Of a DNA stretch of 64,000 nucleotides, positions 1-64,000 are shown piece by piece. The notes under the pieces are model-generated. The model was given only the letters and a program-made list of their open reading frames with translations, did no database searches and was not told the origin of the DNA. Origin of the DNA: Picosynechococcus sp. PCC 7003 (lineage in GTDB: Bacteria > Cyanobacteriota > Cyanobacteriia > Cyanobacteriales > MRBY01); the NCBI RefSeq assembly GCF_001693255.1, contig NZ_CP016474.1:434001-498000 (forward strand). Reading direction: 5' to 3'. The position numbers and the translations under genes were made by a program. Numbering within the stretch: the first letter of the stretch is position 1; each line of letters begins with the position of its first letter.

Positions 1-126
1 ATTCAAAATCTCCCCCGCAACAGCTCGCCGACTCGGATGCGTAACCGTTGCCAAATTACCGGCAGACCCCGCAGCTACTACCGTGACTTCGGTCTGTGCC
101 GTAACGTCCTCCGGGATTGGGCTCAC
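1..126 (-). CDS. Partial gene cut by the window start, product unknown
   Basis: An open frame runs off the window edge on the minus strand and gives 42 N-terminal residues. The first codon is GTG at 126-124, preceded by an in-frame stop two codons upstream and by a GGGGAG ribosome-binding-like sequence about 8 bases before the start; a TTG one codon earlier is also possible. The visible residues are rich in Val, Ala and Thr and show no motif I recognise. The frame could be fortuitous, but the start signals and uninterrupted reading make a real gene plausible. Confidence 0.4.
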
Positions 127-395
127 CAAGGTTTACTCCCCGGTGTGGTTAAATCCAGCTGGTAGTCACTGGCCTCTGCACCAGTGGTTAAGGCAATTTA
201 GCCATTATTTTTGTAATATCTTTCCTAAGGTAGAGCCTCGCTTTACCTTTTTTTGTGGCTACAGGGAAAAGGTGTCAGTTTTCAAAAAAGCATCTGGCAA
301 CACCTCCCCTGCAGAAATTCTTTCGTTACACTAGAGTCGTCTTTTGGTGTCTTGTATTGATTAAAACCCCATTGGAGTTACCCTAGGCGATCGCC

Positions 396-644
396 ATGTC
401 TGAATCCGAAAAAGAAAAATTTTTATTTCCCATTGAAAGCTATCGAGGCGACTTCAAAATGGAGAAAGTCCTCTTTAATGCCAACCTCCAGGAGTTTGCC
501 CAGCGGGTCAATTTTATCTGCAACCTAGAAACAAACGGCAAAATTTCATCACAGCAAGCCTATCAAGAGATAAAAAACCTTTGGAAAACTCTCAAAAGTA
601 CCCGTAAAAGCCTTGAACTCCCCGATGAGGAGAACAAAGCCTAA
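396..644 (+). CDS. Small conserved cyanobacterial protein, unknown function
   Basis: An 82-residue soluble protein with mixed charge and no signal peptide or membrane segment. The central part (about residues 12-70) has a pattern of Phe, Tyr and Leu spaced as in amphipathic helices, including a FPIESYRG stretch that I recall from short uncharacterised cyanobacterial proteins. The ATG lies just after a HIP1 site. The gene points away from the partial gene on its left and converges on the solute-binding protein gene on its right. No function is proposed. Confidence 0.7.
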   Translation: MSESEKEKFLFPIESYRGDFKMEKVLFNANLQEFAQRVNFICNLETNGKISSQQAYQEIKNLWKTLKSTRKSLELPDEENKA

Positions 645-678
645 TCTTTTTTGAAAAATTATACGGGCGATCTTTGCG

Positions 679-2331
679 CTACTTTTCCACAAGCCAGAGG
701 GGTAAACTTTGGCTTGGATTTACAGCTAAACCTTGAATATTGGCCTGGGCAAAAACATATTCTTTCCCTTGCCAAATGGGAATATAAGGCACATCCGCCA
801 CCATCTGTTCTTGGATTTGCGTGAAAATTTCGAGGCGTTTTGTCGGGTCAGTTTCCGTCCGTTGGGCATCAATTAATTGGTTCATCGCTTCATTCCAATA
901 AAAAGACCCTTGGTTCTGTGCGCCTCCCGATTCACAGCCCGTTTCTGGGGAACCCACCTCACAATTTAGAAGGGGATGAATGTAATTATCCGCATCTAAA
1001 AAGTCTGGGTACCAGTTCCCCAGGGCTGCCGGATAAATCCCCTGGGCAATATTTTGGAAAAAGGTCGCTCCTTCGACGCTGCTGGGCTCAAATTGTAATA
1101 ATCCCCCCAGTTCGCGGTTCGCATATTCCCTGAGGGTCGTGGCGATAATGCCGCGGGTGGTGGAACCAGAGGGATACCAGAGGGGAATCACCGCTGGATT
1201 TTCGGGGGTAAACCCGGCTTCGGTGAGGAGGGTTTTGGCTTGTTCGATGTTGGCATCACCATAGGTGCTTTGGAACAGCGGTTGGGACGCCGGAAAAGAA
1301 GTGGGAATCAAGCTATAGAGGGGATCCGCTTGGCCATTGAGCACCCGTTCGTTGATCAGGTTGCGGTCTAGGAGAGCGGCGATCGCCTGACGAACTTCTA
1401 GCTGATCAAGGGGGGCTTGGTTGCGGTTCAGCACCATAAAATTCACCGCTGTCCCCTCTGCTTCTAGGGCTTGGATCTGGCCGCTTTCTGCCTCCCGGAG
1501 CAAATTACTCACCTGTTCTGGCTCTAGGGATTGGTACGCAATATCCACGGCCCCCGTCTGGAGCGCATTAAATAAATTGGCGGCATTACTATTGAAAATC
1601 TGAATATCCACCCCAGCATTTTTCGGCGCTTCGCCCCAGTAGTCGTCATTGCGGTCGAGGGTAATCGTGTCACTACCGAAGTTCGTCAACCGATAAGGGC
1701 CAGTACCCACCAGTTGACTGGGGTTAAAGGCACCTTCCCCAATTTCATAGGCCGCAGGGGAAACAGCGCTGGCACCGGCAAAGGCCAATAATGCCGGGAA
1801 AGCAGCAAAGGGTTGCTTGAGGGTAATGGTTAGCTCATATTCCCCTGTCGCTTCGATATTTTCGATAATGTCTCCCAACAGAAAAGAAGGTTTGCCCTTA
1901 TTTTCCATAAAGCGATCTAAAGAGAATTTCATTGCCGCTGCGTTAAAGGGTTCACCATCGTGGAAAGTGACCCCTTCTCGTAGGGGAATGGTGTAGGTAA
2001 GGCCATCGTCGCTGATGGTGGGAAGCTCTGTGGCCAGGAGGGGTTTGATCTCCGTGGTACCGATTTCGTAGGTGTAGAGGCTTTCGGTGACGTTGTAGAT
2101 GATATTTAAACCGGCAATTTCGTAGCTATCGGCGGGATCGATGGTGCGGGGTTTTGCGGTGGTGCCCAGGGCCAGACGATTATTCACATCGGTGCTAATG
2201 GTCGTCGTTTCACTGCTGGGGGTTGTGCCATTGGGATTAGGATTACAGCTTACCAGGAGGGAACCAAAACAAAGGGCGATCGCCGCTGCGGAATAAAATT
2301 GCCGGGAATGGATCATAGTGCTTTTGGACAA
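679..2331 (-). CDS. ABC transporter solute-binding lipoprotein, family 5 (peptide/nickel type)
   Basis: A 550-residue extracytoplasmic binding protein. The N-terminus has a hydrophobic signal segment ending in a lipobox-like LVSC (about residues 26-29), so it should be a lipid-anchored periplasmic protein. The body shows family-5 features: a TIDPADSYE start, the TYTIPLREGVTFHDGEPF segment near residues 112-130, and a VGTGPYRL motif. Family members bind oligopeptides, nickel chelates or other solutes, and the ligand cannot be read from sequence. No permease or ATPase genes for this class are adjacent. It starts 6 bases beyond the stop of larE, so the two are probably cotranscribed. A second start at Met6 is possible. 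Confidence 0.88.
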   Translation of the reverse strand: MSKSTMIHSRQFYSAAAIALCFGSLLVSCNPNPNGTTPSSETTTISTDVNNRLALGTTAKPRTIDPADSYEIAGLNIIYNVTESLYTYEIGTTEIKPLLATELPTISDDGLTYTIPLREGVTFHDGEPFNAAAMKFSLDRFMENKGKPSFLLGDIIENIEATGEYELTITLKQPFAAFPALLAFAGASAVSPAAYEIGEGAFNPSQLVGTGPYRLTNFGSDTITLDRNDDYWGEAPKNAGVDIQIFNSNAANLFNALQTGAVDIAYQSLEPEQVSNLLREAESGQIQALEAEGTAVNFMVLNRNQAPLDQLEVRQAIAALLDRNLINERVLNGQADPLYSLIPTSFPASQPLFQSTYGDANIEQAKTLLTEAGFTPENPAVIPLWYPSGSTTRGIIATTLREYANRELGGLLQFEPSSVEGATFFQNIAQGIYPAALGNWYPDFLDADNYIHPLLNCEVGSPETGCESGGAQNQGSFYWNEAMNQLIDAQRTETDPTKRLEIFTQIQEQMVADVPYIPIWQGKEYVFAQANIQGLAVNPSQSLPLWLVEK

Positions 2332-2336
2332 CAGGA

Positions 2337-3203
2337 CTAGGTGGACTTGATCATAGCGGGATTTGACCCCGAATATTGTTGGGCAGACCGGGTTTGGGGA
2401 TCGAGGACTTGGTTTAGTTTGCCACTGCGGTAGCCCTCGAGGTCTAGGGTGACGTACAGAAACCCATAGTCTTGGAAAGTTTTAACTAGGGTATCGAGAT
2501 CTACCTGGACGACAAAATCTCGGATTTGTTCGGGGGGCAACTCAATGCGGGCGGTATCACCCTGGGAACGCACCCGTAGCGATCGCCAACCCAAACGCCG
2601 CAGATACACTTCACAACGACCGACCCGCTGGAGTTTTTCGGTGGTGATCAGCTCGCCGTAGGGAAACCGGGAACTAAGGCAGGGTTGCGCGGGTTTATCC
2701 CACCAGGGCAGCCCCAACTGTTTGGAAATTTCCCGCACTTCTAATTTGGTGATCCCCACTTCTGCTAAAGGCGATCGCGCTCCCCGTTCTTTGGCCGCTT
2801 GGATGCCCGGACGATAATCTTGGAGATCGTCGGCATTTACCCCGTCAATTACGTAGGGATAGCCCCGCTCTAGGGCCAGGGGTTTAAGGGTGTCGTGGAG
2901 TTCACTTTTGCAAAAGTAGCAGCGGTTGGCGGGATTGCTGACGTAATTGGGATTTTCCATTTCATGGGTTTCCACCTGTTCGTGGACAATGCCAATGGTT
3001 TTCGCCTGGGCGATCGCCGCTTCGAGTTCTTCCGGTAACAGGGATGGTGAGACAGCAGTAATCGCCACGGCGCGATCGCCTAAAACATCGTGGGCCACCT
3101 TTGCCACCAAAGTGCTGTCAATGCCGCCAGAATAGGCAATTAAGGCCCGTTCCGTTTCCCGGAAAAAATGTTGCAGTGCCGTGAGTTTTTCTTGCCAAGC
3201 CAT
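2337..3203 (-). CDS. larE: ATP-dependent sacrificial sulfur transferase LarE
   Basis: A 288-residue PP-loop enzyme. LarE adenylates the pyridinium dicarboxylate precursor of the nickel-pincer cofactor and inserts sulfur, in the studied enzyme by sacrificing a cysteine. The PP-loop SGGIDS is at residues 25-30. A CYFC pair sits at Cys95/Cys98, and PAQPCLSSRFPYG places Cys175 where the sacrificial cysteine (Cys176 in Lactobacillus) is expected. The length is typical. No larB or larC is seen in the window, so the client enzyme is not apparent. It lies between the urt operon and a family-5 binding-protein gene. Confidence 0.85.
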   Translation of the reverse strand: MAWQEKLTALQHFFRETERALIAYSGGIDSTLVAKVAHDVLGDRAVAITAVSPSLLPEELEAAIAQAKTIGIVHEQVETHEMENPNYVSNPANRCYFCKSELHDTLKPLALERGYPYVIDGVNADDLQDYRPGIQAAKERGARSPLAEVGITKLEVREISKQLGLPWWDKPAQPCLSSRFPYGELITTEKLQRVGRCEVYLRRLGWRSLRVRSQGDTARIELPPEQIRDFVVQVDLDTLVKTFQDYGFLYVTLDLEGYRSGKLNQVLDPQTRSAQQYSGSNPAMIKST

Positions 3204-3287
3204 GGGTCGCCGCGTTCACTGAAGGTTTAGCCTGGGATCTTAACAGATTGCTCTGGTGCTTTTGGCCCCAAGGCGATCGTCATTTCC

Positions 3288-4409
3288 CTAAGCACCGTAG
3301 GCTTGATCAATCTCGGCCTCGATTTCCCGCACCACCTCTAGGGGAAGCCCCAACAGTCCCAGAAGTTGCTGGTAGACAATGCTTTCCAGTTCATTGACCC
3401 CATTGGCCCGAATCACCTCATAACTGAGCTTTAGGGCGGTAATTTTCTCAGTGTCCGTGATCAAAGTATCCGTCAACTGTTCTAGGGGAAGATTGCTCGC
3501 CAGGTAATTTTCGAGTTCTTCTTGTAGTTGCCCCTGGTGCTGGCTGTCGTTGGTAAATTGCTCACTCAGGCGACTCAGGATCACTTGCTTTTGCTCTGGG
3601 GCAAAGTTGCCATCGGCCCAGGCCATACTGGCGGCGATGCGAATCAGGTTCATCTGCTCCGGTGTAACGGTGGGCGCTTCCCCCAGATAAACTTCAATCA
3701 CTTTGGGGTCGTTCTGTACTTGATTCATGTTTCCTTCGCAGAGCACAGAACCCTGGTGCAGCACCGTTACCTGTCGGGCAATTTGACGCACAAACTCCAT
3801 ATCATGTTCGATCACGATCAGAGAATGGCTTTCAGCGAGGGCGAGGAGCAAATTACCGACGTTTTCTGTTTCTTCATCGGTCAAACCCGCCACGGGTTCA
3901 TCCACCAACAACAGATCCGGGGATTGGGCCACCAGCATGCCAATTTCTAAGCGCTGTTTTTCGCCATGGGCTAACCAAGCGGCTTGAATATCTGCTTTTT
4001 CGGTGAGGCCGATGGTTTCTAAAAGGCTTAGGGTTTGGGTTCTTTCCGTGGCCTTGGTGCCCCCAAAAAGAGTCGGTAAAACATTTTTGTGGCGATTACA
4101 GGCGAGGTCGAGGTTTTCGCGCACCGTTAAATTTTGGTAGACCCGGGGCGTTTGAAATTTGCGACCAATGCCGAGGCGGGCCACCTTATGTTCCGGGAGG
4201 CCGCTGATAGTTTTACCTTTGAATTTGACTTTCCCTGTGGTGGGTTTGACCTTGCCGGTGATCACATCTAAAAACGTGGTTTTACCGGCACCATTGGGGC
4301 CAATGATCACCCGTAGTTCCCCTTTTCCCATGCGAAAGGTGAGGTTATTGAGAGCCTTAAAGCCATCGAAGTTGACGGTCAAATTTTCAATTTCCAAGAT
4401 ATTTTCCAT
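3288..4409 (-). CDS. urtD: Urea ABC transporter ATPase UrtD with C-terminal TerB-like domain
   Basis: A 373-residue protein. Residues 1-245 are a branched-chain/urea-type ABC ATPase, with Walker A GPNGAGKTT near residue 38, a signature region around LAHGEKQRLEIG, Walker B LLLVDEPVAGL and a switch histidine in IVIEHDMEF. It should energise urea import with the UrtB/UrtC membrane subunits. The last 120 residues or so are not part of the ABC domain. They start with LIRIAASMAWADGNFAPEQK and contain a DTEKITALKLSYEVIRANG segment, an all-helical pattern resembling TerB/TerB-like domains. UrtD proteins I know of are often near 250 residues. The gene starts 9 bases after urtC ends. Confidence 0.88.
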   Translation of the reverse strand: MENILEIENLTVNFDGFKALNNLTFRMGKGELRVIIGPNGAGKTTFLDVITGKVKPTTGKVKFKGKTISGLPEHKVARLGIGRKFQTPRVYQNLTVRENLDLACNRHKNVLPTLFGGTKATERTQTLSLLETIGLTEKADIQAAWLAHGEKQRLEIGMLVAQSPDLLLVDEPVAGLTDEETENVGNLLLALAESHSLIVIEHDMEFVRQIARQVTVLHQGSVLCEGNMNQVQNDPKVIEVYLGEAPTVTPEQMNLIRIAASMAWADGNFAPEQKQVILSRLSEQFTNDSQHQGQLQEELENYLASNLPLEQLTDTLITDTEKITALKLSYEVIRANGVNELESIVYQQLLGLLGLPLEVVREIEAEIDQAYGA

Positions 4410-4418
4410 GGCCTCGCC

Positions 4419-5588
4419 CTACTCCTTTGTCACTAATTGGTCTTCTTGGATATTTTGCACATCGGGATCATCAGCGATTGCCGGATAACTCACTGGCTGG
4501 CCGATGCCCAACAGACGGGCCACCTTGACCCAGAGGACATCTCGCACCCAGCCCACAATGCCATCGGGGAGCACTGTCACCACGATTAAAAACAACGCCC
4601 CTTGGAAAAAGAGCCAAATTTCTGGGAAGCTTTCACTCAAATAAATGCGGGCAAAGTTGACCAAAATCGTGCCCAGAATTGCGCCGATCAGGGTCGCCCG
4701 CCCCCCCACCGCCACGGAAATCACCATCTCAATGGAAAAGGCTACTTCCATGTAGTTCGGCGTAATAATCCCACTCTGCACGGTATACAGCGCCCCGGAG
4801 ATCCCGGCGATCGCCCCGGCGATCGCAAAGACCACCACCTTAAACCAGGTGGGATCGTAGCCCGTAAACCGCACCCGCGTTTCATCATCCCGAATGGCGA
4901 TCAACATTCGGCCAAAGCGACCACTCGTCAGCCAGCGACAGAGCAGATAAACCAACAGCAAGGCAACAATCGTTATTTCATAAAACACCAACTGAATTGC
5001 CGGATCGCCGACCCGCTGCCCCAGAAAAATGGCAGTATCCGTTTTGAGACCATTGGTGCCGTTGATTAATTTTTGCTGGCCGTTAAAGAAGTTAAAAAAG
5101 ACCAACAGGGCCGCCTGGGTAATGATCGAAAAATAGACCCCCTTAATGCGATTTCGAAAGACGAGATAGCCCAAAATCCCGGCAACGATCCCCGGCACAA
5201 GCACCATGGCAATCAACGTTAGGGGTAGAGAGTAAAAGGGCTGCCAAAAGAGGGGTAATTTTTCGACGCCGTAGAGCATAAAAAATTCAGGAATGGCACC
5301 GTCGGGCAATTGTAAATTGAGGTGCATCGCTAGGGCATAGCCACCGAGGGCAAAGAAAATCCCTTGGCCAAGACTGAGCAAGCCGGTATAGCCCCAAATG
5401 AGGTCGATCCCCAGGGCGACGATCGCCATGGAGAGAAAACGCCCCACGAGTTTGAGGCGAAATTCCGGCAAAATCAAGGGCAGGATGACCATCGTAATGA
5501 TCACCAGAGCAAGGATAATTGCTCCCTCAATGAGAAGTTTGGTGCGCTGTTGTTTGCGCTGGTCACGTCGGGTTAAACCTACATTCAT
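4419..5588 (-). CDS. urtC: Urea ABC transporter permease UrtC
   Basis: A 389-residue LivM-type inner-membrane permease with about nine or ten hydrophobic segments. Typical landmarks are GYTGLLSLGQGIFFALGGYA near residues 65-84 and a GRFGRMLIAIRDDETR cytoplasmic loop that contacts the ATPase. The N-terminal 20 residues are basic and precede the first membrane segment. It pairs with UrtB to form the urea channel. It lies between urtB (37-base gap) and urtD (9-base gap) on one transcript. The frame is intact. Confidence 0.93.
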   Translation of the reverse strand: MNVGLTRRDQRKQQRTKLLIEGAIILALVIITMVILPLILPEFRLKLVGRFLSMAIVALGIDLIWGYTGLLSLGQGIFFALGGYALAMHLNLQLPDGAIPEFFMLYGVEKLPLFWQPFYSLPLTLIAMVLVPGIVAGILGYLVFRNRIKGVYFSIITQAALLVFFNFFNGQQKLINGTNGLKTDTAIFLGQRVGDPAIQLVFYEITIVALLLVYLLCRWLTSGRFGRMLIAIRDDETRVRFTGYDPTWFKVVVFAIAGAIAGISGALYTVQSGIITPNYMEVAFSIEMVISVAVGGRATLIGAILGTILVNFARIYLSESFPEIWLFFQGALFLIVVTVLPDGIVGWVRDVLWVKVARLLGIGQPVSYPAIADDPDVQNIQEDQLVTKE

Positions 5589-5625
5589 GGTGCTGTTTAT
5601 GGGCTGGGCTATCGGGAAAAAGGCT

Positions 5626-6804
5626 TTAGAGTTCTGCGGTTCTGCCTTTCGGCGGGAAGAGACCCGCAGGCCGGAATTGGAGGAAGCCGATAATAATCAC
5701 AAAGGTCATCACCTTCGCCATACTGGTGGTGGCGAAAAAAGTGGCCAAATCCAAGAGAAATTGTGGTGCCTGGAGGGAGGTAAAAACGGTAACAAATGTG
5801 CCAGAACCAATGAGATAGCTGATAATCCCCAAACCGAGGGCCGCCAAAATGGTGCCGAGCAAATTACCGACGCCCCCCACCACGACCACCATAAAGGCAT
5901 CGACGATGTAGTTTTGGCCAGTATTTGGCCCCACGGAACCCAACAGGGCGATCGCCACCCCGGCAATGCCAGCTAAACCAGACCCCAGGGCGAAGGTCAA
6001 GGCATCCACGCGGGCGGTGGGAATCCCTAAACAGGAACTCATTTCCCGATTTTGGGTGACGGCACGGATCCGGAGACCCCAGTTGGATTTATTCAAAAAC
6101 CAGTACATCGCCCCCAGACAAAGCAAGGTCAGGACGATGATAAAAATCCGGCTATAGGGCAGTTGGGCTGAACCCAGGGAAAGTCCGCCCTGGAGCCATT
6201 GCGGCGCAGTGACATCCACATTGCGGGCACTAAACCAGGGTTTTGTGAGGGCATCATTTTTCGTCAGATTTACCGCGAAAATCACGCCAAAACCAAGGGC
6301 AAAAGCGGCAATCACATTCAATTTATCCAGCCAAATTTTTAGGGCAGCGGCTTGGATCTTGGCCAGGTTTAAGGCTTGGACTACGGCCCAGCGAATCACA
6401 TCTTTGAGGAGAAAGGCAATCACCCCGAAGGCGATCGCCCAGTTCACACTCCGGACAAACTGCTGCAAAATCAGGCTGACCCCCCAGGTGGCCAAGAGAG
6501 TTTCTAGGGGACGGCCATAGAGGTAGCGGATGACGCCCCGTTCTAGGCCAAAGCCCACCGCTGCGGCCACAAAAAAAGCCAGGGGAATGGCAAAGATAAT
6601 GTAGAGATTAAAAAACGGTTCCCCGAATCCCCGGAACACATTCTGAACCACAAAGGTTGTGTAGGCGCCCAGCATCATTAATTCGCCGTGGGCCAGGTTA
6701 ATCACCCCCATCAAACCAAAGGCGATCGCCAAACCCAAGGCGGAAACCAGGAGTACAGAGCCAATGCTGACCCCATTAAAAATACCGATTAAAAGTTCTG
6801 TCAC
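5626..6804 (-). CDS. urtB: Urea ABC transporter permease UrtB
   Basis: A LivH-type permease of about 392 residues with multiple membrane segments. GLMGVINLAHGELMMLGAYT near the N-terminus and the RAVTQNREMSSCLGI loop are characteristic. The GTG at 6804 is preferred as start because it has a GGTGGG sequence at good distance and begins the protein just before the first membrane helix; the frame stays open to a TTG at 6831. It forms the membrane channel with UrtC. The gene follows urtA after about 100 bases. Confidence 0.92.
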   Translation of the reverse strand: MTELLIGIFNGVSIGSVLLVSALGLAIAFGLMGVINLAHGELMMLGAYTTFVVQNVFRGFGEPFFNLYIIFAIPLAFFVAAAVGFGLERGVIRYLYGRPLETLLATWGVSLILQQFVRSVNWAIAFGVIAFLLKDVIRWAVVQALNLAKIQAAALKIWLDKLNVIAAFALGFGVIFAVNLTKNDALTKPWFSARNVDVTAPQWLQGGLSLGSAQLPYSRIFIIVLTLLCLGAMYWFLNKSNWGLRIRAVTQNREMSSCLGIPTARVDALTFALGSGLAGIAGVAIALLGSVGPNTGQNYIVDAFMVVVVGGVGNLLGTILAALGLGIISYLIGSGTFVTVFTSLQAPQFLLDLATFFATTSMAKVMTFVIIIGFLQFRPAGLFPPKGRTAEL

Positions 6805-6903
6805 AGACCAAACCCACCGAGATACGCGCAATAAAACTGCGAGAAAGCCGGATTCTGTAGGGAGGAATGCCAGCTTTCCCGAACAAACATCTGGGATTAA
6901 CCC

Positions 6904-8237
6904 CTAGATTTCGTATTTTTCACCCTTTGTGGGATCACTCCAGTCACAGGCAAATCCTTTAGTGGATTCAACATACTGGTTCCAAGCTTGGGGCGCGATG
7001 GGGCCGTCGGTTTCCCAGACGATATCGAACATCCCGTCTTCCCGTACCTGACCAATGCGCACGGTCTTCGAGAGGTGGTGGTTGGCATTCATTGTCACGG
7101 GGCCTTCGGGGGCGGCGAATTCTTGACCAATGGCGGCATTACGCACAGCTTCGAGGTCATAGGCATCGGCCGCACCACTGGCGATCGCCTGCTCGACAGC
7201 TTGCTTCCAGATGTAGACCATGATGTAGGCTGCTTCCATGGGATCATTGGTTACCCGGTCTTCACCGTATTCCGCTTTAAAGTCCGCGACCCACTTTTCG
7301 TTTTCAGGGGTTTCCACGGTTTGGAAATAGTTCCAAGACGCATAATGACCCGTGAGATATTCGGGGCCAATCTGGCGGACTTCTTCTTCGGCGATCGACA
7401 CCGACATCACCGGATATTCCTCGGGGGTGAGACCCGCATCACGAATTTGCTTAAAGAACGCAACGTTACTGTCACCGTTCAAGCTATTGAAAATCACGCC
7501 ACCGTTGGGGAGCGCTGCTTTGATTTTGGTGATAATTGGCGTTACTTCGGTGTTACCGAGGGGGAGATAGTCTTCGCCGACCGTGGTACCACCTTTGGCT
7601 TCTAATTGAGCTTTGATTCTAATTGAGCTTTGATAATGGTATTCGCCGTTCTGGGGAAGACATAGTCAGAACCCACGAGGAAAAATTCTGTTCCTTTGTT
7701 TTCGAGGAGCCAGTCTACCGCAGGCTCGATTTGTTGGTTCGGGGCAGCACCAGTGTAGAAGATATTCTTCGAGCATTCTTGACCCTCATACTGGACGGGA
7801 TAGAACAGCATGTGGTCTTTTGATTCAAAAACATCCTTAACGGCTTTGCGGCTGGCAGATGTCCAGCAGCCAAAGACGACGGCGACACCATCTTGGTCAA
7901 TGAGTTTTTCTGCCTTTTCTTTGAAGACATCCCAATCGGAAGCACCATCTTCAACGATGGCTTCAATCATTTTGCCGTTAATACCACCGGCGGCATTAAT
8001 TTCTTTGATGGCGAGTTGTTCGGCTTCGACAACAGTGGTTTCACTAATGGCCATGGTGCCACTAAGGGAGTGGAGAATACCGACTTTGATCGTGTCACCA
8101 CTGGGGGTAGAGGTTGTGCTGCCACTATCGGGGGTATCAGGGGTTTCTGTGGGTTGGCCGCAGGCTTTGAGGAGGATACTGGAACCGAGGGCGGCGGAAC
8201 TGTAGAGAATAAATTTACGTCTTCCGAGATTACTCAT
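6904..8237 (-). pseudogene. urtA: Urea-binding protein UrtA, split by a 17-bp tandem duplication
   Basis: The urea-binding lipoprotein of the UrtABCDE transporter. The N-terminal frame (8237-7602, 211 residues) has a Tat-like GRRKFIL signal, a LKAC lipobox, and the [12 protein letters not shown] start of the UrtA binding domain. It runs into a stop right after residue Glu207. The C-terminal frame (to 6904) continues the family through VIFNSLNGDSNVAFF to the end. The break coincides exactly with two adjacent copies of a 17-base unit. Removing one copy joins the frames as ...[23 protein letters not shown]... and gives a protein of 438 residues, a normal UrtA length. The lesion therefore looks recent. 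It may be a real mutation, a reversible slippage state or an assembly error. Confidence 0.92.
7600..7633. repeat. Perfect 17-bp tandem duplication inside urtA
   Basis: The unit TTCTAATTGAGCTTTGA is present at 7600-7616 and again at 7617-7633 with no mismatch and no spacer. Seventeen is not a multiple of three, so the duplication shifts the urtA frame and creates an in-frame TAG on the minus strand. Deleting either copy restores a continuous UrtA reading frame. Confidence 0.97.
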
Positions 8238-8320
8238 GATTAATGCGATTTTTTCAAGGGGCTTTGGGATAGTGTGTGGGAGGAAAAAGTTTGAAAGTTT
8301 AAGTCGTGTTTAAGCTTTGC

Positions 8321-8362
8321 AGTGTAAAAGTCCCGCCCCTAAAAAAATGTGACACTTGATAC
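8321..8362 (-). promoter_or_regulatory. NtcA-type nitrogen-control promoter of urtA
   Basis: Read on the minus strand, GTATCAAGTGTCAC (8362-8349) fits the NtcA palindrome GTA-N8-TAC with one mismatch. It is followed after exactly 22 bases by TACACT (8326-8321), which matches the TAN3T -10 element of NtcA-activated promoters, where the usual spacing is 20-24. The predicted start of transcription leaves a leader of about 75 bases before urtA. NtcA activation of urt genes under nitrogen limitation is known in cyanobacteria. The site here is read from sequence only. Confidence 0.75.
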
Positions 8363-8511
8363 AAAGTGCTGATGCGCTTGGTTCAAGGGTTTGTGAAAGG
8401 AAGAGAATTAATTTAACTTTACATTAAAGAAAATCGGGCTAAAAGGCTGTTTATAAAGTTAGTCAATGTCTTGATTTGCCCCCTAAATCTCCTCACTAAA
8501 TCTCCGGCAAA

Positions 8512-8555
8512 TTGGGGGAGTTTGATCCTATTCATCATTTTAAAATCTCCCCCAA
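8512..8555. repeat. Intergenic inverted repeat between urtA and the glycohydrolase gene
   Basis: TTGGGGGAG (8512-8520) is exactly complementary to CTCCCCCAA (8547-8555) across a 26-base AT-rich loop, and a related CCCCCTAAATCTCC lies just upstream (near 8478). C/G-run motifs of this kind recur in cyanobacterial intergenic DNA. Here it sits 32 bases past the end of the ADP-ribosylglycohydrolase gene and could act as its terminator, although no T-run follows. The 8238-8586 gap contains this repeat and the urtA promoter; I see no gene in it. Confidence 0.6.
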
Positions 8556-8586
8556 ACTGGGAACTGGAGGGCTTTATGATGCTGGG

Positions 8587-9537
8587 TCAGCGGATGGCCG
8601 TGAAAAGGCGATCGCCTAACTGGAGAATGTCATCCCGTCGGGTAATTTGTGTCAACCAAGCAGGGGGAATATCGTCTAGGCCGTAGTAAAGCCCTGCTAA
8701 CCCGCCGGCGATCGCTGCTGTGGTGTCGGTGTCATCCCCTAAATTCACCGCTGCCAACACCGTATCCGGGTAATTATCGTGGTTTAAACAGCACCAGAGG
8801 GCCGCTTCGAGGGCATGGACGACGTAACCGCTCGATGCGATGGTTTCCCTGGGCAGTGTGGCGAAATCTACTGTCAAAAGCCGCTGGTAGTGGCTCAGTT
8901 CTGGTTTGTAGATGGAATCGCGATAAAACTCTTCGGCCCGCTGTACGCCCTGTTGGTAGGCAGTGCCAAAACTTTTCCCCTGCAACAGTTCCAGGGCAAT
9001 GGAAATATAAATACCGCAGGCAATGAGGGAACGGGGGTGACGGTGGGTCAGATAGGAAATGTTGTGGACGAGATCCAAAAGATCGGCATAGGGCAGTCGC
9101 TCACCACAAAAGGCGAGGGGCAAAATACGCATCAAGGAGCCGTTGCCATTACTCCGCTCCCCGATTCCGCCCGCTTCCAGGGGGTTGATCCCAGTCAAAA
9201 TTTGGTTGATCGCCGCGGCGGTGGTATTGCCCACATCAAAGGTTTCGCCGTGGGGTGTCCAGTAGGCTTCCTTGAGCCAGAGGCCCATCTTGCGCCCCAG
9301 ATGTTCCGGGAGTTCTTCGCCCAGGCCCACTTCGGCGATCGCCTCGGCCAGACAAAAGGTCAGGGAACTATCATCGGACCAAGTGCCGGGGGGTTGGTTG
9401 TAGGTGCCGTAGCCCCGCATCGTTGTCACAGGATCTTCTTGGCGGGTACGGCGCTCGGAAAATTCCACGGGTACGCCCAGGGCATCGCCCACGCAAAGCC
9501 CCAATAATCCCCCTTGAATTTGTGCCTTTGTGACCAT
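8587..9537 (-). CDS. ADP-ribosylglycohydrolase family protein
   Basis: A 316-residue enzyme of the DraG/ARH fold. The N-terminal GGLLGLCVGDALGVPVEF and the GTWSDDSSLTFCLAEAI segment (near residues 51-67) carry the metal-binding Thr/Asp residues, and a C-terminal LGDDTDTTAAIAGGLAG supplies the second metal site. Family members remove ADP-ribose from proteins or other acceptors using a binuclear metal centre; the substrate here is unknown. No nitrogenase or DraT gene is nearby, so a DraG role should not be assumed. The gene follows a small conserved gene by 6 bases. Confidence 0.88.
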   Translation of the reverse strand: MVTKAQIQGGLLGLCVGDALGVPVEFSERRTRQEDPVTTMRGYGTYNQPPGTWSDDSSLTFCLAEAIAEVGLGEELPEHLGRKMGLWLKEAYWTPHGETFDVGNTTAAAINQILTGINPLEAGGIGERSNGNGSLMRILPLAFCGERLPYADLLDLVHNISYLTHRHPRSLIACGIYISIALELLQGKSFGTAYQQGVQRAEEFYRDSIYKPELSHYQRLLTVDFATLPRETIASSGYVVHALEAALWCCLNHDNYPDTVLAAVNLGDDTDTTAAIAGGLAGLYYGLDDIPPAWLTQITRRDDILQLGDRLFTAIR

Positions 9538-9543
9538 CGGCGA

Positions 9544-9933
9544 TTACCCCCCTAAGTGATCAAATTGCTCAAACACATTGTGGATCAACTGTTGGGTTTT
9601 CGCTTCTAGTTTTTGCCAATCCACCGCCCCAGACACCTCGAATAGGGTTTCATCGATGTCCACGGTGCAGCCATTTTCCACGAGGGTTTCGGTGGGATAG
9701 GCGACAAAACAGATTTGGTAGCAGAGATCCCAGATATTGACCGTTGTCTCAATATTGTCTTTCTTGAGGCGCAAAACGTAGCCAGGGTAGGGGTCTTGGA
9801 TGTCTTCGTACTCCCCGCTCCAGGGGGAATCTTCTAGTTGGGCGCGGAAATTATCGACGACCCGAATAAAGGCCGGTTGGAGCAGCATTTCGGCTTGATG
9901 CCAGGCTTTGCGGGTTTTAAATTTTGGCTGCAT
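9544..9933 (-). CDS. Conserved hypothetical protein (about 129 aa)
   Basis: A soluble acidic protein that I do not recognise by name. I chose the ATG at 9933 because the upstream extension lies inside folC; the chosen frame overlaps the folC end by 17 bases. It contains YPGYVLRLKKDN and a DLCYQICFVAYPTET segment, suggesting a mixed alpha/beta fold. Tight packing between folC and the glycohydrolase gene suggests one transcript. No function is proposed. Confidence 0.65.
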   Translation of the reverse strand: MQPKFKTRKAWHQAEMLLQPAFIRVVDNFRAQLEDSPWSGEYEDIQDPYPGYVLRLKKDNIETTVNIWDLCYQICFVAYPTETLVENGCTVDIDETLFEVSGAVDWQKLEAKTQQLIHNVFEQFDHLGG

Positions 9934-11185
9934 CACTGAGAAATTCTCCCAAAAGATATAACGAACCACATAACACCCTAGTGTGGGGGGTGGCGATCGC
10001 CTGATCAAGGGCAGCGGTTAAAGTGGCGTGGGTTTGACAGGAGGCGAGGGCCGGACAAATCACCTGGGCCAGCATCGCTAAAGCTTGGGGATCAGCACTG
10101 CTATGGCCCCCCACTGGCACGAGATGTAAGTGATCCCCGTCTCGCAAGAGGGCCTGGAGGACATTTTGGTGATCCTTCGTCGAGAGCATCCCCATGACCC
10201 AAGTGACCGGTTGGGGGAGAGTGTCTACATATTTGCGTAATTCCGCTGCCGCCACGCCATTATGAGCGCCATCAATGAGGATTTTTTGACCCTGCCATTG
10301 GTGCCATTCAATGCGTCCGGCCCAGCGGGTTTTAGCAATACCGTCACGCAGTTGTTGATCGGAAATTTGCCAACCTTGTTGCCGCAAAGCATAAGTAGTT
10401 TCGATGGCGATCGCCGAATTGTGCAGTTGGATCTCGCCTAAAAGGGGCAAGGAATATTCAAATTCACCATATTTCGCTAACATCCCCCTCTGTCCCTCTT
10501 CTGAAGGGGAATGCATTATCTGGGCAGACTGAATCCAGGTGGCTGGACAATTTAAGGCTTGAATTTTTTCACGAATCACCTGGGCCGCGATCTCCGGCAC
10601 TTCCCCAATCACCGCTGGACAATCTTGTTTTAAGATGCCTGCTTTCTCCCCGGCAATTTTGTCTAAACTGTTGCCTAACCGTTGCCAGTGATCCATCCCG
10701 ATGGAGGTGATGACAGAAACGAGGGGGCGATCGCAAACATTAGTCGAATCTAACCGGCCCCCCAAGCCCACCTCAATCACTGCGATATCCACCTCTTCCT
10801 GGGCAAAGTACAAAAATCCTGCCGCTGTAATCACCTCGAACTGGGTGGGCGTTTCTTGGTTGGGATCAATGGCTGCCTGAATTTTCTCTAAAACTGCCAG
10901 TAAACGTTCCGGGGCGATGGGCTGATCATTGAGACAAATTCGTTCTGTCCAATGCACTAAATGGGGTGAGGTAAAGCGTCCGACTCGATAGCCCGCCGCC
11001 GTGAGAATCGAAGACAAATAGGCACAGACCGAACCTTTCCCGTTGGTGCCTGCCACATGAATAATTGGCACTTGGCCTTCTGGGTGGCCGAGGTTCGCCA
11101 GCAATTGGGTAATGCGCGTTAGACCGAGGTTAATGCCAAACCGTTCAAAGGTCGCAAGGAGATTGGCGATCGCCGCTTGGCTCAT
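9917..11185 (-). CDS. folC: Bifunctional dihydrofolate/folylpolyglutamate synthase
   Basis: A Mur-ligase-family enzyme of about 422 residues that adds glutamate to dihydropteroate or tetrahydrofolate. The P-loop is VAGTNGKGSVCAYLSSIL near residues 43-60, followed by the LVHWTERI and VIEVGLGGRLDSTN motifs. The start at 11185 (MSQAAIANLL) is preferred; the frame stays open further but enters the promoter of the divergent gene. Residues around MHSPSEEGQRGM (near 10490-10520) look like an extra insertion in an otherwise ordinary sequence. Confidence 0.9.
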   Translation of the reverse strand: MSQAAIANLLATFERFGINLGLTRITQLLANLGHPEGQVPIIHVAGTNGKGSVCAYLSSILTAAGYRVGRFTSPHLVHWTERICLNDQPIAPERLLAVLEKIQAAIDPNQETPTQFEVITAAGFLYFAQEEVDIAVIEVGLGGRLDSTNVCDRPLVSVITSIGMDHWQRLGNSLDKIAGEKAGILKQDCPAVIGEVPEIAAQVIREKIQALNCPATWIQSAQIMHSPSEEGQRGMLAKYGEFEYSLPLLGEIQLHNSAIAIETTYALRQQGWQISDQQLRDGIAKTRWAGRIEWHQWQGQKILIDGAHNGVAAAELRKYVDTLPQPVTWVMGMLSTKDHQNVLQALLRDGDHLHLVPVGGHSSADPQALAMLAQVICPALASCQTHATLTAALDQAIATPHTRVLCGSLYLLGEFLSDAAKI

Positions 11186-11200
11186 GGTGAATATCAAAAA

Positions 11201-11227
11201 TTTGGGACAATATCCCCAAACTATAAT
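11201..11227 (+). promoter_or_regulatory. Promoter with adjacent inverted repeat, upstream of paralogue A
   Basis: A perfect TATAAT -10 box occupies 11222-11227, only 10 bases before the ATG at 11238, so the message would have a very short leader or none. Immediately upstream, TTTGGG (11201-11206) and CCCAAA (11215-11220) form an inverted repeat where a -35 box or operator would sit. No good -35 hexamer is seen. It lies in the divergent gap with folC. Confidence 0.5.
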
Positions 11228-11237
11228 GGATTGGTGT

Positions 11238-11690
11238 ATGGGAAATTCCCAGATCTGGATCAACTTTCTGGCGTTACTGCCCTCGACGGTCTTAACTGTT
11301 TTATTGATTGCGATCGCCTTTTTGAGGTTCTATGACGAAACCGACTTTGAATTCCTCGGACTCATCACCCAACCCAGAGTCTGGAGCAACGGATGCACTG
11401 TGGCAGCCCTCCTGGCTACATTGGCTAATTTCGGCGTTGAGTGGAACCGTCGAAATCGAGAAACAAACCGCTTGGCTGAAGAAGCACAACGAAGAGCTAC
11501 GGAAGAGCAACGAAGAGATGAGGCGGAAAAACGAAGAGATGAGGCAAGAGAACGCCAAGCTGCACGAACTCGAATCGAAACTCGATGCCGTCTTGCGGAA
11601 ATCCGCTACCAGCTCGACCCAAGCGAAACCCACCGACAAGACTTCGTAAATGTTCTCGCCGTTTTGGAGGAATATGGGGAAATGTTTTAA
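11238..11690 (+). CDS. Membrane/coiled-coil protein, paralogue A
   Basis: A 150-residue protein of unknown family. A hydrophobic helix (about residues 10-27, LLPSTVLTVLLIAIAFL) is followed by a short loop, a second moderately hydrophobic stretch (TVAALLATLANFGVEW), then a long Arg/Glu-rich helical region (about 70-115), and ends with an ordered-looking IETRCRLAEIRYQLDPSE...VLAVLEEYG tail. Two near copies exist at 11704-12195 and on the minus strand at 25354-25725. The tail is conserved in all three beyond the end of the nested frame, which argues that this frame is translated. A start at 11226 is also possible. No function can be assigned. Confidence 0.72.
   Translation: MGNSQIWINFLALLPSTVLTVLLIAIAFLRFYDETDFEFLGLITQPRVWSNGCTVAALLATLANFGVEWNRRNRETNRLAEEAQRRATEEQRRDEAEKRRDEARERQAARTRIETRCRLAEIRYQLDPSETHRQDFVNVLAVLEEYGEMF
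11332..11649 (+). CDS. Nested +1-frame ORF inside paralogue A (putative)
   Basis: A 105-residue frame wholly inside paralogue A, shifted +1. The ATG at 11332 has GAGG at 11324-11327. The protein begins MTKPTLNSSDSS, has a Trp-rich LWQPSWLHWLISALSG stretch, then a Lys/Glu heptad-like coiled coil. The same frame with the same start is open in the other two copies (122 and 90 residues), although the sequences differ by substitutions and indels. An Arg/Glu-rich host frame can produce a coiled-coil-like shifted frame by chance, so translation is unproven. Confidence 0.35.
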   Translation: MTKPTLNSSDSSPNPESGATDALWQPSWLHWLISALSGTVEIEKQTAWLKKHNEELRKSNEEMRRKNEEMRQENAKLHELESKLDAVLRKSATSSTQAKPTDKTS

Positions 11691-11703
11691 AAATAGAAAA
11701 TGA

Positions 11704-12195
11704 ATGTGGCTAAATTTTCTAGCGTTACTGCCCTCGACGGTCTTAACTGTTTTATTGATTGCGATCGCCTTTTTGAGGTTCTATGACGAAACCGACTTTG
11801 AATTCCTCGGACTCATCACCCAACCCAGAGTCTGGAGCAACGGATGCACTGTGGCAGCCCTCGTGGCTACATTGGCTAATTTCGGCGTTGAGTGGAACCG
11901 TCGAAATCGAGAAACAAACCGCTTGGCTGAAGAAGCACAACGAAGAGCTACGGAAGAGCAACGAAGAGATGAGGCGGAAAAACGAAGAATTCGAGAAGAG
12001 CAACGTCGAATGGCTCAGGAAAGAGCAGATGAGTCTCGAAGAGCTGAGACAAGAGAACGCCAAGCTACACGAACTCGAATTGAAACTCGATGCCGTCTTG
12101 CGGAAATCCGCTACCAGCTCAATCCCACCGAAGCCAACCGACAAGATTTAGCCGATATTCTCGCCGTTTTGAAGGAATATGGAGAAATACCCTAA
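11704..12195 (+). CDS. Membrane/coiled-coil protein, paralogue B
   Basis: A 163-residue tandem copy of paralogue A, starting 13 bases after its stop and nearly identical in the first 80 residues. It begins MWLNFLALLPSTVL and lacks the short extra N-terminus of A. The Arg/Glu helix is longer because of an in-frame insertion (EKRRIREEQRRMAQERADESRR region). The tail (IETRCRLAEIRYQLNPTE...LKEYG) is conserved. The stop overlaps the convergent glycosyltransferase gene by 4 bases. Tandem duplication with divergence confined to the helical part suggests repeat-length change within the coiled coil. Function unknown. Confidence 0.7.
   Translation: MWLNFLALLPSTVLTVLLIAIAFLRFYDETDFEFLGLITQPRVWSNGCTVAALVATLANFGVEWNRRNRETNRLAEEAQRRATEEQRRDEAEKRRIREEQRRMAQERADESRRAETRERQATRTRIETRCRLAEIRYQLNPTEANRQDLADILAVLKEYGEIP
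11783..12151 (+). CDS. Nested +1-frame ORF inside paralogue B (putative)
   Basis: A 122-residue frame that starts at the same relative ATG, with the same GAGG upstream, as the nested frame of paralogue A. The first 65 residues are the same as in A. The in-frame insertion lengthens the coiled coil here too (KNEEFEKSNVEWLRKEQ), without introducing a stop. Either it is a second protein or it is a by-product of the host frame's composition. Confidence 0.35.
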   Translation: MTKPTLNSSDSSPNPESGATDALWQPSWLHWLISALSGTVEIEKQTAWLKKHNEELRKSNEEMRRKNEEFEKSNVEWLRKEQMSLEELRQENAKLHELELKLDAVLRKSATSSIPPKPTDKI

Positions 12196-13376
12196 GCGCT
12201 AGCTATTGCCTGCAAGTAGGCTGTCTCTGTTATGGCAGCTAATTTTTCCCAGGTAAAGCGCTGTTGCACTTTTTGGTAACCAGCTTCTCCCATGGTTTGA
12301 GCAAAATGGGAATCACCTAAAATTTCGAGAATACTAGCCGCGATCGCCTTTGGGTCTTGGGCTACCAACAGACCATTTTCGCCATGGTCAATGACTTCAG
12401 CCACAGCGGGAATATCACAACCAATTACTGGTTTTTTAAAACTCCAGGCCTCGGTATAAACACCACCAAAGCTTTCTTGACTGGAGGGGACACAGAGACA
12501 ATCACAGGCCGCCAAGGCATCAGTTTTGGTTTGTAAATCTACAGCACCTAAGCGGAGAATGCGGCGATCGCCATTTTGAAAATAACTTTCCGAGTTTTTG
12601 ACTGGGGGGCCGATGAAGATAAATTGGGTTTCTGGGTATTTTCCCCATACTGTGGGAGCGGCTGCTAGGAGTTGACGATAGCCTTTGTAGGCGTAGTGTT
12701 GTCCCAAAAATAGAACCATCGGGCCAGTAATCTTGTATTGCTCCCGAAAGCTTTGGGGCTTGGGATGAGGCGCGAGGATCGAGCCAATGCCAGTTACCGT
12801 AATCTTTTCCGGTTTCACCCCTAAATCCACTAAAGTTTGTTTTTCCACTTCGGTTAAGGCGAGAAGACGATCAGCCTTTTGGTAAAGATTTAGATACTGC
12901 TGATAGCGCCAGCCGACCCAGCGAGGATGATGTACAGGAGTAAAGACAAAGGGAATATCTGCTTTTTTGGCGGCGTAGTATGAGGCAAAGCTCAGGCCTT
13001 CGCGTCCAATTCTGACGTTATGAATTAAATTTGCATTGTTGGCATAGGGTTGAATTTTCGTTTGTAAGCACTGGGCAATTTTAGGGAGAGCAAAACTCAT
13101 CCAAGGATAATAAAGCAGGACATAGGGAAAGAGTAATAGTTTTTCTTTTTTGCTTATGGTGAGAGGGTGAATTGAAATGCTATCTAAAAATTCATCCTGG
13201 CCTTTTTCAGGTGCTCTGAGTGTGGTTCCTAATAGCCAGTCAGTTCGGTTTTTCCGCCATTGGGTTAGCACTTGAAGCGAGTGCCGAGAGTGTAGCTGCT
13301 GAGCAAGGAGATGTTGGTGTAGTTGGGCACCACCAATGGTAGGGGGATAAGTGGTGAGGGTATAGAGAAGATTCAT
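12192..13376 (-). CDS. Glycosyltransferase, GT4 type
   Basis: A 394-residue GT-B enzyme. The N-terminal domain begins MNLLYTLTTYPPTIGGAQLH, the usual GGxxxH-like acceptor-side loop. The C-terminal nucleotide-sugar domain contains FLGQHYAYKGY, and the E-x7-E motif in ESFGGVYTE followed by KPVIGCDIPAVAEVI. It retains the anomeric configuration in known members. It is the last gene of the island's minus-strand run, 15 bases beyond rfbD, so it probably adds a sugar to the exported chain. Donor and acceptor are unknown. Confidence 0.88.
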   Translation of the reverse strand: MNLLYTLTTYPPTIGGAQLHQHLLAQQLHSRHSLQVLTQWRKNRTDWLLGTTLRAPEKGQDEFLDSISIHPLTISKKEKLLLFPYVLLYYPWMSFALPKIAQCLQTKIQPYANNANLIHNVRIGREGLSFASYYAAKKADIPFVFTPVHHPRWVGWRYQQYLNLYQKADRLLALTEVEKQTLVDLGVKPEKITVTGIGSILAPHPKPQSFREQYKITGPMVLFLGQHYAYKGYRQLLAAAPTVWGKYPETQFIFIGPPVKNSESYFQNGDRRILRLGAVDLQTKTDALAACDCLCVPSSQESFGGVYTEAWSFKKPVIGCDIPAVAEVIDHGENGLLVAQDPKAIAASILEILGDSHFAQTMGEAGYQKVQQRFTWEKLAAITETAYLQAIASA

Positions 13377-13391
13377 GGCTAAAAGATGACT

Positions 13392-14327
13392 TTATGAGCA
13401 TTGATACGCACCCAGAGTCCTAGCGCTACCATCCATCATTAGGCCTAAAAGCTGCTCATAAAGCACTGGTTGCCAGTGTAGGGGCAATTCCTGAAGCTGC
13501 TCCCATGTGGAGGACTTATCCAGCACTGAGTAGGCGGGGCGGCAAGCAGTTGTAGGAAATTCGGCGGTGGTAATAGGCACAATAGGCACGGAGTGCTCTA
13601 GCAGATTTAATTGTCGACCATAGTGCTGAATAGCGACCGCAAAGTCGTACCAAGTAGCGATCCCCGCATCGGTAGCATGGTAAATGCCGTACCATCTCTG
13701 ACGGATCCCCAGCCACAGGGTGTTAGCCAAAGTGCTTGTCGCCGTTGGAGTGCCAACCTGATCCGCTACCACCCGAACCTCCTGCTGTTCTTCCATGAGG
13801 CGCAACATTGTCGTGACAAAGTTGCGGTGAGTTCCGTCATAAACCCAGGCAGTGCGAACAATTAAAGAAGCGTCTCCCAAACAAGTCTGAACCATCTGCT
13901 CACCCATAAGTTTACTTTCGCCATAAACATTCAATGGGTTAGGGGGAGCAGTCGGGGGATAAGGGGTGGAACGTTGGCCATCGAAAACAAAGTCTGTGGA
14001 AATATGCAGCAGGCGTCCCCCTGTATTCGCTAAAGCCTCAGCAAGATAACCAGGAGCTTGACCATTGACCGCAAAGGCTTGTTCTACCTCTTGTTCTGCT
14101 CGATCCACTGCTGTATAAGCGGCGGCATTGATCACCCAGTCTGGCTTCAATTCGCCGATGCGGTCCAACACAGTAGTACGGTCTGTAATGTCGAGCTGAC
14201 GACGGCTGAGAGCGATCACTTCATAATTTGTAGGAGCCAATGCGATCAGCGCCTGACCTAGTTGTCCATTGGCTCCCGTAATCAAAACTTTCATCCTGTC
14301 TGTAGTTGATAATGCTGGGGAAATCAT
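13392..14327 (-). CDS. rfbD: dTDP-4-dehydrorhamnose reductase
   Basis: A 311-residue short-chain dehydrogenase of the RmlD family, catalysing the last step of dTDP-L-rhamnose synthesis. Residues 12-25 carry the Rossmann MKVLITGANGQLGQ. STDFVFDG and the catalytic YGESK (Tyr-x3-Lys) follow. The ATG at 14327 overlaps the rfbC stop as ATGA and has GAGG 7 bases upstream; the family-typical MKVLITG start is at 14294. Translational coupling with rfbC is likely. Confidence 0.92.
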   Translation of the reverse strand: MISPALSTTDRMKVLITGANGQLGQALIALAPTNYEVIALSRRQLDITDRTTVLDRIGELKPDWVINAAAYTAVDRAEQEVEQAFAVNGQAPGYLAEALANTGGRLLHISTDFVFDGQRSTPYPPTAPPNPLNVYGESKLMGEQMVQTCLGDASLIVRTAWVYDGTHRNFVTTMLRLMEEQQEVRVVADQVGTPTATSTLANTLWLGIRQRWYGIYHATDAGIATWYDFAVAIQHYGRQLNLLEHSVPIVPITTAEFPTTACRPAYSVLDKSSTWEQLQELPLHWQPVLYEQLLGLMMDGSARTLGAYQCS

Positions 14328-14959
14328 AGGATGACCTCATTATATTGAGGTAAGTGACTCTTGCTGATGTCTGTTAGGTAAGGAGCTTGGGCATCCTTGG
14401 ACGATAGTTTGGGTTCTGCTAGGGGTAAAGGCCAATCAATGTTCACCTCGGGGTCATCCCAACGCAGGCTTAGTTCAGTTTCTTGGTGGTAAAAATCTGT
14501 ACATTTGTAGATGACTAAAGCCGTTTCACTGAGGACACAAAACCCATGGGCAAACCCCTGAGGTATCCAAAGCTGGTGTTTATTTTCTGCTGATAATATT
14601 TCCCCTACCCACTGGCCAAAGGTGGGCGATCCAACTCGCAGATCGATGGCTACATCAAATACTTCTCCTTGCAATACATAGATGAGTTTGCCTTGGGGAT
14701 AGGGCCACTGCAAATGTAAACCTCGCAATGTGCCACATTCGGACAAAGAAAGGTTATCTTGCACAAAATACGGGCCTACATGGTGATGGGTATAGCGATC
14801 CTGCTGATAGGTCTCTAGGAAGAACCCTCGGCTATCGACATGAACCGTCGGCTCAATGAGTTTGACGTCGGGTAATTGTGTGGATAAAACTTTCATACGT
14901 TGTAGTTCACTCAACTGAATCAACATTTTTGAGATTGTCTTGTTCCCGCATCTGTTCAT
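14324..14959 (-). CDS. rfbC: dTDP-4-dehydrorhamnose 3,5-epimerase
   Basis: A cupin-fold epimerase, 211 residues from the longest start. The family-typical start is Met22 at 14896 ([16 protein letters not shown]). Signature elements are [30 protein letters not shown], where the His is the catalytic base, and [11 protein letters not shown]. It converts dTDP-4-keto-6-deoxyglucose to the L-rhamno epimer. It overlaps rfbA and rfbD by 4 bases each. Confidence 0.92.
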
Positions 14960-15852
14960 TGGGAAGAGATAAACGGCTCTGTCTTGATTAAGTCCCGTAG
15001 ATAATGACGATAGCCATTGTTGGGTAGTTTATTTATGGACGCTTCTAGATGTTCGATAGTGATCCAATTTTTGCCATAGGCAATTTCCTCTAGACAGGCA
15101 ATTTTAAGTCCCTGACGCTTCTCTAGGGTTTGAACAAATTGTCCAGCATCTAGTAAGCTATCGTGGGTTCCTGTATCTAACCACGCAAATCCTCGCCCAA
15201 AGCGTTCAACTCTGAGTTTTTCCTGGCTTAAGTAAGCCAAATGAATATCAGTAATTTCTAATTCTCCCCGATTAGAAGGGCGAAGCTGTTTTGCAATATC
15301 AATTACTTGATTGTCATAAAAGTAAAGTCCTGTGACAGCGTAATCGGACTTTGGCTTTGATGGCTTTTCTTCAATAGAGAGAACTTTGCCATCGGGGGAA
15401 AATTCCACCACCCCAAACCGTTCTGGATCCTTAACCTGGTAGCCAAATACTGTAGCTCCGCCTTGAGTCTCCACTGTGGCTACTGCTCGCTGAAGTTGGG
15501 CGGTAAAACTTTGACCGTAGAAAATATTATCTCCTAGCACCAAACAGACCGAATCATCGCCAATGAATGATTTTCCAATCAAAAAGGCCTGGGCCAAACC
15601 ATCGGGGCTGGGCTGCACGGCATAGCTGAGGTCTAGCCCCCACTGCTGTCCTGTGCCCAAGAGCCGACGGAAAGCTGCTTCATCTTGGGGGGTGGTAATC
15701 ACCAGAATCTCGCGAATATCAGCCAACATCAACACCGACAGCGGGTAGTAAATCAACGGTTTATCGTAGATCGGCAGTAGTTGCTTCGAGGTACCGAGGG
15801 TAATTGGGTAGAGGCGGCTACCGGAGCCCCCTGCTAGGATGATGCCCTTCAT
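14956..15852 (-). CDS. rfbA: Glucose-1-phosphate thymidylyltransferase
   Basis: A 298-residue RmlA. The N-terminal [18 protein letters not shown] nucleotide-binding loop, the [14 protein letters not shown] segment, LGDNIFYG and the EEKP motif are all present and intact. It makes dTDP-glucose, the first committed precursor of dTDP-rhamnose. The start overlaps the rfbB stop by ATGA. The length is normal. Confidence 0.95.
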
Positions 15853-16949
15853 AGATTTAGCCCCAATCGTTGACGACTATAGGTATTGGCTAAGGCCCGA
15901 TCACACCAGCCGCGATGGGTCAGGTACCATTCCACAGTTTTGCGTAGCCCAGTGGCAAAGGTTTCCTGGGGTTGCCAGCCCAGTTCCCGCTGAATTTTGC
16001 TGGCATCGATGGCGTAGCGCTGGTCGTGGCCGGGACGGTCTGGAACAAAGGTAATCAGATCGGCATAGCGGGTGACACCAGGGGGCTTATGGGGAGCAAG
16101 TTCCTCCAGTAGGTCGCAAATAGTAGATACTACGTCGAGATTGCAGATTTCCTGGTTGCCACCAATCACATAGGTTTCCCCGGGTTGGCCTTGGGTGAGC
16201 ACAGTATAAAGCGCACGGGCATGATCTTCCACATAAAGCCAGTCGCGGATTTGTTTTCCTTGGCCATAAACAGGTAGAGCTTTGCCTTCCAAAGCGTTGA
16301 GAATCATGAGGGGGATCAGCTTTTCTGGGAAGTGGTAGGGACCATAGTTATTTGAGCAGTTAGTAATTAGAATGGGCAAACCATAGGTGCGGTGCCACGC
16401 CCGAACTAGATGGTCGGCACTGGCCTTGCTGGCGGAATAGGGCGAACTGGGGGCGTAGGGGGTGGCTTCGGTGAAGTAGCTGTCTCCATGGCCGAGATCG
16501 CCAAAGACTTCGTCGGTGGAAATGTGGTGAAATCGAAACTGGGTTCGAGACTCTGAATCTAGGGTTTGCCAGTGGGTGCGGGCGGCCTCTAGTAGGGTGT
16601 ATGTGCCGACAATGTTGGTCTGAATAAAGGCGGCCGGGCCATCGATGGAACGATCTACATGGGTTTCGGCGGCGAGGTGTAGAATGGCCGTGGGTTGGTA
16701 GGTTTTGAAAATGCGTGTGAGGGCGGCCCCATCGCAAATATCAACCTGCTCGAAGTGGTAGCGGGGGTGGTTAGCTACTATCTCCACAGATTCGAGGTTT
16801 CCGGCATAGGTCAACTTATCAAGGTTAATCACGGTATGGGGGGTTTGCTGGATAAGATAGCGTACTAGTGCAGAGCCAATAAACCCTGATCCTCCCGTTA
16901 CTAGTAGTGTTTTAACCATAGGTTTATTCATACTCGCATTCATTTTCAA
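15849..16949 (-). CDS. rfbB: dTDP-glucose 4,6-dehydratase
   Basis: A 366-residue extended SDR enzyme that produces dTDP-4-keto-6-deoxyglucose. It has the NAD-binding [18 protein letters not shown], the catalytic STDEVFGD and [20 protein letters not shown], and [18 protein letters not shown], which is diagnostic for RmlB. The first ten residues are a short extension before the usual start. It overlaps the upstream glycosyltransferase by 4 bases. Its product may feed both rhamnose synthesis and the aminotransferase at 20645. Confidence 0.95.
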
Positions 16950-17827
16950 AAGCTCTGGTACGGCTTGCTTTTTAACTGCAAAAACTGCTTAATTCCTTGT
17001 AAACGGCCCCTAGACTGATCGTTTTTGACGGGCAAGTAGAGAATAGCGATAGTAAGACAATAAATAAAGTAGGTCAGAAACCCTAATATTGTGCCATGTT
17101 TTTTGATGAGCAATAGTCGTCCAAATGTATAGTTTTTATACATAGATAGTTGATTGCGACCAATAATAGAAGAAACTTTATGGCTCACGAGCACTTCGTT
17201 GGTAACGGCTATAGAATGGCCTTGCTTAGCATATCTTAGGCAAAAGTCAGCGTCTTCGGCGTAGAGAAAATAGTCTTTGTCGAATTCGGGCTGCTTTTTA
17301 AACTGGCGGAGGTTGATAATAAAGCTGCAACCTGTTACCCACTGAACGGGTCTGGTTAGAGCCGAGTGATCACCCAATTTGGCCGCTGATTGAGTCGCTT
17401 TATTGCTATGCTTTAGGTTACCTAACCATGGGTTAAAAGATCCCTCAGCAAACCAAATATTGCCATCGGGGGATAGAATTTTGGTTCCCAGAATCGCGAT
17501 GTTGGGATTCTCTAGCAAGCACTGATGAATGTGCCGATCAGCCCCGGGTTCTAGGGTCGCATCGGGATTGATCAACCATACTAAGCCTTGGCGATCTCGT
17601 TGCCACACATCGCGAATACCGAGGTTGCAACCCTGGCCAAAACCAAGATTATCCTCTGCCTCAATAACATGCACATTATCTCCGGCAAGTTGATGGATAG
17701 CGACCTCCTCCGGTGAGTTGTTGATAATTAATAACTCGTAGGGGCTTGTCACTCCCGCTTGAATTGAGACGCTTAGATTCTTAATTAGTTCAGTAGAATA
17801 ATAGTTGACCGTAATAAAATAAATCAT
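16946..17827 (-). CDS. Glycosyltransferase family 2, rhamnosyltransferase-like
   Basis: A 293-residue GT-A enzyme. [15 protein letters not shown] opens the Rossmann-like fold, [14 protein letters not shown] is the nucleotide-sugar loop, and WLINPDATL gives the NPD motif common in WbbL-type rhamnosyltransferases. [16 protein letters not shown] segment is the usual ED-type acceptor motif. A hydrophobic stretch near the C-terminus suggests membrane association. Direct overlap with rfbB supports transfer of rhamnose. Confidence 0.85.
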
Positions 17828-17975
17828 ATTGGGTGTCTTTGGCTTTATACACTGAAAAGCTCAGCCAGGATAAGTGCAGGAACAAGTAAGTGAAGCCTTA
17901 CTCCGAAGAAGCCAGCCCGATTTTAAGCACCCTAATAATTCTAAGCATGAATCTTTCACATAGAGCATTTGATTT

Positions 17976-19016
17976 TCATGGACTCCATGTTTTACCTAAC
18001 TTGCCAAGAAATCCATCAAATGTTCCTCTATAGCAGGCCCACAATTTAGCAAATTTTTCATTTGGTTCATACAACATAATTCTGGCTATTATCTTTATTA
18101 AAGACTGAATTCTATGTGCAACAGATAAATGGAGACTATTATATTGCCTAGATAATCTAGTTTGTATAAAGGTGTGATTTCTGAACATATAGTAATATCT
18201 CATGACAGAATATGAGTAAACAGGGATTAATTCCTTATTTCTCCTGATCCTATGTTTTACAAAGCTGCCAAAGTTGTGCTGCATCAATGATTGGGTCGTC
18301 ACAATAATGCGAAAACCTTGGCTCCTGAATTTTATACAGTAATCCCAATCAACAGCATCAATAAATAAGTCTTGGTTAGGCAAATCTACTTTTTGGGCAA
18401 CTTGCAAACTTACTAATGATCCGGATGTGATGACCATATCACACTCATAAAAGTCTTGTTTTTTACTTCTGATAGTCTTATGATTTTTGTGTTTGGATAC
18501 TGAAAAAAAACGATATCTATCAAATATTGCTCCTTCTAATTCTTCTTCAGACCGGATGTCAATTGATAATGGTGCAATCACTCCTATCGGTAAATCCTCA
18601 CTATGCAACTTATCATAATTAACTAAAAGTTTTTCTAGGCAGTCTTTTTTCGGCTCACTATCTTGATCAAATGTCCAAAGAAAATCATAATTGTTATTAA
18701 TTGCCCACTCGATACCAATACATAATCCTTGTGCAATACCAATATTTTCTGGATGCGATTCAACAATGATTTTAGTTTGAAATTGTGGATCTACTTCTAG
18801 ATCTAAAATGACCGGAGAATTATCAATAATAATGATTTTATCAATTGGATAGGTTTGTGAAAAAAGCGACTTGAGACATGTATTAATTGCAAGTTGGTCA
18901 CAGTAAGCAGTAATATAAGCTACCACTTTATAAGTATTTTTTATTTCTGTATGCATGATTTCTCGTTTATTCAATTCATATTGTCTATGCAAAAGTTTAA
19001 ATTCTCGAGCATTCAA
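17976..19016 (-). CDS. Glycosyltransferase family 2, rhamnosyltransferase-like
   Basis: A GT-A enzyme of 346 residues, or 326 from the second ATG at 18956 (MHTEIKNTYKVV), which fits the family better. VVAYITAYCDQLAINTCLKSLFSQTYP is preceded by a short tail. FLWTFDQDSEP contains the DQDS motif typical of RfbF-like rhamnosyltransferases, and FIDAVDWDYCIKFRSQGFRI follows. Its codons are much richer in A/T than those of the rfb genes. A 148-base gap with no gene separates it from the next gene. Confidence 0.83.
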   Translation of the reverse strand: MNAREFKLLHRQYELNKREIMHTEIKNTYKVVAYITAYCDQLAINTCLKSLFSQTYPIDKIIIIDNSPVILDLEVDPQFQTKIIVESHPENIGIAQGLCIGIEWAINNNYDFLWTFDQDSEPKKDCLEKLLVNYDKLHSEDLPIGVIAPLSIDIRSEEELEGAIFDRYRFFSVSKHKNHKTIRSKKQDFYECDMVITSGSLVSLQVAQKVDLPNQDLFIDAVDWDYCIKFRSQGFRIIVTTQSLMQHNFGSFVKHRIRRNKELIPVYSYSVMRYYYMFRNHTFIQTRLSRQYNSLHLSVAHRIQSLIKIIARIMLYEPNEKFAKLWACYRGTFDGFLGKLGKTWSP

Positions 19017-19043
19017 GTAAGCTTTATCATAAATAAGTAATAG

Positions 19044-20048
19044 TCATATTAAGAGTGCAAGAACTGAATTTAAAGAACCTTGAATCCTGAAAAGTTTTTT
19101 GATTTTTCTATTGAACTTATACCAAGATTGATATATTCGATAAAACGGATTTCTTTTTATTTTTTGCAACTCCATCATATTAATTCTTATAATATTTTTG
19201 AAGATTAATATTGGCTCTTTTGCCAAGTCATCAATGAAGTCTTGATGCCGATTAAAGATAATTTGAGATCTGCATGCAATATGACTTTCGATATCTTTTC
19301 TTATAAAATCAAAGTTTTTATCCAAGTCTAAAAGTATACAACAATAAGAAATCAAGGTTTTTGTTTCGTGATACAGTGATGACTGACTCGACCACATTGA
19401 ATGGGGATGGATTCTGTAAACAGCCATATCCTCATCAATGTGGAATATTTTTCCATGTAAAGCATTCATCATATGAATATAGTAATCGCCCAATGGAGAA
19501 TGAATAAAGTTGGCTCCAATAATTGAGTCTTGACGATTTCTGAACACACAGGAAGGAGTATGAATATAGTTGCCTTTTACTAAGTCAGTGATTGATGTGA
19601 TTTTTGAAGGTACATTTGTTATATTATCTTCTATTAGTTGATTGTTTTTTAGGATTTTTACTTTATGAAAACAAATAGAAAATTCAGGATTTAATTCCAT
19701 AAAATCAACTTGTTTTTGTAGTTTTAGGGAATCTGTCCAGTAGTCATCACCTTCACAAAGTGCAATATATTTACCTTCTGCTTTTTTTAAAATATCTCTG
19801 AAAAAGTCAAATTGTCTAATTGAAAATTGATTTTGGGTTTGTATTATTGGTTTGATAATTTCAGGATATTTCGTGTGATATTCTTGAATAACTTTAGTAG
19901 TGTTATCAGTAGAAGCATCATCATGAATAATGACTTCTACAGGAAAATTAGTTTTTTGCATTAAGAAACCATTGATAGCTTCTTCAATAAACTCTTCATG
20001 ATTGTAAGTGACACATACAATACTCACCTGAGGCTGATTTGTATTCAT
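19044..20048 (-). CDS. Glycosyltransferase family 2
   Basis: A 334-residue GT-A enzyme. VSIVCVTYNHEEFIEEAINGFL starts the fold, EVIIHDDASTDNT is the donor-binding loop, and ALCEGDDYWTD is the DxD-like metal site. HPHSMWSS lies further on. The C-terminal 70 residues are basic and probably peripheral to the membrane. The gene is strongly AT-rich. It begins 4 bases after the acyltransferase gene ends, so they are cotranscribed. The sugar transferred is unknown. Confidence 0.85.
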   Translation of the reverse strand: MNTNQPQVSIVCVTYNHEEFIEEAINGFLMQKTNFPVEVIIHDDASTDNTTKVIQEYHTKYPEIIKPIIQTQNQFSIRQFDFFRDILKKAEGKYIALCEGDDYWTDSLKLQKQVDFMELNPEFSICFHKVKILKNNQLIEDNITNVPSKITSITDLVKGNYIHTPSCVFRNRQDSIIGANFIHSPLGDYYIHMMNALHGKIFHIDEDMAVYRIHPHSMWSSQSSLYHETKTLISYCCILLDLDKNFDFIRKDIESHIACRSQIIFNRHQDFIDDLAKEPILIFKNIIRINMMELQKIKRNPFYRIYQSWYKFNRKIKKLFRIQGSLNSVLALLI

Positions 20049-20052
20049 AAAC

Positions 20053-20631
20053 TTAGTATTCGCAAGTATCCTGGGAGTTGAGGAAAGCTTTTTCTATCTC
20101 AAGAAGATCTCGCTTTCGAGAAGTAATTCGTTTTAGTGGAGAACCAGCATATATGGTAAAAGCTTGACAATTTTTATTAACAAGACTGAGGGCTCCAATG
20201 GCAACACCTTCTTCAAGAATTACTCCAGGCAGAATGATTGACCCAGCACCAACAATTACATGGCGTTCAAGAAGAACGTCAGCATGGGTGACATTAGTAA
20301 AGTTTTCAGGAATAGTAGGATTAGTCATTGCACTACCACTATAATCATCATTACTGCTATAAATAGATACTCGCGATGAAAGACCAGAGAAATCAGATAG
20401 TTTTATTTTACCTGCGCCAATTAAAGATGAATAAACTGCAATGTGAACATTACTTCCAATAATAATACCTCCGACTCCGGCAGATAAAACGCAAAAATCG
20501 TCAATCCTAACATTGTCTCCTATTTCTATCCGGGAACAATTATAGTAAGAAGTTTTGTTAGAAAGTAAGACATTTGTCCCTACCTTTGCAAAACCCAGAG
20601 CTTCTATTTCAGTTTTAGTTAGCCAAGCCAT
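20053..20631 (-). CDS. Hexapeptide-repeat acyltransferase
   Basis: A 192-residue left-handed beta-helix protein. Repeats of the form [LIV]-G-x4 run from about residue 30 to 165 (IEIGDNVRIDDF, IIIGSNVHIAVY, VIVGAGSIILPGVIL), ending in a coenzyme-A-site-like YAGSPLKRI. Related enzymes acetylate sugars or amino sugars. Sitting 13 bases after the aminotransferase gene, it could N-acylate that enzyme's amino sugar; this is inference. AT-rich. Confidence 0.82.
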   Translation of the reverse strand: MAWLTKTEIEALGFAKVGTNVLLSNKTSYYNCSRIEIGDNVRIDDFCVLSAGVGGIIIGSNVHIAVYSSLIGAGKIKLSDFSGLSSRVSIYSSNDDYSGSAMTNPTIPENFTNVTHADVLLERHVIVGAGSIILPGVILEEGVAIGALSLVNKNCQAFTIYAGSPLKRITSRKRDLLEIEKAFLNSQDTCEY

Positions 20632-20644
20632 AATCGTGAAAGTC

Positions 20645-21853
20645 TTAGTGAGTTGTTTTTCCTTGATTTTTTATTTTGAGGGGGAAGTCTGCAATTGCTA
20701 GTCTAATAATTTTACAAATTTGAATAATGATCTCTTCAGAGATAGCTGTTCCTGTGGGTAAGATCAAAACTTTTGAAGTTAATTTTTCCGTTTCTGGCAG
20801 TAGTAAGCCAGCATGAGGAAAGTAAGATCGATATGGCTCCATTTGATGACACCCAGGATAAAAATAACGCCGTGCAATCACATTCTCTGCATGGAGAACT
20901 TCAACTAATAAGTCTCGACTAATACCCGCATTGGTCTCATCAACTTCGACAACTACATACTGATAATTTTGCTTTTCTGATTCATTATAAGGAAACAACT
21001 TTACCCCCGGTAGACCTGCCAATTCTTGCTGATAAACCTCATAGTTTCGACGATTCACCGCCATAAACTCATCAATACTCTCTAACGAGGTTAGACCCAT
21101 AGCCGCCGAAACTTCTGACATTTTGCCATTGGTCCCCAGATAAATCACATTATCAAAGCCAGCAAAGCCAAAATTCTTCATCAACCGGAGTTTTTCATTC
21201 AACTCATCATCATTAGTAGCGATCGCCCCACCTTCAAAGCTATTGATGAACTTTGTTGCATGGAAACTAAAAACCTCTGCCTTTCCGAAATTACCAATCA
21301 TCTGCCCCTGATAGGAACAGCCCAATGCATGGGAGGCATCAAATGCTAATTTTAACTGATGACGATCGGCAATAGCGGTCAAAGCATCCACATTACAAGG
21401 CTGGCCCCAAACATGCACCCCAATAATGCCCGAGGTGCGCGGTGTAATCATCTGTTCGACTTTCGCGGGATCGAGAGTATGGGTTTTGGGGCCAATATCG
21501 CAAAAAACTGGGGTAATCTCCTGCCATTGCAACGCATGGGCCGTGGCGATAAAGGTAAAAGAGGGCACAATCACCTCCCCTTTGAACTCCAAAGCCCGAA
21601 TCACTAACTCTAAGGCGATTGTTCCATTACAAACCGCAATGCAGTGCTTAACACCTAAATAGTCTGCGAGCTGTTGTTCAAATTCTTGAACAAACGTTCC
21701 ATTATTAGATAGCCAGCGGCGATCTAACATATCGTTAATTCGTTCTAGCAAGCGTTCTCGGTTACCAATGTTCGGCCGCCCAATATGAAGCTTCTCCTTA
21801 AACATTGACTCACCGCCAAAAATAGCAAGTTCATGAACTGAGTTTTTCATCAT
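20645..21853 (-). CDS. DegT/DnrJ/EryC1/StrS-family sugar aminotransferase
   Basis: A 402-residue PLP enzyme. The cofactor lysine lies in FSFHATKFINSFEGG (about residue 199), preceded by DASHALGC. The N-terminal part contains LSNNGTFVQEFEQQLADYLG and VCNGTIALELVIRAL, as in the family. It transaminates a keto sugar nucleotide. The 4-keto-6-deoxy product of RfbB is the available candidate, giving a 4-amino-4,6-dideoxyhexose. ATG at 21853 or 21850 directly follows the methyltransferase stop. The first half has island-atypical higher GC, so its origin may differ from that of its neighbours. Confidence 0.87.
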   Translation of the reverse strand: MMKNSVHELAIFGGESMFKEKLHIGRPNIGNRERLLERINDMLDRRWLSNNGTFVQEFEQQLADYLGVKHCIAVCNGTIALELVIRALEFKGEVIVPSFTFIATAHALQWQEITPVFCDIGPKTHTLDPAKVEQMITPRTSGIIGVHVWGQPCNVDALTAIADRHQLKLAFDASHALGCSYQGQMIGNFGKAEVFSFHATKFINSFEGGAIATNDDELNEKLRLMKNFGFAGFDNVIYLGTNGKMSEVSAAMGLTSLESIDEFMAVNRRNYEVYQQELAGLPGVKLFPYNESEKQNYQYVVVEVDETNAGISRDLLVEVLHAENVIARRYFYPGCHQMEPYRSYFPHAGLLLPETEKLTSKVLILPTGTAISEEIIIQICKIIRLAIADFPLKIKNQGKTTH

Positions 21854-22702
21854 TTAAGCTCCTAGAGCCACAATGCTAGATACATCAGGCGATGGTTGCT
21901 TACTTACTATATAAAGCACGGATCGAGGATGTATGCCATATCTAAAAAAAGTATCTTTATCAAAAAAGTTGATATCTAGCTCTGAAACTTGAAATCCAGT
22001 CTCCCTTATTTTTTTTAGGAACCCTGTTTTAGAGTACATTCGGACATGATCACCCTGTCCAAAATGCTTCCATCGCTCACCTGAATCAGTAATCTCAGAA
22101 TTTTCGTAATCCTCATTCAAGGTCAACATAATAGGAACCATCAAGATTCCTCGACCTTGCTCATTCAAGACTCTATATAGTTCTTGAAGGGCTTTCTTGT
22201 CATCTTTAATATGCTCTAAAACATGAGAACAAATAAAGAAATCAAATAAACCATCCTGATACGCATCCATGCTTGTAACATCTAGGATGTCGTCAACATC
22301 TGTCCTATTCAGATCGGTCGAGCGATACTTTAATTCGGGATATTTTTTGATGATAAAATTTCTAAGACTATTAGATGGAGCGATATCTAGAAAGTTCTGA
22401 TTTTCAATCTTGTCAGAAAATTCCCTGCTTAAATAGGCCGCATAAAGCCTATCCCTGTCGCTAGAACTACAATGAGGACAAAGATAACCTAGTTGATTTA
22501 GTGTTTCAAACTGAAAAATTGAAAATATAAATCCATGAGCATCTAACTTCTCATAGTAAGCATCAGGTAATCGAGCGAACTTTTTAACAGAAGACTCACA
22601 TACTGGGCAATGAAAATTATATGGTTTATTGAATTCGGAAATTCTAAACTTTATCTTTTGGATGAGACTCAGGAATTTTCTTCCTACTGTATGATTATAC
22701 AT
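21854..22702 (-). CDS. SAM-dependent methyltransferase with zinc-binding N-terminus
   Basis: A 282-residue protein. The N-terminal 80 residues contain two CxxC pairs (CPVC and CPHC) suggesting a zinc ribbon. The class I methyltransferase fold follows, with NFLDIAPSNSLRNFI as the motif I region, DILDVTSMD, and FDFFICSHVLEHIKDDKKAL as the usual methyltransferase-11 landmark. It probably methylates a sugar of the exported chain or modifies the chain end. AT-rich. Confidence 0.8.
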   Translation of the reverse strand: MYNHTVGRKFLSLIQKIKFRISEFNKPYNFHCPVCESSVKKFARLPDAYYEKLDAHGFIFSIFQFETLNQLGYLCPHCSSSDRDRLYAAYLSREFSDKIENQNFLDIAPSNSLRNFIIKKYPELKYRSTDLNRTDVDDILDVTSMDAYQDGLFDFFICSHVLEHIKDDKKALQELYRVLNEQGRGILMVPIMLTLNEDYENSEITDSGERWKHFGQGDHVRMYSKTGFLKKIRETGFQVSELDINFFDKDTFFRYGIHPRSVLYIVSKQPSPDVSSIVALGA

Positions 22703-22735
22703 TTTTGTTTTTCTGGATGTGTTTTTTATTCTGTT

Positions 22736-23674
22736 TTAGTCAAGTATTTTGATTTCCTTGATTTGGTTTACTTTATTTTTTATTCTTTTCATGAAGCCCA
22801 AAATAAACCATTTAAGCCTCAGTGTAACTTTCGGATTTGAGGAATTGAAAGTTTTTTTTGTTGAGCAGTATTGTCCTGTCGATAAATTACCTTTAGTGAA
22901 TATTGTATACCCAGAATACAATTGATGATTCCATGTTTCAGTAAATGTTTTTTTTATTTTAAACTTCGTATACGGATGACTTAGATCTTGATAGCTGTCC
23001 CAAGTTAAATGTTTTGCTTGAGAGTTCTTGATAATTACCCATTTCTCCTTTAATACTTCATAGCAGAAAAAATGTAGTGAAGAGTCTATAAAGTTAAATC
23101 CATTTTTTTTTCTCCAGTTCAAAAATTTTAGAAGTTTTTCAGTTTTCAACAACACCAAATGTATGCCCGTAAGAGTTTCCGTATAGCCATCATATTGTGC
23201 TATTGGTGGCGGAACCCATTTAACCGCTTCAGGAAATGTTTTGACCGGAAGATTAGCTATGTCTAAGCCGACAGCACAAGCAAAAATGTCCGAGTATTTA
23301 TTTAGTATTTCTATTTCTTCACACAACCATCCATTACCTTCAACAATCAAATCACCATCAGTTAGTAATATATAATCATAGTCCTCCCAATTAATCGTAT
23401 TACTATGATCAACAAATATCTCAACAGCATTATTGGTAATATTATTGTCAAATAAAATATACTGCTTTATTTTTTCAGCTTCCAATAAGGTTTGAATGTA
23501 TGGTTTAATCAGATCTTGAGTAAATTCGCTAGGATTTTCCAGGATGACTATGTCTAACATGTCGTCGTGACTAACCATAAAGTCGATGGATTTTTTGATG
23601 ACTTCAAAATCAAAAAAAATGATCGCTATGCATAGAATTTTCTTGTGCTGTGACTGGTTTTGCATGGTTTTCAT
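22736..23674 (-). CDS. Putative glycosyltransferase-like protein of the island
   Basis: A 312-residue protein with a GT-A-like layout but no strong family match by eye. ILCIAIIFFDFEVIKKSIDFM could be the first strand and helix, VILENPSEFTQD the second, and DYILLTDGDLIVEGNGW contains a DGD motif in the right place for metal binding. KHLTWDSYQDL lies near the end. It is very AT-rich and lies between the methyltransferase and wzt. Transfer of a sugar is likely but the assignment is tentative. Confidence 0.6.
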   Translation of the reverse strand: MKTMQNQSQHKKILCIAIIFFDFEVIKKSIDFMVSHDDMLDIVILENPSEFTQDLIKPYIQTLLEAEKIKQYILFDNNITNNAVEIFVDHSNTINWEDYDYILLTDGDLIVEGNGWLCEEIEILNKYSDIFACAVGLDIANLPVKTFPEAVKWVPPPIAQYDGYTETLTGIHLVLLKTEKLLKFLNWRKKNGFNFIDSSLHFFCYEVLKEKWVIIKNSQAKHLTWDSYQDLSHPYTKFKIKKTFTETWNHQLYSGYTIFTKGNLSTGQYCSTKKTFNSSNPKVTLRLKWFILGFMKRIKNKVNQIKEIKILD

Positions 23675-23835
23675 AAAGGGTATGCGAAATTTTTATTTGT
23701 TCGATTCAAAGGATGCTTAAAAAAGGGCCAACAATATCTTTGTCTAGATTATTTCAACTCAAGAAGCAAGATTTTTAGATTAATCTAGCAAAAATTATGT
23801 AATTTCATCCGGGAAGACTCATCCAGAATTTTTCC

Positions 23836-25116
23836 TTATACTTTCTCTACCAATGAGGCTTTCCATTTCAGTTTTGGTCTAACAATGCCTGACCATTTTC
23901 CTAGCCAATCTCCTTCTCGACTTTGTTCGATAACTTCAAAAACCAACGCATCTCTATACGCAAAAATAATCTGCATATTTTTGACGATCATGACTTCTAT
24001 TTTATAAGTTTCATCGTTTAGCAGATTGGGGGGAATATGACAAGTAAATTGGATCAAGCCTTGGGGGAAATTTCGGGCTTGTGAACAAGAATTAAAAACA
24101 TGGACTTCATTAATGTCAAATAGGTTTAGGCTTAGGTTGAGAAATGAATTTTCACAAAAATTCCAAAACTCTACTACTAGAATTAGAGGAGATTCTATAG
24201 TGATTTCTGAAGACTCATCTTGAGCCATCAATTTTATGTAATGAAGCTTTACTTCGTGAGTGCCTGGTGCAATATCTTGATTTTCCCATTTCTTTTCTAA
24301 GTTACATGTATTGCCAACTGCTAAATACTCTGAAACTAATCGACTGATTTCATCAGATCCAACCAAACTTCCTTGATCTAGCCATATACCTTTAATACAT
24401 AAACTTTTAACTGCCGTCATATTATGACTTACAAATAGAACTGTTCTACCTTCTTGTTTAGCTACATCTCCCATTTTCCCCAAACACTTCTTCTGAAACT
24501 GAGCATCCCCCACCGCCAACACCTCATCCACCACCAAGATCTCCGGCTCCAGGTGCGCCGCCACCGCAAACGCCAACCGCACATACATCCCGCTGGAATA
24601 CCGCTTCACCGGCGTATCCAAAAACCGCTCCACCTCCGCAAACGCCACAATCTCATCAAACTTCTTGCGGATCTCCAGCCGACTCATCCCCAGGATCGAC
24701 CCATTCAGATAAATATTTTCCCGGCCCGTCAACTCCGGATGGAACCCCGTCCCCACTTCTAACAGGCTCGCTACCCGCCCCCGTAACTCAATGCGGCCCG
24801 TGGTCGGTTCCGTAATCCGACTGAGGATCTTCAGGAGTGTGGATTTCCCGGCCCCATTGCGGCCAATAATCCCAACCACCTCACCACGCTTAATCTCGAA
24901 ATTGATATCCTTCAGCGCCCAAAACTCTTCTGTCGTATAACTGCGCCGCCGTTCCTTGCCGATTAGCCGCTTCCCAAAAGACTTGGCCCCATTTGCCACC
25001 ACATCCCGCAGGGCCACATAATTACCCCGATTCGGTTTCCAGCCTCCCGATTGCGCTTGGTGGCCGATGATGTACTTTTTTCCTAAATTTTCGACCCGGA
25101 TGATCGTGTCCGACAT
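23836..25116 (-). CDS. wzt: Polysaccharide ABC exporter ATPase Wzt
   Basis: A 426-residue ATPase (start [10 protein letters not shown] at 25116). Walker [13 protein letters not shown], signature [12 protein letters not shown], Walker [14 protein letters not shown] and switch LFVSHN are present. The C-terminal 150 residues or so form a beta-rich Wzt_C-like domain, which in known systems recognises the O-antigen end. Base composition changes abruptly near 24470: the Walker/signature half is GC-rich with HIP-type codons, and the rest is AT-rich. It is separated from wzm by paralogue C and a 237-base gap. Confidence 0.9.
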
Positions 25117-25353
25117 AAGACCAAAGATAAGCCGCCACACAATAACTTACCCGAAAACGTCCCCCGGAGCATCATTGCCTTCGGAAAACAATCAGACCTA
25201 AGATCGCTGAAATGGAGCGAGACCGTCGAAACCCTCAATCAAGATCGGGCCAAAACTCAGGGGATAATACGTCAGCAAGGGTAAACGGACAAACCTCTGG
25301 AAATTGCTCATCTGGTAAATCCGTTTCGGCGATCGCAAAATTTTTCAAATCGC

Positions 25354-25725
25354 CTAAAACAAATCCCCATATTCCGCCAACATCGCCAGGACTGCCCTTA
25401 AAGCTCGTCGGTTGGCTTCGGAGGGGTCAAGCTGAAATTCGATTTCGGCAATACGGCATCGAGTTTCGATTCGAGTTCGCGCAATCTGGCGTTCTCTCTC
25501 CTCAGCTCTTCGTTGTGCTTCTTCAGCCAGGCGGTTTGTTTCTCGACTTCGACGGTTCCACTCAACGCCGAAATTAGCCAATGTAGCCAGGAGGGCTGCC
25601 ACAGTGAGTCCGTTGCTCCACTGTCGGGGGTTGGCAATGAGTCCGAGGAATTCAAAGTCGGTTTGGTCATAGAACCTCAAAAAGGCGATCGCAATCAGTA
25701 ACATCGTCAAGACGGTCGATGGCAA
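25354..25725 (-). CDS. Membrane/coiled-coil protein, paralogue C
   Basis: Third copy of the paralogue A/B gene, inverted relative to them. From a TTG at 25725 it gives 123 residues (LPSTVLTMLLIAIAFLRFY...). Homology extends upstream to 25749, where the ATG of paralogue B is ACG here, with a stop just before. The Arg/Glu helix is the shortest of the three. The tail (IETRCRIAEIEFQLDPSE...LAEYGDLF) is conserved. It lies between wzm and wzt on the same strand. It is functional only if TTG or ACG is used as start; otherwise it is a decaying copy. Confidence 0.6.
   Translation of the reverse strand: MPSTVLTMLLIAIAFLRFYDQTDFEFLGLIANPRQWSNGLTVAALLATLANFGVEWNRRSRETNRLAEEAQRRAEERERQIARTRIETRCRIAEIEFQLDPSEANRRALRAVLAMLAEYGDLF
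25398..25670 (-). CDS. Nested +1-frame ORF inside paralogue C (putative)
   Basis: A 90-residue frame in the same register as the nested frames of A and B. It has an ATG start and GAGG upstream, begins MTKPTLNSSDSLPTPDSGATD, and then carries a conserved Trp-rich segment and coiled coil. Unlike the host frame of this copy, it keeps an ATG. It remains open despite roughly ten amino-acid changes and a shortened helix relative to A. Confidence 0.35.
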   Translation of the reverse strand: MTKPTLNSSDSLPTPDSGATDSLWQPSWLHWLISALSGTVEVEKQTAWLKKHNEELRRENARLRELESKLDAVLPKSNFSLTPPKPTDEL

Positions 25726-25801
25726 TAACGCCAGAAAATTGAGCCACGTTTATTCAACTTTTCTGCTTTATTTATTTTAACCTCCGTTATTTTTTGTTGG
25801 A

Positions 25802-26626
25802 TTAGATAATATCAGCAAAAATACGCTCCATCCGCCGAAAATACCAAACACCACCCGCAAAAATCGCGACCACTAAACCAAAAGACAACAAAAATCCTGG
25901 GAGATAAATCTGTGACTCCCCCCCCAAAATTGCCCAGCGAAAACCATCAATGACCGAGACCATCGGGTTGAGAGAATACAGTAATCGCCACTGTTCTGGC
26001 ACAATGCTACTGCTAAAACCCACAGGAGAAATATACAAACCAAATTGCACGAAAAACGGCACAATGTAGCGAAAATCTCGGTACTGCACATTGAGAGAAG
26101 CTAACCATAGTCCTGCCCCCATCGCTGCCATAAAGGCGATCGCCACAAAAACCGGTAACGTTAGAATTCGCCAACTAGGGACAAAGTTATACCAAGCCAT
26201 CAGCCCCAGCAGGATAAACCCAGAAATGAGAAAATCCACAAAACTAACGATCACGGCACTGGTCGGCACAATCAACCGGGGAAAATAGACCTTTGCCAAA
26301 AGATTGGAGTTGGTGATCAAGCTGTTGCTACATTCGGCCAGAGAACTGGCGAAAAACTGCCACGGTAGCATCGCGGCAAATACCAAAATTGGGTAAGGTG
26401 CCCCCTCGGAGGGGAGTTTCGCCAGGTTACCGAAAACAATCGTAAACACAATCATCGTCAAAAAAGGCCGCAGTAAAGCCCAGAGCACGCCGATCGCCGT
26501 TTGTTTATAACGCACCAGGATATCCCGCCATGCCAAAAAATAAAACAGTTCTCGATATTGCCAAATGTCCTGCCAATACTGTTTTTCCGTTTTGCCCGCT
26601 TCAATAACGAGATAGTAATTTCGCAT
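25802..26626 (-). CDS. wzm: Polysaccharide ABC exporter permease Wzm
   Basis: An ABC-2 type permease of about 274 residues (start MRNYYLVIEAGKTEKQYW). LFYFLAWRDILVRYKQTAIGVLWALLRP is the diagnostic amphipathic entry before the first membrane helix, followed by about six hydrophobic segments and a YSLNPMVSVIDGFRWAIL periplasmic motif. With Wzt it would export the completed glycan across the inner membrane. It is divergent from aspS, so the island transcript probably starts just upstream. Confidence 0.92.
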   Translation of the reverse strand: MRNYYLVIEAGKTEKQYWQDIWQYRELFYFLAWRDILVRYKQTAIGVLWALLRPFLTMIVFTIVFGNLAKLPSEGAPYPILVFAAMLPWQFFASSLAECSNSLITNSNLLAKVYFPRLIVPTSAVIVSFVDFLISGFILLGLMAWYNFVPSWRILTLPVFVAIAFMAAMGAGLWLASLNVQYRDFRYIVPFFVQFGLYISPVGFSSSIVPEQWRLLYSLNPMVSVIDGFRWAILGGESQIYLPGFLLSFGLVVAIFAGGVWYFRRMERIFADII

Positions 26627-26893
26627 CGATCCCCTAGGAAAGGTTGTCTCAATAACCTTGCTGCATTTTACGGGTTTACACAATCATCAGGCGATCGCCA
26701 CGCTGGTTTTCATTACTTATTCACTTATTCAGGCCATGGGCGATTACAAATCGCGGGTATTGGATTTTTGTCAGTTGACAGCAAGTTTTACCCTTAAGTT
26801 TGGGACGACGCTAGAGAATATAGGCAAGACCCAGGATCTTTGGTAGGCTTAGTATCGCTTTAAAACTCTATGCTTTAACTATATATACTAACT

Positions 26894-28684
26894 ATGCGTA
26901 CTCATTACTGCGGGGATTTGCGCTCCGAGCACATTGACCAGACCGTAACCCTGTATGGCTGGGTCGATCGCCGTCGGGATCACGGTGGCGTAATTTTTAT
27001 TGATCTGCGCGATCGCACGGGCATTGTCCAGATTGTCAGTGACCCCCAGCGAACCCCAGATTCCTACAATGATGCCGATGCTAGCCGCAGTGAGTATGTC
27101 GTAAAAATTGTCGGGAAAGTCAGCGCCCGCCAAGAAGGGGCGAAAAATCCTAAATTACCCACTGGCGAAGTGGAGATCTACGCTGACACCATCGAGATCC
27201 TAAATAGCGTCCACAAGCAGCTCCCGATCCTCATTTCCAGCAGTGCCGACGGCGATCAGGTCAAAGAAGACCTCCGGCTAAAATATCGCTACCTTGACCT
27301 GCGGCGGGAAACCATGGCGAAAAACCTCCAACTGCGCCACACCGTCGTCAAATCGATGCGTCGCTTCCTGGAAGACGATGAAAACTTCATGGAGGTGGAA
27401 ACACCAATCCTGACCCGGTCTACCCCCGAAGGGGCACGGGATTATCTGGTGCCGTCCCGTGTGAACCCAGGGGATTGGTATGCTCTGCCCCAGTCGCCCC
27501 AGCTTTTTAAACAATTGCTAATGGTGGCTGGCTGCGATCGCTACTACCAAATTGCCCGCTGCTTCCGGGACGAAGACCTCCGGGCCGACCGCCAACCGGA
27601 ATTTACCCAGTTGGATATGGAAATGAGCTTCATGTCCTTCGACGAAATCATTGACCTCAACGAACGCTTAATCTGTCGTATTTTCCAGGATGCCCAGGGC
27701 ATTGAACTTGAGCGTCCCTTCCCACGCATCACCTACGCCGAATCCATGGAGAAATATGGCTGCGATCGCCCCGATACGCGCTTTGGTCTAGAGCTTGTCA
27801 ATGTCTCCGATATCGTTGCGGACATGGGCTTTAAAGTCTTTTCTGGAGCCGTCAAGAGCGGTGGCCAAGTGAAAGTCTTACCAATTCCTAACGGAAACGA
27901 TGCCATTTCCAATGTGCGCATCAAGCCCGGTGGTGATCTGTTTAATGCCGCCGTCGAAATGGGGGCCAAAGGGCTTGCCTTTATTCGGGTGCGGGAAGAC
28001 GGGGCGATCGATACCATCGGTGCGATTAAAGACAATCTCAGTGACGCCCAAAAACAAGAACTCCTCCGCCGCACCGGAGCCGAAGCCGGCACGCTTTTAC
28101 TGTTTGGGGCAGGGGCAACGGATATTGTGAATAAGTCTCTCGACCGGGTGCGACAGTTGGTCGGCGCTGAGATGGGTCTGATTAACGAAAATCAACTCAA
28201 TTTTGTTTGGGTGACGGATTTTCCGATGTTTGAATATAATAGCGACGAAAAACGCCTCGAAGCTTTACATCACCCCTTCACTGCACCGAATCCAGACGAC
28301 CTAAAGGATCTAGCAACGGCCCGCGCCCTCGCCTATGACCTGGTGTTAAATGGCATTGAAATCGGTGGCGGCAGTCTACGAATTTACCAGCGGGAAGTCC
28401 AAGAAAAAGTCTTCCAGACCATTGGTTTGTCAGAAACCGAGGCCCAAGAAAAGTTTGGTTTTCTGCTCGAAGCCTTTGAATATGGCACTCCTCCCCATGG
28501 CGGGATTGCTTACGGTTTAGACCGTTTGGTGATGCTCATGGCCCAGGAGGATTCCATTCGCGATGTGATTGCCTTCCCGAAAACACAACAGGCAAGCTGT
28601 CTATTGACCGATGCACCAGCAGAGGTTGATCAAAAGCAACTGAAGGAACTCTTTGTTGCTTCTACAGCACCGGAAAAGGACTAG
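26894..28684 (+). CDS. aspS: Aspartyl-tRNA synthetase
   Basis: A 596-residue class II synthetase. The N-terminal OB-fold anticodon-binding domain (residues 1-110) is followed by the catalytic core with motif 2 ([23 protein letters not shown] region), an inserted GAD domain typical of bacterial AspRS, and motif 3 ([13 protein letters not shown]). Length and motifs are normal. It forms the right border of the polysaccharide island and carries several HIP1 sites. Confidence 0.96.
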
Positions 28685-28736
28685 ACGATTAACCTTTAAA
28701 GACAACCGAAAATCATTGTTGTTAAAAAAAAGAATT

Positions 28737-28780
28737 GGGGGGATGATGGCGCAATTTTTGCGATCGCCCCTCTTTTTTTA
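28737..28780 (+). terminator. Probable aspS terminator
   Basis: A G-run (28737-28742) pairs with CCCC (28767-28770) around an inner CGCAA-TTT-TTGCG hairpin (28750-28762), and the structure is followed by TCTTTTTTTA. It lies about 50 bases after the aspS stop, in the convergent gap with the hetR-like gene. Confidence 0.6.
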
Positions 28781-28819
28781 TGTTTCAAATCGTTTGGGAA
28801 AGCGAGGACGTTCTCAGAT

Positions 28820-29734
28820 TCAGGACAGGGAATGGTCTTGGGGGCCGAACATCATGTGAATCGCCATGGTGGGTTTACCCCGTTGGTGGTATTTCCCCGC
28901 CCAGTGTCGCATGAATTCATGTAGTTCTGTCTGGGCCTGGGACAAGTCAGCGGGGGCAATGTTGAGGGATTCAAAGATCCGCATGACGTTGTGCTGTTGC
29001 TTTGTCCAGGCGTGGCTAAGGCGCAAAAAGTGGGCGGCATCTTCGAGGAGGGAATGGGGGGCTTTTGTTGGGCTGTCGGGGCCGCCATAGGTGGGACTCA
29101 AGAGGATGTAATAGGGCATCCCCCAGGGGTTATCGAGGCGCATCACGGTCTCGGCGTGGAGCAAGCGGCGTTTGATATGTTCGGCGAGGGCTTCACTGAG
29201 GGGCAATGGGCGATCGCCTGGGGAGTTTTCTTGGGCCTGTTGGTGCAAAAAAGCAATGAGGTCGGCAAATTCGGCGGAGGAAATCCCCTGGGCTGTCGGC
29301 AGATCTGGGGGCAGTTTCGCCTCTAGGTAGGTCTGTTGCTCTTCGCTGAGGCGATCGCCCGTTAACCGAGGTTGGGAGCGATGCCAAGGATATTGCCCTA
29401 ACCAAACCTGGGGTAACTCGGTCAGATAGGTCGGTTCCTGGAAAGCAGCATGCTGCAACCCTTGGCCCGTCTGGAGACCCTGTTCAATTTCTTGGACAAT
29501 GGCTTTCACCCGTTTGGGTTCGATATGGTGCAGGTGACCAGTCATGCGCAGATTCCCCCCCTGTTCCACATAGGTGGTATAGACCGCACATTTGGCCGCC
29601 GTGGCCGCCGCACCTAAAAAAGCACCGTGACGATAACTGCTTTGACGGAGCGCAAAAAAAGCCAAGGATAATAACACCTGATCAAAGGCACTCGGGTTCA
29701 GGGCTTGGAGCAGTTCTCGCTCCGGTTGTGCCAT
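28820..29734 (-). CDS. hetR: HetR-family transcription regulator
   Basis: A 304-residue protein resembling the cyanobacterial master regulator HetR along its length. The N-terminal DNA-binding region has SYRHGAFLGAAATAAKCA with the Cys at position 49 (Cys48 in Anabaena), then NLRMTGHLHHIEPKRVKAIVQEI. The middle has SSAEFADLIAFLH and PLSEALAEHIKRRLLHAETVMRLDNPWGMP. The C-terminal hood region is shorter and less similar. The start at 29734 matches the Anabaena N-terminus. In filamentous species HetR drives heterocyst formation and is inhibited by PatS peptide. No heterocyst genes are seen here, so a different role is likely. Confidence 0.85.
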   Translation of the reverse strand: MAQPERELLQALNPSAFDQVLLSLAFFALRQSSYRHGAFLGAAATAAKCAVYTTYVEQGGNLRMTGHLHHIEPKRVKAIVQEIEQGLQTGQGLQHAAFQEPTYLTELPQVWLGQYPWHRSQPRLTGDRLSEEQQTYLEAKLPPDLPTAQGISSAEFADLIAFLHQQAQENSPGDRPLPLSEALAEHIKRRLLHAETVMRLDNPWGMPYYILLSPTYGGPDSPTKAPHSLLEDAAHFLRLSHAWTKQQHNVMRIFESLNIAPADLSQAQTELHEFMRHWAGKYHQRGKPTMAIHMMFGPQDHSLS

Positions 29735-30011
29735 CGACGAAAAAGCCCCAGCGGAATTGGTCAATTTTCAGATTTCCCCAAACGAATCAACTGGCGGAAT
29801 GCAATCGTAATAGTCAAGTTTCGATGAACCCTTTAGGGGCTAAATTCTACTCGGCTTTCAGGTCATTAACTGGGGTTAATCCCTCGAAAACGGAAAAATC
29901 CGGCATCTCGCTGAACTTGATTCCATCGATTACGGTTGACGATCCCTGCTAAAAATCTAATGTTTATTGATGCACTAAATACATCCGCCAATATGCGCAA
30001 AAAGATGAAAC

Positions 30012-31136
30012 TCAAGTTTCCCAAAGACGGCGGCGCGGTTTTCCGTTCAAGCGCTGGTGTGCCTCCTGGAGCAGTTGAGGGATAGGCAGTTGGCTGGGAC
30101 AACGGGGTAGACAATCACCACATTCGGTACAGGCATTACCTTTTTTCCCAGGGAACCAATGGCCCGCATTTTCGAGCATTTGATAGCGGTATTCGCCGTA
30201 GCTTTGCATATCGTAGGCGATCGCCAAATTCCTGAGGCGGAGAATTTCGGGGATCGCAATTGCTTCAGGGCAAGGTAAGCAAGCGTAACATTGGTGGCAT
30301 TCTGTCCCCTGGAGACGTTGGTGTTGATACTGGCTCAGGCTTGTGAGGCGCTGTTGCTCCTGGGAAGTGAGGGGCTGATCTTGGTCAACGAGGGGCACCA
30401 GAACAGCCAATTCGCTAGGATTGGCCGCCCCAAAGCTGAGGGTTGTAATGCGGCGATCGCCTAACAAAAAACGGTAGGTGAGTTCTAAAGGTGTGTCCGG
30501 TTGGCAGAGGGTCTGGAGGGTTTGGGGCGGGGTGAACAGTTGGCCTCCTTTATCGCCAGGGGAAATGATAAAAATCCCTAAATCCTTTGCCGCAGCAAGG
30601 GCGATCGCCTCGGCATTACGCTGAAAAAAATAGTAGTAATGGAGGTTAACAAATTCAAAATAACCCGTTTCAATGGCCTTGAGGATCAACGCCAGGGGGC
30701 CGTGGGTGGAAAAACCAAGGTGGCGAAATTTGCCTTGCCGTTGCAATTGTTGGAGCGGCCCTAGACCTGTCTCTAAAAACCACTGGAGATGTTCCGGTGT
30801 ATTGATGCCGTGGATCGCCAAGCAGTCTAAATAATCGGTGCCTAAATTTTCCAAGGAAGCCGTGATGGTTCGCTCAATTTCCGCTGCTGCCCCCTTGGGT
30901 AATAGTTTGCTGGTGAAGAAAAATTTCGACCGGGGTAGACCCAACTCCCGAAAGGCTTGTCCTAACAGACGCTCACTCGTCCCGTAGCTCGGTGCCGTTT
31001 CAAAATGATTAATCCCCAACTGCCAAGCCCGCTGTAGCGTTGCCGTCATGGTTTCGCTGCTGTCTAAGGCCCGCATTGTTCCCAGGGAAAAAATCGAGAT
31101 GTCTAGTTCTGTTTTCCCAAACCGTCGGTAACGCAT
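30012..31136 (-). CDS. Aldo/keto reductase with C-terminal iron-sulfur cluster motifs
   Basis: A 374-residue protein. Residues 1-270 are an AKR barrel: MRYRRFGKTELDISIFSLGTM, INHFETAPSYG with the Tyr position, and FTSKLLPKG with the Lys. The C-terminal 100 residues hold CHQCYACLPCP and CTECGDCLPRCP, consistent with 4Fe-4S binding. The fusion is a known AKR subgroup found in cyanobacteria and anaerobes; the substrate is unknown. It precedes the TPR gene's end by only 23 bases. Confidence 0.88.
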   Translation of the reverse strand: MRYRRFGKTELDISIFSLGTMRALDSSETMTATLQRAWQLGINHFETAPSYGTSERLLGQAFRELGLPRSKFFFTSKLLPKGAAAEIERTITASLENLGTDYLDCLAIHGINTPEHLQWFLETGLGPLQQLQRQGKFRHLGFSTHGPLALILKAIETGYFEFVNLHYYYFFQRNAEAIALAAAKDLGIFIISPGDKGGQLFTPPQTLQTLCQPDTPLELTYRFLLGDRRITTLSFGAANPSELAVLVPLVDQDQPLTSQEQQRLTSLSQYQHQRLQGTECHQCYACLPCPEAIAIPEILRLRNLAIAYDMQSYGEYRYQMLENAGHWFPGKKGNACTECGDCLPRCPSQLPIPQLLQEAHQRLNGKPRRRLWET

Positions 31137-31159
31137 GGTGATCGTGACTGGCGCGGTGC

Positions 31160-32254
31160 CTAGTCCTCTTGGATCGCCGCCATCAAGGATTCAGTAATAT
31201 TGACGCCCCGGCGATCGCCCCGTTGTTGGTAGAGATCCCGCGCCATTTCGAGGGCTTCGAGGGCTTCACGGGAACGACGTCGCCCCTGGAGAGCTACCGC
31301 AAAATTGTAAAAGGCCGCCGGATCCGTGGGGGATAATTCTGTCAGGGCGCGGTAGGCAATAATCGCATTGATATAATCTTTGGTCTTCATTGCCGCCGAC
31401 CCGTACAGCGCAAAAGCTTCGCGGGATTGGGGATCGACAAAACTGGCCTGTTCATAGGCGGCGATCGCCTGGGGGATTAAATTTTGGGTTTCGTAGATCT
31501 TGCCGACCCGAATTTGCATCCCACTGTCCCGGGTACTGAGGCGGCGGGCTTCTTCGAGGAAGGCGATCGCCTGGTCAGGATCATTGAGACCAAACCAAGT
31601 TACCGCTGCCTTAATTCTCAGTTCCGCATCATTGGGCCGTTGGCGCAGCAAATCAGGAAACAGAACCGCTGCCTCTTGGTTGCGTCCTAACTGTAACAGG
31701 CTGGTTAAACTATTTTGCAGCGCCATGGTGTTGTTACTGTCCTTGGCCAAAACCTTACGGTAGGCTACCAGGGCCTGTTCATAGTCTCCGACCCGAAATT
31801 GGACAGTCGCTAAACCTAGGCTATAGGCGAGGTTATCCGGTTGCAATTGGGTGGCCCGCTGGTAGGCATTGATCGCACTGCGGTCATCGCCGCTTTGGGC
31901 TAGATTGAAACCGAGGCCATTAAAAAACTCCGCATTATCGTCTTCTAATTCCGCTGCCTGGCGATAGGCCGTCACCGCCTCTGCATAATTGCCCAGTTGG
32001 GAGAGGGCATAGCCGAGGGCACCATGGATCCGGGCGTTGTTCGCTTCTAGGGTGAGGGCCTGGCGGTACTGCTGGACTGCTTGGGCAAAATTCCTGTTTT
32101 TGAGCTGTTCATTTCCCTGTTCGAGGAAGGCATTGAGTTGGGGGTTAGCCCAAGTGACTGAAGGGGACAAGACGCCGAGGGCGATCGCCACACCGCAACC
32201 CACTAACCAACGAGAGAAACGAATACCCATAGTGAACGTAACGTTTTTTTTCAA
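31160..32254 (-). CDS. Secreted or periplasmic TPR-repeat protein
   Basis: A 364-residue protein with an N-terminal hydrophobic signal (WLVGCGVAIALGVLSPSVTWA) followed by about eight to nine tetratricopeptide repeats of 34 residues (for example NAFLEQGNEQLKNRNFAQAV, and similar units to the C-terminus). The last part is helical and basic. TPR proteins act as docking scaffolds; no partner can be named. A start at 32230 (MGIRFSRW) gives a more usual signal peptide length. It may be cotranscribed with the downstream aldo/keto reductase gene. Confidence 0.82.
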   Translation of the reverse strand: MKKNVTFTMGIRFSRWLVGCGVAIALGVLSPSVTWANPQLNAFLEQGNEQLKNRNFAQAVQQYRQALTLEANNARIHGALGYALSQLGNYAEAVTAYRQAAELEDDNAEFFNGLGFNLAQSGDDRSAINAYQRATQLQPDNLAYSLGLATVQFRVGDYEQALVAYRKVLAKDSNNTMALQNSLTSLLQLGRNQEAAVLFPDLLRQRPNDAELRIKAAVTWFGLNDPDQAIAFLEEARRLSTRDSGMQIRVGKIYETQNLIPQAIAAYEQASFVDPQSREAFALYGSAAMKTKDYINAIIAYRALTELSPTDPAAFYNFAVALQGRRRSREALEALEMARDLYQQRGDRRGVNITESLMAAIQED

Positions 32255-32399
32255 AATGACGCATCCGATTCTAGCACGCCGCTAAATTATGCTGTTGTTT
32301 GCTGCTTGTTTCCCGGATTCCCAAGAAAAAAGAGGCTTTTATTTGCCCCTTGTCTCAAGCGATTGTTTGGATCATCAATATTTGCCGCAACAGAAATGA

Positions 32400-33446
32400 C
32401 TATTCCTCTTCGGTGGTGTGGTGCTCATCCCCAAAACCCATCGAACTCATATCGAGATTTTCCCGGACTTTTTGGGTGACAATGGCGGCAACATCGGGAT
32501 TTTCTTCTAAATACTTCACCGCATTGTCCCGACCCTGGGCAATATTATCTCCTTCGTAGCTGTACCAAGCGCCTTTTCGGGTAATGACGCCTGTTTGTTC
32601 TGCGAGGTCTAACATACAGCCCACACTAGAGATCCCTTTGCCAAAGATAATGTCAAATTCGGCAATACGGAACGGTGGCGCAACCTTATTTTTGGCAACC
32701 TTGACCTTCGAGCGAATCCCAAATTCCCCTTCTCCTCCTTTCTTGAGGGTTTGAATGCGTCGGATATCGAGGCGCACGGAAGCATAGAATTTGAGGGCGG
32801 TTCCCCCGGTGGTCACCTCTGGATTGCCATAACTAATACCAATTTTTTGGCGCAATTGATTGAGAAAAATCACCGTACAACCCGAACGCCCCATATTCCC
32901 AGCAATTTTGCGGAGGGCTTTACTCATGAGACGAGCCTGGAGACCCACCTGCACATCGCCCATTTCCCCTTCAATCTCTGCCCTGGGCACCAGAGCCGCC
33001 ACCGAGTCAATCACAATCAGATCCACAGCTGCCGAACGGACTAATTGATCGGCAATTTCTAGGGCAGATTCACCGTTATCGGGTTGGGCCACCAGCAAAT
33101 TTTCGATGTCGACCCCCAGGGCCGCCGAATAGGTGGGATCAAGGGCATGTTCTGCATCAATAAAGGCAGCCACACCCCCTGCTTTTTGGACTTCGGCGAT
33201 CGCATGGAGAGCGACCGTGGTTTTCCCAGAACTTTCCGGGCCATAGATTTCAACGATTCTCCCGCGTGGGAAGCCACCCCCCATTGCCTGATCTAGGGTC
33301 AATGCTCCACTGGGGATGGTTTCGACCTTCATCTGGGCGGCATCCCCCAACCGCATAATCGCCCCTTTACCAAAGTTGCGCTCGATTTGGTTGAGCACTA
33401 GGTTTAGGGCCTTTTCTTTGTCGGGATTATTGGTGATGGCTGACAT
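32400..33446 (-). CDS. recA: Recombinase RecA
   Basis: A 348-residue recombinase (start [15 protein letters not shown] at 33446; an upstream in-frame extension to 33503 lacks family similarity). Walker [32 protein letters not shown] (Walker B and loop L1 region), [10 protein letters not shown] and the [17 protein letters not shown] segment are all intact. It catalyses strand exchange and homologous recombination and activates LexA-type cleavage. I found no clear cyanobacterial SOS box upstream. Confidence 0.96.
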
Positions 33447-33614
33447 GGTTACCTCGATCAACGTGGCGTAATGGGTAAAAGGTGATTGGTTTTCTGAGTT
33501 CAATCGTACTTATGGTATCGTAATTTCTCCGGAAAGCTGCCAAAGGATTTTTACAAGCCGACGAAAGGCAGATCCAGGCGATATTTCAGCGGCAAACAAC
33601 CCCCACGAGAATGA

Positions 33615-35279
33615 TTATTTTGGTTGCTGAAAGTGGTAGATCGTCTGGGTTTTGACGGGGGCCGCTTGGATAAAGGTGGGGAGCTGGGGCCAGGCCAAAA
33701 ATTCACGGTCGAGTTGAATTTGTAACCCAGTCATCGGGTCGTCTCCTGTGGCAATCATAAACTCTAATTCCGTGAGATCCTCCCATTGGGCAATGTCGCT
33801 GAGGAGGGTGGCGATCGCCTGGAGGTAGGGGTGTTGCGTATCGGTGTACCAATCTGTACGGGCCAATTTAGCCTGGTCGAAGCCTAGGTGAACGATGAGC
33901 GGCGCATTGGAAAAGACTGCACTAGCAACCGGACGGGCTTCCTCCCGCACCAATAAATGTTGTGCTTGGGTCAGGTGGCGGAGCCGTTCTAAATGCTCAT
34001 AGCGCTGGGTGACATTGTCTTTCCCTTGCCACCGGAGAGCGATGGTGGCGAGGTGGGTCTGCAGGAGCATATGCCCCAACTTCTGGGCCTTGGTATTGAG
34101 ATAACGGGTATTAAAATCATTGCTCTCAATCAGAAGCGGCACTCGATCAACTACCTCTAAGCCATAGCCCTTCAAGCCTGCAATTTTACGGGGATTGTTC
34201 GTAATCAGACGAATTGCATGGACGCCAAGGTCATTGAGCATTTGTGCCCCCATGCCGTAGTCCCGCAGATCCGCCGGGAAACCGAGCCGTTCATTGGCCT
34301 CCACCGTATCCAAACCCATATCCTGCAAGGAATAGGCCTTGAGTTTATTAATTAAGCCAATGCCGCGTCCTTCCTGACGCAGATAGACCACTACACCTTG
34401 GCCAGCATTTTCGATCATCTTCAGGGCGGCAATGAGTTGCATTCGACAATCGCAGCGCAGGGAACCGAGGGCATCCCCCGTCAAACATTCTGAATGGACG
34501 CGCACCATCACAGGCTGATCGGCAAAATCCTTGGGATCACCCTTCACAATGGCTACATGTTCTGTGCCATCCATGGTGTTACGGTAGGCATAAATTTCAA
34601 ATTGACCAAACTCCGTGGGGAGTTTCGTGACAGTCTCACGGTAAACAAAGCGGTCATTTTCGAGGCGATAGGAAATCAAGTCGGCAATGCTAATAATTTT
34701 GAGGTTAAATTTCCGGGCATATTCGATGAGCTCCGGTAGCCGCGCCATGGAACCATCGTTATTTTGGATTTCGCAAATGACCCCTGCTGGATATAAACCC
34801 GCTAAACGGGACAGATCCACTGCAGCTTCGGTGTGGCCTGCACGCTTGAGGACGCCACCGCTCCGGGCCCGGAGGGGAAAAATATGACCGGGGCGATTGA
34901 GGTCTTCTGGGCGCGCGGTGGGATCAATGGCCACTTGAATCGTGCGGGAACGGTCTTCGGCAGAAATCCCCGTAGTAACCCCCAGGCGGGGATGGGCGTC
35001 GATGCTGATCGTAAAGGCGGTTTGGTTGCTGTCGGTATTTTTATGAACCATCAAGGGCAGATCTAAGGCATCGAGGCGATCGCCTGTCATGGCCAAACAA
35101 ATTAGTCCCCGTGCTTCCACGGCCATGAAGTTAATCATGTCAGGGGTTGCATGCTGAGCCGCACAAATGATGTCCCCCTCATTTTCACGATTTTCATCGT
35201 CTACGACAACGATGGCCCGTCCGGCTTTGATGTCACCCAATGCCGCTTCAATCGAATCAAACTGCCAAGCTGTATCCAC
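33615..35279 (-). CDS. ribBA: Bifunctional riboflavin biosynthesis enzyme RibBA
   Basis: A 554-residue fusion. Residues 1-200 are 3,4-dihydroxy-2-butanone-4-phosphate synthase ([16 protein letters not shown], and a [11 protein letters not shown] motif). Residues 210-400 are GTP cyclohydrolase II, with zinc cysteines in [19 protein letters not shown] and the [12 protein letters not shown] loop. The remaining 140 residues or so at the C-terminus are an extension seen in some cyanobacterial RibBA proteins, of unknown role. Together the two domains make both riboflavin precursors. No FMN riboswitch is visible upstream. Confidence 0.93.
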
Positions 35280-35367
35280 GTATTTTCCGGTCTGCTAGAT
35301 GTAATGTTTCTTTAATATTTAGTAATATTTAGTCTCCATTGTAACGTTTTGCCGGGGGCGGTGCGGC

Positions 35368-37029
35368 CTAGATAATCACCTGAGGATCCTGGTGCGTGGG
35401 CTGTTTGAGCACGGGTTTTTGCTGGAGGAGTACCGAGAAAGTGACCGTCGATCCGAGGCCTTCTCCCATACTGTAGAAAGAAATTTTACCGCCACAGGCC
35501 TCGACCAGTTTCTTGGAAATGGCGAGCCCCAACCCCGTACCACCATATTTGCGGGTATGGCCACCCCGGACTTGGGAAAAGTTTTGGAAGAGCTTAGATT
35601 GCATATCCAGGGCCACGCCAATCCCCGTATCGATCACACTAATTTTGACCATGCCTGGAAATTGTTGATCGTTGTGGCTAACGGGTTTAAAAACCAATTC
35701 AACATTAATGGTGATGCCGCCGGTATTGGTGAATTTAATCGCGTTGCCCACGAGGTTTAGGAGCACCTGAAAAATGCGCTGGTAGTCGGCATAGAGGATG
35801 ATGTCGTCATGGCTTTCGGGCACCGACATTTCCCAAGTGAGATTTTTGCGCTGTAACTGGGGCCGGGCAAAGTTATTGAGGTTATCGAGCAGTTTCCCCA
35901 GGCTAATGGGCTGGAGATCGAGGTCGAGTTTGCCCGATTCGATTTTGGCAATGTCGAGGATATCGTTGATCAGATTGAGGAGATGGAGGGCACTTTCGTG
36001 GGCGGCGGCAATGAAATCTAATTCTTCGGCGCGGTTGTCAGCCATTTCATCAAGAACGAGGGTCAGAAAACCAATAATGCCGTTGAGGGGGGTGCGCAGT
36101 TCGTGGGTGGTATTGGTGAGGAAGTCATTTTTCAGGCGGGCGGCTTCGGTGGCGGTTTGGTGGAGTTGTTCGAGTTCTTGGTAGAGGGTGGCATGGGCGA
36201 TCGCTGTTCCCAATTGTTCGGCGAGCTCCTGGGCAAATTCCTGTTCGACTTCCTGCCAAATCCTGGGGCGATCGCACTGTTGCAGACAGATAAAACCGTT
36301 GACGCTGCCCTGGTAGAGGGTGGGTAGGACAAGCACCCCTTGACTATCAGCAAGGTCGGGGCAAAGCGTTGTTAGGGATTGGGGGGCTTTGGTTTGGTAA
36401 ATTTCTTCGAGGACTGGGCTTTCGGGCGATCGCCAACTCGTTCCCAAGCAAGAAGGAACTGATCCTTGGCGGTATTCTGCCTCGATCTGAAATCGACTTT
36501 GGGTTTCATCGGCGGTGACCAGTAGACAACGACTGACCTGCAAAGTTGTGCCAAGGCCATTCATTGCCTCTTGACGAATCACTGTCAGGTCAAAGGTATT
36601 GCGAATTTTGCGGGCAATGTGACTCAGGACCTTTTGGTAAGACAGAGGAGATAGGGGACTGGGGGAAACGGCCTGGGGAAAACCCACCACCAACAGTTGA
36701 TTAACCCCGATGGAATTTACCAAAAGCCTGACGGGAAGGGACTGATCGGCCCATTGAAAAACACCATTTAAAGTTTCGGGTGTGCCCCCCTGGCAGACCC
36801 GTTGACAGACCGTGCTGTAGGCAGTGGGGTCTACATTAAGCCATTGCTGAAAAATGTTTGTGCCCACCATTACTTGGGGCCGACAACCAAAAGTTTCAGC
36901 CCGCTGCCAAAAAAAAGCTTTACAAACCCCCATTGTGTCCTGTAGGCAGATAATTTCTGCGTTGAGGGCTTGCCAGTAGGCAAAGTGCTGCCGTTGATCT
37001 GCTGGTAGTTGAGGCGGAAAACAACCCAT
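35368..37029 (-). CDS. Sensor histidine kinase with GAF-like domain
   Basis: A 553-residue soluble kinase. The N-terminal 280 residues include a GAF-like region ending in VLVLPTLYQGSVNGFICLQ. A short coiled linker leads to HisKA with the phospho-acceptor His in NTTHELRTPLNGIIGF, and then HATPase_c with N box LLNLVGNAIKFTN, DTGIGV and GGTGLGLAISKKLVEACGG. There is no membrane segment or receiver domain, so the signal is cytoplasmic and the partner regulator is elsewhere. The start at 37029 is the best-supported ATG. Confidence 0.88.
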   Translation of the reverse strand: MGCFPPQLPADQRQHFAYWQALNAEIICLQDTMGVCKAFFWQRAETFGCRPQVMVGTNIFQQWLNVDPTAYSTVCQRVCQGGTPETLNGVFQWADQSLPVRLLVNSIGVNQLLVVGFPQAVSPSPLSPLSYQKVLSHIARKIRNTFDLTVIRQEAMNGLGTTLQVSRCLLVTADETQSRFQIEAEYRQGSVPSCLGTSWRSPESPVLEEIYQTKAPQSLTTLCPDLADSQGVLVLPTLYQGSVNGFICLQQCDRPRIWQEVEQEFAQELAEQLGTAIAHATLYQELEQLHQTATEAARLKNDFLTNTTHELRTPLNGIIGFLTLVLDEMADNRAEELDFIAAAHESALHLLNLINDILDIAKIESGKLDLDLQPISLGKLLDNLNNFARPQLQRKNLTWEMSVPESHDDIILYADYQRIFQVLLNLVGNAIKFTNTGGITINVELVFKPVSHNDQQFPGMVKISVIDTGIGVALDMQSKLFQNFSQVRGGHTRKYGGTGLGLAISKKLVEACGGKISFYSMGEGLGSTVTFSVLLQQKPVLKQPTHQDPQVII

Positions 37030-37239
37030 GGAGGCACTGAGTAAATATTGTCGAGATTAAGTCCAGAGATTTGAGGGATCACCCAGGTGATCTCAAAGGG
37101 AGCCGCTGCGCGGTGCGCCTTTGGGGAAATCACACCTATTGGGGATTGTATCGGACTTTACCCTAATGGCCGACAAATACCCATTTTGATCAACAATTTG
37201 GGAGTTAAAGGCCAGCTTAACAATAATATACTCACCTTT

Positions 37240-37485
37240 TTAATCGTTCCATTCCCCCTTAGGTGGAACTGGGGGGTTACGCCGAAAACGTCGGGTTAAT
37301 TCATCGTCGCGGACGCGCTCGCCCCGGAGCCACTGCTTAACGGCGGTTTCGATCACTTTGCTGGGGTCGTTAGTGAGGTGCTTAATTTGGTCGAGGACTT
37401 CTGGATCAATGTGAATCGAAATCTGGGTTTTTTCGGGCTGTTGTTGGGGGTTAGTGGGGAGATTTTCCATAGAAATGGCGGCCAT
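37240..37485 (-). CDS. Ribbon-helix-helix (CopG-like) DNA-binding protein
   Basis: An 81-residue protein. QISIHIDPEVLDQIKHL followed by a PSKVIETAVKQWL helix matches the ribbon-helix-helix fold of small repressors and antitoxins. The N-terminal 20 residues are Gln/Pro-rich and the C-terminus is basic. No toxin-like gene is adjacent on either side, so it may be a stand-alone regulator. The 37030-37239 gap upstream of the kinase contains only a short GC-rich hairpin-like stretch. Confidence 0.7.
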   Translation of the reverse strand: MAAISMENLPTNPQQQPEKTQISIHIDPEVLDQIKHLTNDPSKVIETAVKQWLRGERVRDDELTRRFRRNPPVPPKGEWND

Positions 37486-37732
37486 TGGGGTGAGTTACAT
37501 TCTATCAAAAGGCGTTTACGTCTCTGCATCAAGGGGTCTGGGGAATTTCCCCAATTGAAGTTGTTATTCTTTGTGCCATGCCAAAGCTTGCTAACGGGAT
37601 GCTAAAGACTCAAAGCATGGTCTGTGGGGGCGATCGCCTTTGGTCGAGACCATGATGACGGGTTCATTTAGAGCGCCAAGATTGTGACGGTTTCTTGATG
37701 GGGCTGCCATTTTGTTGCACAAAAACAAGTAA

Positions 37733-37793
37733 CCCCTCTCGTCTGGGGGACATAGAGGGGCATCTAAACTTATTGAGTTATTAAGTAATAACT
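37733..37793 (-). terminator. Possible speD terminator and adjacent palindrome
   Basis: Within the gene-free stretch 37486-37841, CCCCTCT (37733-37739) pairs with AGAGGGG (37754-37760). Reading leftwards from speD the hairpin is followed by TTACTTGTTTTT, consistent with termination. Between it and speD lies a separate dyad, AGTTATTA-AG-TAATAACT (37776-37793), with perfect 8-base arms, which could be a protein-binding site. I see nothing else in this gap. Confidence 0.45.
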
Positions 37794-37841
37794 GGACTGC
37801 CGGAGAGGTTTAACTTCCCCCTGGAACAGTCGTTAGATTGT

Positions 37842-38225
37842 TTAGGCGATCGCCGCAGCCATGGAGGGCACCAAAATTTCTTTGGGGAAACCGCGATCAA
37901 ATTCGGTCATTTTACATTCCGTTGCCTGTAGCGCCTGCTGGAGGAATTTCATGGCTTCAACGGGCTTGCCGCGACCACAAAAGAAAAGATCAGCCGCAAA
38001 GTACCCATATTCGGGCCAGGTATGAATGGCAATGTGGGACTCAGCAAGGGTTGCGGTGGCTGTTACACCGTGGGGACTGAATTGATGGACACAAAGATCA
38101 ATTAGAGTCGCTTCTCCGGCGGCGATCGCTTCGATCATGGCCCGACGGATACCTTCGGGATCATTGAGGAGGTTCGCAGGGGAACCCCAACCATCCACCA
38201 CAAGGTGAGTACCCAATTTTTTCAT
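37842..38225 (-). CDS. speD: S-adenosylmethionine decarboxylase proenzyme
   Basis: A 127-residue class 1B AdoMet decarboxylase. The self-cleavage site is Glu62-Ser63 in LAESHIAIHTWPEYGYFAADLF, where Ser63 becomes the pyruvoyl group. His and Cys residues of the active site (HTWPE, FFCG) are present. It supplies decarboxylated AdoMet for spermidine synthesis. The ATG at 38225 (MKKLGTHLVVDGWG) is the family start; the longer frame to 38273 is not needed. Divergent from clpB. Confidence 0.93.
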   Translation of the reverse strand: MKKLGTHLVVDGWGSPANLLNDPEGIRRAMIEAIAAGEATLIDLCVHQFSPHGVTATATLAESHIAIHTWPEYGYFAADLFFCGRGKPVEAMKFLQQALQATECKMTEFDRGFPKEILVPSMAAAIA

Positions 38226-38377
38226 TCTTTTTATCCTTACACTCCGAGTAAAGGGGATAAACTTTGCGTACATATCACAAAGAAGATCCCAGTTTCAATG
38301 ATTTTCTGAAGAAAATAAATCCGTATTTTTACCTAAATTTGGATCAGAGAAATTTTCGCACCGCCCCCAAGGGACAA

Positions 38378-38402
38378 TCAGCAACTTGTTATACTGTGCT
38401 GA
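38378..38402 (+). promoter_or_regulatory. Putative clpB promoter with inverted repeat around the -10 box
   Basis: TATACT at 38390-38395 is a good -10 element, 38 bases before the clpB ATG. It is flanked by TCAGCA (38378-38383) and TGCTGA (38397-38402), an exact inverted repeat. No consensus -35 is present at the usual distance, as can occur for alternative sigma factors. A repressor covering the -10 box is one reading; chance is another. Confidence 0.4.
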
Positions 38403-38433
38403 TAAAAACCGTTCACGCCAAAACAAACTACTG

Positions 38434-41400
38434 ATGCAGCCCACCGATTCCAGCAAATTCACCGAACAAGCTTGGGATGCGATCGTCAAGTCACAGGAGA
38501 TCGCCCGTCGCTACAGACACCAAAATCTTGAGGTGGAACATCTACTCTTGTCATTGCTAGAGCAGGAGCAGGAACAGGGATTGGCCCAGACGATTTTGAC
38601 CCAGACGGGGGTCGATGGAGTCAGGCTCCAGCAGCAGTTAGAACGGTTTGCCCAGCAGCAGCCCAAATTAATGCGGGGTGACCAGCTCTATCTCGGTCAA
38701 GGTTTAGACGTAATGTTAGACCGGGCTGAAGCCTGTCGCAACAGTTGGCAGGATGATTTTATTTCTGTCGAGCATTTGCTAGTGGGCTTTGCGGAGGATG
38801 AGCGCATCGGGCGGCGATCGCTGAAAAGTTTCAACCTCGACCCCCAGGATCTCGAACTCAAGATCAAAGCCCTCAAGGGCACCCAAAAGGTCACCGCCCA
38901 GAACCAAGAAGAGGGTGGTAGTTCTTACGGGGGCAGTCCCCTGAGTAAGTATGGGCGCGATCTCACGGAACAAGCGAAAGATGGCAAACTCGATCCAGTA
39001 ATTGGGCGGGATGATGAAATTCGGCGAGTGATCCAGGTGCTTTCTCGGCGCTCGAAAAATAATCCGGTTTTAATTGGGGAACCAGGGGTCGGCAAAACGG
39101 CGATCGCCGAAGGTTTAGCCCAAAGAATTGTTAACGGGGATGTGCCCGAATCCCTCAAAAATCGTCAGTTGATGTCCCTTGATATGGGATCCCTAATTGC
39201 TGGAGCCAAATATCGGGGCGAATTTGAAGCCCGTCTTCGTTCCGTGCTCAAAGAAGTCACCCAATCCGACGGACAAATTATTCTCTTTATCGATGAAGTC
39301 CATACCGTCGTCGGTGCAGGGGCAGGTAGCGGCACGATGGATGCCGGCAATTTACTCAAACCCATGTTGGCACGGGGCGAATTACGCTGTATCGGAGCAA
39401 CCACCCTCGACGAATTTCGCAAACATATCGAAAAAGATCCCGCCCTTGAGCGACGTTTCCAGCAGGTACTCGTCCAACAGCCCACCGTCGAAGATACCGT
39501 TTCCATTCTGCGGGGCTTAAAAGAACGCTACGAACTCCACCACGGCGTAAACATTACCGACTCTGCCCTCGTTGCTGCTGCGACCCTTTCTAACCGCTAC
39601 ATCACCGACCGTTTTCTTCCCGATAAGGCGATCGATCTCGTCGACGAAGCCGCCGCCAAATTAAAAATGGAGATCACCTCCAAACCCGTCGAACTCGAAG
39701 CCATTGATCGCCGTCTGATGCAACTCCAGATGGAGCAACTCTCCCTCAAAGGCGAAGAACAACTCGGCACCACTTCCCCCGCCTATCTCGCCTCCAAGGA
39801 ACGTTTAGATCGAATTGATGAAGAAATCAAAAGCCTAGAAGTTCAACAAAAGGATCTGTCTTCCCAATGGCTCGCCGAGAAAAATTTAATCGAAGAAATT
39901 AACGCCCTCAAGGAAGAAGAAGAACAACTGCGCCTCCAAGTCGAACAGGCAGAACGCGCCTACGATCTCAACAAAGCGGCTCAATTGAAATATGGTCGCC
40001 TAGAAGGGTTACAGGCAGAACTCAGCCAAAAAGAAGCGAAACTGCTCGAAATCCAAGCCGCAGGGGATGCCATGTTACGGGAGCAGGTCACGGAAGCGGA
40101 TATCGCCGAAATTGTTGCCCGTTGGACAGGGATTCCCGTAAATCGTCTGATGGAATCGGAACGGCAAAAACTCCTACAACTCGAAGGGCATTTACATGAA
40201 CGGGTGATCGGGCAGCAGGAAGCGGTTGAAGCTGTCTCGGCGGCGATTCGTCGGGCGCGGGCCGGGATGAAGGATCCCAGTCGTCCGATCGGTTCGTTTA
40301 TGTTTATGGGGCCGACGGGGGTCGGGAAAACGGAATTGGCGCGGGCCTTAGCTGCCTTCCTTTTTGATAGTGAAGAGGCGATGGTGCGCATTGATATGTC
40401 CGAATACATGGAAAAACATGCGGTCTCCCGTTTGATTGGTGCGCCTCCCGGTTATGTGGGCTATGAGGAGGGGGGTCAACTGTCGGAGGCGGTGCGGCGG
40501 CGACCCTATTCGGTGGTGCTACTGGATGAGGTCGAGAAAGCCCATAAGGATGTGTTCAATATCCTGTTGCAGGTGCTGGATGATGGACGGATCACGGATT
40601 CCCAAGGACGGGTGGTGGATTTTCGTAATACGATCATTGTGATGACGAGCAATATTGGTAGTGAATTTATCCTGAGTTTGTCGGGGGATGATGCCAACTA
40701 CGACAAGATGCGGGATAAGGTGACAGGATCGTTACGGAAAAATTTCCGCCCGGAATTTCTCAACCGGATTGATGAGCTGATTATTTTCCATACTCTGAAG
40801 CGGGATGAATTGCGTGAAATCGTGAAATTGCAAATTCACCGGATTGAAAAGTTATTAGCGGATCAAAAAATTACCTTATCGCTCACGGATGCTGCCCTCG
40901 ATCATGTGGTGGAAGCGGGCTATGATCCGACCTTTGGCGCTCGACCCTTAAAACGGGCGATCCAACGGGAACTAGAAAACCCGATCGCCAACCGCATTTT
41001 AGAAACTGATTTTATGGAAGGCGATCGCATTTTGGTCGATTGCGTTGAGGGTGCTTTGGTTTTTGATCGGCAGCGACCCGAACGGGAAGTCCCAGAGGCT
41101 ATTCCGGAGGAGGCGATCGCCGCAGAACTAGAAGAACAATCCCCAGAACCGGAAGAAGCATCTATAACAACGGAAGCAGAAATTCTCCCGGTTGTTGCAC
41201 CGGATGAAATTGTGGTCGCAGAGACTGAACCCGATGAATCTGATGATGACTGGGGCGAAGATGAGACGACTACGACGGTTCCCTTTGATGCCGAACAGCC
41301 CGATGATCAATGGTTTGGTGCCGATGAGCCAGAGCAAACAACCAATAGCGTAGAATACCCGACCAGAGAAACGAACCCGCCAGCCTATGTTGGTGCTGAT

Positions 41401-41436
41401 TCTGACTCAGAGGAAAACTGGCTGGATTCGATCTAA
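38434..41436 (+). CDS. clpB: ATP-dependent disaggregase ClpB with long acidic C-terminal tail
   Basis: A 1000-residue Hsp100 chaperone. N-domain ([20 protein letters not shown]), first AAA module ([15 protein letters not shown]), the coiled-coil middle domain around residues 400-530, and second AAA module ([15 protein letters not shown]) are all present. With DnaK it extracts proteins from aggregates. Typical ClpB ends near residue 870-880; here about 120 further residues follow EGALVFDRQ, dominated by Glu and Asp (for example [14 protein letters not shown] and [11 protein letters not shown]). The tail reads through without composition breaks and includes a HIP1 site. Confidence 0.93.
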
Positions 41437-41463
41437 TGAGGCTGTTTGACGATACTGTTTTCT

Positions 41464-43923
41464 ATGCTCCCTCACGATTTTATTGTTGTTGATACCGAAG
41501 GAAAAGACATTCTCCGGGAAATTGCCGTTGTCAACCATGAAGGAAAGCTTATTTACGAGGCAATAGTTGAGGGAGCTGTCGGCAACGAAGATCAATATCT
41601 CAATCTAAAAACTCTCAATCTCATTCTGGAAGAATTTAGAGAGCTTGCAGAAGGAAAGGTGATCGTCTGCCATAAAGCGGCCCATGACCGTAGTGTCATT
41701 CAAAAAAGTTATGGCTTTTCGGGGCTACAAGAACCAAGCTGTAACTGGATTTGCACCTATGATCTTGCGAAACAAACTTATCCTGACCTAGGATTTTACT
41801 CACTAGGGGACTTAAGTCTTCGTTTACACCTCAAGCTGTATGGGCAATATTTCTCAGAGACCCAGGCCCATGCAGCCCGCTACGATGCTCTTTTTACCTA
41901 CCAGCTCTACAAGCATATGACGACTCAAACCGACAACCTCAAACAGTTACTTCAGCCCTACCAGAATCCATTTGGGAGCAGTCGAGTCGATAATCCATTT
42001 CAGACCCACCCAGACCTTAAGAGCGTCTCCCAACAGCAATACGAAGCTCTAAAGTCGGTCTTAGAAGAAATCAAGAACGATCCCAACCGCCAAAGTCGAG
42101 GTGTTGTGATCACCGGGGAAGCAGGCACAGGGAAGAGTCACTTGATGATGCGCCTGGCCCAAGAACGATTAGAACGGAACCGTTTGTTCTTTATCAACCA
42201 TCCCAATAATCCAGAGGGAGTTCTCTTCCATATTTACAGTCGGGTTTTAGAGTCTTTGATTGAAAGAGTAGGAGATACGGAATACACTCAACTTGACCAT
42301 CTTTTGGCCCATTTCCTATCAAAAATTATCAACCGTCAGAATATTCCACTTCCTACTCAAAAGGAAGCCGAAATCATTGAAGCCCTGGAAGGAAACCCCT
42401 TAGAAGTCTTTGAGAAACTCGGAGGTGAAGATACAAACCGTAAACGAGACTTCTGGGATTACATCGAGAAAAAGGTAGAACAATGGTGGCAATTTACTTA
42501 CAATGCTTCAGGATTATCGGCTCAAGTTCTTAGGGGAATTCTCCGGTATTGTCGTTACACTGATCCAAATCGCAAGCTTTGGATTAAACGGTGGTTAGCA
42601 GGTTATGAACTTGAACCCCAGGAACTCGAATTAGTGGGCTTGGTAGACGAGAAATGGGATACCCAGACAACTAGAGAAACTTTAGGTCAAGAGGCTTTAG
42701 TCGTTTTTGGGAAGCTGTCTCTTTTGGATGAGCCTTTAATTATTGTCTTCGATCAGCTTGAAAGTTTAGCTTATGAAGAAAACGCCAACTTACTTACGGC
42801 CTTTGGTGAAGGTTTTAGGGAACTCTTTACCCATGTGAACAATAGTCTTTTCATCTCGATCATGTTTCCTGAAAGTTGGAGAATATTTCAGGAAAGACTT
42901 GATGGTTCCGTAATAGATCGCCAGGGTCAAATCCAACTGACTGTGAATTCCCCAGACCGGGTGACTCTTGAGCGGCTTTTGGAAGTGCAACTAGAGGGGC
43001 TACCATTCTCTGCCAACGACATTTTCACCACTGAAGAGAAAGAAGAAATATTAAATCAGCGAGTCATCCGAAAAGTGATTAACCGGGCCGCTGATTATTA
43101 CCGGTTTAAGCGGGATGGTATTCCGGTACCATCTTTAGTGCCGACCCAGCAACAGCAGACCAATACTCAGATTATCTTTGAGATTTCCCAGGATCTTGCG
43201 CAGGTGAGTAAGACGGTCGAAGAACTTTCAAAAAAACTGAATACTTTGTTAGTTCAAAAGACGGAGACCGTTACCCCCTCGCCTCTGCCAAGTCCTCAAC
43301 CAGGTTCTGTCAATGGTTCCCAGACTCCAGTAGTCAACACTGAGGTACATATCTTGTATGACTACCTCAAGGCCCAGAAACAGGCTTTAGAAGCAGGTTA
43401 TCGGAATCATGATAAGAGGATTATTACGACAGGAGAAGACCGCAGTTGTCTCCAGACTGTTCTGACGACGTGCCACAAGCTTTATGGCTTTGACATTGAC
43501 TGTCTAAAAATCCCGAAGAAGAAGACCCCCGATAATTTGGTTGTTATTCAGGCAGATAAACGCTATTGTGTTGCCTTTCTTTATGAAACAGGGACAAGTT
43601 TTGCGAGTCGGATGAAGAACATGAACCAGCTCGTGGTAGGCAATCCCGGCACTCATTTCTCTCTATTGCGGGATCCAGAATCACCAGGGGTCAGTGGAAA
43701 GGTTGGTCAAGCGGAACTAGAAAAATATAATTACTGCAATCACACAACCTTTGTAGAATTTGGGATGGAATATCGTGTGCCGTTGGAACTGTTTGAGAAC
43801 ATGATCATTGATATTCAAAATAGAGACCTAGAGGTCAATTTAAATATGGCGCTCCTCGAGATCTCAAATTTTATGCCAGACAGTTGGATTGTGCGCCTCC
43901 TTAAAGGGGAAAGACCTTTTTAA
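41464..43923 (+). CDS. DEDDh exonuclease-NTPase fusion, probable defence gene
   Basis: An 819-residue protein I cannot assign to a named family. Residues 1-165 look like a DnaQ-type 3'-5' exonuclease: DTE in IVVDTEGKD, HKAAHD, and AHAARYDALF with the DEDDh His-x4-Asp. Walker A GEAGTGKS is at residues 218-225 and a Walker-B-like IIVFDQLE is at about residues 427-434, with Asp430, forming a STAND/AAA-like ATPase. After a Pro-rich linker (about 607-620) a C-terminal domain of about 190 residues has no motif I know. ATG 41464 is assumed; TTG 41446 has GAGG ahead of it. It follows clpB by 27 bases and abuts a Type I R-M locus. Confidence 0.7.
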   Translation: MLPHDFIVVDTEGKDILREIAVVNHEGKLIYEAIVEGAVGNEDQYLNLKTLNLILEEFRELAEGKVIVCHKAAHDRSVIQKSYGFSGLQEPSCNWICTYDLAKQTYPDLGFYSLGDLSLRLHLKLYGQYFSETQAHAARYDALFTYQLYKHMTTQTDNLKQLLQPYQNPFGSSRVDNPFQTHPDLKSVSQQQYEALKSVLEEIKNDPNRQSRGVVITGEAGTGKSHLMMRLAQERLERNRLFFINHPNNPEGVLFHIYSRVLESLIERVGDTEYTQLDHLLAHFLSKIINRQNIPLPTQKEAEIIEALEGNPLEVFEKLGGEDTNRKRDFWDYIEKKVEQWWQFTYNASGLSAQVLRGILRYCRYTDPNRKLWIKRWLAGYELEPQELELVGLVDEKWDTQTTRETLGQEALVVFGKLSLLDEPLIIVFDQLESLAYEENANLLTAFGEGFRELFTHVNNSLFISIMFPESWRIFQERLDGSVIDRQGQIQLTVNSPDRVTLERLLEVQLEGLPFSANDIFTTEEKEEILNQRVIRKVINRAADYYRFKRDGIPVPSLVPTQQQQTNTQIIFEISQDLAQVSKTVEELSKKLNTLLVQKTETVTPSPLPSPQPGSVNGSQTPVVNTEVHILYDYLKAQKQALEAGYRNHDKRIITTGEDRSCLQTVLTTCHKLYGFDIDCLKIPKKKTPDNLVVIQADKRYCVAFLYETGTSFASRMKNMNQLVVGNPGTHFSLLRDPESPGVSGKVGQAELEKYNYCNHTTFVEFGMEYRVPLELFENMIIDIQNRDLEVNLNMALLEISNFMPDSWIVRLLKGERPF

Positions 43924-44024
43924 GAATGAGATTTAGGTTTAAGTTGAAACAGAAAGTCCGTGCTTGCTTGCCTTGCAATGAGTATCGAATAGTGCACAAC
44001 TCCAATGGCTATAGAATTACTGAG

Positions 44025-45524
44025 TTAATCTTCAAGAGCGCTCAAAACTTCTTTAAAGCTATTTAATCCGGCTTCAAGATTTTCAATGATTTCGGCGGCG
44101 AGGTCTTCGGGGTCGGGGAGGTTATCGAGGTCGGCAAGGCTTTGGTCTTTGATCCAGAAAAGATCGAGGCTGGTTTTGTCGCGATTCATGATCTCGTCAT
44201 AGGTGAACTTCCGCCAACGTCCATCGGGATTCATCTCTGGGTGATAGGTTACGGTTCTGTTGTGGCGATCGCCAGGATTGTAACACTGGATAAAATCGGT
44301 GAGATCTTCGTAGCGGAGGGGCTTTTTCTTTAGGGTGTGATGGATATTGGTGCGGTAGTCGTAGTACCAGATTTCCTTTGTCCAAGGTTCTTTACTGGCG
44401 GGATGGTTATCGAAGAAAATTACGTTTGCTTTTACGCCATGGGCATAGAAAATCCCGGTGGGTAATCTCAAAATGGTGTGGAGATCGGTATTTTTGAGGA
44501 GTTGTTTACGGATGGTTTCCCCTGCGCCCCCTTCAAAGAGGACGTTATCGGGCACGACCACAGCGGCTTGTCCGGTGCTGGTGAGCATGGTGCGGATATG
44601 CTGCACAAAGTTTAGTTGTTTGTTAGAAGTGGTTGCCCAGAAGTCTTGGCGGTTATAGGTGAGGGCATCTTTTTTCTTTTTGCCGTTTTCGTCTTCGTTG
44701 TCATTGGTAAAGGTCATGCTGCTCTTTTTCCCGAAGGGGGGATTTGCCAGCACATAATCATAGGTATCATCGCTGGGGGCAATCAGGGCGTCGTTACGGG
44801 AAATGGTAATTTCTTCGCTGTCGATTTCGCCGATCTGGTGCAAGAGTAAATTCATCAGGCAGAGGCGGCGGGTATTGGCGACGATCTCATTACCGTAAAA
44901 GGTGGATTTTTTGAGGAATTGTTTTTCGTCTTTGTTGAGGCGGTAGTTTTTGGGGTCGCTGAGAAAGTTATAGGCGGCAAGGAAAAATCCCCCTGTGCCG
45001 CAGGCAGGATCGGCGATCGTATGTAAGGGTTTGGGGCGGAGGCATTCCACCATGGCACGGATCAGGGGTCTGGGGGTGAAATATTGTCCGGCTCCGGATT
45101 TGGTGTCGGCGGCGTTGCGTTCGAGGAGGTCTTCGTAAATTTCGCCTTTGGTGTCTTTGTCGAGCATGATCCAGTTCACTTCATCGACCATACTGATTAG
45201 GCTGGAGAGTTTGGCGGGGTCTTGGATTTTGTTTTGAGCTTTGGTGAAAATCTGTCCCAACATGCCGGGTCTGGTTCCGAGTTCCCGCAGGAGTTCGATG
45301 TAGTGGGTTTCGAGGGCTGCACCTTTTTTCTCCTTGAGGCTTTGCCAATTGTAGGTTTCGGGGAGATCAATTTGTCGGTTATAGGGCGGTTTGGTGTATT
45401 CGTCCGCCATTTTGAGAAAAATTAAATAGGTGAGTTGTTCGAGATAGTCGCCATAGCCCACGCCATCATCACGGAGGGTGGTGCAGAAATTCCAAACTTT
45501 GGCGCTTACGGATTCGGTAGTCAT
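44025..45524 (-). CDS. hsdM: Type I restriction-modification DNA methyltransferase HsdM
   Basis: A 499-residue N6-adenine methyltransferase. A helical N-terminal domain (LEQLTYLIFLKMADEY) is followed by the AdoMet site region (GQYFTPRPLIRAMVECL, IADPACGTGGFFLAAY) and the catalytic NPPFG in YDYVLANPPFGKKS. It pairs with HsdS to methylate host sites and with HsdR for cleavage. The ATG at 45524 is preferred because it avoids overlap with the PIN toxin gene. Frame intact. Confidence 0.93.
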   Translation of the reverse strand: MTTESVSAKVWNFCTTLRDDGVGYGDYLEQLTYLIFLKMADEYTKPPYNRQIDLPETYNWQSLKEKKGAALETHYIELLRELGTRPGMLGQIFTKAQNKIQDPAKLSSLISMVDEVNWIMLDKDTKGEIYEDLLERNAADTKSGAGQYFTPRPLIRAMVECLRPKPLHTIADPACGTGGFFLAAYNFLSDPKNYRLNKDEKQFLKKSTFYGNEIVANTRRLCLMNLLLHQIGEIDSEEITISRNDALIAPSDDTYDYVLANPPFGKKSSMTFTNDNEDENGKKKKDALTYNRQDFWATTSNKQLNFVQHIRTMLTSTGQAAVVVPDNVLFEGGAGETIRKQLLKNTDLHTILRLPTGIFYAHGVKANVIFFDNHPASKEPWTKEIWYYDYRTNIHHTLKKKPLRYEDLTDFIQCYNPGDRHNRTVTYHPEMNPDGRWRKFTYDEIMNRDKTSLDLFWIKDQSLADLDNLPDPEDLAAEIIENLEAGLNSFKEVLSALED

Positions 45525-45546
45525 TTTTGAATTTAATCTAGGCGTT

Positions 45547-45933
45547 TTATTGATTGGCAAAAGGATTAATGACTTCTAAGCTAGAAATATTTTTAAAGTC
45601 ATTAACATTGCGGGTGACCAGAATCGCATTTTCTGTTAGGCATGTACTCGCAATAATGGCATCGGGTAATTTAATCTTATGTTGTTGCCGAAGTTGAATT
45701 GTTTGAGTTTCAACTGATGGATTGATAAAGACTAAATCAAAGATTGCAAGGCTATCTTTTATCTCTTGAAATTGCTGCTGAGATAAATTGGGATAACCTA
45801 ACAGCTCGATCTTGACAATTGTGGAAAGAATAATTGTATTTTCTTGGAGAAAGTCGAAGTCAAAAAGAGGGTCTACCTGAGGCTCTCCGCTAAAGTAGTC
45901 AATAAATACATTGGTGTCATATAAGTATTTCAT
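45547..45933 (-). CDS. PIN-domain ribonuclease toxin (VapC-like)
   Basis: A 128-residue PIN protein. YLYDTNVFIDYFSG gives the first catalytic Asp, KIELLG the Glu, and KLPDAIIASTCL the later Asp; VTRNVNDFKN closes the fold. Family members cut RNA such as initiator tRNA or rRNA and are held inactive by a cognate antitoxin, here the small gene 9 bases upstream. It sits between hsdM and the nucleotidyltransferase gene. Confidence 0.87.
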   Translation of the reverse strand: MKYLYDTNVFIDYFSGEPQVDPLFDFDFLQENTIILSTIVKIELLGYPNLSQQQFQEIKDSLAIFDLVFINPSVETQTIQLRQQHKIKLPDAIIASTCLTENAILVTRNVNDFKNISSLEVINPFANQ

Positions 45934-45942
45934 CTTGAGCGT

Positions 45943-46143
45943 CTAATCCCATTCTTGACGCACTGTTTGACTGTATTTGAGTAATTCTTGCCGTTGTTCT
46001 TTTAGGATTCCTTTTGTTCGTTTCAGGACTTCGTATTTGGCAGGGGTCAACACTTGATTGATAAATTCTTCTGGCAAGTTAAAGGTAAGGTTTTCTTGGT
46101 CTTCTTGGAGAAGATAGGTTTTGGGGATTTTGATGATAGTCAT
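45943..46143 (-). CDS. Putative antitoxin paired with the PIN toxin
   Basis: A 66-residue protein immediately upstream of the PIN gene. The N-terminus (MTIIKIPKTYLLQ) resembles short swapped-strand or ribbon-type DNA-binding antitoxins, and the C-terminal half is a charged helix likely to bind the toxin. Identification rests on size, pairing and spacing rather than a clear motif. Confidence 0.7.
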   Translation of the reverse strand: MTIIKIPKTYLLQEDQENLTFNLPEEFINQVLTPAKYEVLKRTKGILKEQRQELLKYSQTVRQEWD

Positions 46144-46179
46144 GGTTGATTGGTTAGGAGAAATTATCTGTAGTTTTGA

Positions 46180-46500
46180 TTAGAGCGGTATTCCCTCACG
46201 GCGAACATTCAACATTAGAGGACTTTTTTCTGTTTCAAAGTCTTGGTTATTGGCATAAATGCAACTGATAAGCACGCCAAATTCAAGGGATATTTCGGTA
46301 ATAAAATCGATGATTTGTTCCCGTTTAGTTTGCTTTTGTTTTTTGTCTTTGAGGACAACTAAAATGTCAATGTCTGATTCTGGTGTTGCGTCTCCTCTGG
46401 CTTGGGAACCAAAGACAATTAAGGAAATTAGGTTATCTTGAAATATTTCTGAAAATTGTTTTTTTATTGTGGGGGTGAGGGTTTCGAGGAGGGAAGTCAT
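46180..46500 (-). CDS. Minimal nucleotidyltransferase (MNT) domain protein, orphan
   Basis: A 106-residue nucleotidyltransferase. GSQARGDATPESDID fits GS-x10-D-x-D of the MNT fold. Such proteins are usually antitoxins that AMPylate a HEPN partner. No HEPN gene is next to this one: its neighbours are hsdS (8 bases upstream) and the PIN antitoxin. It may be a leftover, may act with the HEPN protein at 48056, or may do something else. Confidence 0.8.
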   Translation of the reverse strand: MTSLLETLTPTIKKQFSEIFQDNLISLIVFGSQARGDATPESDIDILVVLKDKKQKQTKREQIIDFITEISLEFGVLISCIYANNQDFETEKSPLMLNVRREGIPL

Positions 46501-46508
46501 GGCGGTTT

Positions 46509-48005
46509 CTATTTTTTGTTTTTGGTGGCTGCTTTTTCTTCTCTGATGCGCTCTAGCAAAACACTAGCAGGCTCATCATTGGGATCTTGGGGGATGAGTT
46601 GACCAGAAAAGGCTTTTTTGAGAATAGATTGACGTACAATTTCTGATTTTTGTAATGATATTTTAATTTCAGCTTCCATTTTTTCAATTTCAGAGAATTG
46701 ATAATCCAAAAGATCTGATATTTCTAGTTGCTCATGATACGAGCATAATGGAATTTCAAATTCTCTTAAACTTGATAAGGACACTGTTTTTTGAGCAGTA
46801 CCAGTCGATTTCTCTTTAGCCTGTGAATAAATTAGATCTGAAGATAAAAGATAATATAGCCATTTTGAAAAAATATGTTTTGACGGTCGAATTAATCCTA
46901 TGTGACGCTGAAAACAAAAATCTTTCTCATGAGTGATCAAGACAGGAATTCCAAATGATCCAGTTACAGTATATAAGATATCATTTACAATAGGTTTTTT
47001 CTTTTTTGGCAATGACAGAAAATATGTTTCAGGAACAAAAAAAGTTTCAGAAAAGTCAATTGTATTATTGTTTTTGTCAATGTTTGAAATTGTAATGAAA
47101 GGGATACCAAAATCTGATTTAGGCGGAGCTTGATGATCTCCGTCCGTAATTTCATAGCAAATATTTTTCAATTGAACCCACTGCCAATTTTTGTCATAAG
47201 AAAGCGTAATTGGACTTTCGAGCTTTTCTAAATTACTAAATTTTGTTTTTTGTGGTTTGGTGGGCTTTTTGCCGGGTTTGCCTTGGGATTCCCATTCTTT
47301 AACTGCGGTTTTCCAGTCATCTAGTTGCTTTTGGTAGCGGGCTTCTCGTTCTTGTTTGATGCGTTCTAGGAGTTGCTCTGCGGGTTCGAGTTTATCGGCG
47401 TTTTCCTTGCGCCATTGTTCGGTGAGTTTACCCTCAAAGGCTTGTTTTAGGAGGGCTTGGCGATAGAGTTTCAGTTTGGCTTGGGCGGCTTTTAGGGATT
47501 CTACTCCCGCATCCAACTCAGAAAATAACTCCTCAATCTTCTCCACGATTCGCTTTTGTTCATTCAGTGGAGGTAAGAGAATTTGAAAATCACCAATTTG
47601 TTTGAAATTAACCCTAGGTCTATCTCCTTCATTGAGATGATTAGCAAAACTAACGAATTCTCTTGAATTTAATCGATATTTCAAAAAACTATTGCATATG
47701 ATGTCGTTACTCGGAAATACAATGAATTCTGCGGATGCAAGACCATCAAAGTTAACTTGAGCTACTTTATTCAAATATGGACGAAGACGACCATACAAAA
47801 CATCACCAGCATAAAATCTAGATGCTTTACTCTTCATTTGAGAAGACGGAACTTGACCAATGATTTTCATTGTTTGAGGTTTAATATGATCCATTCCTAT
47901 AAAAGGCATCTCTGGGAAGTCTTGCGGAGCAACCTTTTCATTGCGAGGATGAACAGCATTTGATAAACGACAATAAATCCATCCCTGGGGTATTTGAGCA
48001 GTCAT
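46509..48005 (-). CDS. hsdS: Type I restriction-modification specificity subunit HsdS
   Basis: A 498-residue specificity protein with two target-recognition domains (about residues 1-150 and 270-420), each followed by a conserved helical spacer (IEELFSELDAGVESLKAAQAKLKLYRQALLKQAF and a similar C-terminal copy). The spacers are in normal codon use, while the recognition domains are markedly AT-rich, as expected for domains exchanged between strains. It sets the DNA sequence recognised by the HsdM/HsdR complex; the target cannot be read from sequence. Confidence 0.92.
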   Translation of the reverse strand: MTAQIPQGWIYCRLSNAVHPRNEKVAPQDFPEMPFIGMDHIKPQTMKIIGQVPSSQMKSKASRFYAGDVLYGRLRPYLNKVAQVNFDGLASAEFIVFPSNDIICNSFLKYRLNSREFVSFANHLNEGDRPRVNFKQIGDFQILLPPLNEQKRIVEKIEELFSELDAGVESLKAAQAKLKLYRQALLKQAFEGKLTEQWRKENADKLEPAEQLLERIKQEREARYQKQLDDWKTAVKEWESQGKPGKKPTKPQKTKFSNLEKLESPITLSYDKNWQWVQLKNICYEITDGDHQAPPKSDFGIPFITISNIDKNNNTIDFSETFFVPETYFLSLPKKKKPIVNDILYTVTGSFGIPVLITHEKDFCFQRHIGLIRPSKHIFSKWLYYLLSSDLIYSQAKEKSTGTAQKTVSLSSLREFEIPLCSYHEQLEISDLLDYQFSEIEKMEAEIKISLQKSEIVRQSILKKAFSGQLIPQDPNDEPASVLLERIREEKAATKNKK

Positions 48006-48055
48006 TCTAGTGATATTCCATAAAAGTATAAAAGCGTCAAATAATCAAAATATTT

Positions 48056-48403
48056 TTACTGATTCTTCGATGTTACTATTTTACTGATTGTCAATTTCAA
48101 TAGAGGTAAAGCCTCAGTCACTGTTTCCCAAACAACCAATTCATCAACTTGCCAATACTCATGAACTAAAACATCTCGCATTCCCGCTACAGAACGCCAA
48201 GGTATTTCTGGATATTTTTCTCGTATCGATGACGGAATTTTCTTGGTCGCTTCACCAATAATTTCCAATAATTTAACAACAGCTAAGACTTTCTCTCGAT
48301 TCTGCAAAAAACGATCTAAATCGACTCCCTCCATAAACATTTCGATTTCTGTTATTGCCTCTAAAATATCTACCAACGAATCCTCTAAACGACGTTCTGT
48401 CAT
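48056..48403 (-). CDS. hepT: HEPN-domain toxin (HepT-like)
   Basis: A 115-residue helical protein with the R-x4-H-x-Y motif in RDVLVHEYW, the catalytic site of HEPN ribonucleases. In studied systems the MNT partner adds AMP to the Tyr of this motif and silences the toxin. It overlaps the MNT gene by 4 bases (ATGA). It lies between hsdS and hsdR on the same strand. Confidence 0.87.
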   Translation of the reverse strand: MTERRLEDSLVDILEAITEIEMFMEGVDLDRFLQNREKVLAVVKLLEIIGEATKKIPSSIREKYPEIPWRSVAGMRDVLVHEYWQVDELVVWETVTEALPLLKLTISKIVTSKNQ

Positions 48404-48693
48404 ACATCGATCACCTCGGCTAAAACGCGATCACGAATCCTTTTTTTTAAGCCCCTTTCCGTTACAACATCAACTTGCATCCCCAAAATATCCTCTAAAT
48501 ATATCTTCAGTTCCAACACCATCCATAAAGTAGGAGGCTTATCATAACCAATTAAAAGATCAAGATCACTCTTAGAAGATTGTTGTCCACGGGCATAGGA
48601 GCCAAAAATTTGCACATGGGTAATCCTAAACCGTTGCCGAATAACACTTAGATGTTGGCGTAAGATACTTCGTATTTCTTCTAAATCATTCAT
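48400..48693 (-). CDS. mntA: MNT-domain antitoxin (MntA-like)
   Basis: A 97-residue nucleotidyltransferase. IFGSYARGQQSSKSDLDLLI matches GS-x10-D-x-D, with both catalytic Asp residues. It should AMPylate the neighbouring HEPN protein, with which it overlaps by 4 bases. It starts about 70 bases after the hsdR stop. Confidence 0.87.
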   Translation of the reverse strand: MNDLEEIRSILRQHLSVIRQRFRITHVQIFGSYARGQQSSKSDLDLLIGYDKPPTLWMVLELKIYLEDILGMQVDVVTERGLKKRIRDRVLAEVIDV

Positions 48694-48762
48694 AATCCTA
48701 GACTTTTGTGATTTCTTTAAAAACCATTGAAACTATTAATCTTGGTTAAATCAAACAATAAT

Positions 48763-51549
48763 TTATGCTGACAAAACTGTATTTAACTCCTCAATAAGAT
48801 CATTCATCTCCGCCCCAAAAAGCTGATACATTTTCCCTAAACCTCCTTCCCCATCAAAAGGCGACATCTCCAAATCATCGATTTCAAAATGGAACGAACT
48901 CACCACATGATCCCGCATCATCCGTAACCATGCCATCTGCTCTTCATTAAACTTTTCCCCCGCCCCCGCATGGCGACGTAACACCCAATTCTGGAAATTG
49001 CGCCGTACCACATCACCATAATTCGTAATTTTCTGATCCGCCCCACAAACACGCCTCACCAAAGATACCAGAGCCGTCAACTCCTCAGTGGGAGACTTGC
49101 CCTCCACCTCATCCAACAGTTGATAAGCCCGCCAAACCCGAATCGGTGCCAGCTTAGGACGATCAGACCGGAGCCGATCTAATAATTCCGAAACCATGCT
49201 AAACGTCACCTCCCGCCGCCGATAGGGTTCCCCGAAAAAGATCGATAACGCCTCAATCTCATCCTGATTTTCCCTGAGATACACCTCAAACTCCTCCCGT
49301 AACACTTGGGCATTCGTTTGCGCATCCGCATCCCACTCCGCCTTGGTCACCTGATCCAAATTCTGATCATCGATGATTTGCTCCTTCTCCCGCCGGATAT
49401 TTGTGAGCAAATCAATTAACTTCCCATTCCAGCGATTCGCCTTGACCGCTTCCTTCACCAATGCCCCCTGAGCCTGAGCATAAGTTTTTTGATCCAATTC
49501 CTGATCTGCCGCAACCCCTAAATGCTCCTGAGCATAACGCTCCACATTGTCAGGATTAATTGCATCAACAAACCCCCGCATGATTGTCGTTAATTCAACC
49601 CCACCCGTTGCCTTAGCAATTTTTTGGCGATCGCCTTCCTCTAGCTGACTATTAAGCCGAGATAAACGACCCACTAGGGAACTCACTGTATCTGCATCCG
49701 CTGCCCCCATCATGACTCCCATTGCCAAATCCTTAAACACCACCGAGGGCTTAGTAATTAAAGGTTGACTCGATGTTTTCCGAGATTTCGTGACCCCCAC
49801 CGCATCCACGATGACATAGTGAGTTTTCCCCGATTTTGCCGAGGGCGTAACCTTCACCAAAGCATCCTTATCCAGTGTGCGAGTGCCGCGACCCTTCATC
49901 TGCTCGAAATAATTCAGGCTTTTCACATCCCGCATAAACACCAAACATTCCAACGGTTTCACATCTGTCCCCGTGGCAATCATGTCCACCGTTACGGCGA
50001 TGCGGGGGTGATAACCATTCCGGAACTGCGCCAAGATAGATTTCGGGTCTTCCTCACTGCGATAGGTAACCTTCTTACAAAACTCATTCCCCTCATTGAA
50101 CTCCTTTCTGACCGTCTGAATGATGTCATCAGCATGGCTATCATCCTTCGCAAAAAAGAGCGTTTTCGGCACTTCCTCCCGACCCGGAAACAGATCCGGT
50201 AAGCGATCCTTAAACGTCCGAATCACCGTGCGAATTTGATCCGGATTCACCACATCCCGATCTAATTGTTTCCCCGTGTAGTTCACCTCCTCATCGGACT
50301 GCTCCCAACGTTTCTTTCGGGTTAGCTTTTCCCGCTTTAACAGAGGTTCCGTAGATTTGATCCTTGCGCCATCCTTGGTGATTTTTGTCTCAATCAGAAA
50401 AACCTCATTGCCCACATTCACCCCATCGGCGATCGCCTTTTCGTGGTCATACTCACTCACCACATTTTTTTCAAAAAAGCCATAGGTGCGATTATCCGGC
50501 GTTGCCGTTAGCCCAATCAGGAACCCATCAAAATAATCTAAGACCTGCTGCCAGACGTTATAGATCGAGCGGTGACACTCATCAATAAAAATAAAATCAA
50601 AAAACTCTAGGGGCACTTTGGGGTTATAGACCACAGGCATCGGCTCTTTCGGTTTCGTTTTCAGCTCTGCCGGATTCATTTCTTCCGCCGTTTCATCCAG
50701 CTCCTCACCCTTCAGGATCGAATACATCCGCTGAATCGTACTGATACAGACATGGCTATCTTTGGCAATGTAGGGAGACGTAAGCCGCTGCACCCGATAG
50801 AGTTCCGTAAACTTGCGGTTATCATCATTGGGCGTGTAGGTCATCATCTCCTGTTCTGCCTGCTCCCCCAGATTCTTCGTATCCACCAAAAATAAAATCC
50901 GTTGGGCGTTGGCATATTTCAGCAACCGATACATCGTCGTAATTGCCGTAAAAGTCTTGCCTGAACCCGTAGCCATCTGGATCAATGCCCGTGGTTTACC
51001 TTGCTTCAGTGATTGATCTAAATTGGCGATCGCCTCAACCTGACAATCCCGCAAATTACGAGTATTCAACTCCGGTAAAGCCTGTAATCGCTGGCGTAAC
51101 GACTGTCCTTGGCGAATAAATTGCCGAAGCGTTTCCGGTCGATGAAAAGAAAAAACTTCCCTAGATCTCGGTTTCGGATCTCGCTGGTCTGTAAAACGCG
51201 TAATCTCCCCAGTACTCTCATAGAGAAAAGGTAATGGTTCGTTATTCTGGAACCACCTCAATTTGGCGATCGCATATTTTTGAGTCTGTAGCTCATGAAC
51301 CGTAATTTTTTGCCCTTCCTTGGGTCGCTTCGCCTCGATTACCCCAATTGGATTGCCATCGACGAATAGCACATAGTCCGCGGGACCCGAATCGGTTTGA
51401 TATTCCCGCACAGCTTGCCCTAGGCTGCCATACAAATCAATCTCTTGACTGGACTGTACATCCCAACCTGCATCTCGCAGCATCTCATCAATGTGATCGC
51501 GAGCTTTTTCCTCGTGAGTCTGATTATGCATGTAATCACGATTACTCAT
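48763..51549 (-). CDS. hsdR: Type I restriction enzyme R subunit HsdR
   Basis: A 928-residue restriction motor. The N-terminal nuclease has ADYVLFVDGNPIGVIEAKRP, the PD-(D/E)xK signature near residues 57-76. The SF2 helicase follows: MATGSGKTFTAI (Walker A), FIDECHRS (DEAH-like), GLTATP, and QMKGRGTRTLD (motif VI). The C-terminal 250 residues are helical and should bind the methylase core. It translocates DNA and cuts unmodified sites. It is the first gene of the locus on the minus strand. A start at Met7 (51531) is equally possible. Confidence 0.93.
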   Translation of the reverse strand: MSNRDYMHNQTHEEKARDHIDEMLRDAGWDVQSSQEIDLYGSLGQAVREYQTDSGPADYVLFVDGNPIGVIEAKRPKEGQKITVHELQTQKYAIAKLRWFQNNEPLPFLYESTGEITRFTDQRDPKPRSREVFSFHRPETLRQFIRQGQSLRQRLQALPELNTRNLRDCQVEAIANLDQSLKQGKPRALIQMATGSGKTFTAITTMYRLLKYANAQRILFLVDTKNLGEQAEQEMMTYTPNDDNRKFTELYRVQRLTSPYIAKDSHVCISTIQRMYSILKGEELDETAEEMNPAELKTKPKEPMPVVYNPKVPLEFFDFIFIDECHRSIYNVWQQVLDYFDGFLIGLTATPDNRTYGFFEKNVVSEYDHEKAIADGVNVGNEVFLIETKITKDGARIKSTEPLLKREKLTRKKRWEQSDEEVNYTGKQLDRDVVNPDQIRTVIRTFKDRLPDLFPGREEVPKTLFFAKDDSHADDIIQTVRKEFNEGNEFCKKVTYRSEEDPKSILAQFRNGYHPRIAVTVDMIATGTDVKPLECLVFMRDVKSLNYFEQMKGRGTRTLDKDALVKVTPSAKSGKTHYVIVDAVGVTKSRKTSSQPLITKPSVVFKDLAMGVMMGAADADTVSSLVGRLSRLNSQLEEGDRQKIAKATGGVELTTIMRGFVDAINPDNVERYAQEHLGVAADQELDQKTYAQAQGALVKEAVKANRWNGKLIDLLTNIRREKEQIIDDQNLDQVTKAEWDADAQTNAQVLREEFEVYLRENQDEIEALSIFFGEPYRRREVTFSMVSELLDRLRSDRPKLAPIRVWRAYQLLDEVEGKSPTEELTALVSLVRRVCGADQKITNYGDVVRRNFQNWVLRRHAGAGEKFNEEQMAWLRMMRDHVVSSFHFEIDDLEMSPFDGEGGLGKMYQLFGAEMNDLIEELNTVLSA

Positions 51550-51773
51550 ACAAAGATTCTAAGTGATAGACCAGACCTATCAAAAACTACACGATTAATT
51601 GACGGACAAAACTTTCGTCGTGTTGATCAAAATCAGCTTTGAGCCACCTGCAATTCGTCTATGAGTTCATGTATCCAAGTTTATGCCAAACAAAGCTTCG
51701 AAGACAGAACCTTATGTTAACGACTCAGTTTGTACTGGGTAAGATTGCAAAAAATATCCAATATCAAAAAGCC

Positions 51774-51789
51774 TTTGGAATATTCCAAA
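51774..51789. repeat. Perfect 16-bp palindrome between hsdR and prlC
   Basis: TTTGGAATATTCCAAA is fully self-complementary and is flanked by two direct copies of AAAAGCCTTT (near 51767 and 51787). It lies 50 bases past the stop of the M3 peptidase gene; reading from that gene, a T-run follows the palindrome, so it may terminate transcription. The rest of 51550-51837 shows no gene. Confidence 0.55.
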
Positions 51790-51837
51790 AGCCTTTTTCA
51801 AAATCATTAAATTATATGAGAGTGAACTTATATAAGA

Positions 51838-53907
51838 TTAAGCCGTTTGCAATAAACCACTGTGACGAAGCAAAGGTTCTGTTTGCGGTTCCCGACCCCG
51901 GAATTTCTTAAAGACTTCCAAGGGATGGAGACTACCACCTAAACCGAGGATCGTTTCGCGGAATTTTTTGCCCACATCGGCGATCGCCACCGTATCTTCG
52001 AGACCAGCCTCTTCAAACGCCGCAAACGCATCCGCACTGAGCACTTCCGCCCACTTGTAGCTGTAATAGCCCGCCGCATAGCCCCCAGCAAAGATATGAC
52101 CAAAGGCACAGAGGAAAGAATCTTCTGGTAATGGCTTCATCACTGTGGTGGTTTCTGCGAGACGGTTCCGTACCTGTTCGGGGGTTTCACCACTGGCCGG
52201 ATCATATTTTGCGTGCAGTTCAATGTCGAGCAAACTAAAGTGCAACTGCCGTAACATTGCCGAACCACTCATATAGGTGCGAGCAGCCAGAAGTTTCTGG
52301 TAATAATGCTCTGGGAGCGTTTCTCCCGTTTCGTAATGCTTGGCCATCCCAAATAGGGTTTCCCGGTGGTAGCACCAATTTTCCATAAACTGGCTGGGCA
52401 ACTCCACCGCATCCCACTCGACATTATTAATGCCCGCTGCACCGGGGTAGTCCACATGGGTCAACATATGCTGTAAACCGTGGCCAAACTCATGGAAGAG
52501 GGTTTCCACTTCCCCAAAGGTCATGAGGCTGGGCTTACCATCCACGGGGGGCGTCTGGTTACAAATGAGATAGGCCACAGGTAGACGGGTAACGGTGTGA
52601 CCATTGACCATCATTTTGGCGCGACCCACACAATCATTCATCCAAGCCCCACCCCGTTTTTCTGCTGGACGACTGTAGGGATCGAGGTAAAAACTGGCAA
52701 TTTGTTCACCAGACTCGTCGTTAATTTTGAAATAACGCACATCTTCATGCCATACGGGGGCCTCGCCATCGGCAGCGGTAATTTCGACGGAAAACAAACG
52801 TTGCGCGAGGTCAAACAACCCAGCTAATACTCGCCCAAGGGAAAAGTAAGGGCGCAATTCCTCGGCATTAAACCCAAATTTTGCTTCCTTTTGTTTCTCA
52901 GACCAATAGGCGATATCCCAATGTTTCAACTCCGGTTGTCCTGAAAAAGTCGTGAGTTCAGCTAATTCCTTTTTCGCTGCAGTAAAGCTCACTTGGCGCA
53001 ACTCTTCCATGAGTTGTTCAACGGCGGCCACATTCGGTGCCATCTTCCGGGCCAGACTCAGTTCAGCGTAATTTTCAAACCCTAAAATTTGGGCCTTCTG
53101 TTTACGCAACTCAAGGATGCGATCAATGTGGGGGTGATTATCAAATTCCCCAGAGGAAGCCTTTGAGACCGCCGCTTTATAAACTTTTTCCCGCAGTTCC
53201 CGGTTTTCGGCATATTTCAAAAAGGGGAGATAGCTGGGGTAATCGAGGGTAATCACCCAGGGGCCATTTTCTGGGGTGGCGTTTTCGGCTCCTTCGCTGC
53301 GGGCAGTTTGGGCGGCAAGGCTCAGGGCACTGTCAGGTAAACCCGCTACGTCTTCTTTATCGGTCAGTGTGAGCTTAAATGCCTTGGTCGCATCAAGGAC
53401 ATTGTTCGAAAATTTTGTCGAGAGATCCGCTAATTCCAATTGGATCGCGTTAAATTCCTCTTTGGTTTCTCCTTCCAGGCTCACTCCGGCGAGTTCGGCT
53501 TCCTTGAGGGCGGTTTCGATAATGCGTTGCTGGGCGGGTTCTAGTTTGTCCCATTGGTCGCTTTCGCGGATCGCTTTATAACCTTCATAGATGGGGCGAC
53601 TTTGGCTCCAGCGGTTGATAAACTGCACCACGGCGGGTTGCATTTTTTCGTAGGCGGCGCGCAGTTCTGTACTGTTTTTGACGCTCATCAGATGACCGAT
53701 CACCCCCCAAGTCCACATCAGTTTTTCTTCGAGCTGGGTGAGGGGTTCGACAAAGTCTGTCCAGGTGGGTTTGAGGTTCGTCTCAAGATCGCTAACCTGT
53801 TGCTCTAATTCCGTCAGGAGGGTCGTCACAGCGGGTTCAACGTGCTCTGCCTTGATCTCAGCGAAGGGGGGCAGACCATGGCCGATGAGGAGGGGATTCT
53901 GGGTCAT
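51838..53907 (-). CDS. prlC: M3-family oligopeptidase (oligopeptidase A type)
   Basis: A 689-residue zinc metallopeptidase. The zinc site HEFGH lies in LFHEFGHGLQHMLTH, with the third ligand region NVEWDAVELPSQFMENW about 25 residues on. The family's long helical N-terminal half and closing C-terminal channel region are present. It degrades peptides in the cytoplasm. It is divergent from the M1 peptidase gene, with 166 bases between. Confidence 0.92.
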   Translation of the reverse strand: MTQNPLLIGHGLPPFAEIKAEHVEPAVTTLLTELEQQVSDLETNLKPTWTDFVEPLTQLEEKLMWTWGVIGHLMSVKNSTELRAAYEKMQPAVVQFINRWSQSRPIYEGYKAIRESDQWDKLEPAQQRIIETALKEAELAGVSLEGETKEEFNAIQLELADLSTKFSNNVLDATKAFKLTLTDKEDVAGLPDSALSLAAQTARSEGAENATPENGPWVITLDYPSYLPFLKYAENRELREKVYKAAVSKASSGEFDNHPHIDRILELRKQKAQILGFENYAELSLARKMAPNVAAVEQLMEELRQVSFTAAKKELAELTTFSGQPELKHWDIAYWSEKQKEAKFGFNAEELRPYFSLGRVLAGLFDLAQRLFSVEITAADGEAPVWHEDVRYFKINDESGEQIASFYLDPYSRPAEKRGGAWMNDCVGRAKMMVNGHTVTRLPVAYLICNQTPPVDGKPSLMTFGEVETLFHEFGHGLQHMLTHVDYPGAAGINNVEWDAVELPSQFMENWCYHRETLFGMAKHYETGETLPEHYYQKLLAARTYMSGSAMLRQLHFSLLDIELHAKYDPASGETPEQVRNRLAETTTVMKPLPEDSFLCAFGHIFAGGYAAGYYSYKWAEVLSADAFAAFEEAGLEDTVAIADVGKKFRETILGLGGSLHPLEVFKKFRGREPQTEPLLRHSGLLQTA

Positions 53908-54073
53908 ATGTAGTTGATTTTTCTGATGTTTACGCTATTTCCCATTATGACAGCAAGTTTTTGGGGAAGGCAGTGGGGATATCTGGGCACGGTTAGCTGG
54001 CCAGCCGACGGGATTGTTATGATTTGAAGCGAATGAATTTTATGGGCGGCGATCGCCTTTTGAGCCTGAGGAT

Positions 54074-56677
54074 ATGTCGAGCAAAATGTCTGGAATTAAT
54101 TTTGAAGCGTTTGTGGATACAGAAACGACCCGTTCTTTTGAGTTGCCCGGCGCAAAACCCCACTACAACCCCGACCGTCCGGGACAGGTGGAGCATATTT
54201 CTTTAGATTTGGATCTCGACATGACGGGGCGATCGCTCTTTGGGACTTGCACGATTACCCTCGCGCCGGTGCGGTCTGGGGTGACTTCCCTGACCCTCGA
54301 TGCGGTGGACATGGCCATTGCATCGGTGTGCATCGGCAGCGTCAGTCAACCCTTTGACTATGATGGCGAAACCCTGAATATTCGCTTACTGAAACCCACG
54401 ACCACCGAAAAAATTGAGGTGGCGATCGCCTACCGTTTAACGGAACCCCAACGGGGGATTTATTTTATTCAACCGGATGAGCATTACCCCGATAAGCCGG
54501 TGCAGGTGTGGACGCAAGGGGAAGATGAAGATTCTCGGTTTTGGTTTCCTTGCTTTGACTACCCCGGCCAACTTGCGACTTCTGAACTAAAAATTCGCGT
54601 AGCTAATCCCTACCGCGCCATCTCTAATGGTGAACTGGTAGACACCAAAGAACAAGGCGATCAAATCCAATACCATTGGTATCAAAAAGAAATTCATCCT
54701 TCCTACCTAATTACCTTGGCGGTGGGCGATTTTGCCGAAACAAAAACCGAGTGGCAGGGAATTCCCGTCCTTTACTATGTGGAAAAAGGGCGCGAAGCCG
54801 ATGGCGATCGCAGCATGGGGAAAACCCCCCAGATGATGGATTTTCTCAGTGAAATTTACGGCTACCAATATCCCTTCCCGAAATACGCCCAAGTGTGCGT
54901 CGATGACTTTATCTTCGGCGGCATGGAAAACACCTCCACCACCCTTTTGACGGATCGCTGTTTACTCGACGAGCGGGCGAGCCTCGACGATCAACGTACC
55001 GAAACCCTCGTGTTACACGAATTAGCCCACCAATGGTTTGGGGATCTGGTGGTGATCAAACACTGGAGTCACGCCTGGATCAAAGAAGGCATGGCCACCT
55101 ATGCCGAGGTGCTCTGGACAGAATATGAATATGGCTATGAATATGGCAAAGAGGAAGCTGCCTATTACCTGCTAGAGCAGATGCGGAACTATCTCAGCGA
55201 AGACAGCAGCCGTTACCGTCGCCCCATCGTCACCCATGTTTATCGCGCTCCCATTGAACTCTATGACCGACATTTGTACGAAAAAGGCGCTTGTGTCTAT
55301 CACATGATCCGCACGGTGCTTGGGGATGAATTGTTCTTTAAAGCAATCCAAAACTTTGTCCAAAAACACGCCCACCAAACCGTTGAAACCATTGATTTGC
55401 TGCGGGCCATTGAGGAATCCACCGGGTTTAACCTGGCTCCACTCTTCGATCAATATGTTTTCCGGGGTGGCCATCCTGATTTTGAAGTGGCTTACAGTTG
55501 GGACGGGGAGAATGGTCTCGCTAAACTCACGGTGACACAGACCCAAGGAAAAAAAGACGAAAAAGCCCTTTTTGATCTAAAAATTCCCGTTGCTTTTAAC
55601 TATCTCGATGGGGAAACGGTTAGCCAAAAGACCTTTACTTTTAGACTCAACGACGCAGAACACACCTTTTATCTTCCCCTCGACCGGAAACCAGATTTTG
55701 TCAGCTTTGATGTGGGCAACCATTGGACAAAAACGGTGAAATTGTCCTACCCAATGGCGGAACTAAAAAATCAACTGACCCATGACCCCGATCCCATCTC
55801 CCGGATTCACGCCGCAGTGGCGATCGCCAAAGAAGGCAACCTCGAAGCGGTCAATACGTTGCAAACAGCTTTAACAACAGAAGCATTTTGGGGTGTGCGA
55901 GTCGAAATTGCCAAAGTCCTTGGCACCATTCAACTCAACCAAGCGGAAACGGCCTTGATGATTGGCTTACAAGATCCCCATCCCCGCGTGCGCCGCGCTA
56001 CCTTAAACAGCCTCGGCAAGTTCAAAACCGAAAGCAGCTACGCAGCAGTGAAAACCTGTCTATTAGCAGGAGATGCCAGCTACTACACCGAAGCCACTGC
56101 CGCCCGTACCCTAGGGGCGATGGTTTCTGTGGGGTTAACAGACAAAGCTGGTGAAACCCGCGATCTTCTCAATGAAATCCTCGAAACCCGTGCGGGCTGG
56201 AATGAAGTTGTCCGTGCTGGAGCCATTGGCGGTTTAGCGGCGATGAAAACTGCTCCTGAAGCCGTTGATCTGATCCTGCCCTATACCGAACTGGGCGTGC
56301 CGCAACCGCTACGCCTTGCCGCCATCCGCGCCTTGGGCACCGTTGCCAGCGGTCAAGCCAATGACAAACTTGAAGTGATTCTCAACCGTTTAGAGGCGAT
56401 CGCCAGGGAGACCTTTTTCCTGACCCAAGTGGCCATTGTGAGCGCCCTTGGCCAGATCGAAAATCCCAAGGCGGTTACTCTCTTACAAACCTTGGCCAGC
56501 CAAGCCCCAGATAAGCGGGTTCGCCAGCGGGCCGAGGAAACCGTCACCAGCCTCCAGAAAAAACTCAGCACCGACAAGGCGATTCAAGGATTGCGCGAAG
56601 ACCTCGATAAACTGCGAGAAGACAACAAACAACTACAAAGTCGCCTCGCCAAACTCGAAGCCCAGGGTGACCATTAA
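54074..56677 (+). CDS. M1-family aminopeptidase with HEAT-repeat C-terminus
   Basis: An 867-residue zinc aminopeptidase. The substrate loop FGGMENTSTT is near residue 280, the zinc motif HELAHQWFG near 316, and the second Glu ligand in WIKEGMATYAEVLW near 340. The C-terminal 300 residues are HEAT-like helical pairs (for example DPISRIHAAVAIAKEGNLEAV and DPHPRVRRATLNSLGKF), ending in a coiled coil. It removes N-terminal residues from peptides; some relatives hydrolyse leukotrienes. The ATG at 54074 is used; Met5 is an alternative. Confidence 0.9.
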   Translation: MSSKMSGINFEAFVDTETTRSFELPGAKPHYNPDRPGQVEHISLDLDLDMTGRSLFGTCTITLAPVRSGVTSLTLDAVDMAIASVCIGSVSQPFDYDGETLNIRLLKPTTTEKIEVAIAYRLTEPQRGIYFIQPDEHYPDKPVQVWTQGEDEDSRFWFPCFDYPGQLATSELKIRVANPYRAISNGELVDTKEQGDQIQYHWYQKEIHPSYLITLAVGDFAETKTEWQGIPVLYYVEKGREADGDRSMGKTPQMMDFLSEIYGYQYPFPKYAQVCVDDFIFGGMENTSTTLLTDRCLLDERASLDDQRTETLVLHELAHQWFGDLVVIKHWSHAWIKEGMATYAEVLWTEYEYGYEYGKEEAAYYLLEQMRNYLSEDSSRYRRPIVTHVYRAPIELYDRHLYEKGACVYHMIRTVLGDELFFKAIQNFVQKHAHQTVETIDLLRAIEESTGFNLAPLFDQYVFRGGHPDFEVAYSWDGENGLAKLTVTQTQGKKDEKALFDLKIPVAFNYLDGETVSQKTFTFRLNDAEHTFYLPLDRKPDFVSFDVGNHWTKTVKLSYPMAELKNQLTHDPDPISRIHAAVAIAKEGNLEAVNTLQTALTTEAFWGVRVEIAKVLGTIQLNQAETALMIGLQDPHPRVRRATLNSLGKFKTESSYAAVKTCLLAGDASYYTEATAARTLGAMVSVGLTDKAGETRDLLNEILETRAGWNEVVRAGAIGGLAAMKTAPEAVDLILPYTELGVPQPLRLAAIRALGTVASGQANDKLEVILNRLEAIARETFFLTQVAIVSALGQIENPKAVTLLQTLASQAPDKRVRQRAEETVTSLQKKLSTDKAIQGLREDLDKLREDNKQLQSRLAKLEAQGDH

Positions 56678-56948
56678 CTAGAGCTTTTCGGATGAACTTT
56701 CCGGGGCTATTTTGCGTCAAAAAAAGTAAGGTGAATCGCTCGGCAATTTATCAACAACTTGGCGATCGCCCCGATAATTATCCCAAGGCCGGATCCATTG
56801 GCGATCGCCCTTTGCCATTCCACAAAATCTACTTATCAATTCTTTAGACTCCGGACATCCGTGCTACCATCGGTAGTCAAAAAGGTGGCGAGGCAACATC
56901 ATCCCTCAACATCTGCGGTGGAGGAGTTCAAGGAGTTTCCTAAATCTT

Positions 56949-58022
56949 ATGGCCCAACTACAGTCCAGTCTATCCCCCAATGCGAATCTCAGAATCGGCG
57001 TGATTGGCGTAGGCAACATGGGGCAACACCACACCCGTGTCCTTAGCCTCCTCAAAGATGTTGAACTCATTGGCGTCGCGGATCTCAACGTGGAACGGGG
57101 TTTAGACCTCGCTAGCAAATATCGCATCCGTTACTTTGAGGACTACCATGCCCTGCTTCCCCTCGTGGATGCAGTTTGCATTGCGGTCCCCACCAAGCTC
57201 CACTACCAAGTGGGCCTAGAGTGCATGGCAGCGGGCAAACACGTGATGATCGAGAAACCCATCGCCGCCAGTATCAGTGAAGCCGAAGCCCTTGTGAATG
57301 CGGCGGCCGAACATAACGTGATCCTCCAGGTTGGCCATATCGAACGGTTTAATCCCGCCTTCCAAGAACTGAGCAAAGTACTCAAAACCGAAAAACTCTT
57401 GGCAATTGAAGCCCATCGCATGAGTCCCTACTCCCAACGGGCGAACGATGTTTCTGTCGTCTTGGATTTAATGATCCATGACATTGATCTGCTCTTAGAA
57501 ATGGCCGCTTCTCCGGTGGTGCAACTAACGGCCACTGGTTCAAAAAAAGACGATTCTAGTCACTTAGATTATGTGACAGCTACCTTAAATTTCGCTAACG
57601 GTATCGTGGCGACTCTCACGGCGAGTAAAGTGACCCACCGCAAAATTCGCACCATCGCCGCCCACTGCCAAAATTCCCTCACCGAAGCCGATTTTCTCAA
57701 CAACGAGATCGAAATTCACCGCCAAACTACCGCCAATTACACCACCGACTACGGCCAAGTGCTTTATCGTCAGGATGGCTTGATCGAGCAGGTTTACACC
57801 AGTAATATCGAACCGCTCCATGCTGAACTGGAGCATTTTGTCCAATGTGTCCGGGGGGGCGAACAACCCTCTGTTGGTGGAGAACAGGCGTTAAAGGCCC
57901 TCCGCCTTGCGAGCTTGATTGAACAGAGCGCCCTGGATGGCAAAGTCTGGAAAGAGGCCGATCGCCATTACCAACACCTCAATAAACCGAAAACCATCGT
58001 CGCTCCTTTCCCCGTTTCTTGA
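56949..58022 (+). CDS. Gfo/Idh/MocA-family oxidoreductase
   Basis: A 357-residue NAD(P)-dependent dehydrogenase. The Rossmann motif IGVIGVGNMGQHHTRVL is near residues 17-33, and the EKPIAAS segment carries the conserved Lys. VVLDLMIHDIDLLLEMA gives the His-x-x-Asp substrate region. Family members oxidise sugars or their derivatives, or reduce biliverdin; this one has no specific signature that I can call. GGAGGAG lies about 25 bases upstream. No pathway neighbour is evident. Confidence 0.85.
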   Translation: MAQLQSSLSPNANLRIGVIGVGNMGQHHTRVLSLLKDVELIGVADLNVERGLDLASKYRIRYFEDYHALLPLVDAVCIAVPTKLHYQVGLECMAAGKHVMIEKPIAASISEAEALVNAAAEHNVILQVGHIERFNPAFQELSKVLKTEKLLAIEAHRMSPYSQRANDVSVVLDLMIHDIDLLLEMAASPVVQLTATGSKKDDSSHLDYVTATLNFANGIVATLTASKVTHRKIRTIAAHCQNSLTEADFLNNEIEIHRQTTANYTTDYGQVLYRQDGLIEQVYTSNIEPLHAELEHFVQCVRGGEQPSVGGEQALKALRLASLIEQSALDGKVWKEADRHYQHLNKPKTIVAPFPVS

Positions 58023-58128
58023 TATTTTGCATTTTCGATGCGTGAAGGGGCACAGTTTTCGCTACCCTTAATAGGTAAACCATCATCCTTTGACTGACTC
58101 TAGCGGATAAGGAGCCGCTGTACTGACT

Positions 58129-58266
58129 ATGTCTGATCTCAACCGTGGCATTATGAAATTTGACGGCGCAGATAAACCCATTGTCGTCGCTGTTTCTGCT
58201 GTTTTAGTTTTAGGGGCGATCGCCGCCCTGGTGATCTGGGGTCTCACAACCGCCTATTCGTTCTAA
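58129..58266 (+). CDS. Small single-pass membrane protein, 45 aa
   Basis: A 45-residue protein. The N-terminal 16 residues are polar (MSDLNRGIMKFDGADK), followed by one hydrophobic helix of about 22 residues (VVAVSAVLVLGAIAALVIWGL). AAGGAG is 14 bases upstream of the ATG. The pattern is that of small thylakoid or photosystem-associated subunits, but it lacks the chlorophyll-binding ExxN motif of high-light-inducible proteins and I cannot name it. It lies between the oxidoreductase and the DUF21/CBS gene. Confidence 0.7.
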   Translation: MSDLNRGIMKFDGADKPIVVAVSAVLVLGAIAALVIWGLTTAYSF

Positions 58267-58286
58267 ACTAATCCAGTCACCTCTAG

Positions 58287-59414
<1,128 letters not shown>

Positions 59415-59508
59415 GCGCTGGGTTGGGAGGCTAACAGAAAAATTTGGCGATCGCCTTGCAATATTTTATTTTTATGCTAGGATTGATAACTGTGAAAACA
59501 AAAAACGT

Positions 59509-59593
59509 GGGTCGGTGCCCGAGTGGTTAATGGGGGCGGACTGTAAATCCGCTGACTATGTCTACGCTGGTTCGAATCCAGCTCGGCCCACCA
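59509..59593 (+). tRNA. tRNA-Tyr (GTA)
   Basis: The 7-bp acceptor stem (GGGTCGG with TCGGCCC), a long variable arm typical of class II tRNA-Tyr, anticodon GTA in the CTGTAAA loop, a TTCGAAT T-loop and an encoded CCA at 59591-59593 are all visible. It is followed 4 bases later by tRNA-Thr. Confidence 0.93.
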
Positions 59594-59597
59594 CATT

Positions 59598-59669
<72 letters not shown>

Positions 59670-59826
59670 TTCTAAGCAAATTAATTACAGGTAATCATAG
59701 CAAGTGTTTTGGCTGGTTCCATTTCGGGTATCTGCCATTGCAACAATCTTTTGTTTTTCTTTAGGATTAATAAGGGCGCACTGGATTTACCCATTGTCCT
59801 GCCAAACTGAGTTGTCCTAAGCATCT

Positions 59827-59970
59827 ATGACTGAGAACCAAAAGACCCAACCAGCACCGACCCAGGAAACCAAAACGACATCAGAAAAGGTGCTGTGTCC
59901 CCATTGCAAACGCACCGCAACCAATGGCATTAAATGTAAGGGCATCTGTGTCGCCGATAGTGATTATTAA
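59827..59970 (+). CDS. Small zinc-ribbon-like protein, 47 aa
   Basis: A 47-residue protein. The first 20 residues are Gln/Thr/Lys-rich and probably disordered; then LCPHCKRTATNGIKCKGICVADSDY has Cys residues in a CPHC...C...C layout that could bind zinc. The ATG has no strong ribosome-binding sequence, but the clean frame and the cysteine pattern support a real gene. I recall similar short cyanobacterial proteins but no function. Confidence 0.65.
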   Translation: MTENQKTQPAPTQETKTTSEKVLCPHCKRTATNGIKCKGICVADSDY

Positions 59971-59981
59971 TCGGTTGCAGC

Positions 59982-60233
59982 TCAAATAATAAAGGAAATA
60001 CCATTTAAACTAATTAGCAGGAGTAATAGGCCAAAATTTACCCACAATTCTTTTTTATAGGTATTCATCTTTTCCCCAAGAATGCGGACAGTTTTTTGCT
60101 GTAAATAATGGCGCAACTTTAGGGGCAGTTTTTCGTAATACTGGCGATACTCTAGAGCTGTTAGCAGGACATTCCCAAGGTTGTAGAGGGTGATGCCGAG
60201 GAGAATCCAGCGATAAAGGTTATAGAAATTCAT
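59982..60233 (-). CDS. Small two-helix membrane protein, 83 aa
   Basis: An 83-residue protein. A hydrophobic stretch at 8-26 (ILLGITLYNLGNVLLTALE) and another at 66-83 (FGLLLLLISLNGISFII) flank a basic middle (KLPLKLRHYLQQKTVRILGEK). Both ends probably cross the membrane. It converges on the zinc-ribbon gene with a 12-base gap. No function is recognised. Confidence 0.55.
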   Translation of the reverse strand: MNFYNLYRWILLGITLYNLGNVLLTALEYRQYYEKLPLKLRHYLQQKTVRILGEKMNTYKKELWVNFGLLLLLISLNGISFII

Positions 60234-60398
60234 TGGTTGAAAAATCCATATTAGCCGGAGAAGGAATCTGGAGTTGATGGCCTAGGGAGAAGAAATAGCA
60301 GGTAAAACCCCACTCAATGATGTTCGGTTGTACGGCTTCTATTTCGGAAAAAATCCTTTTAGTATCAATATAACCTAGGGTCAGAAGAGAGCAATACT

Positions 60399-61793
60399 GT
60401 GGTGGATTTCAAGAAACTAGAAGAACTCAATATTCAGCAAACGGTGGCCGGAATTCTCCAGGACTTTAATCCTATTTTTCCGTCTACTTTTTCTTCTGGA
60501 CAAACTGGGCAGTGGCGCGCGGCGATCGCCGCTTTGACGGATTTACTATCACGCTCCGGGGGCGAAACCCGTGGTGTCATTTTATCGAGCCCTAGCCCGG
60601 TGTTTGATGCACCCCAAATTACTCGCCACCACCATCACTATGTTTTGACGCCAAAAAATCTCCAAGACATCGCCCTAGGTCATCTACAGTTACCAGGGGC
60701 TGGTTCCCACCAAGGTCTCCGACACCACAATAATCAAATCGTTGAGTTTCCAATTCTGCCCAATGATCCCCTGGCCCAGGAACAATTTTGCTTAATTTTG
60801 ACGGAACAGTTCAATTTTGCGATGACCCTGTCTCCCCAGGGATTACTTTTTTCGTTTGAAACAGAGGCGATCGCCGCCATTTGGCAAATTTTGCAGTGGC
60901 GCATGGCCCTCACGCAACCGTTCCAATTCCAAGCCCTCGCCCAACTTTGGCCCCGCTTCGCCGAGGTTGTCCCGGACTATCGCCTTGTCTCCCGGTTTAG
61001 CCAGTTAATGATGCGATCGCTAACGGTGAATTTGCCCCAGGCAGATCCCCCACTGTCTCCGGAACCCCACCATGCTCCCGAGCCACCCACCCAAGTCCAA
61101 CCAGAATTGGAATTATTACAAGCCCTCACCCATGAAATTCGCACGCCTCTGACAACGATCCGCACCATGACAAAGTTGTTGTTAAAAAAGAAAACACAAC
61201 TGACCCAGGATATCGTCAAACGCATCGAAACCATTGAGCAGGAGTGCAATGAGCAGATCCGGCGCATGGAACTTATTTTTCGGGCCGCCGAATTAGAAAC
61301 CTCCTCACATCACCCCAAGCAAACCCTACAATTAGTACCCATTTCCCTGGAGCAGATTTTCCAGGAGGGAACACCCCGTTGGCAAAAACAAGCCCAACGG
61401 CGCAATGTCAATCTAGAAGTCACCTTGCCACAATACCTTCCCCAAGTGGTGAGCGATCCAGCAATGCTTGACCAAATGTTGTCAGGGTTAATTGAGACCC
61501 TAACGCGGCGCTTACCCACAGGGGCAGAGGTACAAATCCAAGTCAGCACCGCCGGCAACCAACTCAAGTTAGAAGTCCAGTCCCACGGTCTGGGTCAAAA
61601 ATGCCTTGAAAAAGCGATTGGTCAGTTGCTCATCTTCCAACCAGAAACGGGTAGCTTGAGCCTGAATTTAGATGTGACAAAAAATCTTTTTCAACAGTTG
61701 GGCGGCAAATTGGCGATTCGACGTCGGGCGTCCGGGGAAGAGGTTTTTGCCATTTTTTTACCCCTTGGCAACAGCTTCGCTATGCCCCTTTAG
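60399..61793 (+). CDS. Histidine kinase-like protein with degenerate ATPase domain
   Basis: A 464-residue protein. The N-terminal 210 residues are of unknown type and may be a sensor domain. HisKA is clear: LTHEIRTPLTTIRTMTKLLL with the acceptor His. The HATPase region keeps the fold pattern but lacks an N-box Asn, reads QSHGLGQK where DTG-type G1 residues are expected, and ends in LGGKLAIRRRASGEEVFAIFLPL. Autokinase activity is doubtful; it may act as a phospho-acceptor or scaffold. The start is GTG at 60399 (or GTG at 60402). Confidence 0.78.
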   Translation: MVDFKKLEELNIQQTVAGILQDFNPIFPSTFSSGQTGQWRAAIAALTDLLSRSGGETRGVILSSPSPVFDAPQITRHHHHYVLTPKNLQDIALGHLQLPGAGSHQGLRHHNNQIVEFPILPNDPLAQEQFCLILTEQFNFAMTLSPQGLLFSFETEAIAAIWQILQWRMALTQPFQFQALAQLWPRFAEVVPDYRLVSRFSQLMMRSLTVNLPQADPPLSPEPHHAPEPPTQVQPELELLQALTHEIRTPLTTIRTMTKLLLKKKTQLTQDIVKRIETIEQECNEQIRRMELIFRAAELETSSHHPKQTLQLVPISLEQIFQEGTPRWQKQAQRRNVNLEVTLPQYLPQVVSDPAMLDQMLSGLIETLTRRLPTGAEVQIQVSTAGNQLKLEVQSHGLGQKCLEKAIGQLLIFQPETGSLSLNLDVTKNLFQQLGGKLAIRRRASGEEVFAIFLPLGNSFAMPL

Positions 61794-62226
61794 GCTTCGA
61801 CGCAGTTCAGTGAACTACCCCGCCGCAAGCAGCGGGGCTTCCTACCCAAAGAACTGCTTTCTATTCCGAGGAATAGCGAGTCTTATATTCTGGCGATAGG
61901 CGGACTCCCCGGTTCCCGAGGACAAAAATCACGGTCACAAAAAATACTTTGTATGTGTCTAGCTTGGTTTTCGCTATCCGTTGCCGTGTCAACGATACGA
62001 TTATAGAGCATTACGCCCCAAGGGGCGGGGATTTCAACCCTTTGCCGTTAAAATATGCGGATTTCATAAAAAATCATGTACTTTTCGCAAATATTTTCCC
62101 GATCGAATACGGAACCAATTTCACCTTTATTCACGCCACAAAAAAAGATGGGTCACGCTTGAAGCTCCCATCTCTACTCATTACTGGTATTGGTTATTGG
62201 TTTGATTTTCGTCACGTGCTGCAGTT
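61794..62226. other. Palindrome-rich non-coding stretch, possible IS200/IS605-type relic
   Basis: No gene is supported in these 433 bases. AGTTCA-G-TGAACT (61804-61816) is followed by a CCCCGC/GCGGGG hairpin with an 8-base loop (61818-61837), and then, 180 bases on, by GCCCC-AA-GGGGC (62015-62026) followed by a G-run and TTTCAACCC. Hairpins of this style mark the ends of IS200/IS605-family elements and of small non-autonomous derivatives in cyanobacteria. No transposase fragment is recognisable in the short frame at 61949-62230. Confidence 0.4.
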
Positions 62227-62574
62227 TTAGGCACCGGGAGCCGCTGGCTCGGAGGGAGGTGCATCGGCTTCGAGAGCAACGGGTTCTGCATCCAGCTTCA
62301 TGGTGAGATAGCGAATGACCATTTCCCCTAAGCGCATATCCCGCTCAATGGCTTTGATTTGGCTGCCATCGGCTTTGTAGTTCACCTGGATATAGATCCC
62401 ATCATTGAAGTTCTGGATCGGGTAAGCGAGGTGGCGCTTGCCCCGTACTTGAACCTGAAGATCGCTTGCCCCAGATTCTTGAAGCATGGTTTTGTATTTG
62501 CTAGAGACTTCCTGCACCTGCTCTTCGCTGAGGTCGGGGCGCAGGATGTACATCATTTCGTAGTTGTTGCTCAT
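62227..62574 (-). CDS. rpsF: 30S ribosomal protein S6
   Basis: A 115-residue ribosomal protein. [17 protein letters not shown] opens the fold, [25 protein letters not shown] is the central beta-hairpin, and [17 protein letters not shown] the last helix. An Ala/Pro/Glu-rich tail of about 20 residues follows. S6 binds 16S rRNA with S18 in the small subunit platform. It stands alone here, without rpsR or ssb. Confidence 0.95.
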
Positions 62575-62822
62575 TACTGTTTGATATAAATCCTTCTGGA
62601 CAATAAGGCCGCTCGATGTGTGGAAATTCTGGATTTCTTTTACGATTCGAGAAGCAAGGATATAAAATTCTACTACACCTTGCCCCGTTTTAGGGAGTGT
62701 TGTCTGGATCTCAAACTGATGAAAAAACGGATCATGACTTGGGTCTTAGAGTCTGTCATCGATTGGCGATCGCAACCTTGAGGTGGAGCTTTGTTCTGTG
62801 TTTAGTTGATCAAAATTCATTT

Positions 62823-63617
62823 ATGGCGCAACGATATGTTCGGGTTCAAACTCCCCAGGGGCAAGTCTTATACGGATTACTAAAGCTCAACCGTGAAGTG
62901 CAGGTGATCGATGCGCCAGCTTGGCTGGGGGGACACCCGACGGGGGAATGTCTGGCGCCGGATAAGTACCAATTATTAGCCCCCTGTGCCCCGTCAAAAA
63001 TTGTTGCGGTGGGCCATAATTATGCTGCCCATGCGGCAGAACTCCAGCAACCGATCCCCTCAGAACCGTTGTTATTTTTGAAGCCTCCCAGTGCGATTGT
63101 GGCCCACCAACAGGGCATTGTGTATCCGGCCCAATGTCAACAGTTGGAGTTCGAGGGGGAATTGGCCCTCGTGATTGGCGATCGCACCCACCATTGTTCT
63201 GAAGAAGAGGCCCATCAGAAAATCTGGGGCTATACCATTGCCAATGATGTGACAGCGCGGGATCTCCAACGACAGGACACCCAGTGGACGCGGGCAAAGG
63301 GATTTGATACGTTCTGTCCCCTCGGCCCTTGGATTGTGCGCGAGATTAGTCCTGATGCCAAATTGCGTACCTATGTGACTCCCCTGGGGGAAGAACTCCC
63401 TGAACAACCAGACCCCGCCCAGGCCGCCTCTGTCCAGGATATGGTTTTTTCCGTTGCCAAATTGGTGAGCTACATCTCCGAAATTATGACCCTTTTGCCC
63501 GGCGACGTGATTTTGACGGGGACTCCCGCCGGAGTTCACCCGGTTCGCATTGGTGATCGCCTTTTGATCACCATCGAAGGGATTGGCGAGCTCGAAAATC
63601 CCATCATCGCCCCCTAA
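62823..63617 (+). CDS. Fumarylacetoacetate hydrolase-family protein
   Basis: A 264-residue FAH-fold protein. KIVAVGHNYAAHAAELQ, LFLKPPSAIV, FEGELALVIGDR with the metal-binding Glu, and GYTIANDVTARDLQ are the usual landmarks, ending in GDVILTGTPAGVHPVRIGDRL. Relatives act as C-C hydrolases, oxaloacetate decarboxylases or isomerases; the substrate is unknown. I start it at ATG 62823, since the longer frame lacks homology-like sequence. Confidence 0.87.
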   Translation: MAQRYVRVQTPQGQVLYGLLKLNREVQVIDAPAWLGGHPTGECLAPDKYQLLAPCAPSKIVAVGHNYAAHAAELQQPIPSEPLLFLKPPSAIVAHQQGIVYPAQCQQLEFEGELALVIGDRTHHCSEEEAHQKIWGYTIANDVTARDLQRQDTQWTRAKGFDTFCPLGPWIVREISPDAKLRTYVTPLGEELPEQPDPAQAASVQDMVFSVAKLVSYISEIMTLLPGDVILTGTPAGVHPVRIGDRLLITIEGIGELENPIIAP

Positions 63618-63662
63618 GACTTGTTTCCATTCTCCATTGCTTGTCGCTTACCACCCGTTACC

Positions 63663-64000
63663 ATGCCCATCGCGAAACATTTTTTGACCCGTACCTGTTC
63701 CGTCGCCTGTCTTCTCCTTGTGGGTTGTGGTACGGCGAATAACATGGCGCCGCCGAATTCCAGCGAACCGACGTTGCTCCGACTGCTGTACTGGCAAGGG
63801 CCGACCATTTTAAATCCCCATCTTTCTACGGGTTTTAAGGACTGGGAAGCCAGCCGAATTACCCTCGAACCCCTCGCAACGTTTGATCCCGATAGCGAGT
63901 TAGTACCTGTGTTGGCGGCAGAAATTCCCAGCCTCGAAAATGGGGGTCTCAGTGCCGATGGGCGATCCGTGACCTGGAAACTTAAACCGGATTTGCGCTG
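63663..64000 (+). CDS. Family-5 solute-binding lipoprotein, N-terminal part
   Basis: The first 112 residues of a binding protein cut by the window end. A signal segment (about residues 8-20) ends in the lipobox LVGC near residue 22. LRLLYWQGPTILNPHLSTG and LEPLATFDPDSELVPVLAAEIP followed by VTWKLKPDLRW are the start of a peptide-type family-5 domain. It is related to, but clearly different from, the protein at 679-2331. Confidence 0.82.
   Translation, partial: MPIAKHFLTRTCSVACLLLVGCGTANNMAPPNSSEPTLLRLLYWQGPTILNPHLSTGFKDWEASRITLEPLATFDPDSELVPVLAAEIPSLENGGLSADGRSVTWKLKPDLR

Follow-up and report, generated by a model that had tools for sequence, protein, structure and literature searches.

A probable recent null allele of urtA formed by a 17-base tandem duplication in Picosynechococcus sp. 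PCC 7003

How does a cyanobacterium that carries the genes of a urea importer come to have the gene for its binding protein, urtA, read in two frames, and does the break mark a lost function, a switch or an error of assembly? The question arises from the window analysed here, a stretch of 64,000 nucleotides from Picosynechococcus sp. PCC 7003, in which a first-pass annotation had noticed the break and had offered these three readings. Coordinates of the features at the locus are collected in Table 1.

Table 1. Features at the urt locus (positions are those of the window)
Feature	Position	Strand	State
Tandem duplication	7600..7634	(-)	perfect, 17-base unit, 2.06 copies, inside urtA
urtA, whole	8237-6904	(-)	split in two frames by the 17-base duplication
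urtA, 5' part	7602..8237	(-)	211-codon ORF: 207 native codons + 4 residues; TAG stop at 7602-7604; first half of the urea-binding domain
urtA, 3' part	6904..7665	(-)	different frame, uninterrupted between 7665 and the native stop at 6904; carries the second half of the binding domain
urtB, permease	5626..6831	(-)	open, 401 aa; TIGR03409, 369.7 bits vs cut-off 250.3
urtC, permease	4419..5588	(-)	open, 389 aa; TIGR03408, 435.4 bits vs cut-off 296.2
urtD, ATP-binding protein	3288..4409	(-)	open, 373 aa, C-terminal extension; TIGR03411, 369.2 bits vs cut-off 304.1
Motif GTATCAAGTGTCAC	8349..8362	(-)	begins 125 bases before the urtA start; putative NtcA-like box

The duplication and the reading frame of urtA

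The first-pass annotation described two adjacent identical 17-base units at 7600-7633, and this holds: copies 7600-7616 and 7617-7633 are identical, and the period-17 run is even one base longer, reaching 7634 for a length of 35 bases. That extra base is the sole microhomology. We found no other perfect tandem duplication with a period of 15-199 in the 64-kb window, where ~6e-5 are expected from base composition, and for periods of 12-60 there are three tandem duplications in the real window compared to none in 200 first-order Markov shuffles. The exact 17-base unit has no match elsewhere in the genome beyond the two urtA copies, which rules out a dispersed repeat; among the other genomes of the genus, one of the five has a single exact match, at a different place.

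Microhomology-mediated tandem duplication needs a flanking pair of several bases, and a 35-base run with a period of 17 leaves one base. A search for palindromes gave an imperfect one of 13 bases (77%) at 7576-7599, beside the array, and a single pair of 9-base arms, but none that is long at the duplicated unit. With a single base of microhomology and no long palindrome found, chance misalignment of the strands during replication is the simplest origin, and it is probably how the second copy arose.

We found that the 5' frame of urtA is native to codon 207 and then reads S, K, L and N before a TAG inside the second copy. Judged by eye, its N-terminus is signal-like, and the 3' part probably has no signal peptide of its own. 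Against the NCBIfam UrtA profile (TIGR03407), the 5' part covers positions 1-161 and the 3' part positions 154-361, together 1-361, as two partial, adjacent matches in different frames of 294.2 and 291 bits, each below the cut-off of 492.75 bits; no single open frame of this genome exceeds that cut-off. The frame break had been placed on the duplication, and the ORF at 8237-7602 and the downstream frame indeed match successive positions of the profile. It had also been claimed that one copy would give 438 residues, which agrees with the relative Picosynechococcus sp. PCC 7117, whose UrtA is read in a single frame of 438 codons.

UrtA-type proteins are two-lobed periplasmic binding proteins, and close relatives of UrtA have solved structures (8hic, 7s6e and 7s6f). 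Since the product would hold 207 of the 438 native residues and would be missing the second half of the binding domain, high-affinity urea uptake would be lost, as judged from the gene. A TIGR03407 profile search of the genome found no second UrtA above the cut-off that could compensate; the two further matches score 35.9 and 32.1 bits, as in relatives. The Pfam UT urea channel profile has no match here and none in the control genomes either, and this result is not evidence of absence.

The 14-base motif upstream of urtA (Table 1), which we take to resemble an NtcA box and treat as a candidate site, is identical in PCC 7117 and has two differences in the relative G001.

Relatives, age and the possibility of a switch

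The nearest genome among those compared is that of PCC 7117 (G002), which is 91% identical over urtA; for the strain PCC 11901, the available text of its description gives identities of 97.48% to PCC 7117 and 90.03% to PCC 7003 (PMC7205611). In a six-genome alignment, the 17 extra bases are present in this genome only and the other five genus genomes are all single-copy. Relative to PCC 7117, these 17 bases are the sole gap within urtA, and UrtA scores above the TIGR03407 cut-off in one frame in each of the five.

Among 130 genomes of the order, one of which is this genome, a UrtA match reaches an E-value of at most 1e-40 in 123 and exceeds the cut-off in 114. There is no internal stop in UrtA among the matches listed for these genomes, a set that excludes weaker matches such as the two of this genome. 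At 84 of 84 related loci, one HSP spans at least 400 of the 438 residues with no stop, a count biased by an under-representation of broken urtA because 80 of these loci were picked as the best 80 of 565 candidates; the 84 loci comprise 82 distinct sequences and include PCC 7117, the source of the query. Among the genomes compared, the duplication is limited to this one.

These comparisons bear on the proposal of an evolved phase-variable switch that toggles urea uptake by gaining and losing a 17-base copy. An exact 17-base direct repeat would suit such a switch, and since the unit length is not a multiple of three, loss of a copy changes the frame. However, slippage-based phase variation would be recognised by a tract that is present in relatives or recurs at the locus, and we found a repeat at the urtA site in none of the five genus relatives aligned. 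The exact unit is absent from the rest of the genome, and the one-copy state has only one base of microhomology, so the step from ON to OFF is not favoured. Xenorhabdus lrp also speaks against a switch: the 25 distinct plain mutations reported there include three tandem duplications of 26-116 bases, and when eight mutants were tested, none of the phenotypic reversions seen restored the gene, with the available text not placing the duplications among the eight (PMC6786866). Hence, the on/off switch is not supported, and we regard it as highly improbable; a return to one copy may occur, but so it may in any tandem duplication.

Our preferred reading is a recent spontaneous duplication, and its age can be gauged from the two parts of the gene. 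Relative to PCC 7117, dN/dS is 0.025 in the 5' part (209 codons) and 0.039 in the 3' part (237 codons), where the median is 0.050 for 251 gene pairs with dS > 0.05 (mechanical ORFs in 464 kb, this genome vs PCC 7117). We polarised amino-acid changes with outgroups G001 and G005, and silent changes with G001 alone. Neither part has an amino-acid change that is clearly assigned to this lineage; the 5' part has two on the PCC 7117 lineage and one ambiguous, and the 3' part has three and four, respectively. Of the silent codon changes, 20 in the 5' part and 20 in the 3' part are clearly this lineage's own (G001 alone). Position 90 is Met here and Gln in PCC 7117; the outgroups put this change on the PCC 7117 lineage, but because Gln is also found in 78 of the 84 related loci, it could instead be this lineage that changed, to Met.

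Had the 3' part drifted neutrally over the whole lineage, ~60 amino-acid changes would be expected (our own estimate, with ~3 replacement sites per silent site). The 0-4 observed indicate that urtA was constrained for most of the lineage's time, by a rough estimate for at least 85% of it. Of the 278 positions conserved in at least 90% of the loci, 11 have a deviating residue here, which PCC 7117 shares at 8 of them; the remaining three departures are at positions 87, 90 and 348, the last within an insert absent from most relatives. We found no pseudogene decay in urtA, whether as further stops, as indels or as relaxed dN/dS. Hence, urtA shows a break but no visible decay, and apart from the duplication its sequence looks intact. 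Since both halves keep their coding constraint, the break is young. The first-pass annotation had called the event young and the flanking urtA frames free of other damage; the former is well supported, and the latter agrees with the lack of any other gap relative to PCC 7117.

Assembly quality and insertions elsewhere in the genome

Constraint on both urtA halves is also expected of an intact gene, as it would be if the real chromosome were single-copy and the duplication an assembly or consensus error. The insertion excess in this genome relative to PCC 7117, given below, could likewise partly reflect assembly. However, the genome stands in three contigs of 3.35 Mb in total (main contig 3,057,091 bases, of which the window takes up 434001-498000), is 99.98% complete with 0 contamination, and has few frame splits, at 4 among the 423 PCC 7117 ORFs compared (~464 kb). 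Usual reads are longer than an exact 17-base duplication in unique sequence, and base calling does not typically err in this way, which also counts against this reading.

The frame splits come from mechanical ORFs of PCC 7117 of at least 100 aa (n = 423), which were compared with this genome: 245 are full length in one frame here, 133 have no match, 31 are partial or other, and 14 are flagged. Four of the 14 are split between frames: urtA, a 386-aa gene with a changed C-terminus, and two ORFs of 136 and 109 aa. Stops account for the remaining 10. In six ORFs they lie at residue 43 or earlier and are taken to reflect over-long mechanical starts, in three they lie in the last 15 residues, and one ORF of 100 aa holds four. 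In the reverse comparison, 14 of 409 ORFs of this genome are flagged in PCC 7117; with 14/423 one way and 14/409 the other, the two assemblies look alike in flagged ORFs. Hence, with few frame splits and similar flag counts in both directions, an indel-ridden assembly is not supported.

Three other places in the window drew our attention. The gene at 30012-31136, which resembles that of an aldo/keto reductase, has its C-terminal end in a different frame from PCC 7117. The 143-codon ORF at 37842-38273 has a dS of 0.02 relative to PCC 7117, with a median of 0.41, and is possibly a recent transfer or a mobile gene. At 11112-12195, two adjacent, very similar ORFs of 192 and 163 aa are rich in charged repeats.

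Insertions were counted by a mechanical criterion in 298,462 aligned bases of this genome and PCC 7117, the window included. We found 52 insertions of at least 4 bases here vs 34 in PCC 7117 (two-sided binomial p 0.07), and 22 vs 5 of at least 10 bases (p 0.0015), counts that are unpolarised, so that deletions in PCC 7117 would look like insertions here. Exact tandem insertions of at least 4 bases number 12 vs 3, and those of at least 10 bases number 4 (that of urtA included) vs 0; the tandem share of insertions does not differ between the two genomes (Fisher p 0.14 for at least 4 bases, 0.56 for at least 10). Since all insertions are commoner here and the tandem share does not differ, nothing convincing points to a particular proneness of this genome to tandem duplication. 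That this lineage is unusually prone to short exact tandem duplications, and that reversible knock-outs let its polyploid cells silence urea import temporarily and heritably, is a suggestion to which we give hardly any credence.

Five tandem insertions here are of at least 7 bases, and urtA is the only conserved gene whose frame is broken among them. A 12-base one among the other four leaves an 867-codon ORF in frame, and at the sites of the remaining three we found no conserved ORF of 60 codons. This distribution also argues against an assembly error. On this evidence, we consider an error distinctly unlikely and a real, recent duplication the better reading.

The urea pathway and the likely fate of urtA in culture

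The claim that urtB, urtC and urtD are intact is confirmed, as all three are open and each is above its NCBIfam cut-off (Table 1). urtE, at 1,668,503 and ~1.23 Mb from urtABCD, is also open and above its cut-off, so that every component of the Urt importer other than urtA is preserved by this measure. The urease genes covered, which are ureC (207,336), ureB (2,600,771), ureA (1,269,550) and ureG (2,206,595), are open and above their cut-offs. Compared to the known UrtABCDE urea ABC transporter, the system here is alike in its gene set, its urtABCD order, its profile matches and the presence of urease genes, and differs in that urtA is in two frames and urtE is distant.

Urease and urea-transport genes are scattered on the chromosome (207336, 437708-442240, 1269550, 1668503, 2206595 and 2600771), whereas in G004 urtE, urtD, urtA and ureC lie inside ~8 kb. 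UrtD (3288-4409) has ~128 residues after its ABC domain without a Pfam match; urtD frames of similar length (376-401) are open in four of five genus relatives, and that of G001 is 273. Positions 679-3203 of the window, downstream of urtD, hold a LarE-like gene and another that encodes a nickel/peptide-type substrate-binding protein, which is below the nickel model's cut-off; a tie of these genes to nickel supply for urease is speculation.

According to the available text of PMC6737895, the urease genes are complete and urt genes missing in 23 cyanobacteria, and diffusion of urea through aquaporins is raised there as possible. Because urease thus occurs without urt genes, loss of uptake is less certain and residual urea entry is possible. 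Our literature search found no report on a urtA frameshift in Synechococcus or on urt in Picosynechococcus, and nothing for PCC 7002 under the exact phrase 'urea toxicity'. For the first-pass proposal of a young loss of urea uptake, then, the youth and the broken gene are well supported, and the loss of uptake itself we infer from the gene.

A special case of the recent null allele is that urtA was lost since urea uptake combined with urease is toxic in culture. Prolonged growth on urea is reported to kill Synechococcus PCC 7002 and Synechocystis PCC 6803, with ureC mutants surviving, and urea-tolerant Synechocystis clones are reported with a ureG mutation (PMC6737895, PMC5991728). With ureA, ureB, ureC and ureG open here, an import block would be one way to escape urea toxicity, and the toxicity published for relatives makes selection for urtA loss plausible. 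However, the tolerance mutations in the available text of these articles are in urease genes, and the word urt is absent from the available text of PMC5991728. Moreover, nothing shows that the strain met high urea. The Urt importer matters mainly at low urea, which counts against selected loss. Toxicity, in turn, is reported at millimolar urea (PMC6737895, PMC5991728). We consider selected loss unlikely, though far from negligible. Disuse on another nitrogen source would explain the allele equally well, and the sequence cannot separate neutral tolerance from selection.

Whichever of these applied, we consider it quite likely that a recent spontaneous 17-base tandem duplication produced a null allele of urtA that was tolerated or favoured in culture. 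Ribosomes would stop after 211 codons, so that only half of the periplasmic urea-binding protein would be made. This would leave the high-affinity urea ABC importer without its receptor, while the permeases, ATPases and urease remain. The allele may have been tolerated if the strain was kept on other nitrogen sources, or favoured if urea uptake was harmful. One 17-base copy could be lost by slippage between the 17-18 base repeats, and such reversion would be incidental.

The nearest precedent that we have seen is in a Synechocystis laboratory substrain that lost its glucose transporter by frameshift (PMC10068330). As described in the available text, glcP (sll0771) of Synechocystis sp. PCC 6803 substrain GT-T is alike in that a cultured cyanobacterium lost nutrient uptake through a small frameshift insertion in a transporter gene; it differs in that the glcP insertion is of 1 base and was checked by growth, whereas the 17-base duplication of urtA is known from sequence alone. 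The 26-116 bp tandem duplications of Xenorhabdus nematophila lrp are likewise intragenic loss-of-function changes arising in culture, but there selection brought up lrp mutants of many kinds again and again, none of them phase variants, whereas urtA is one event (PMC6786866). In fission yeast ssp1, microhomology-mediated tandem duplications (Dan et al. 2021, as described in the available text of the review PMC13207564) also place a premature stop in a coding region; these are reversible and lie between microhomology pairs, whereas urtA has 1 base of microhomology and no known reversion. Hence, the urtA duplication looks like an ordinary loss-of-function mutation that is reversible in principle.

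If PCC 7003 is used as a reference or culture-collection strain, it should be checked before it serves as a wild type that consumes urea, and models could err where they derive urea uptake from its urt genes. As a clean, young and possibly revertible null allele, urtA of this strain would also allow rates of duplication reversion to be measured by selecting for urea use.
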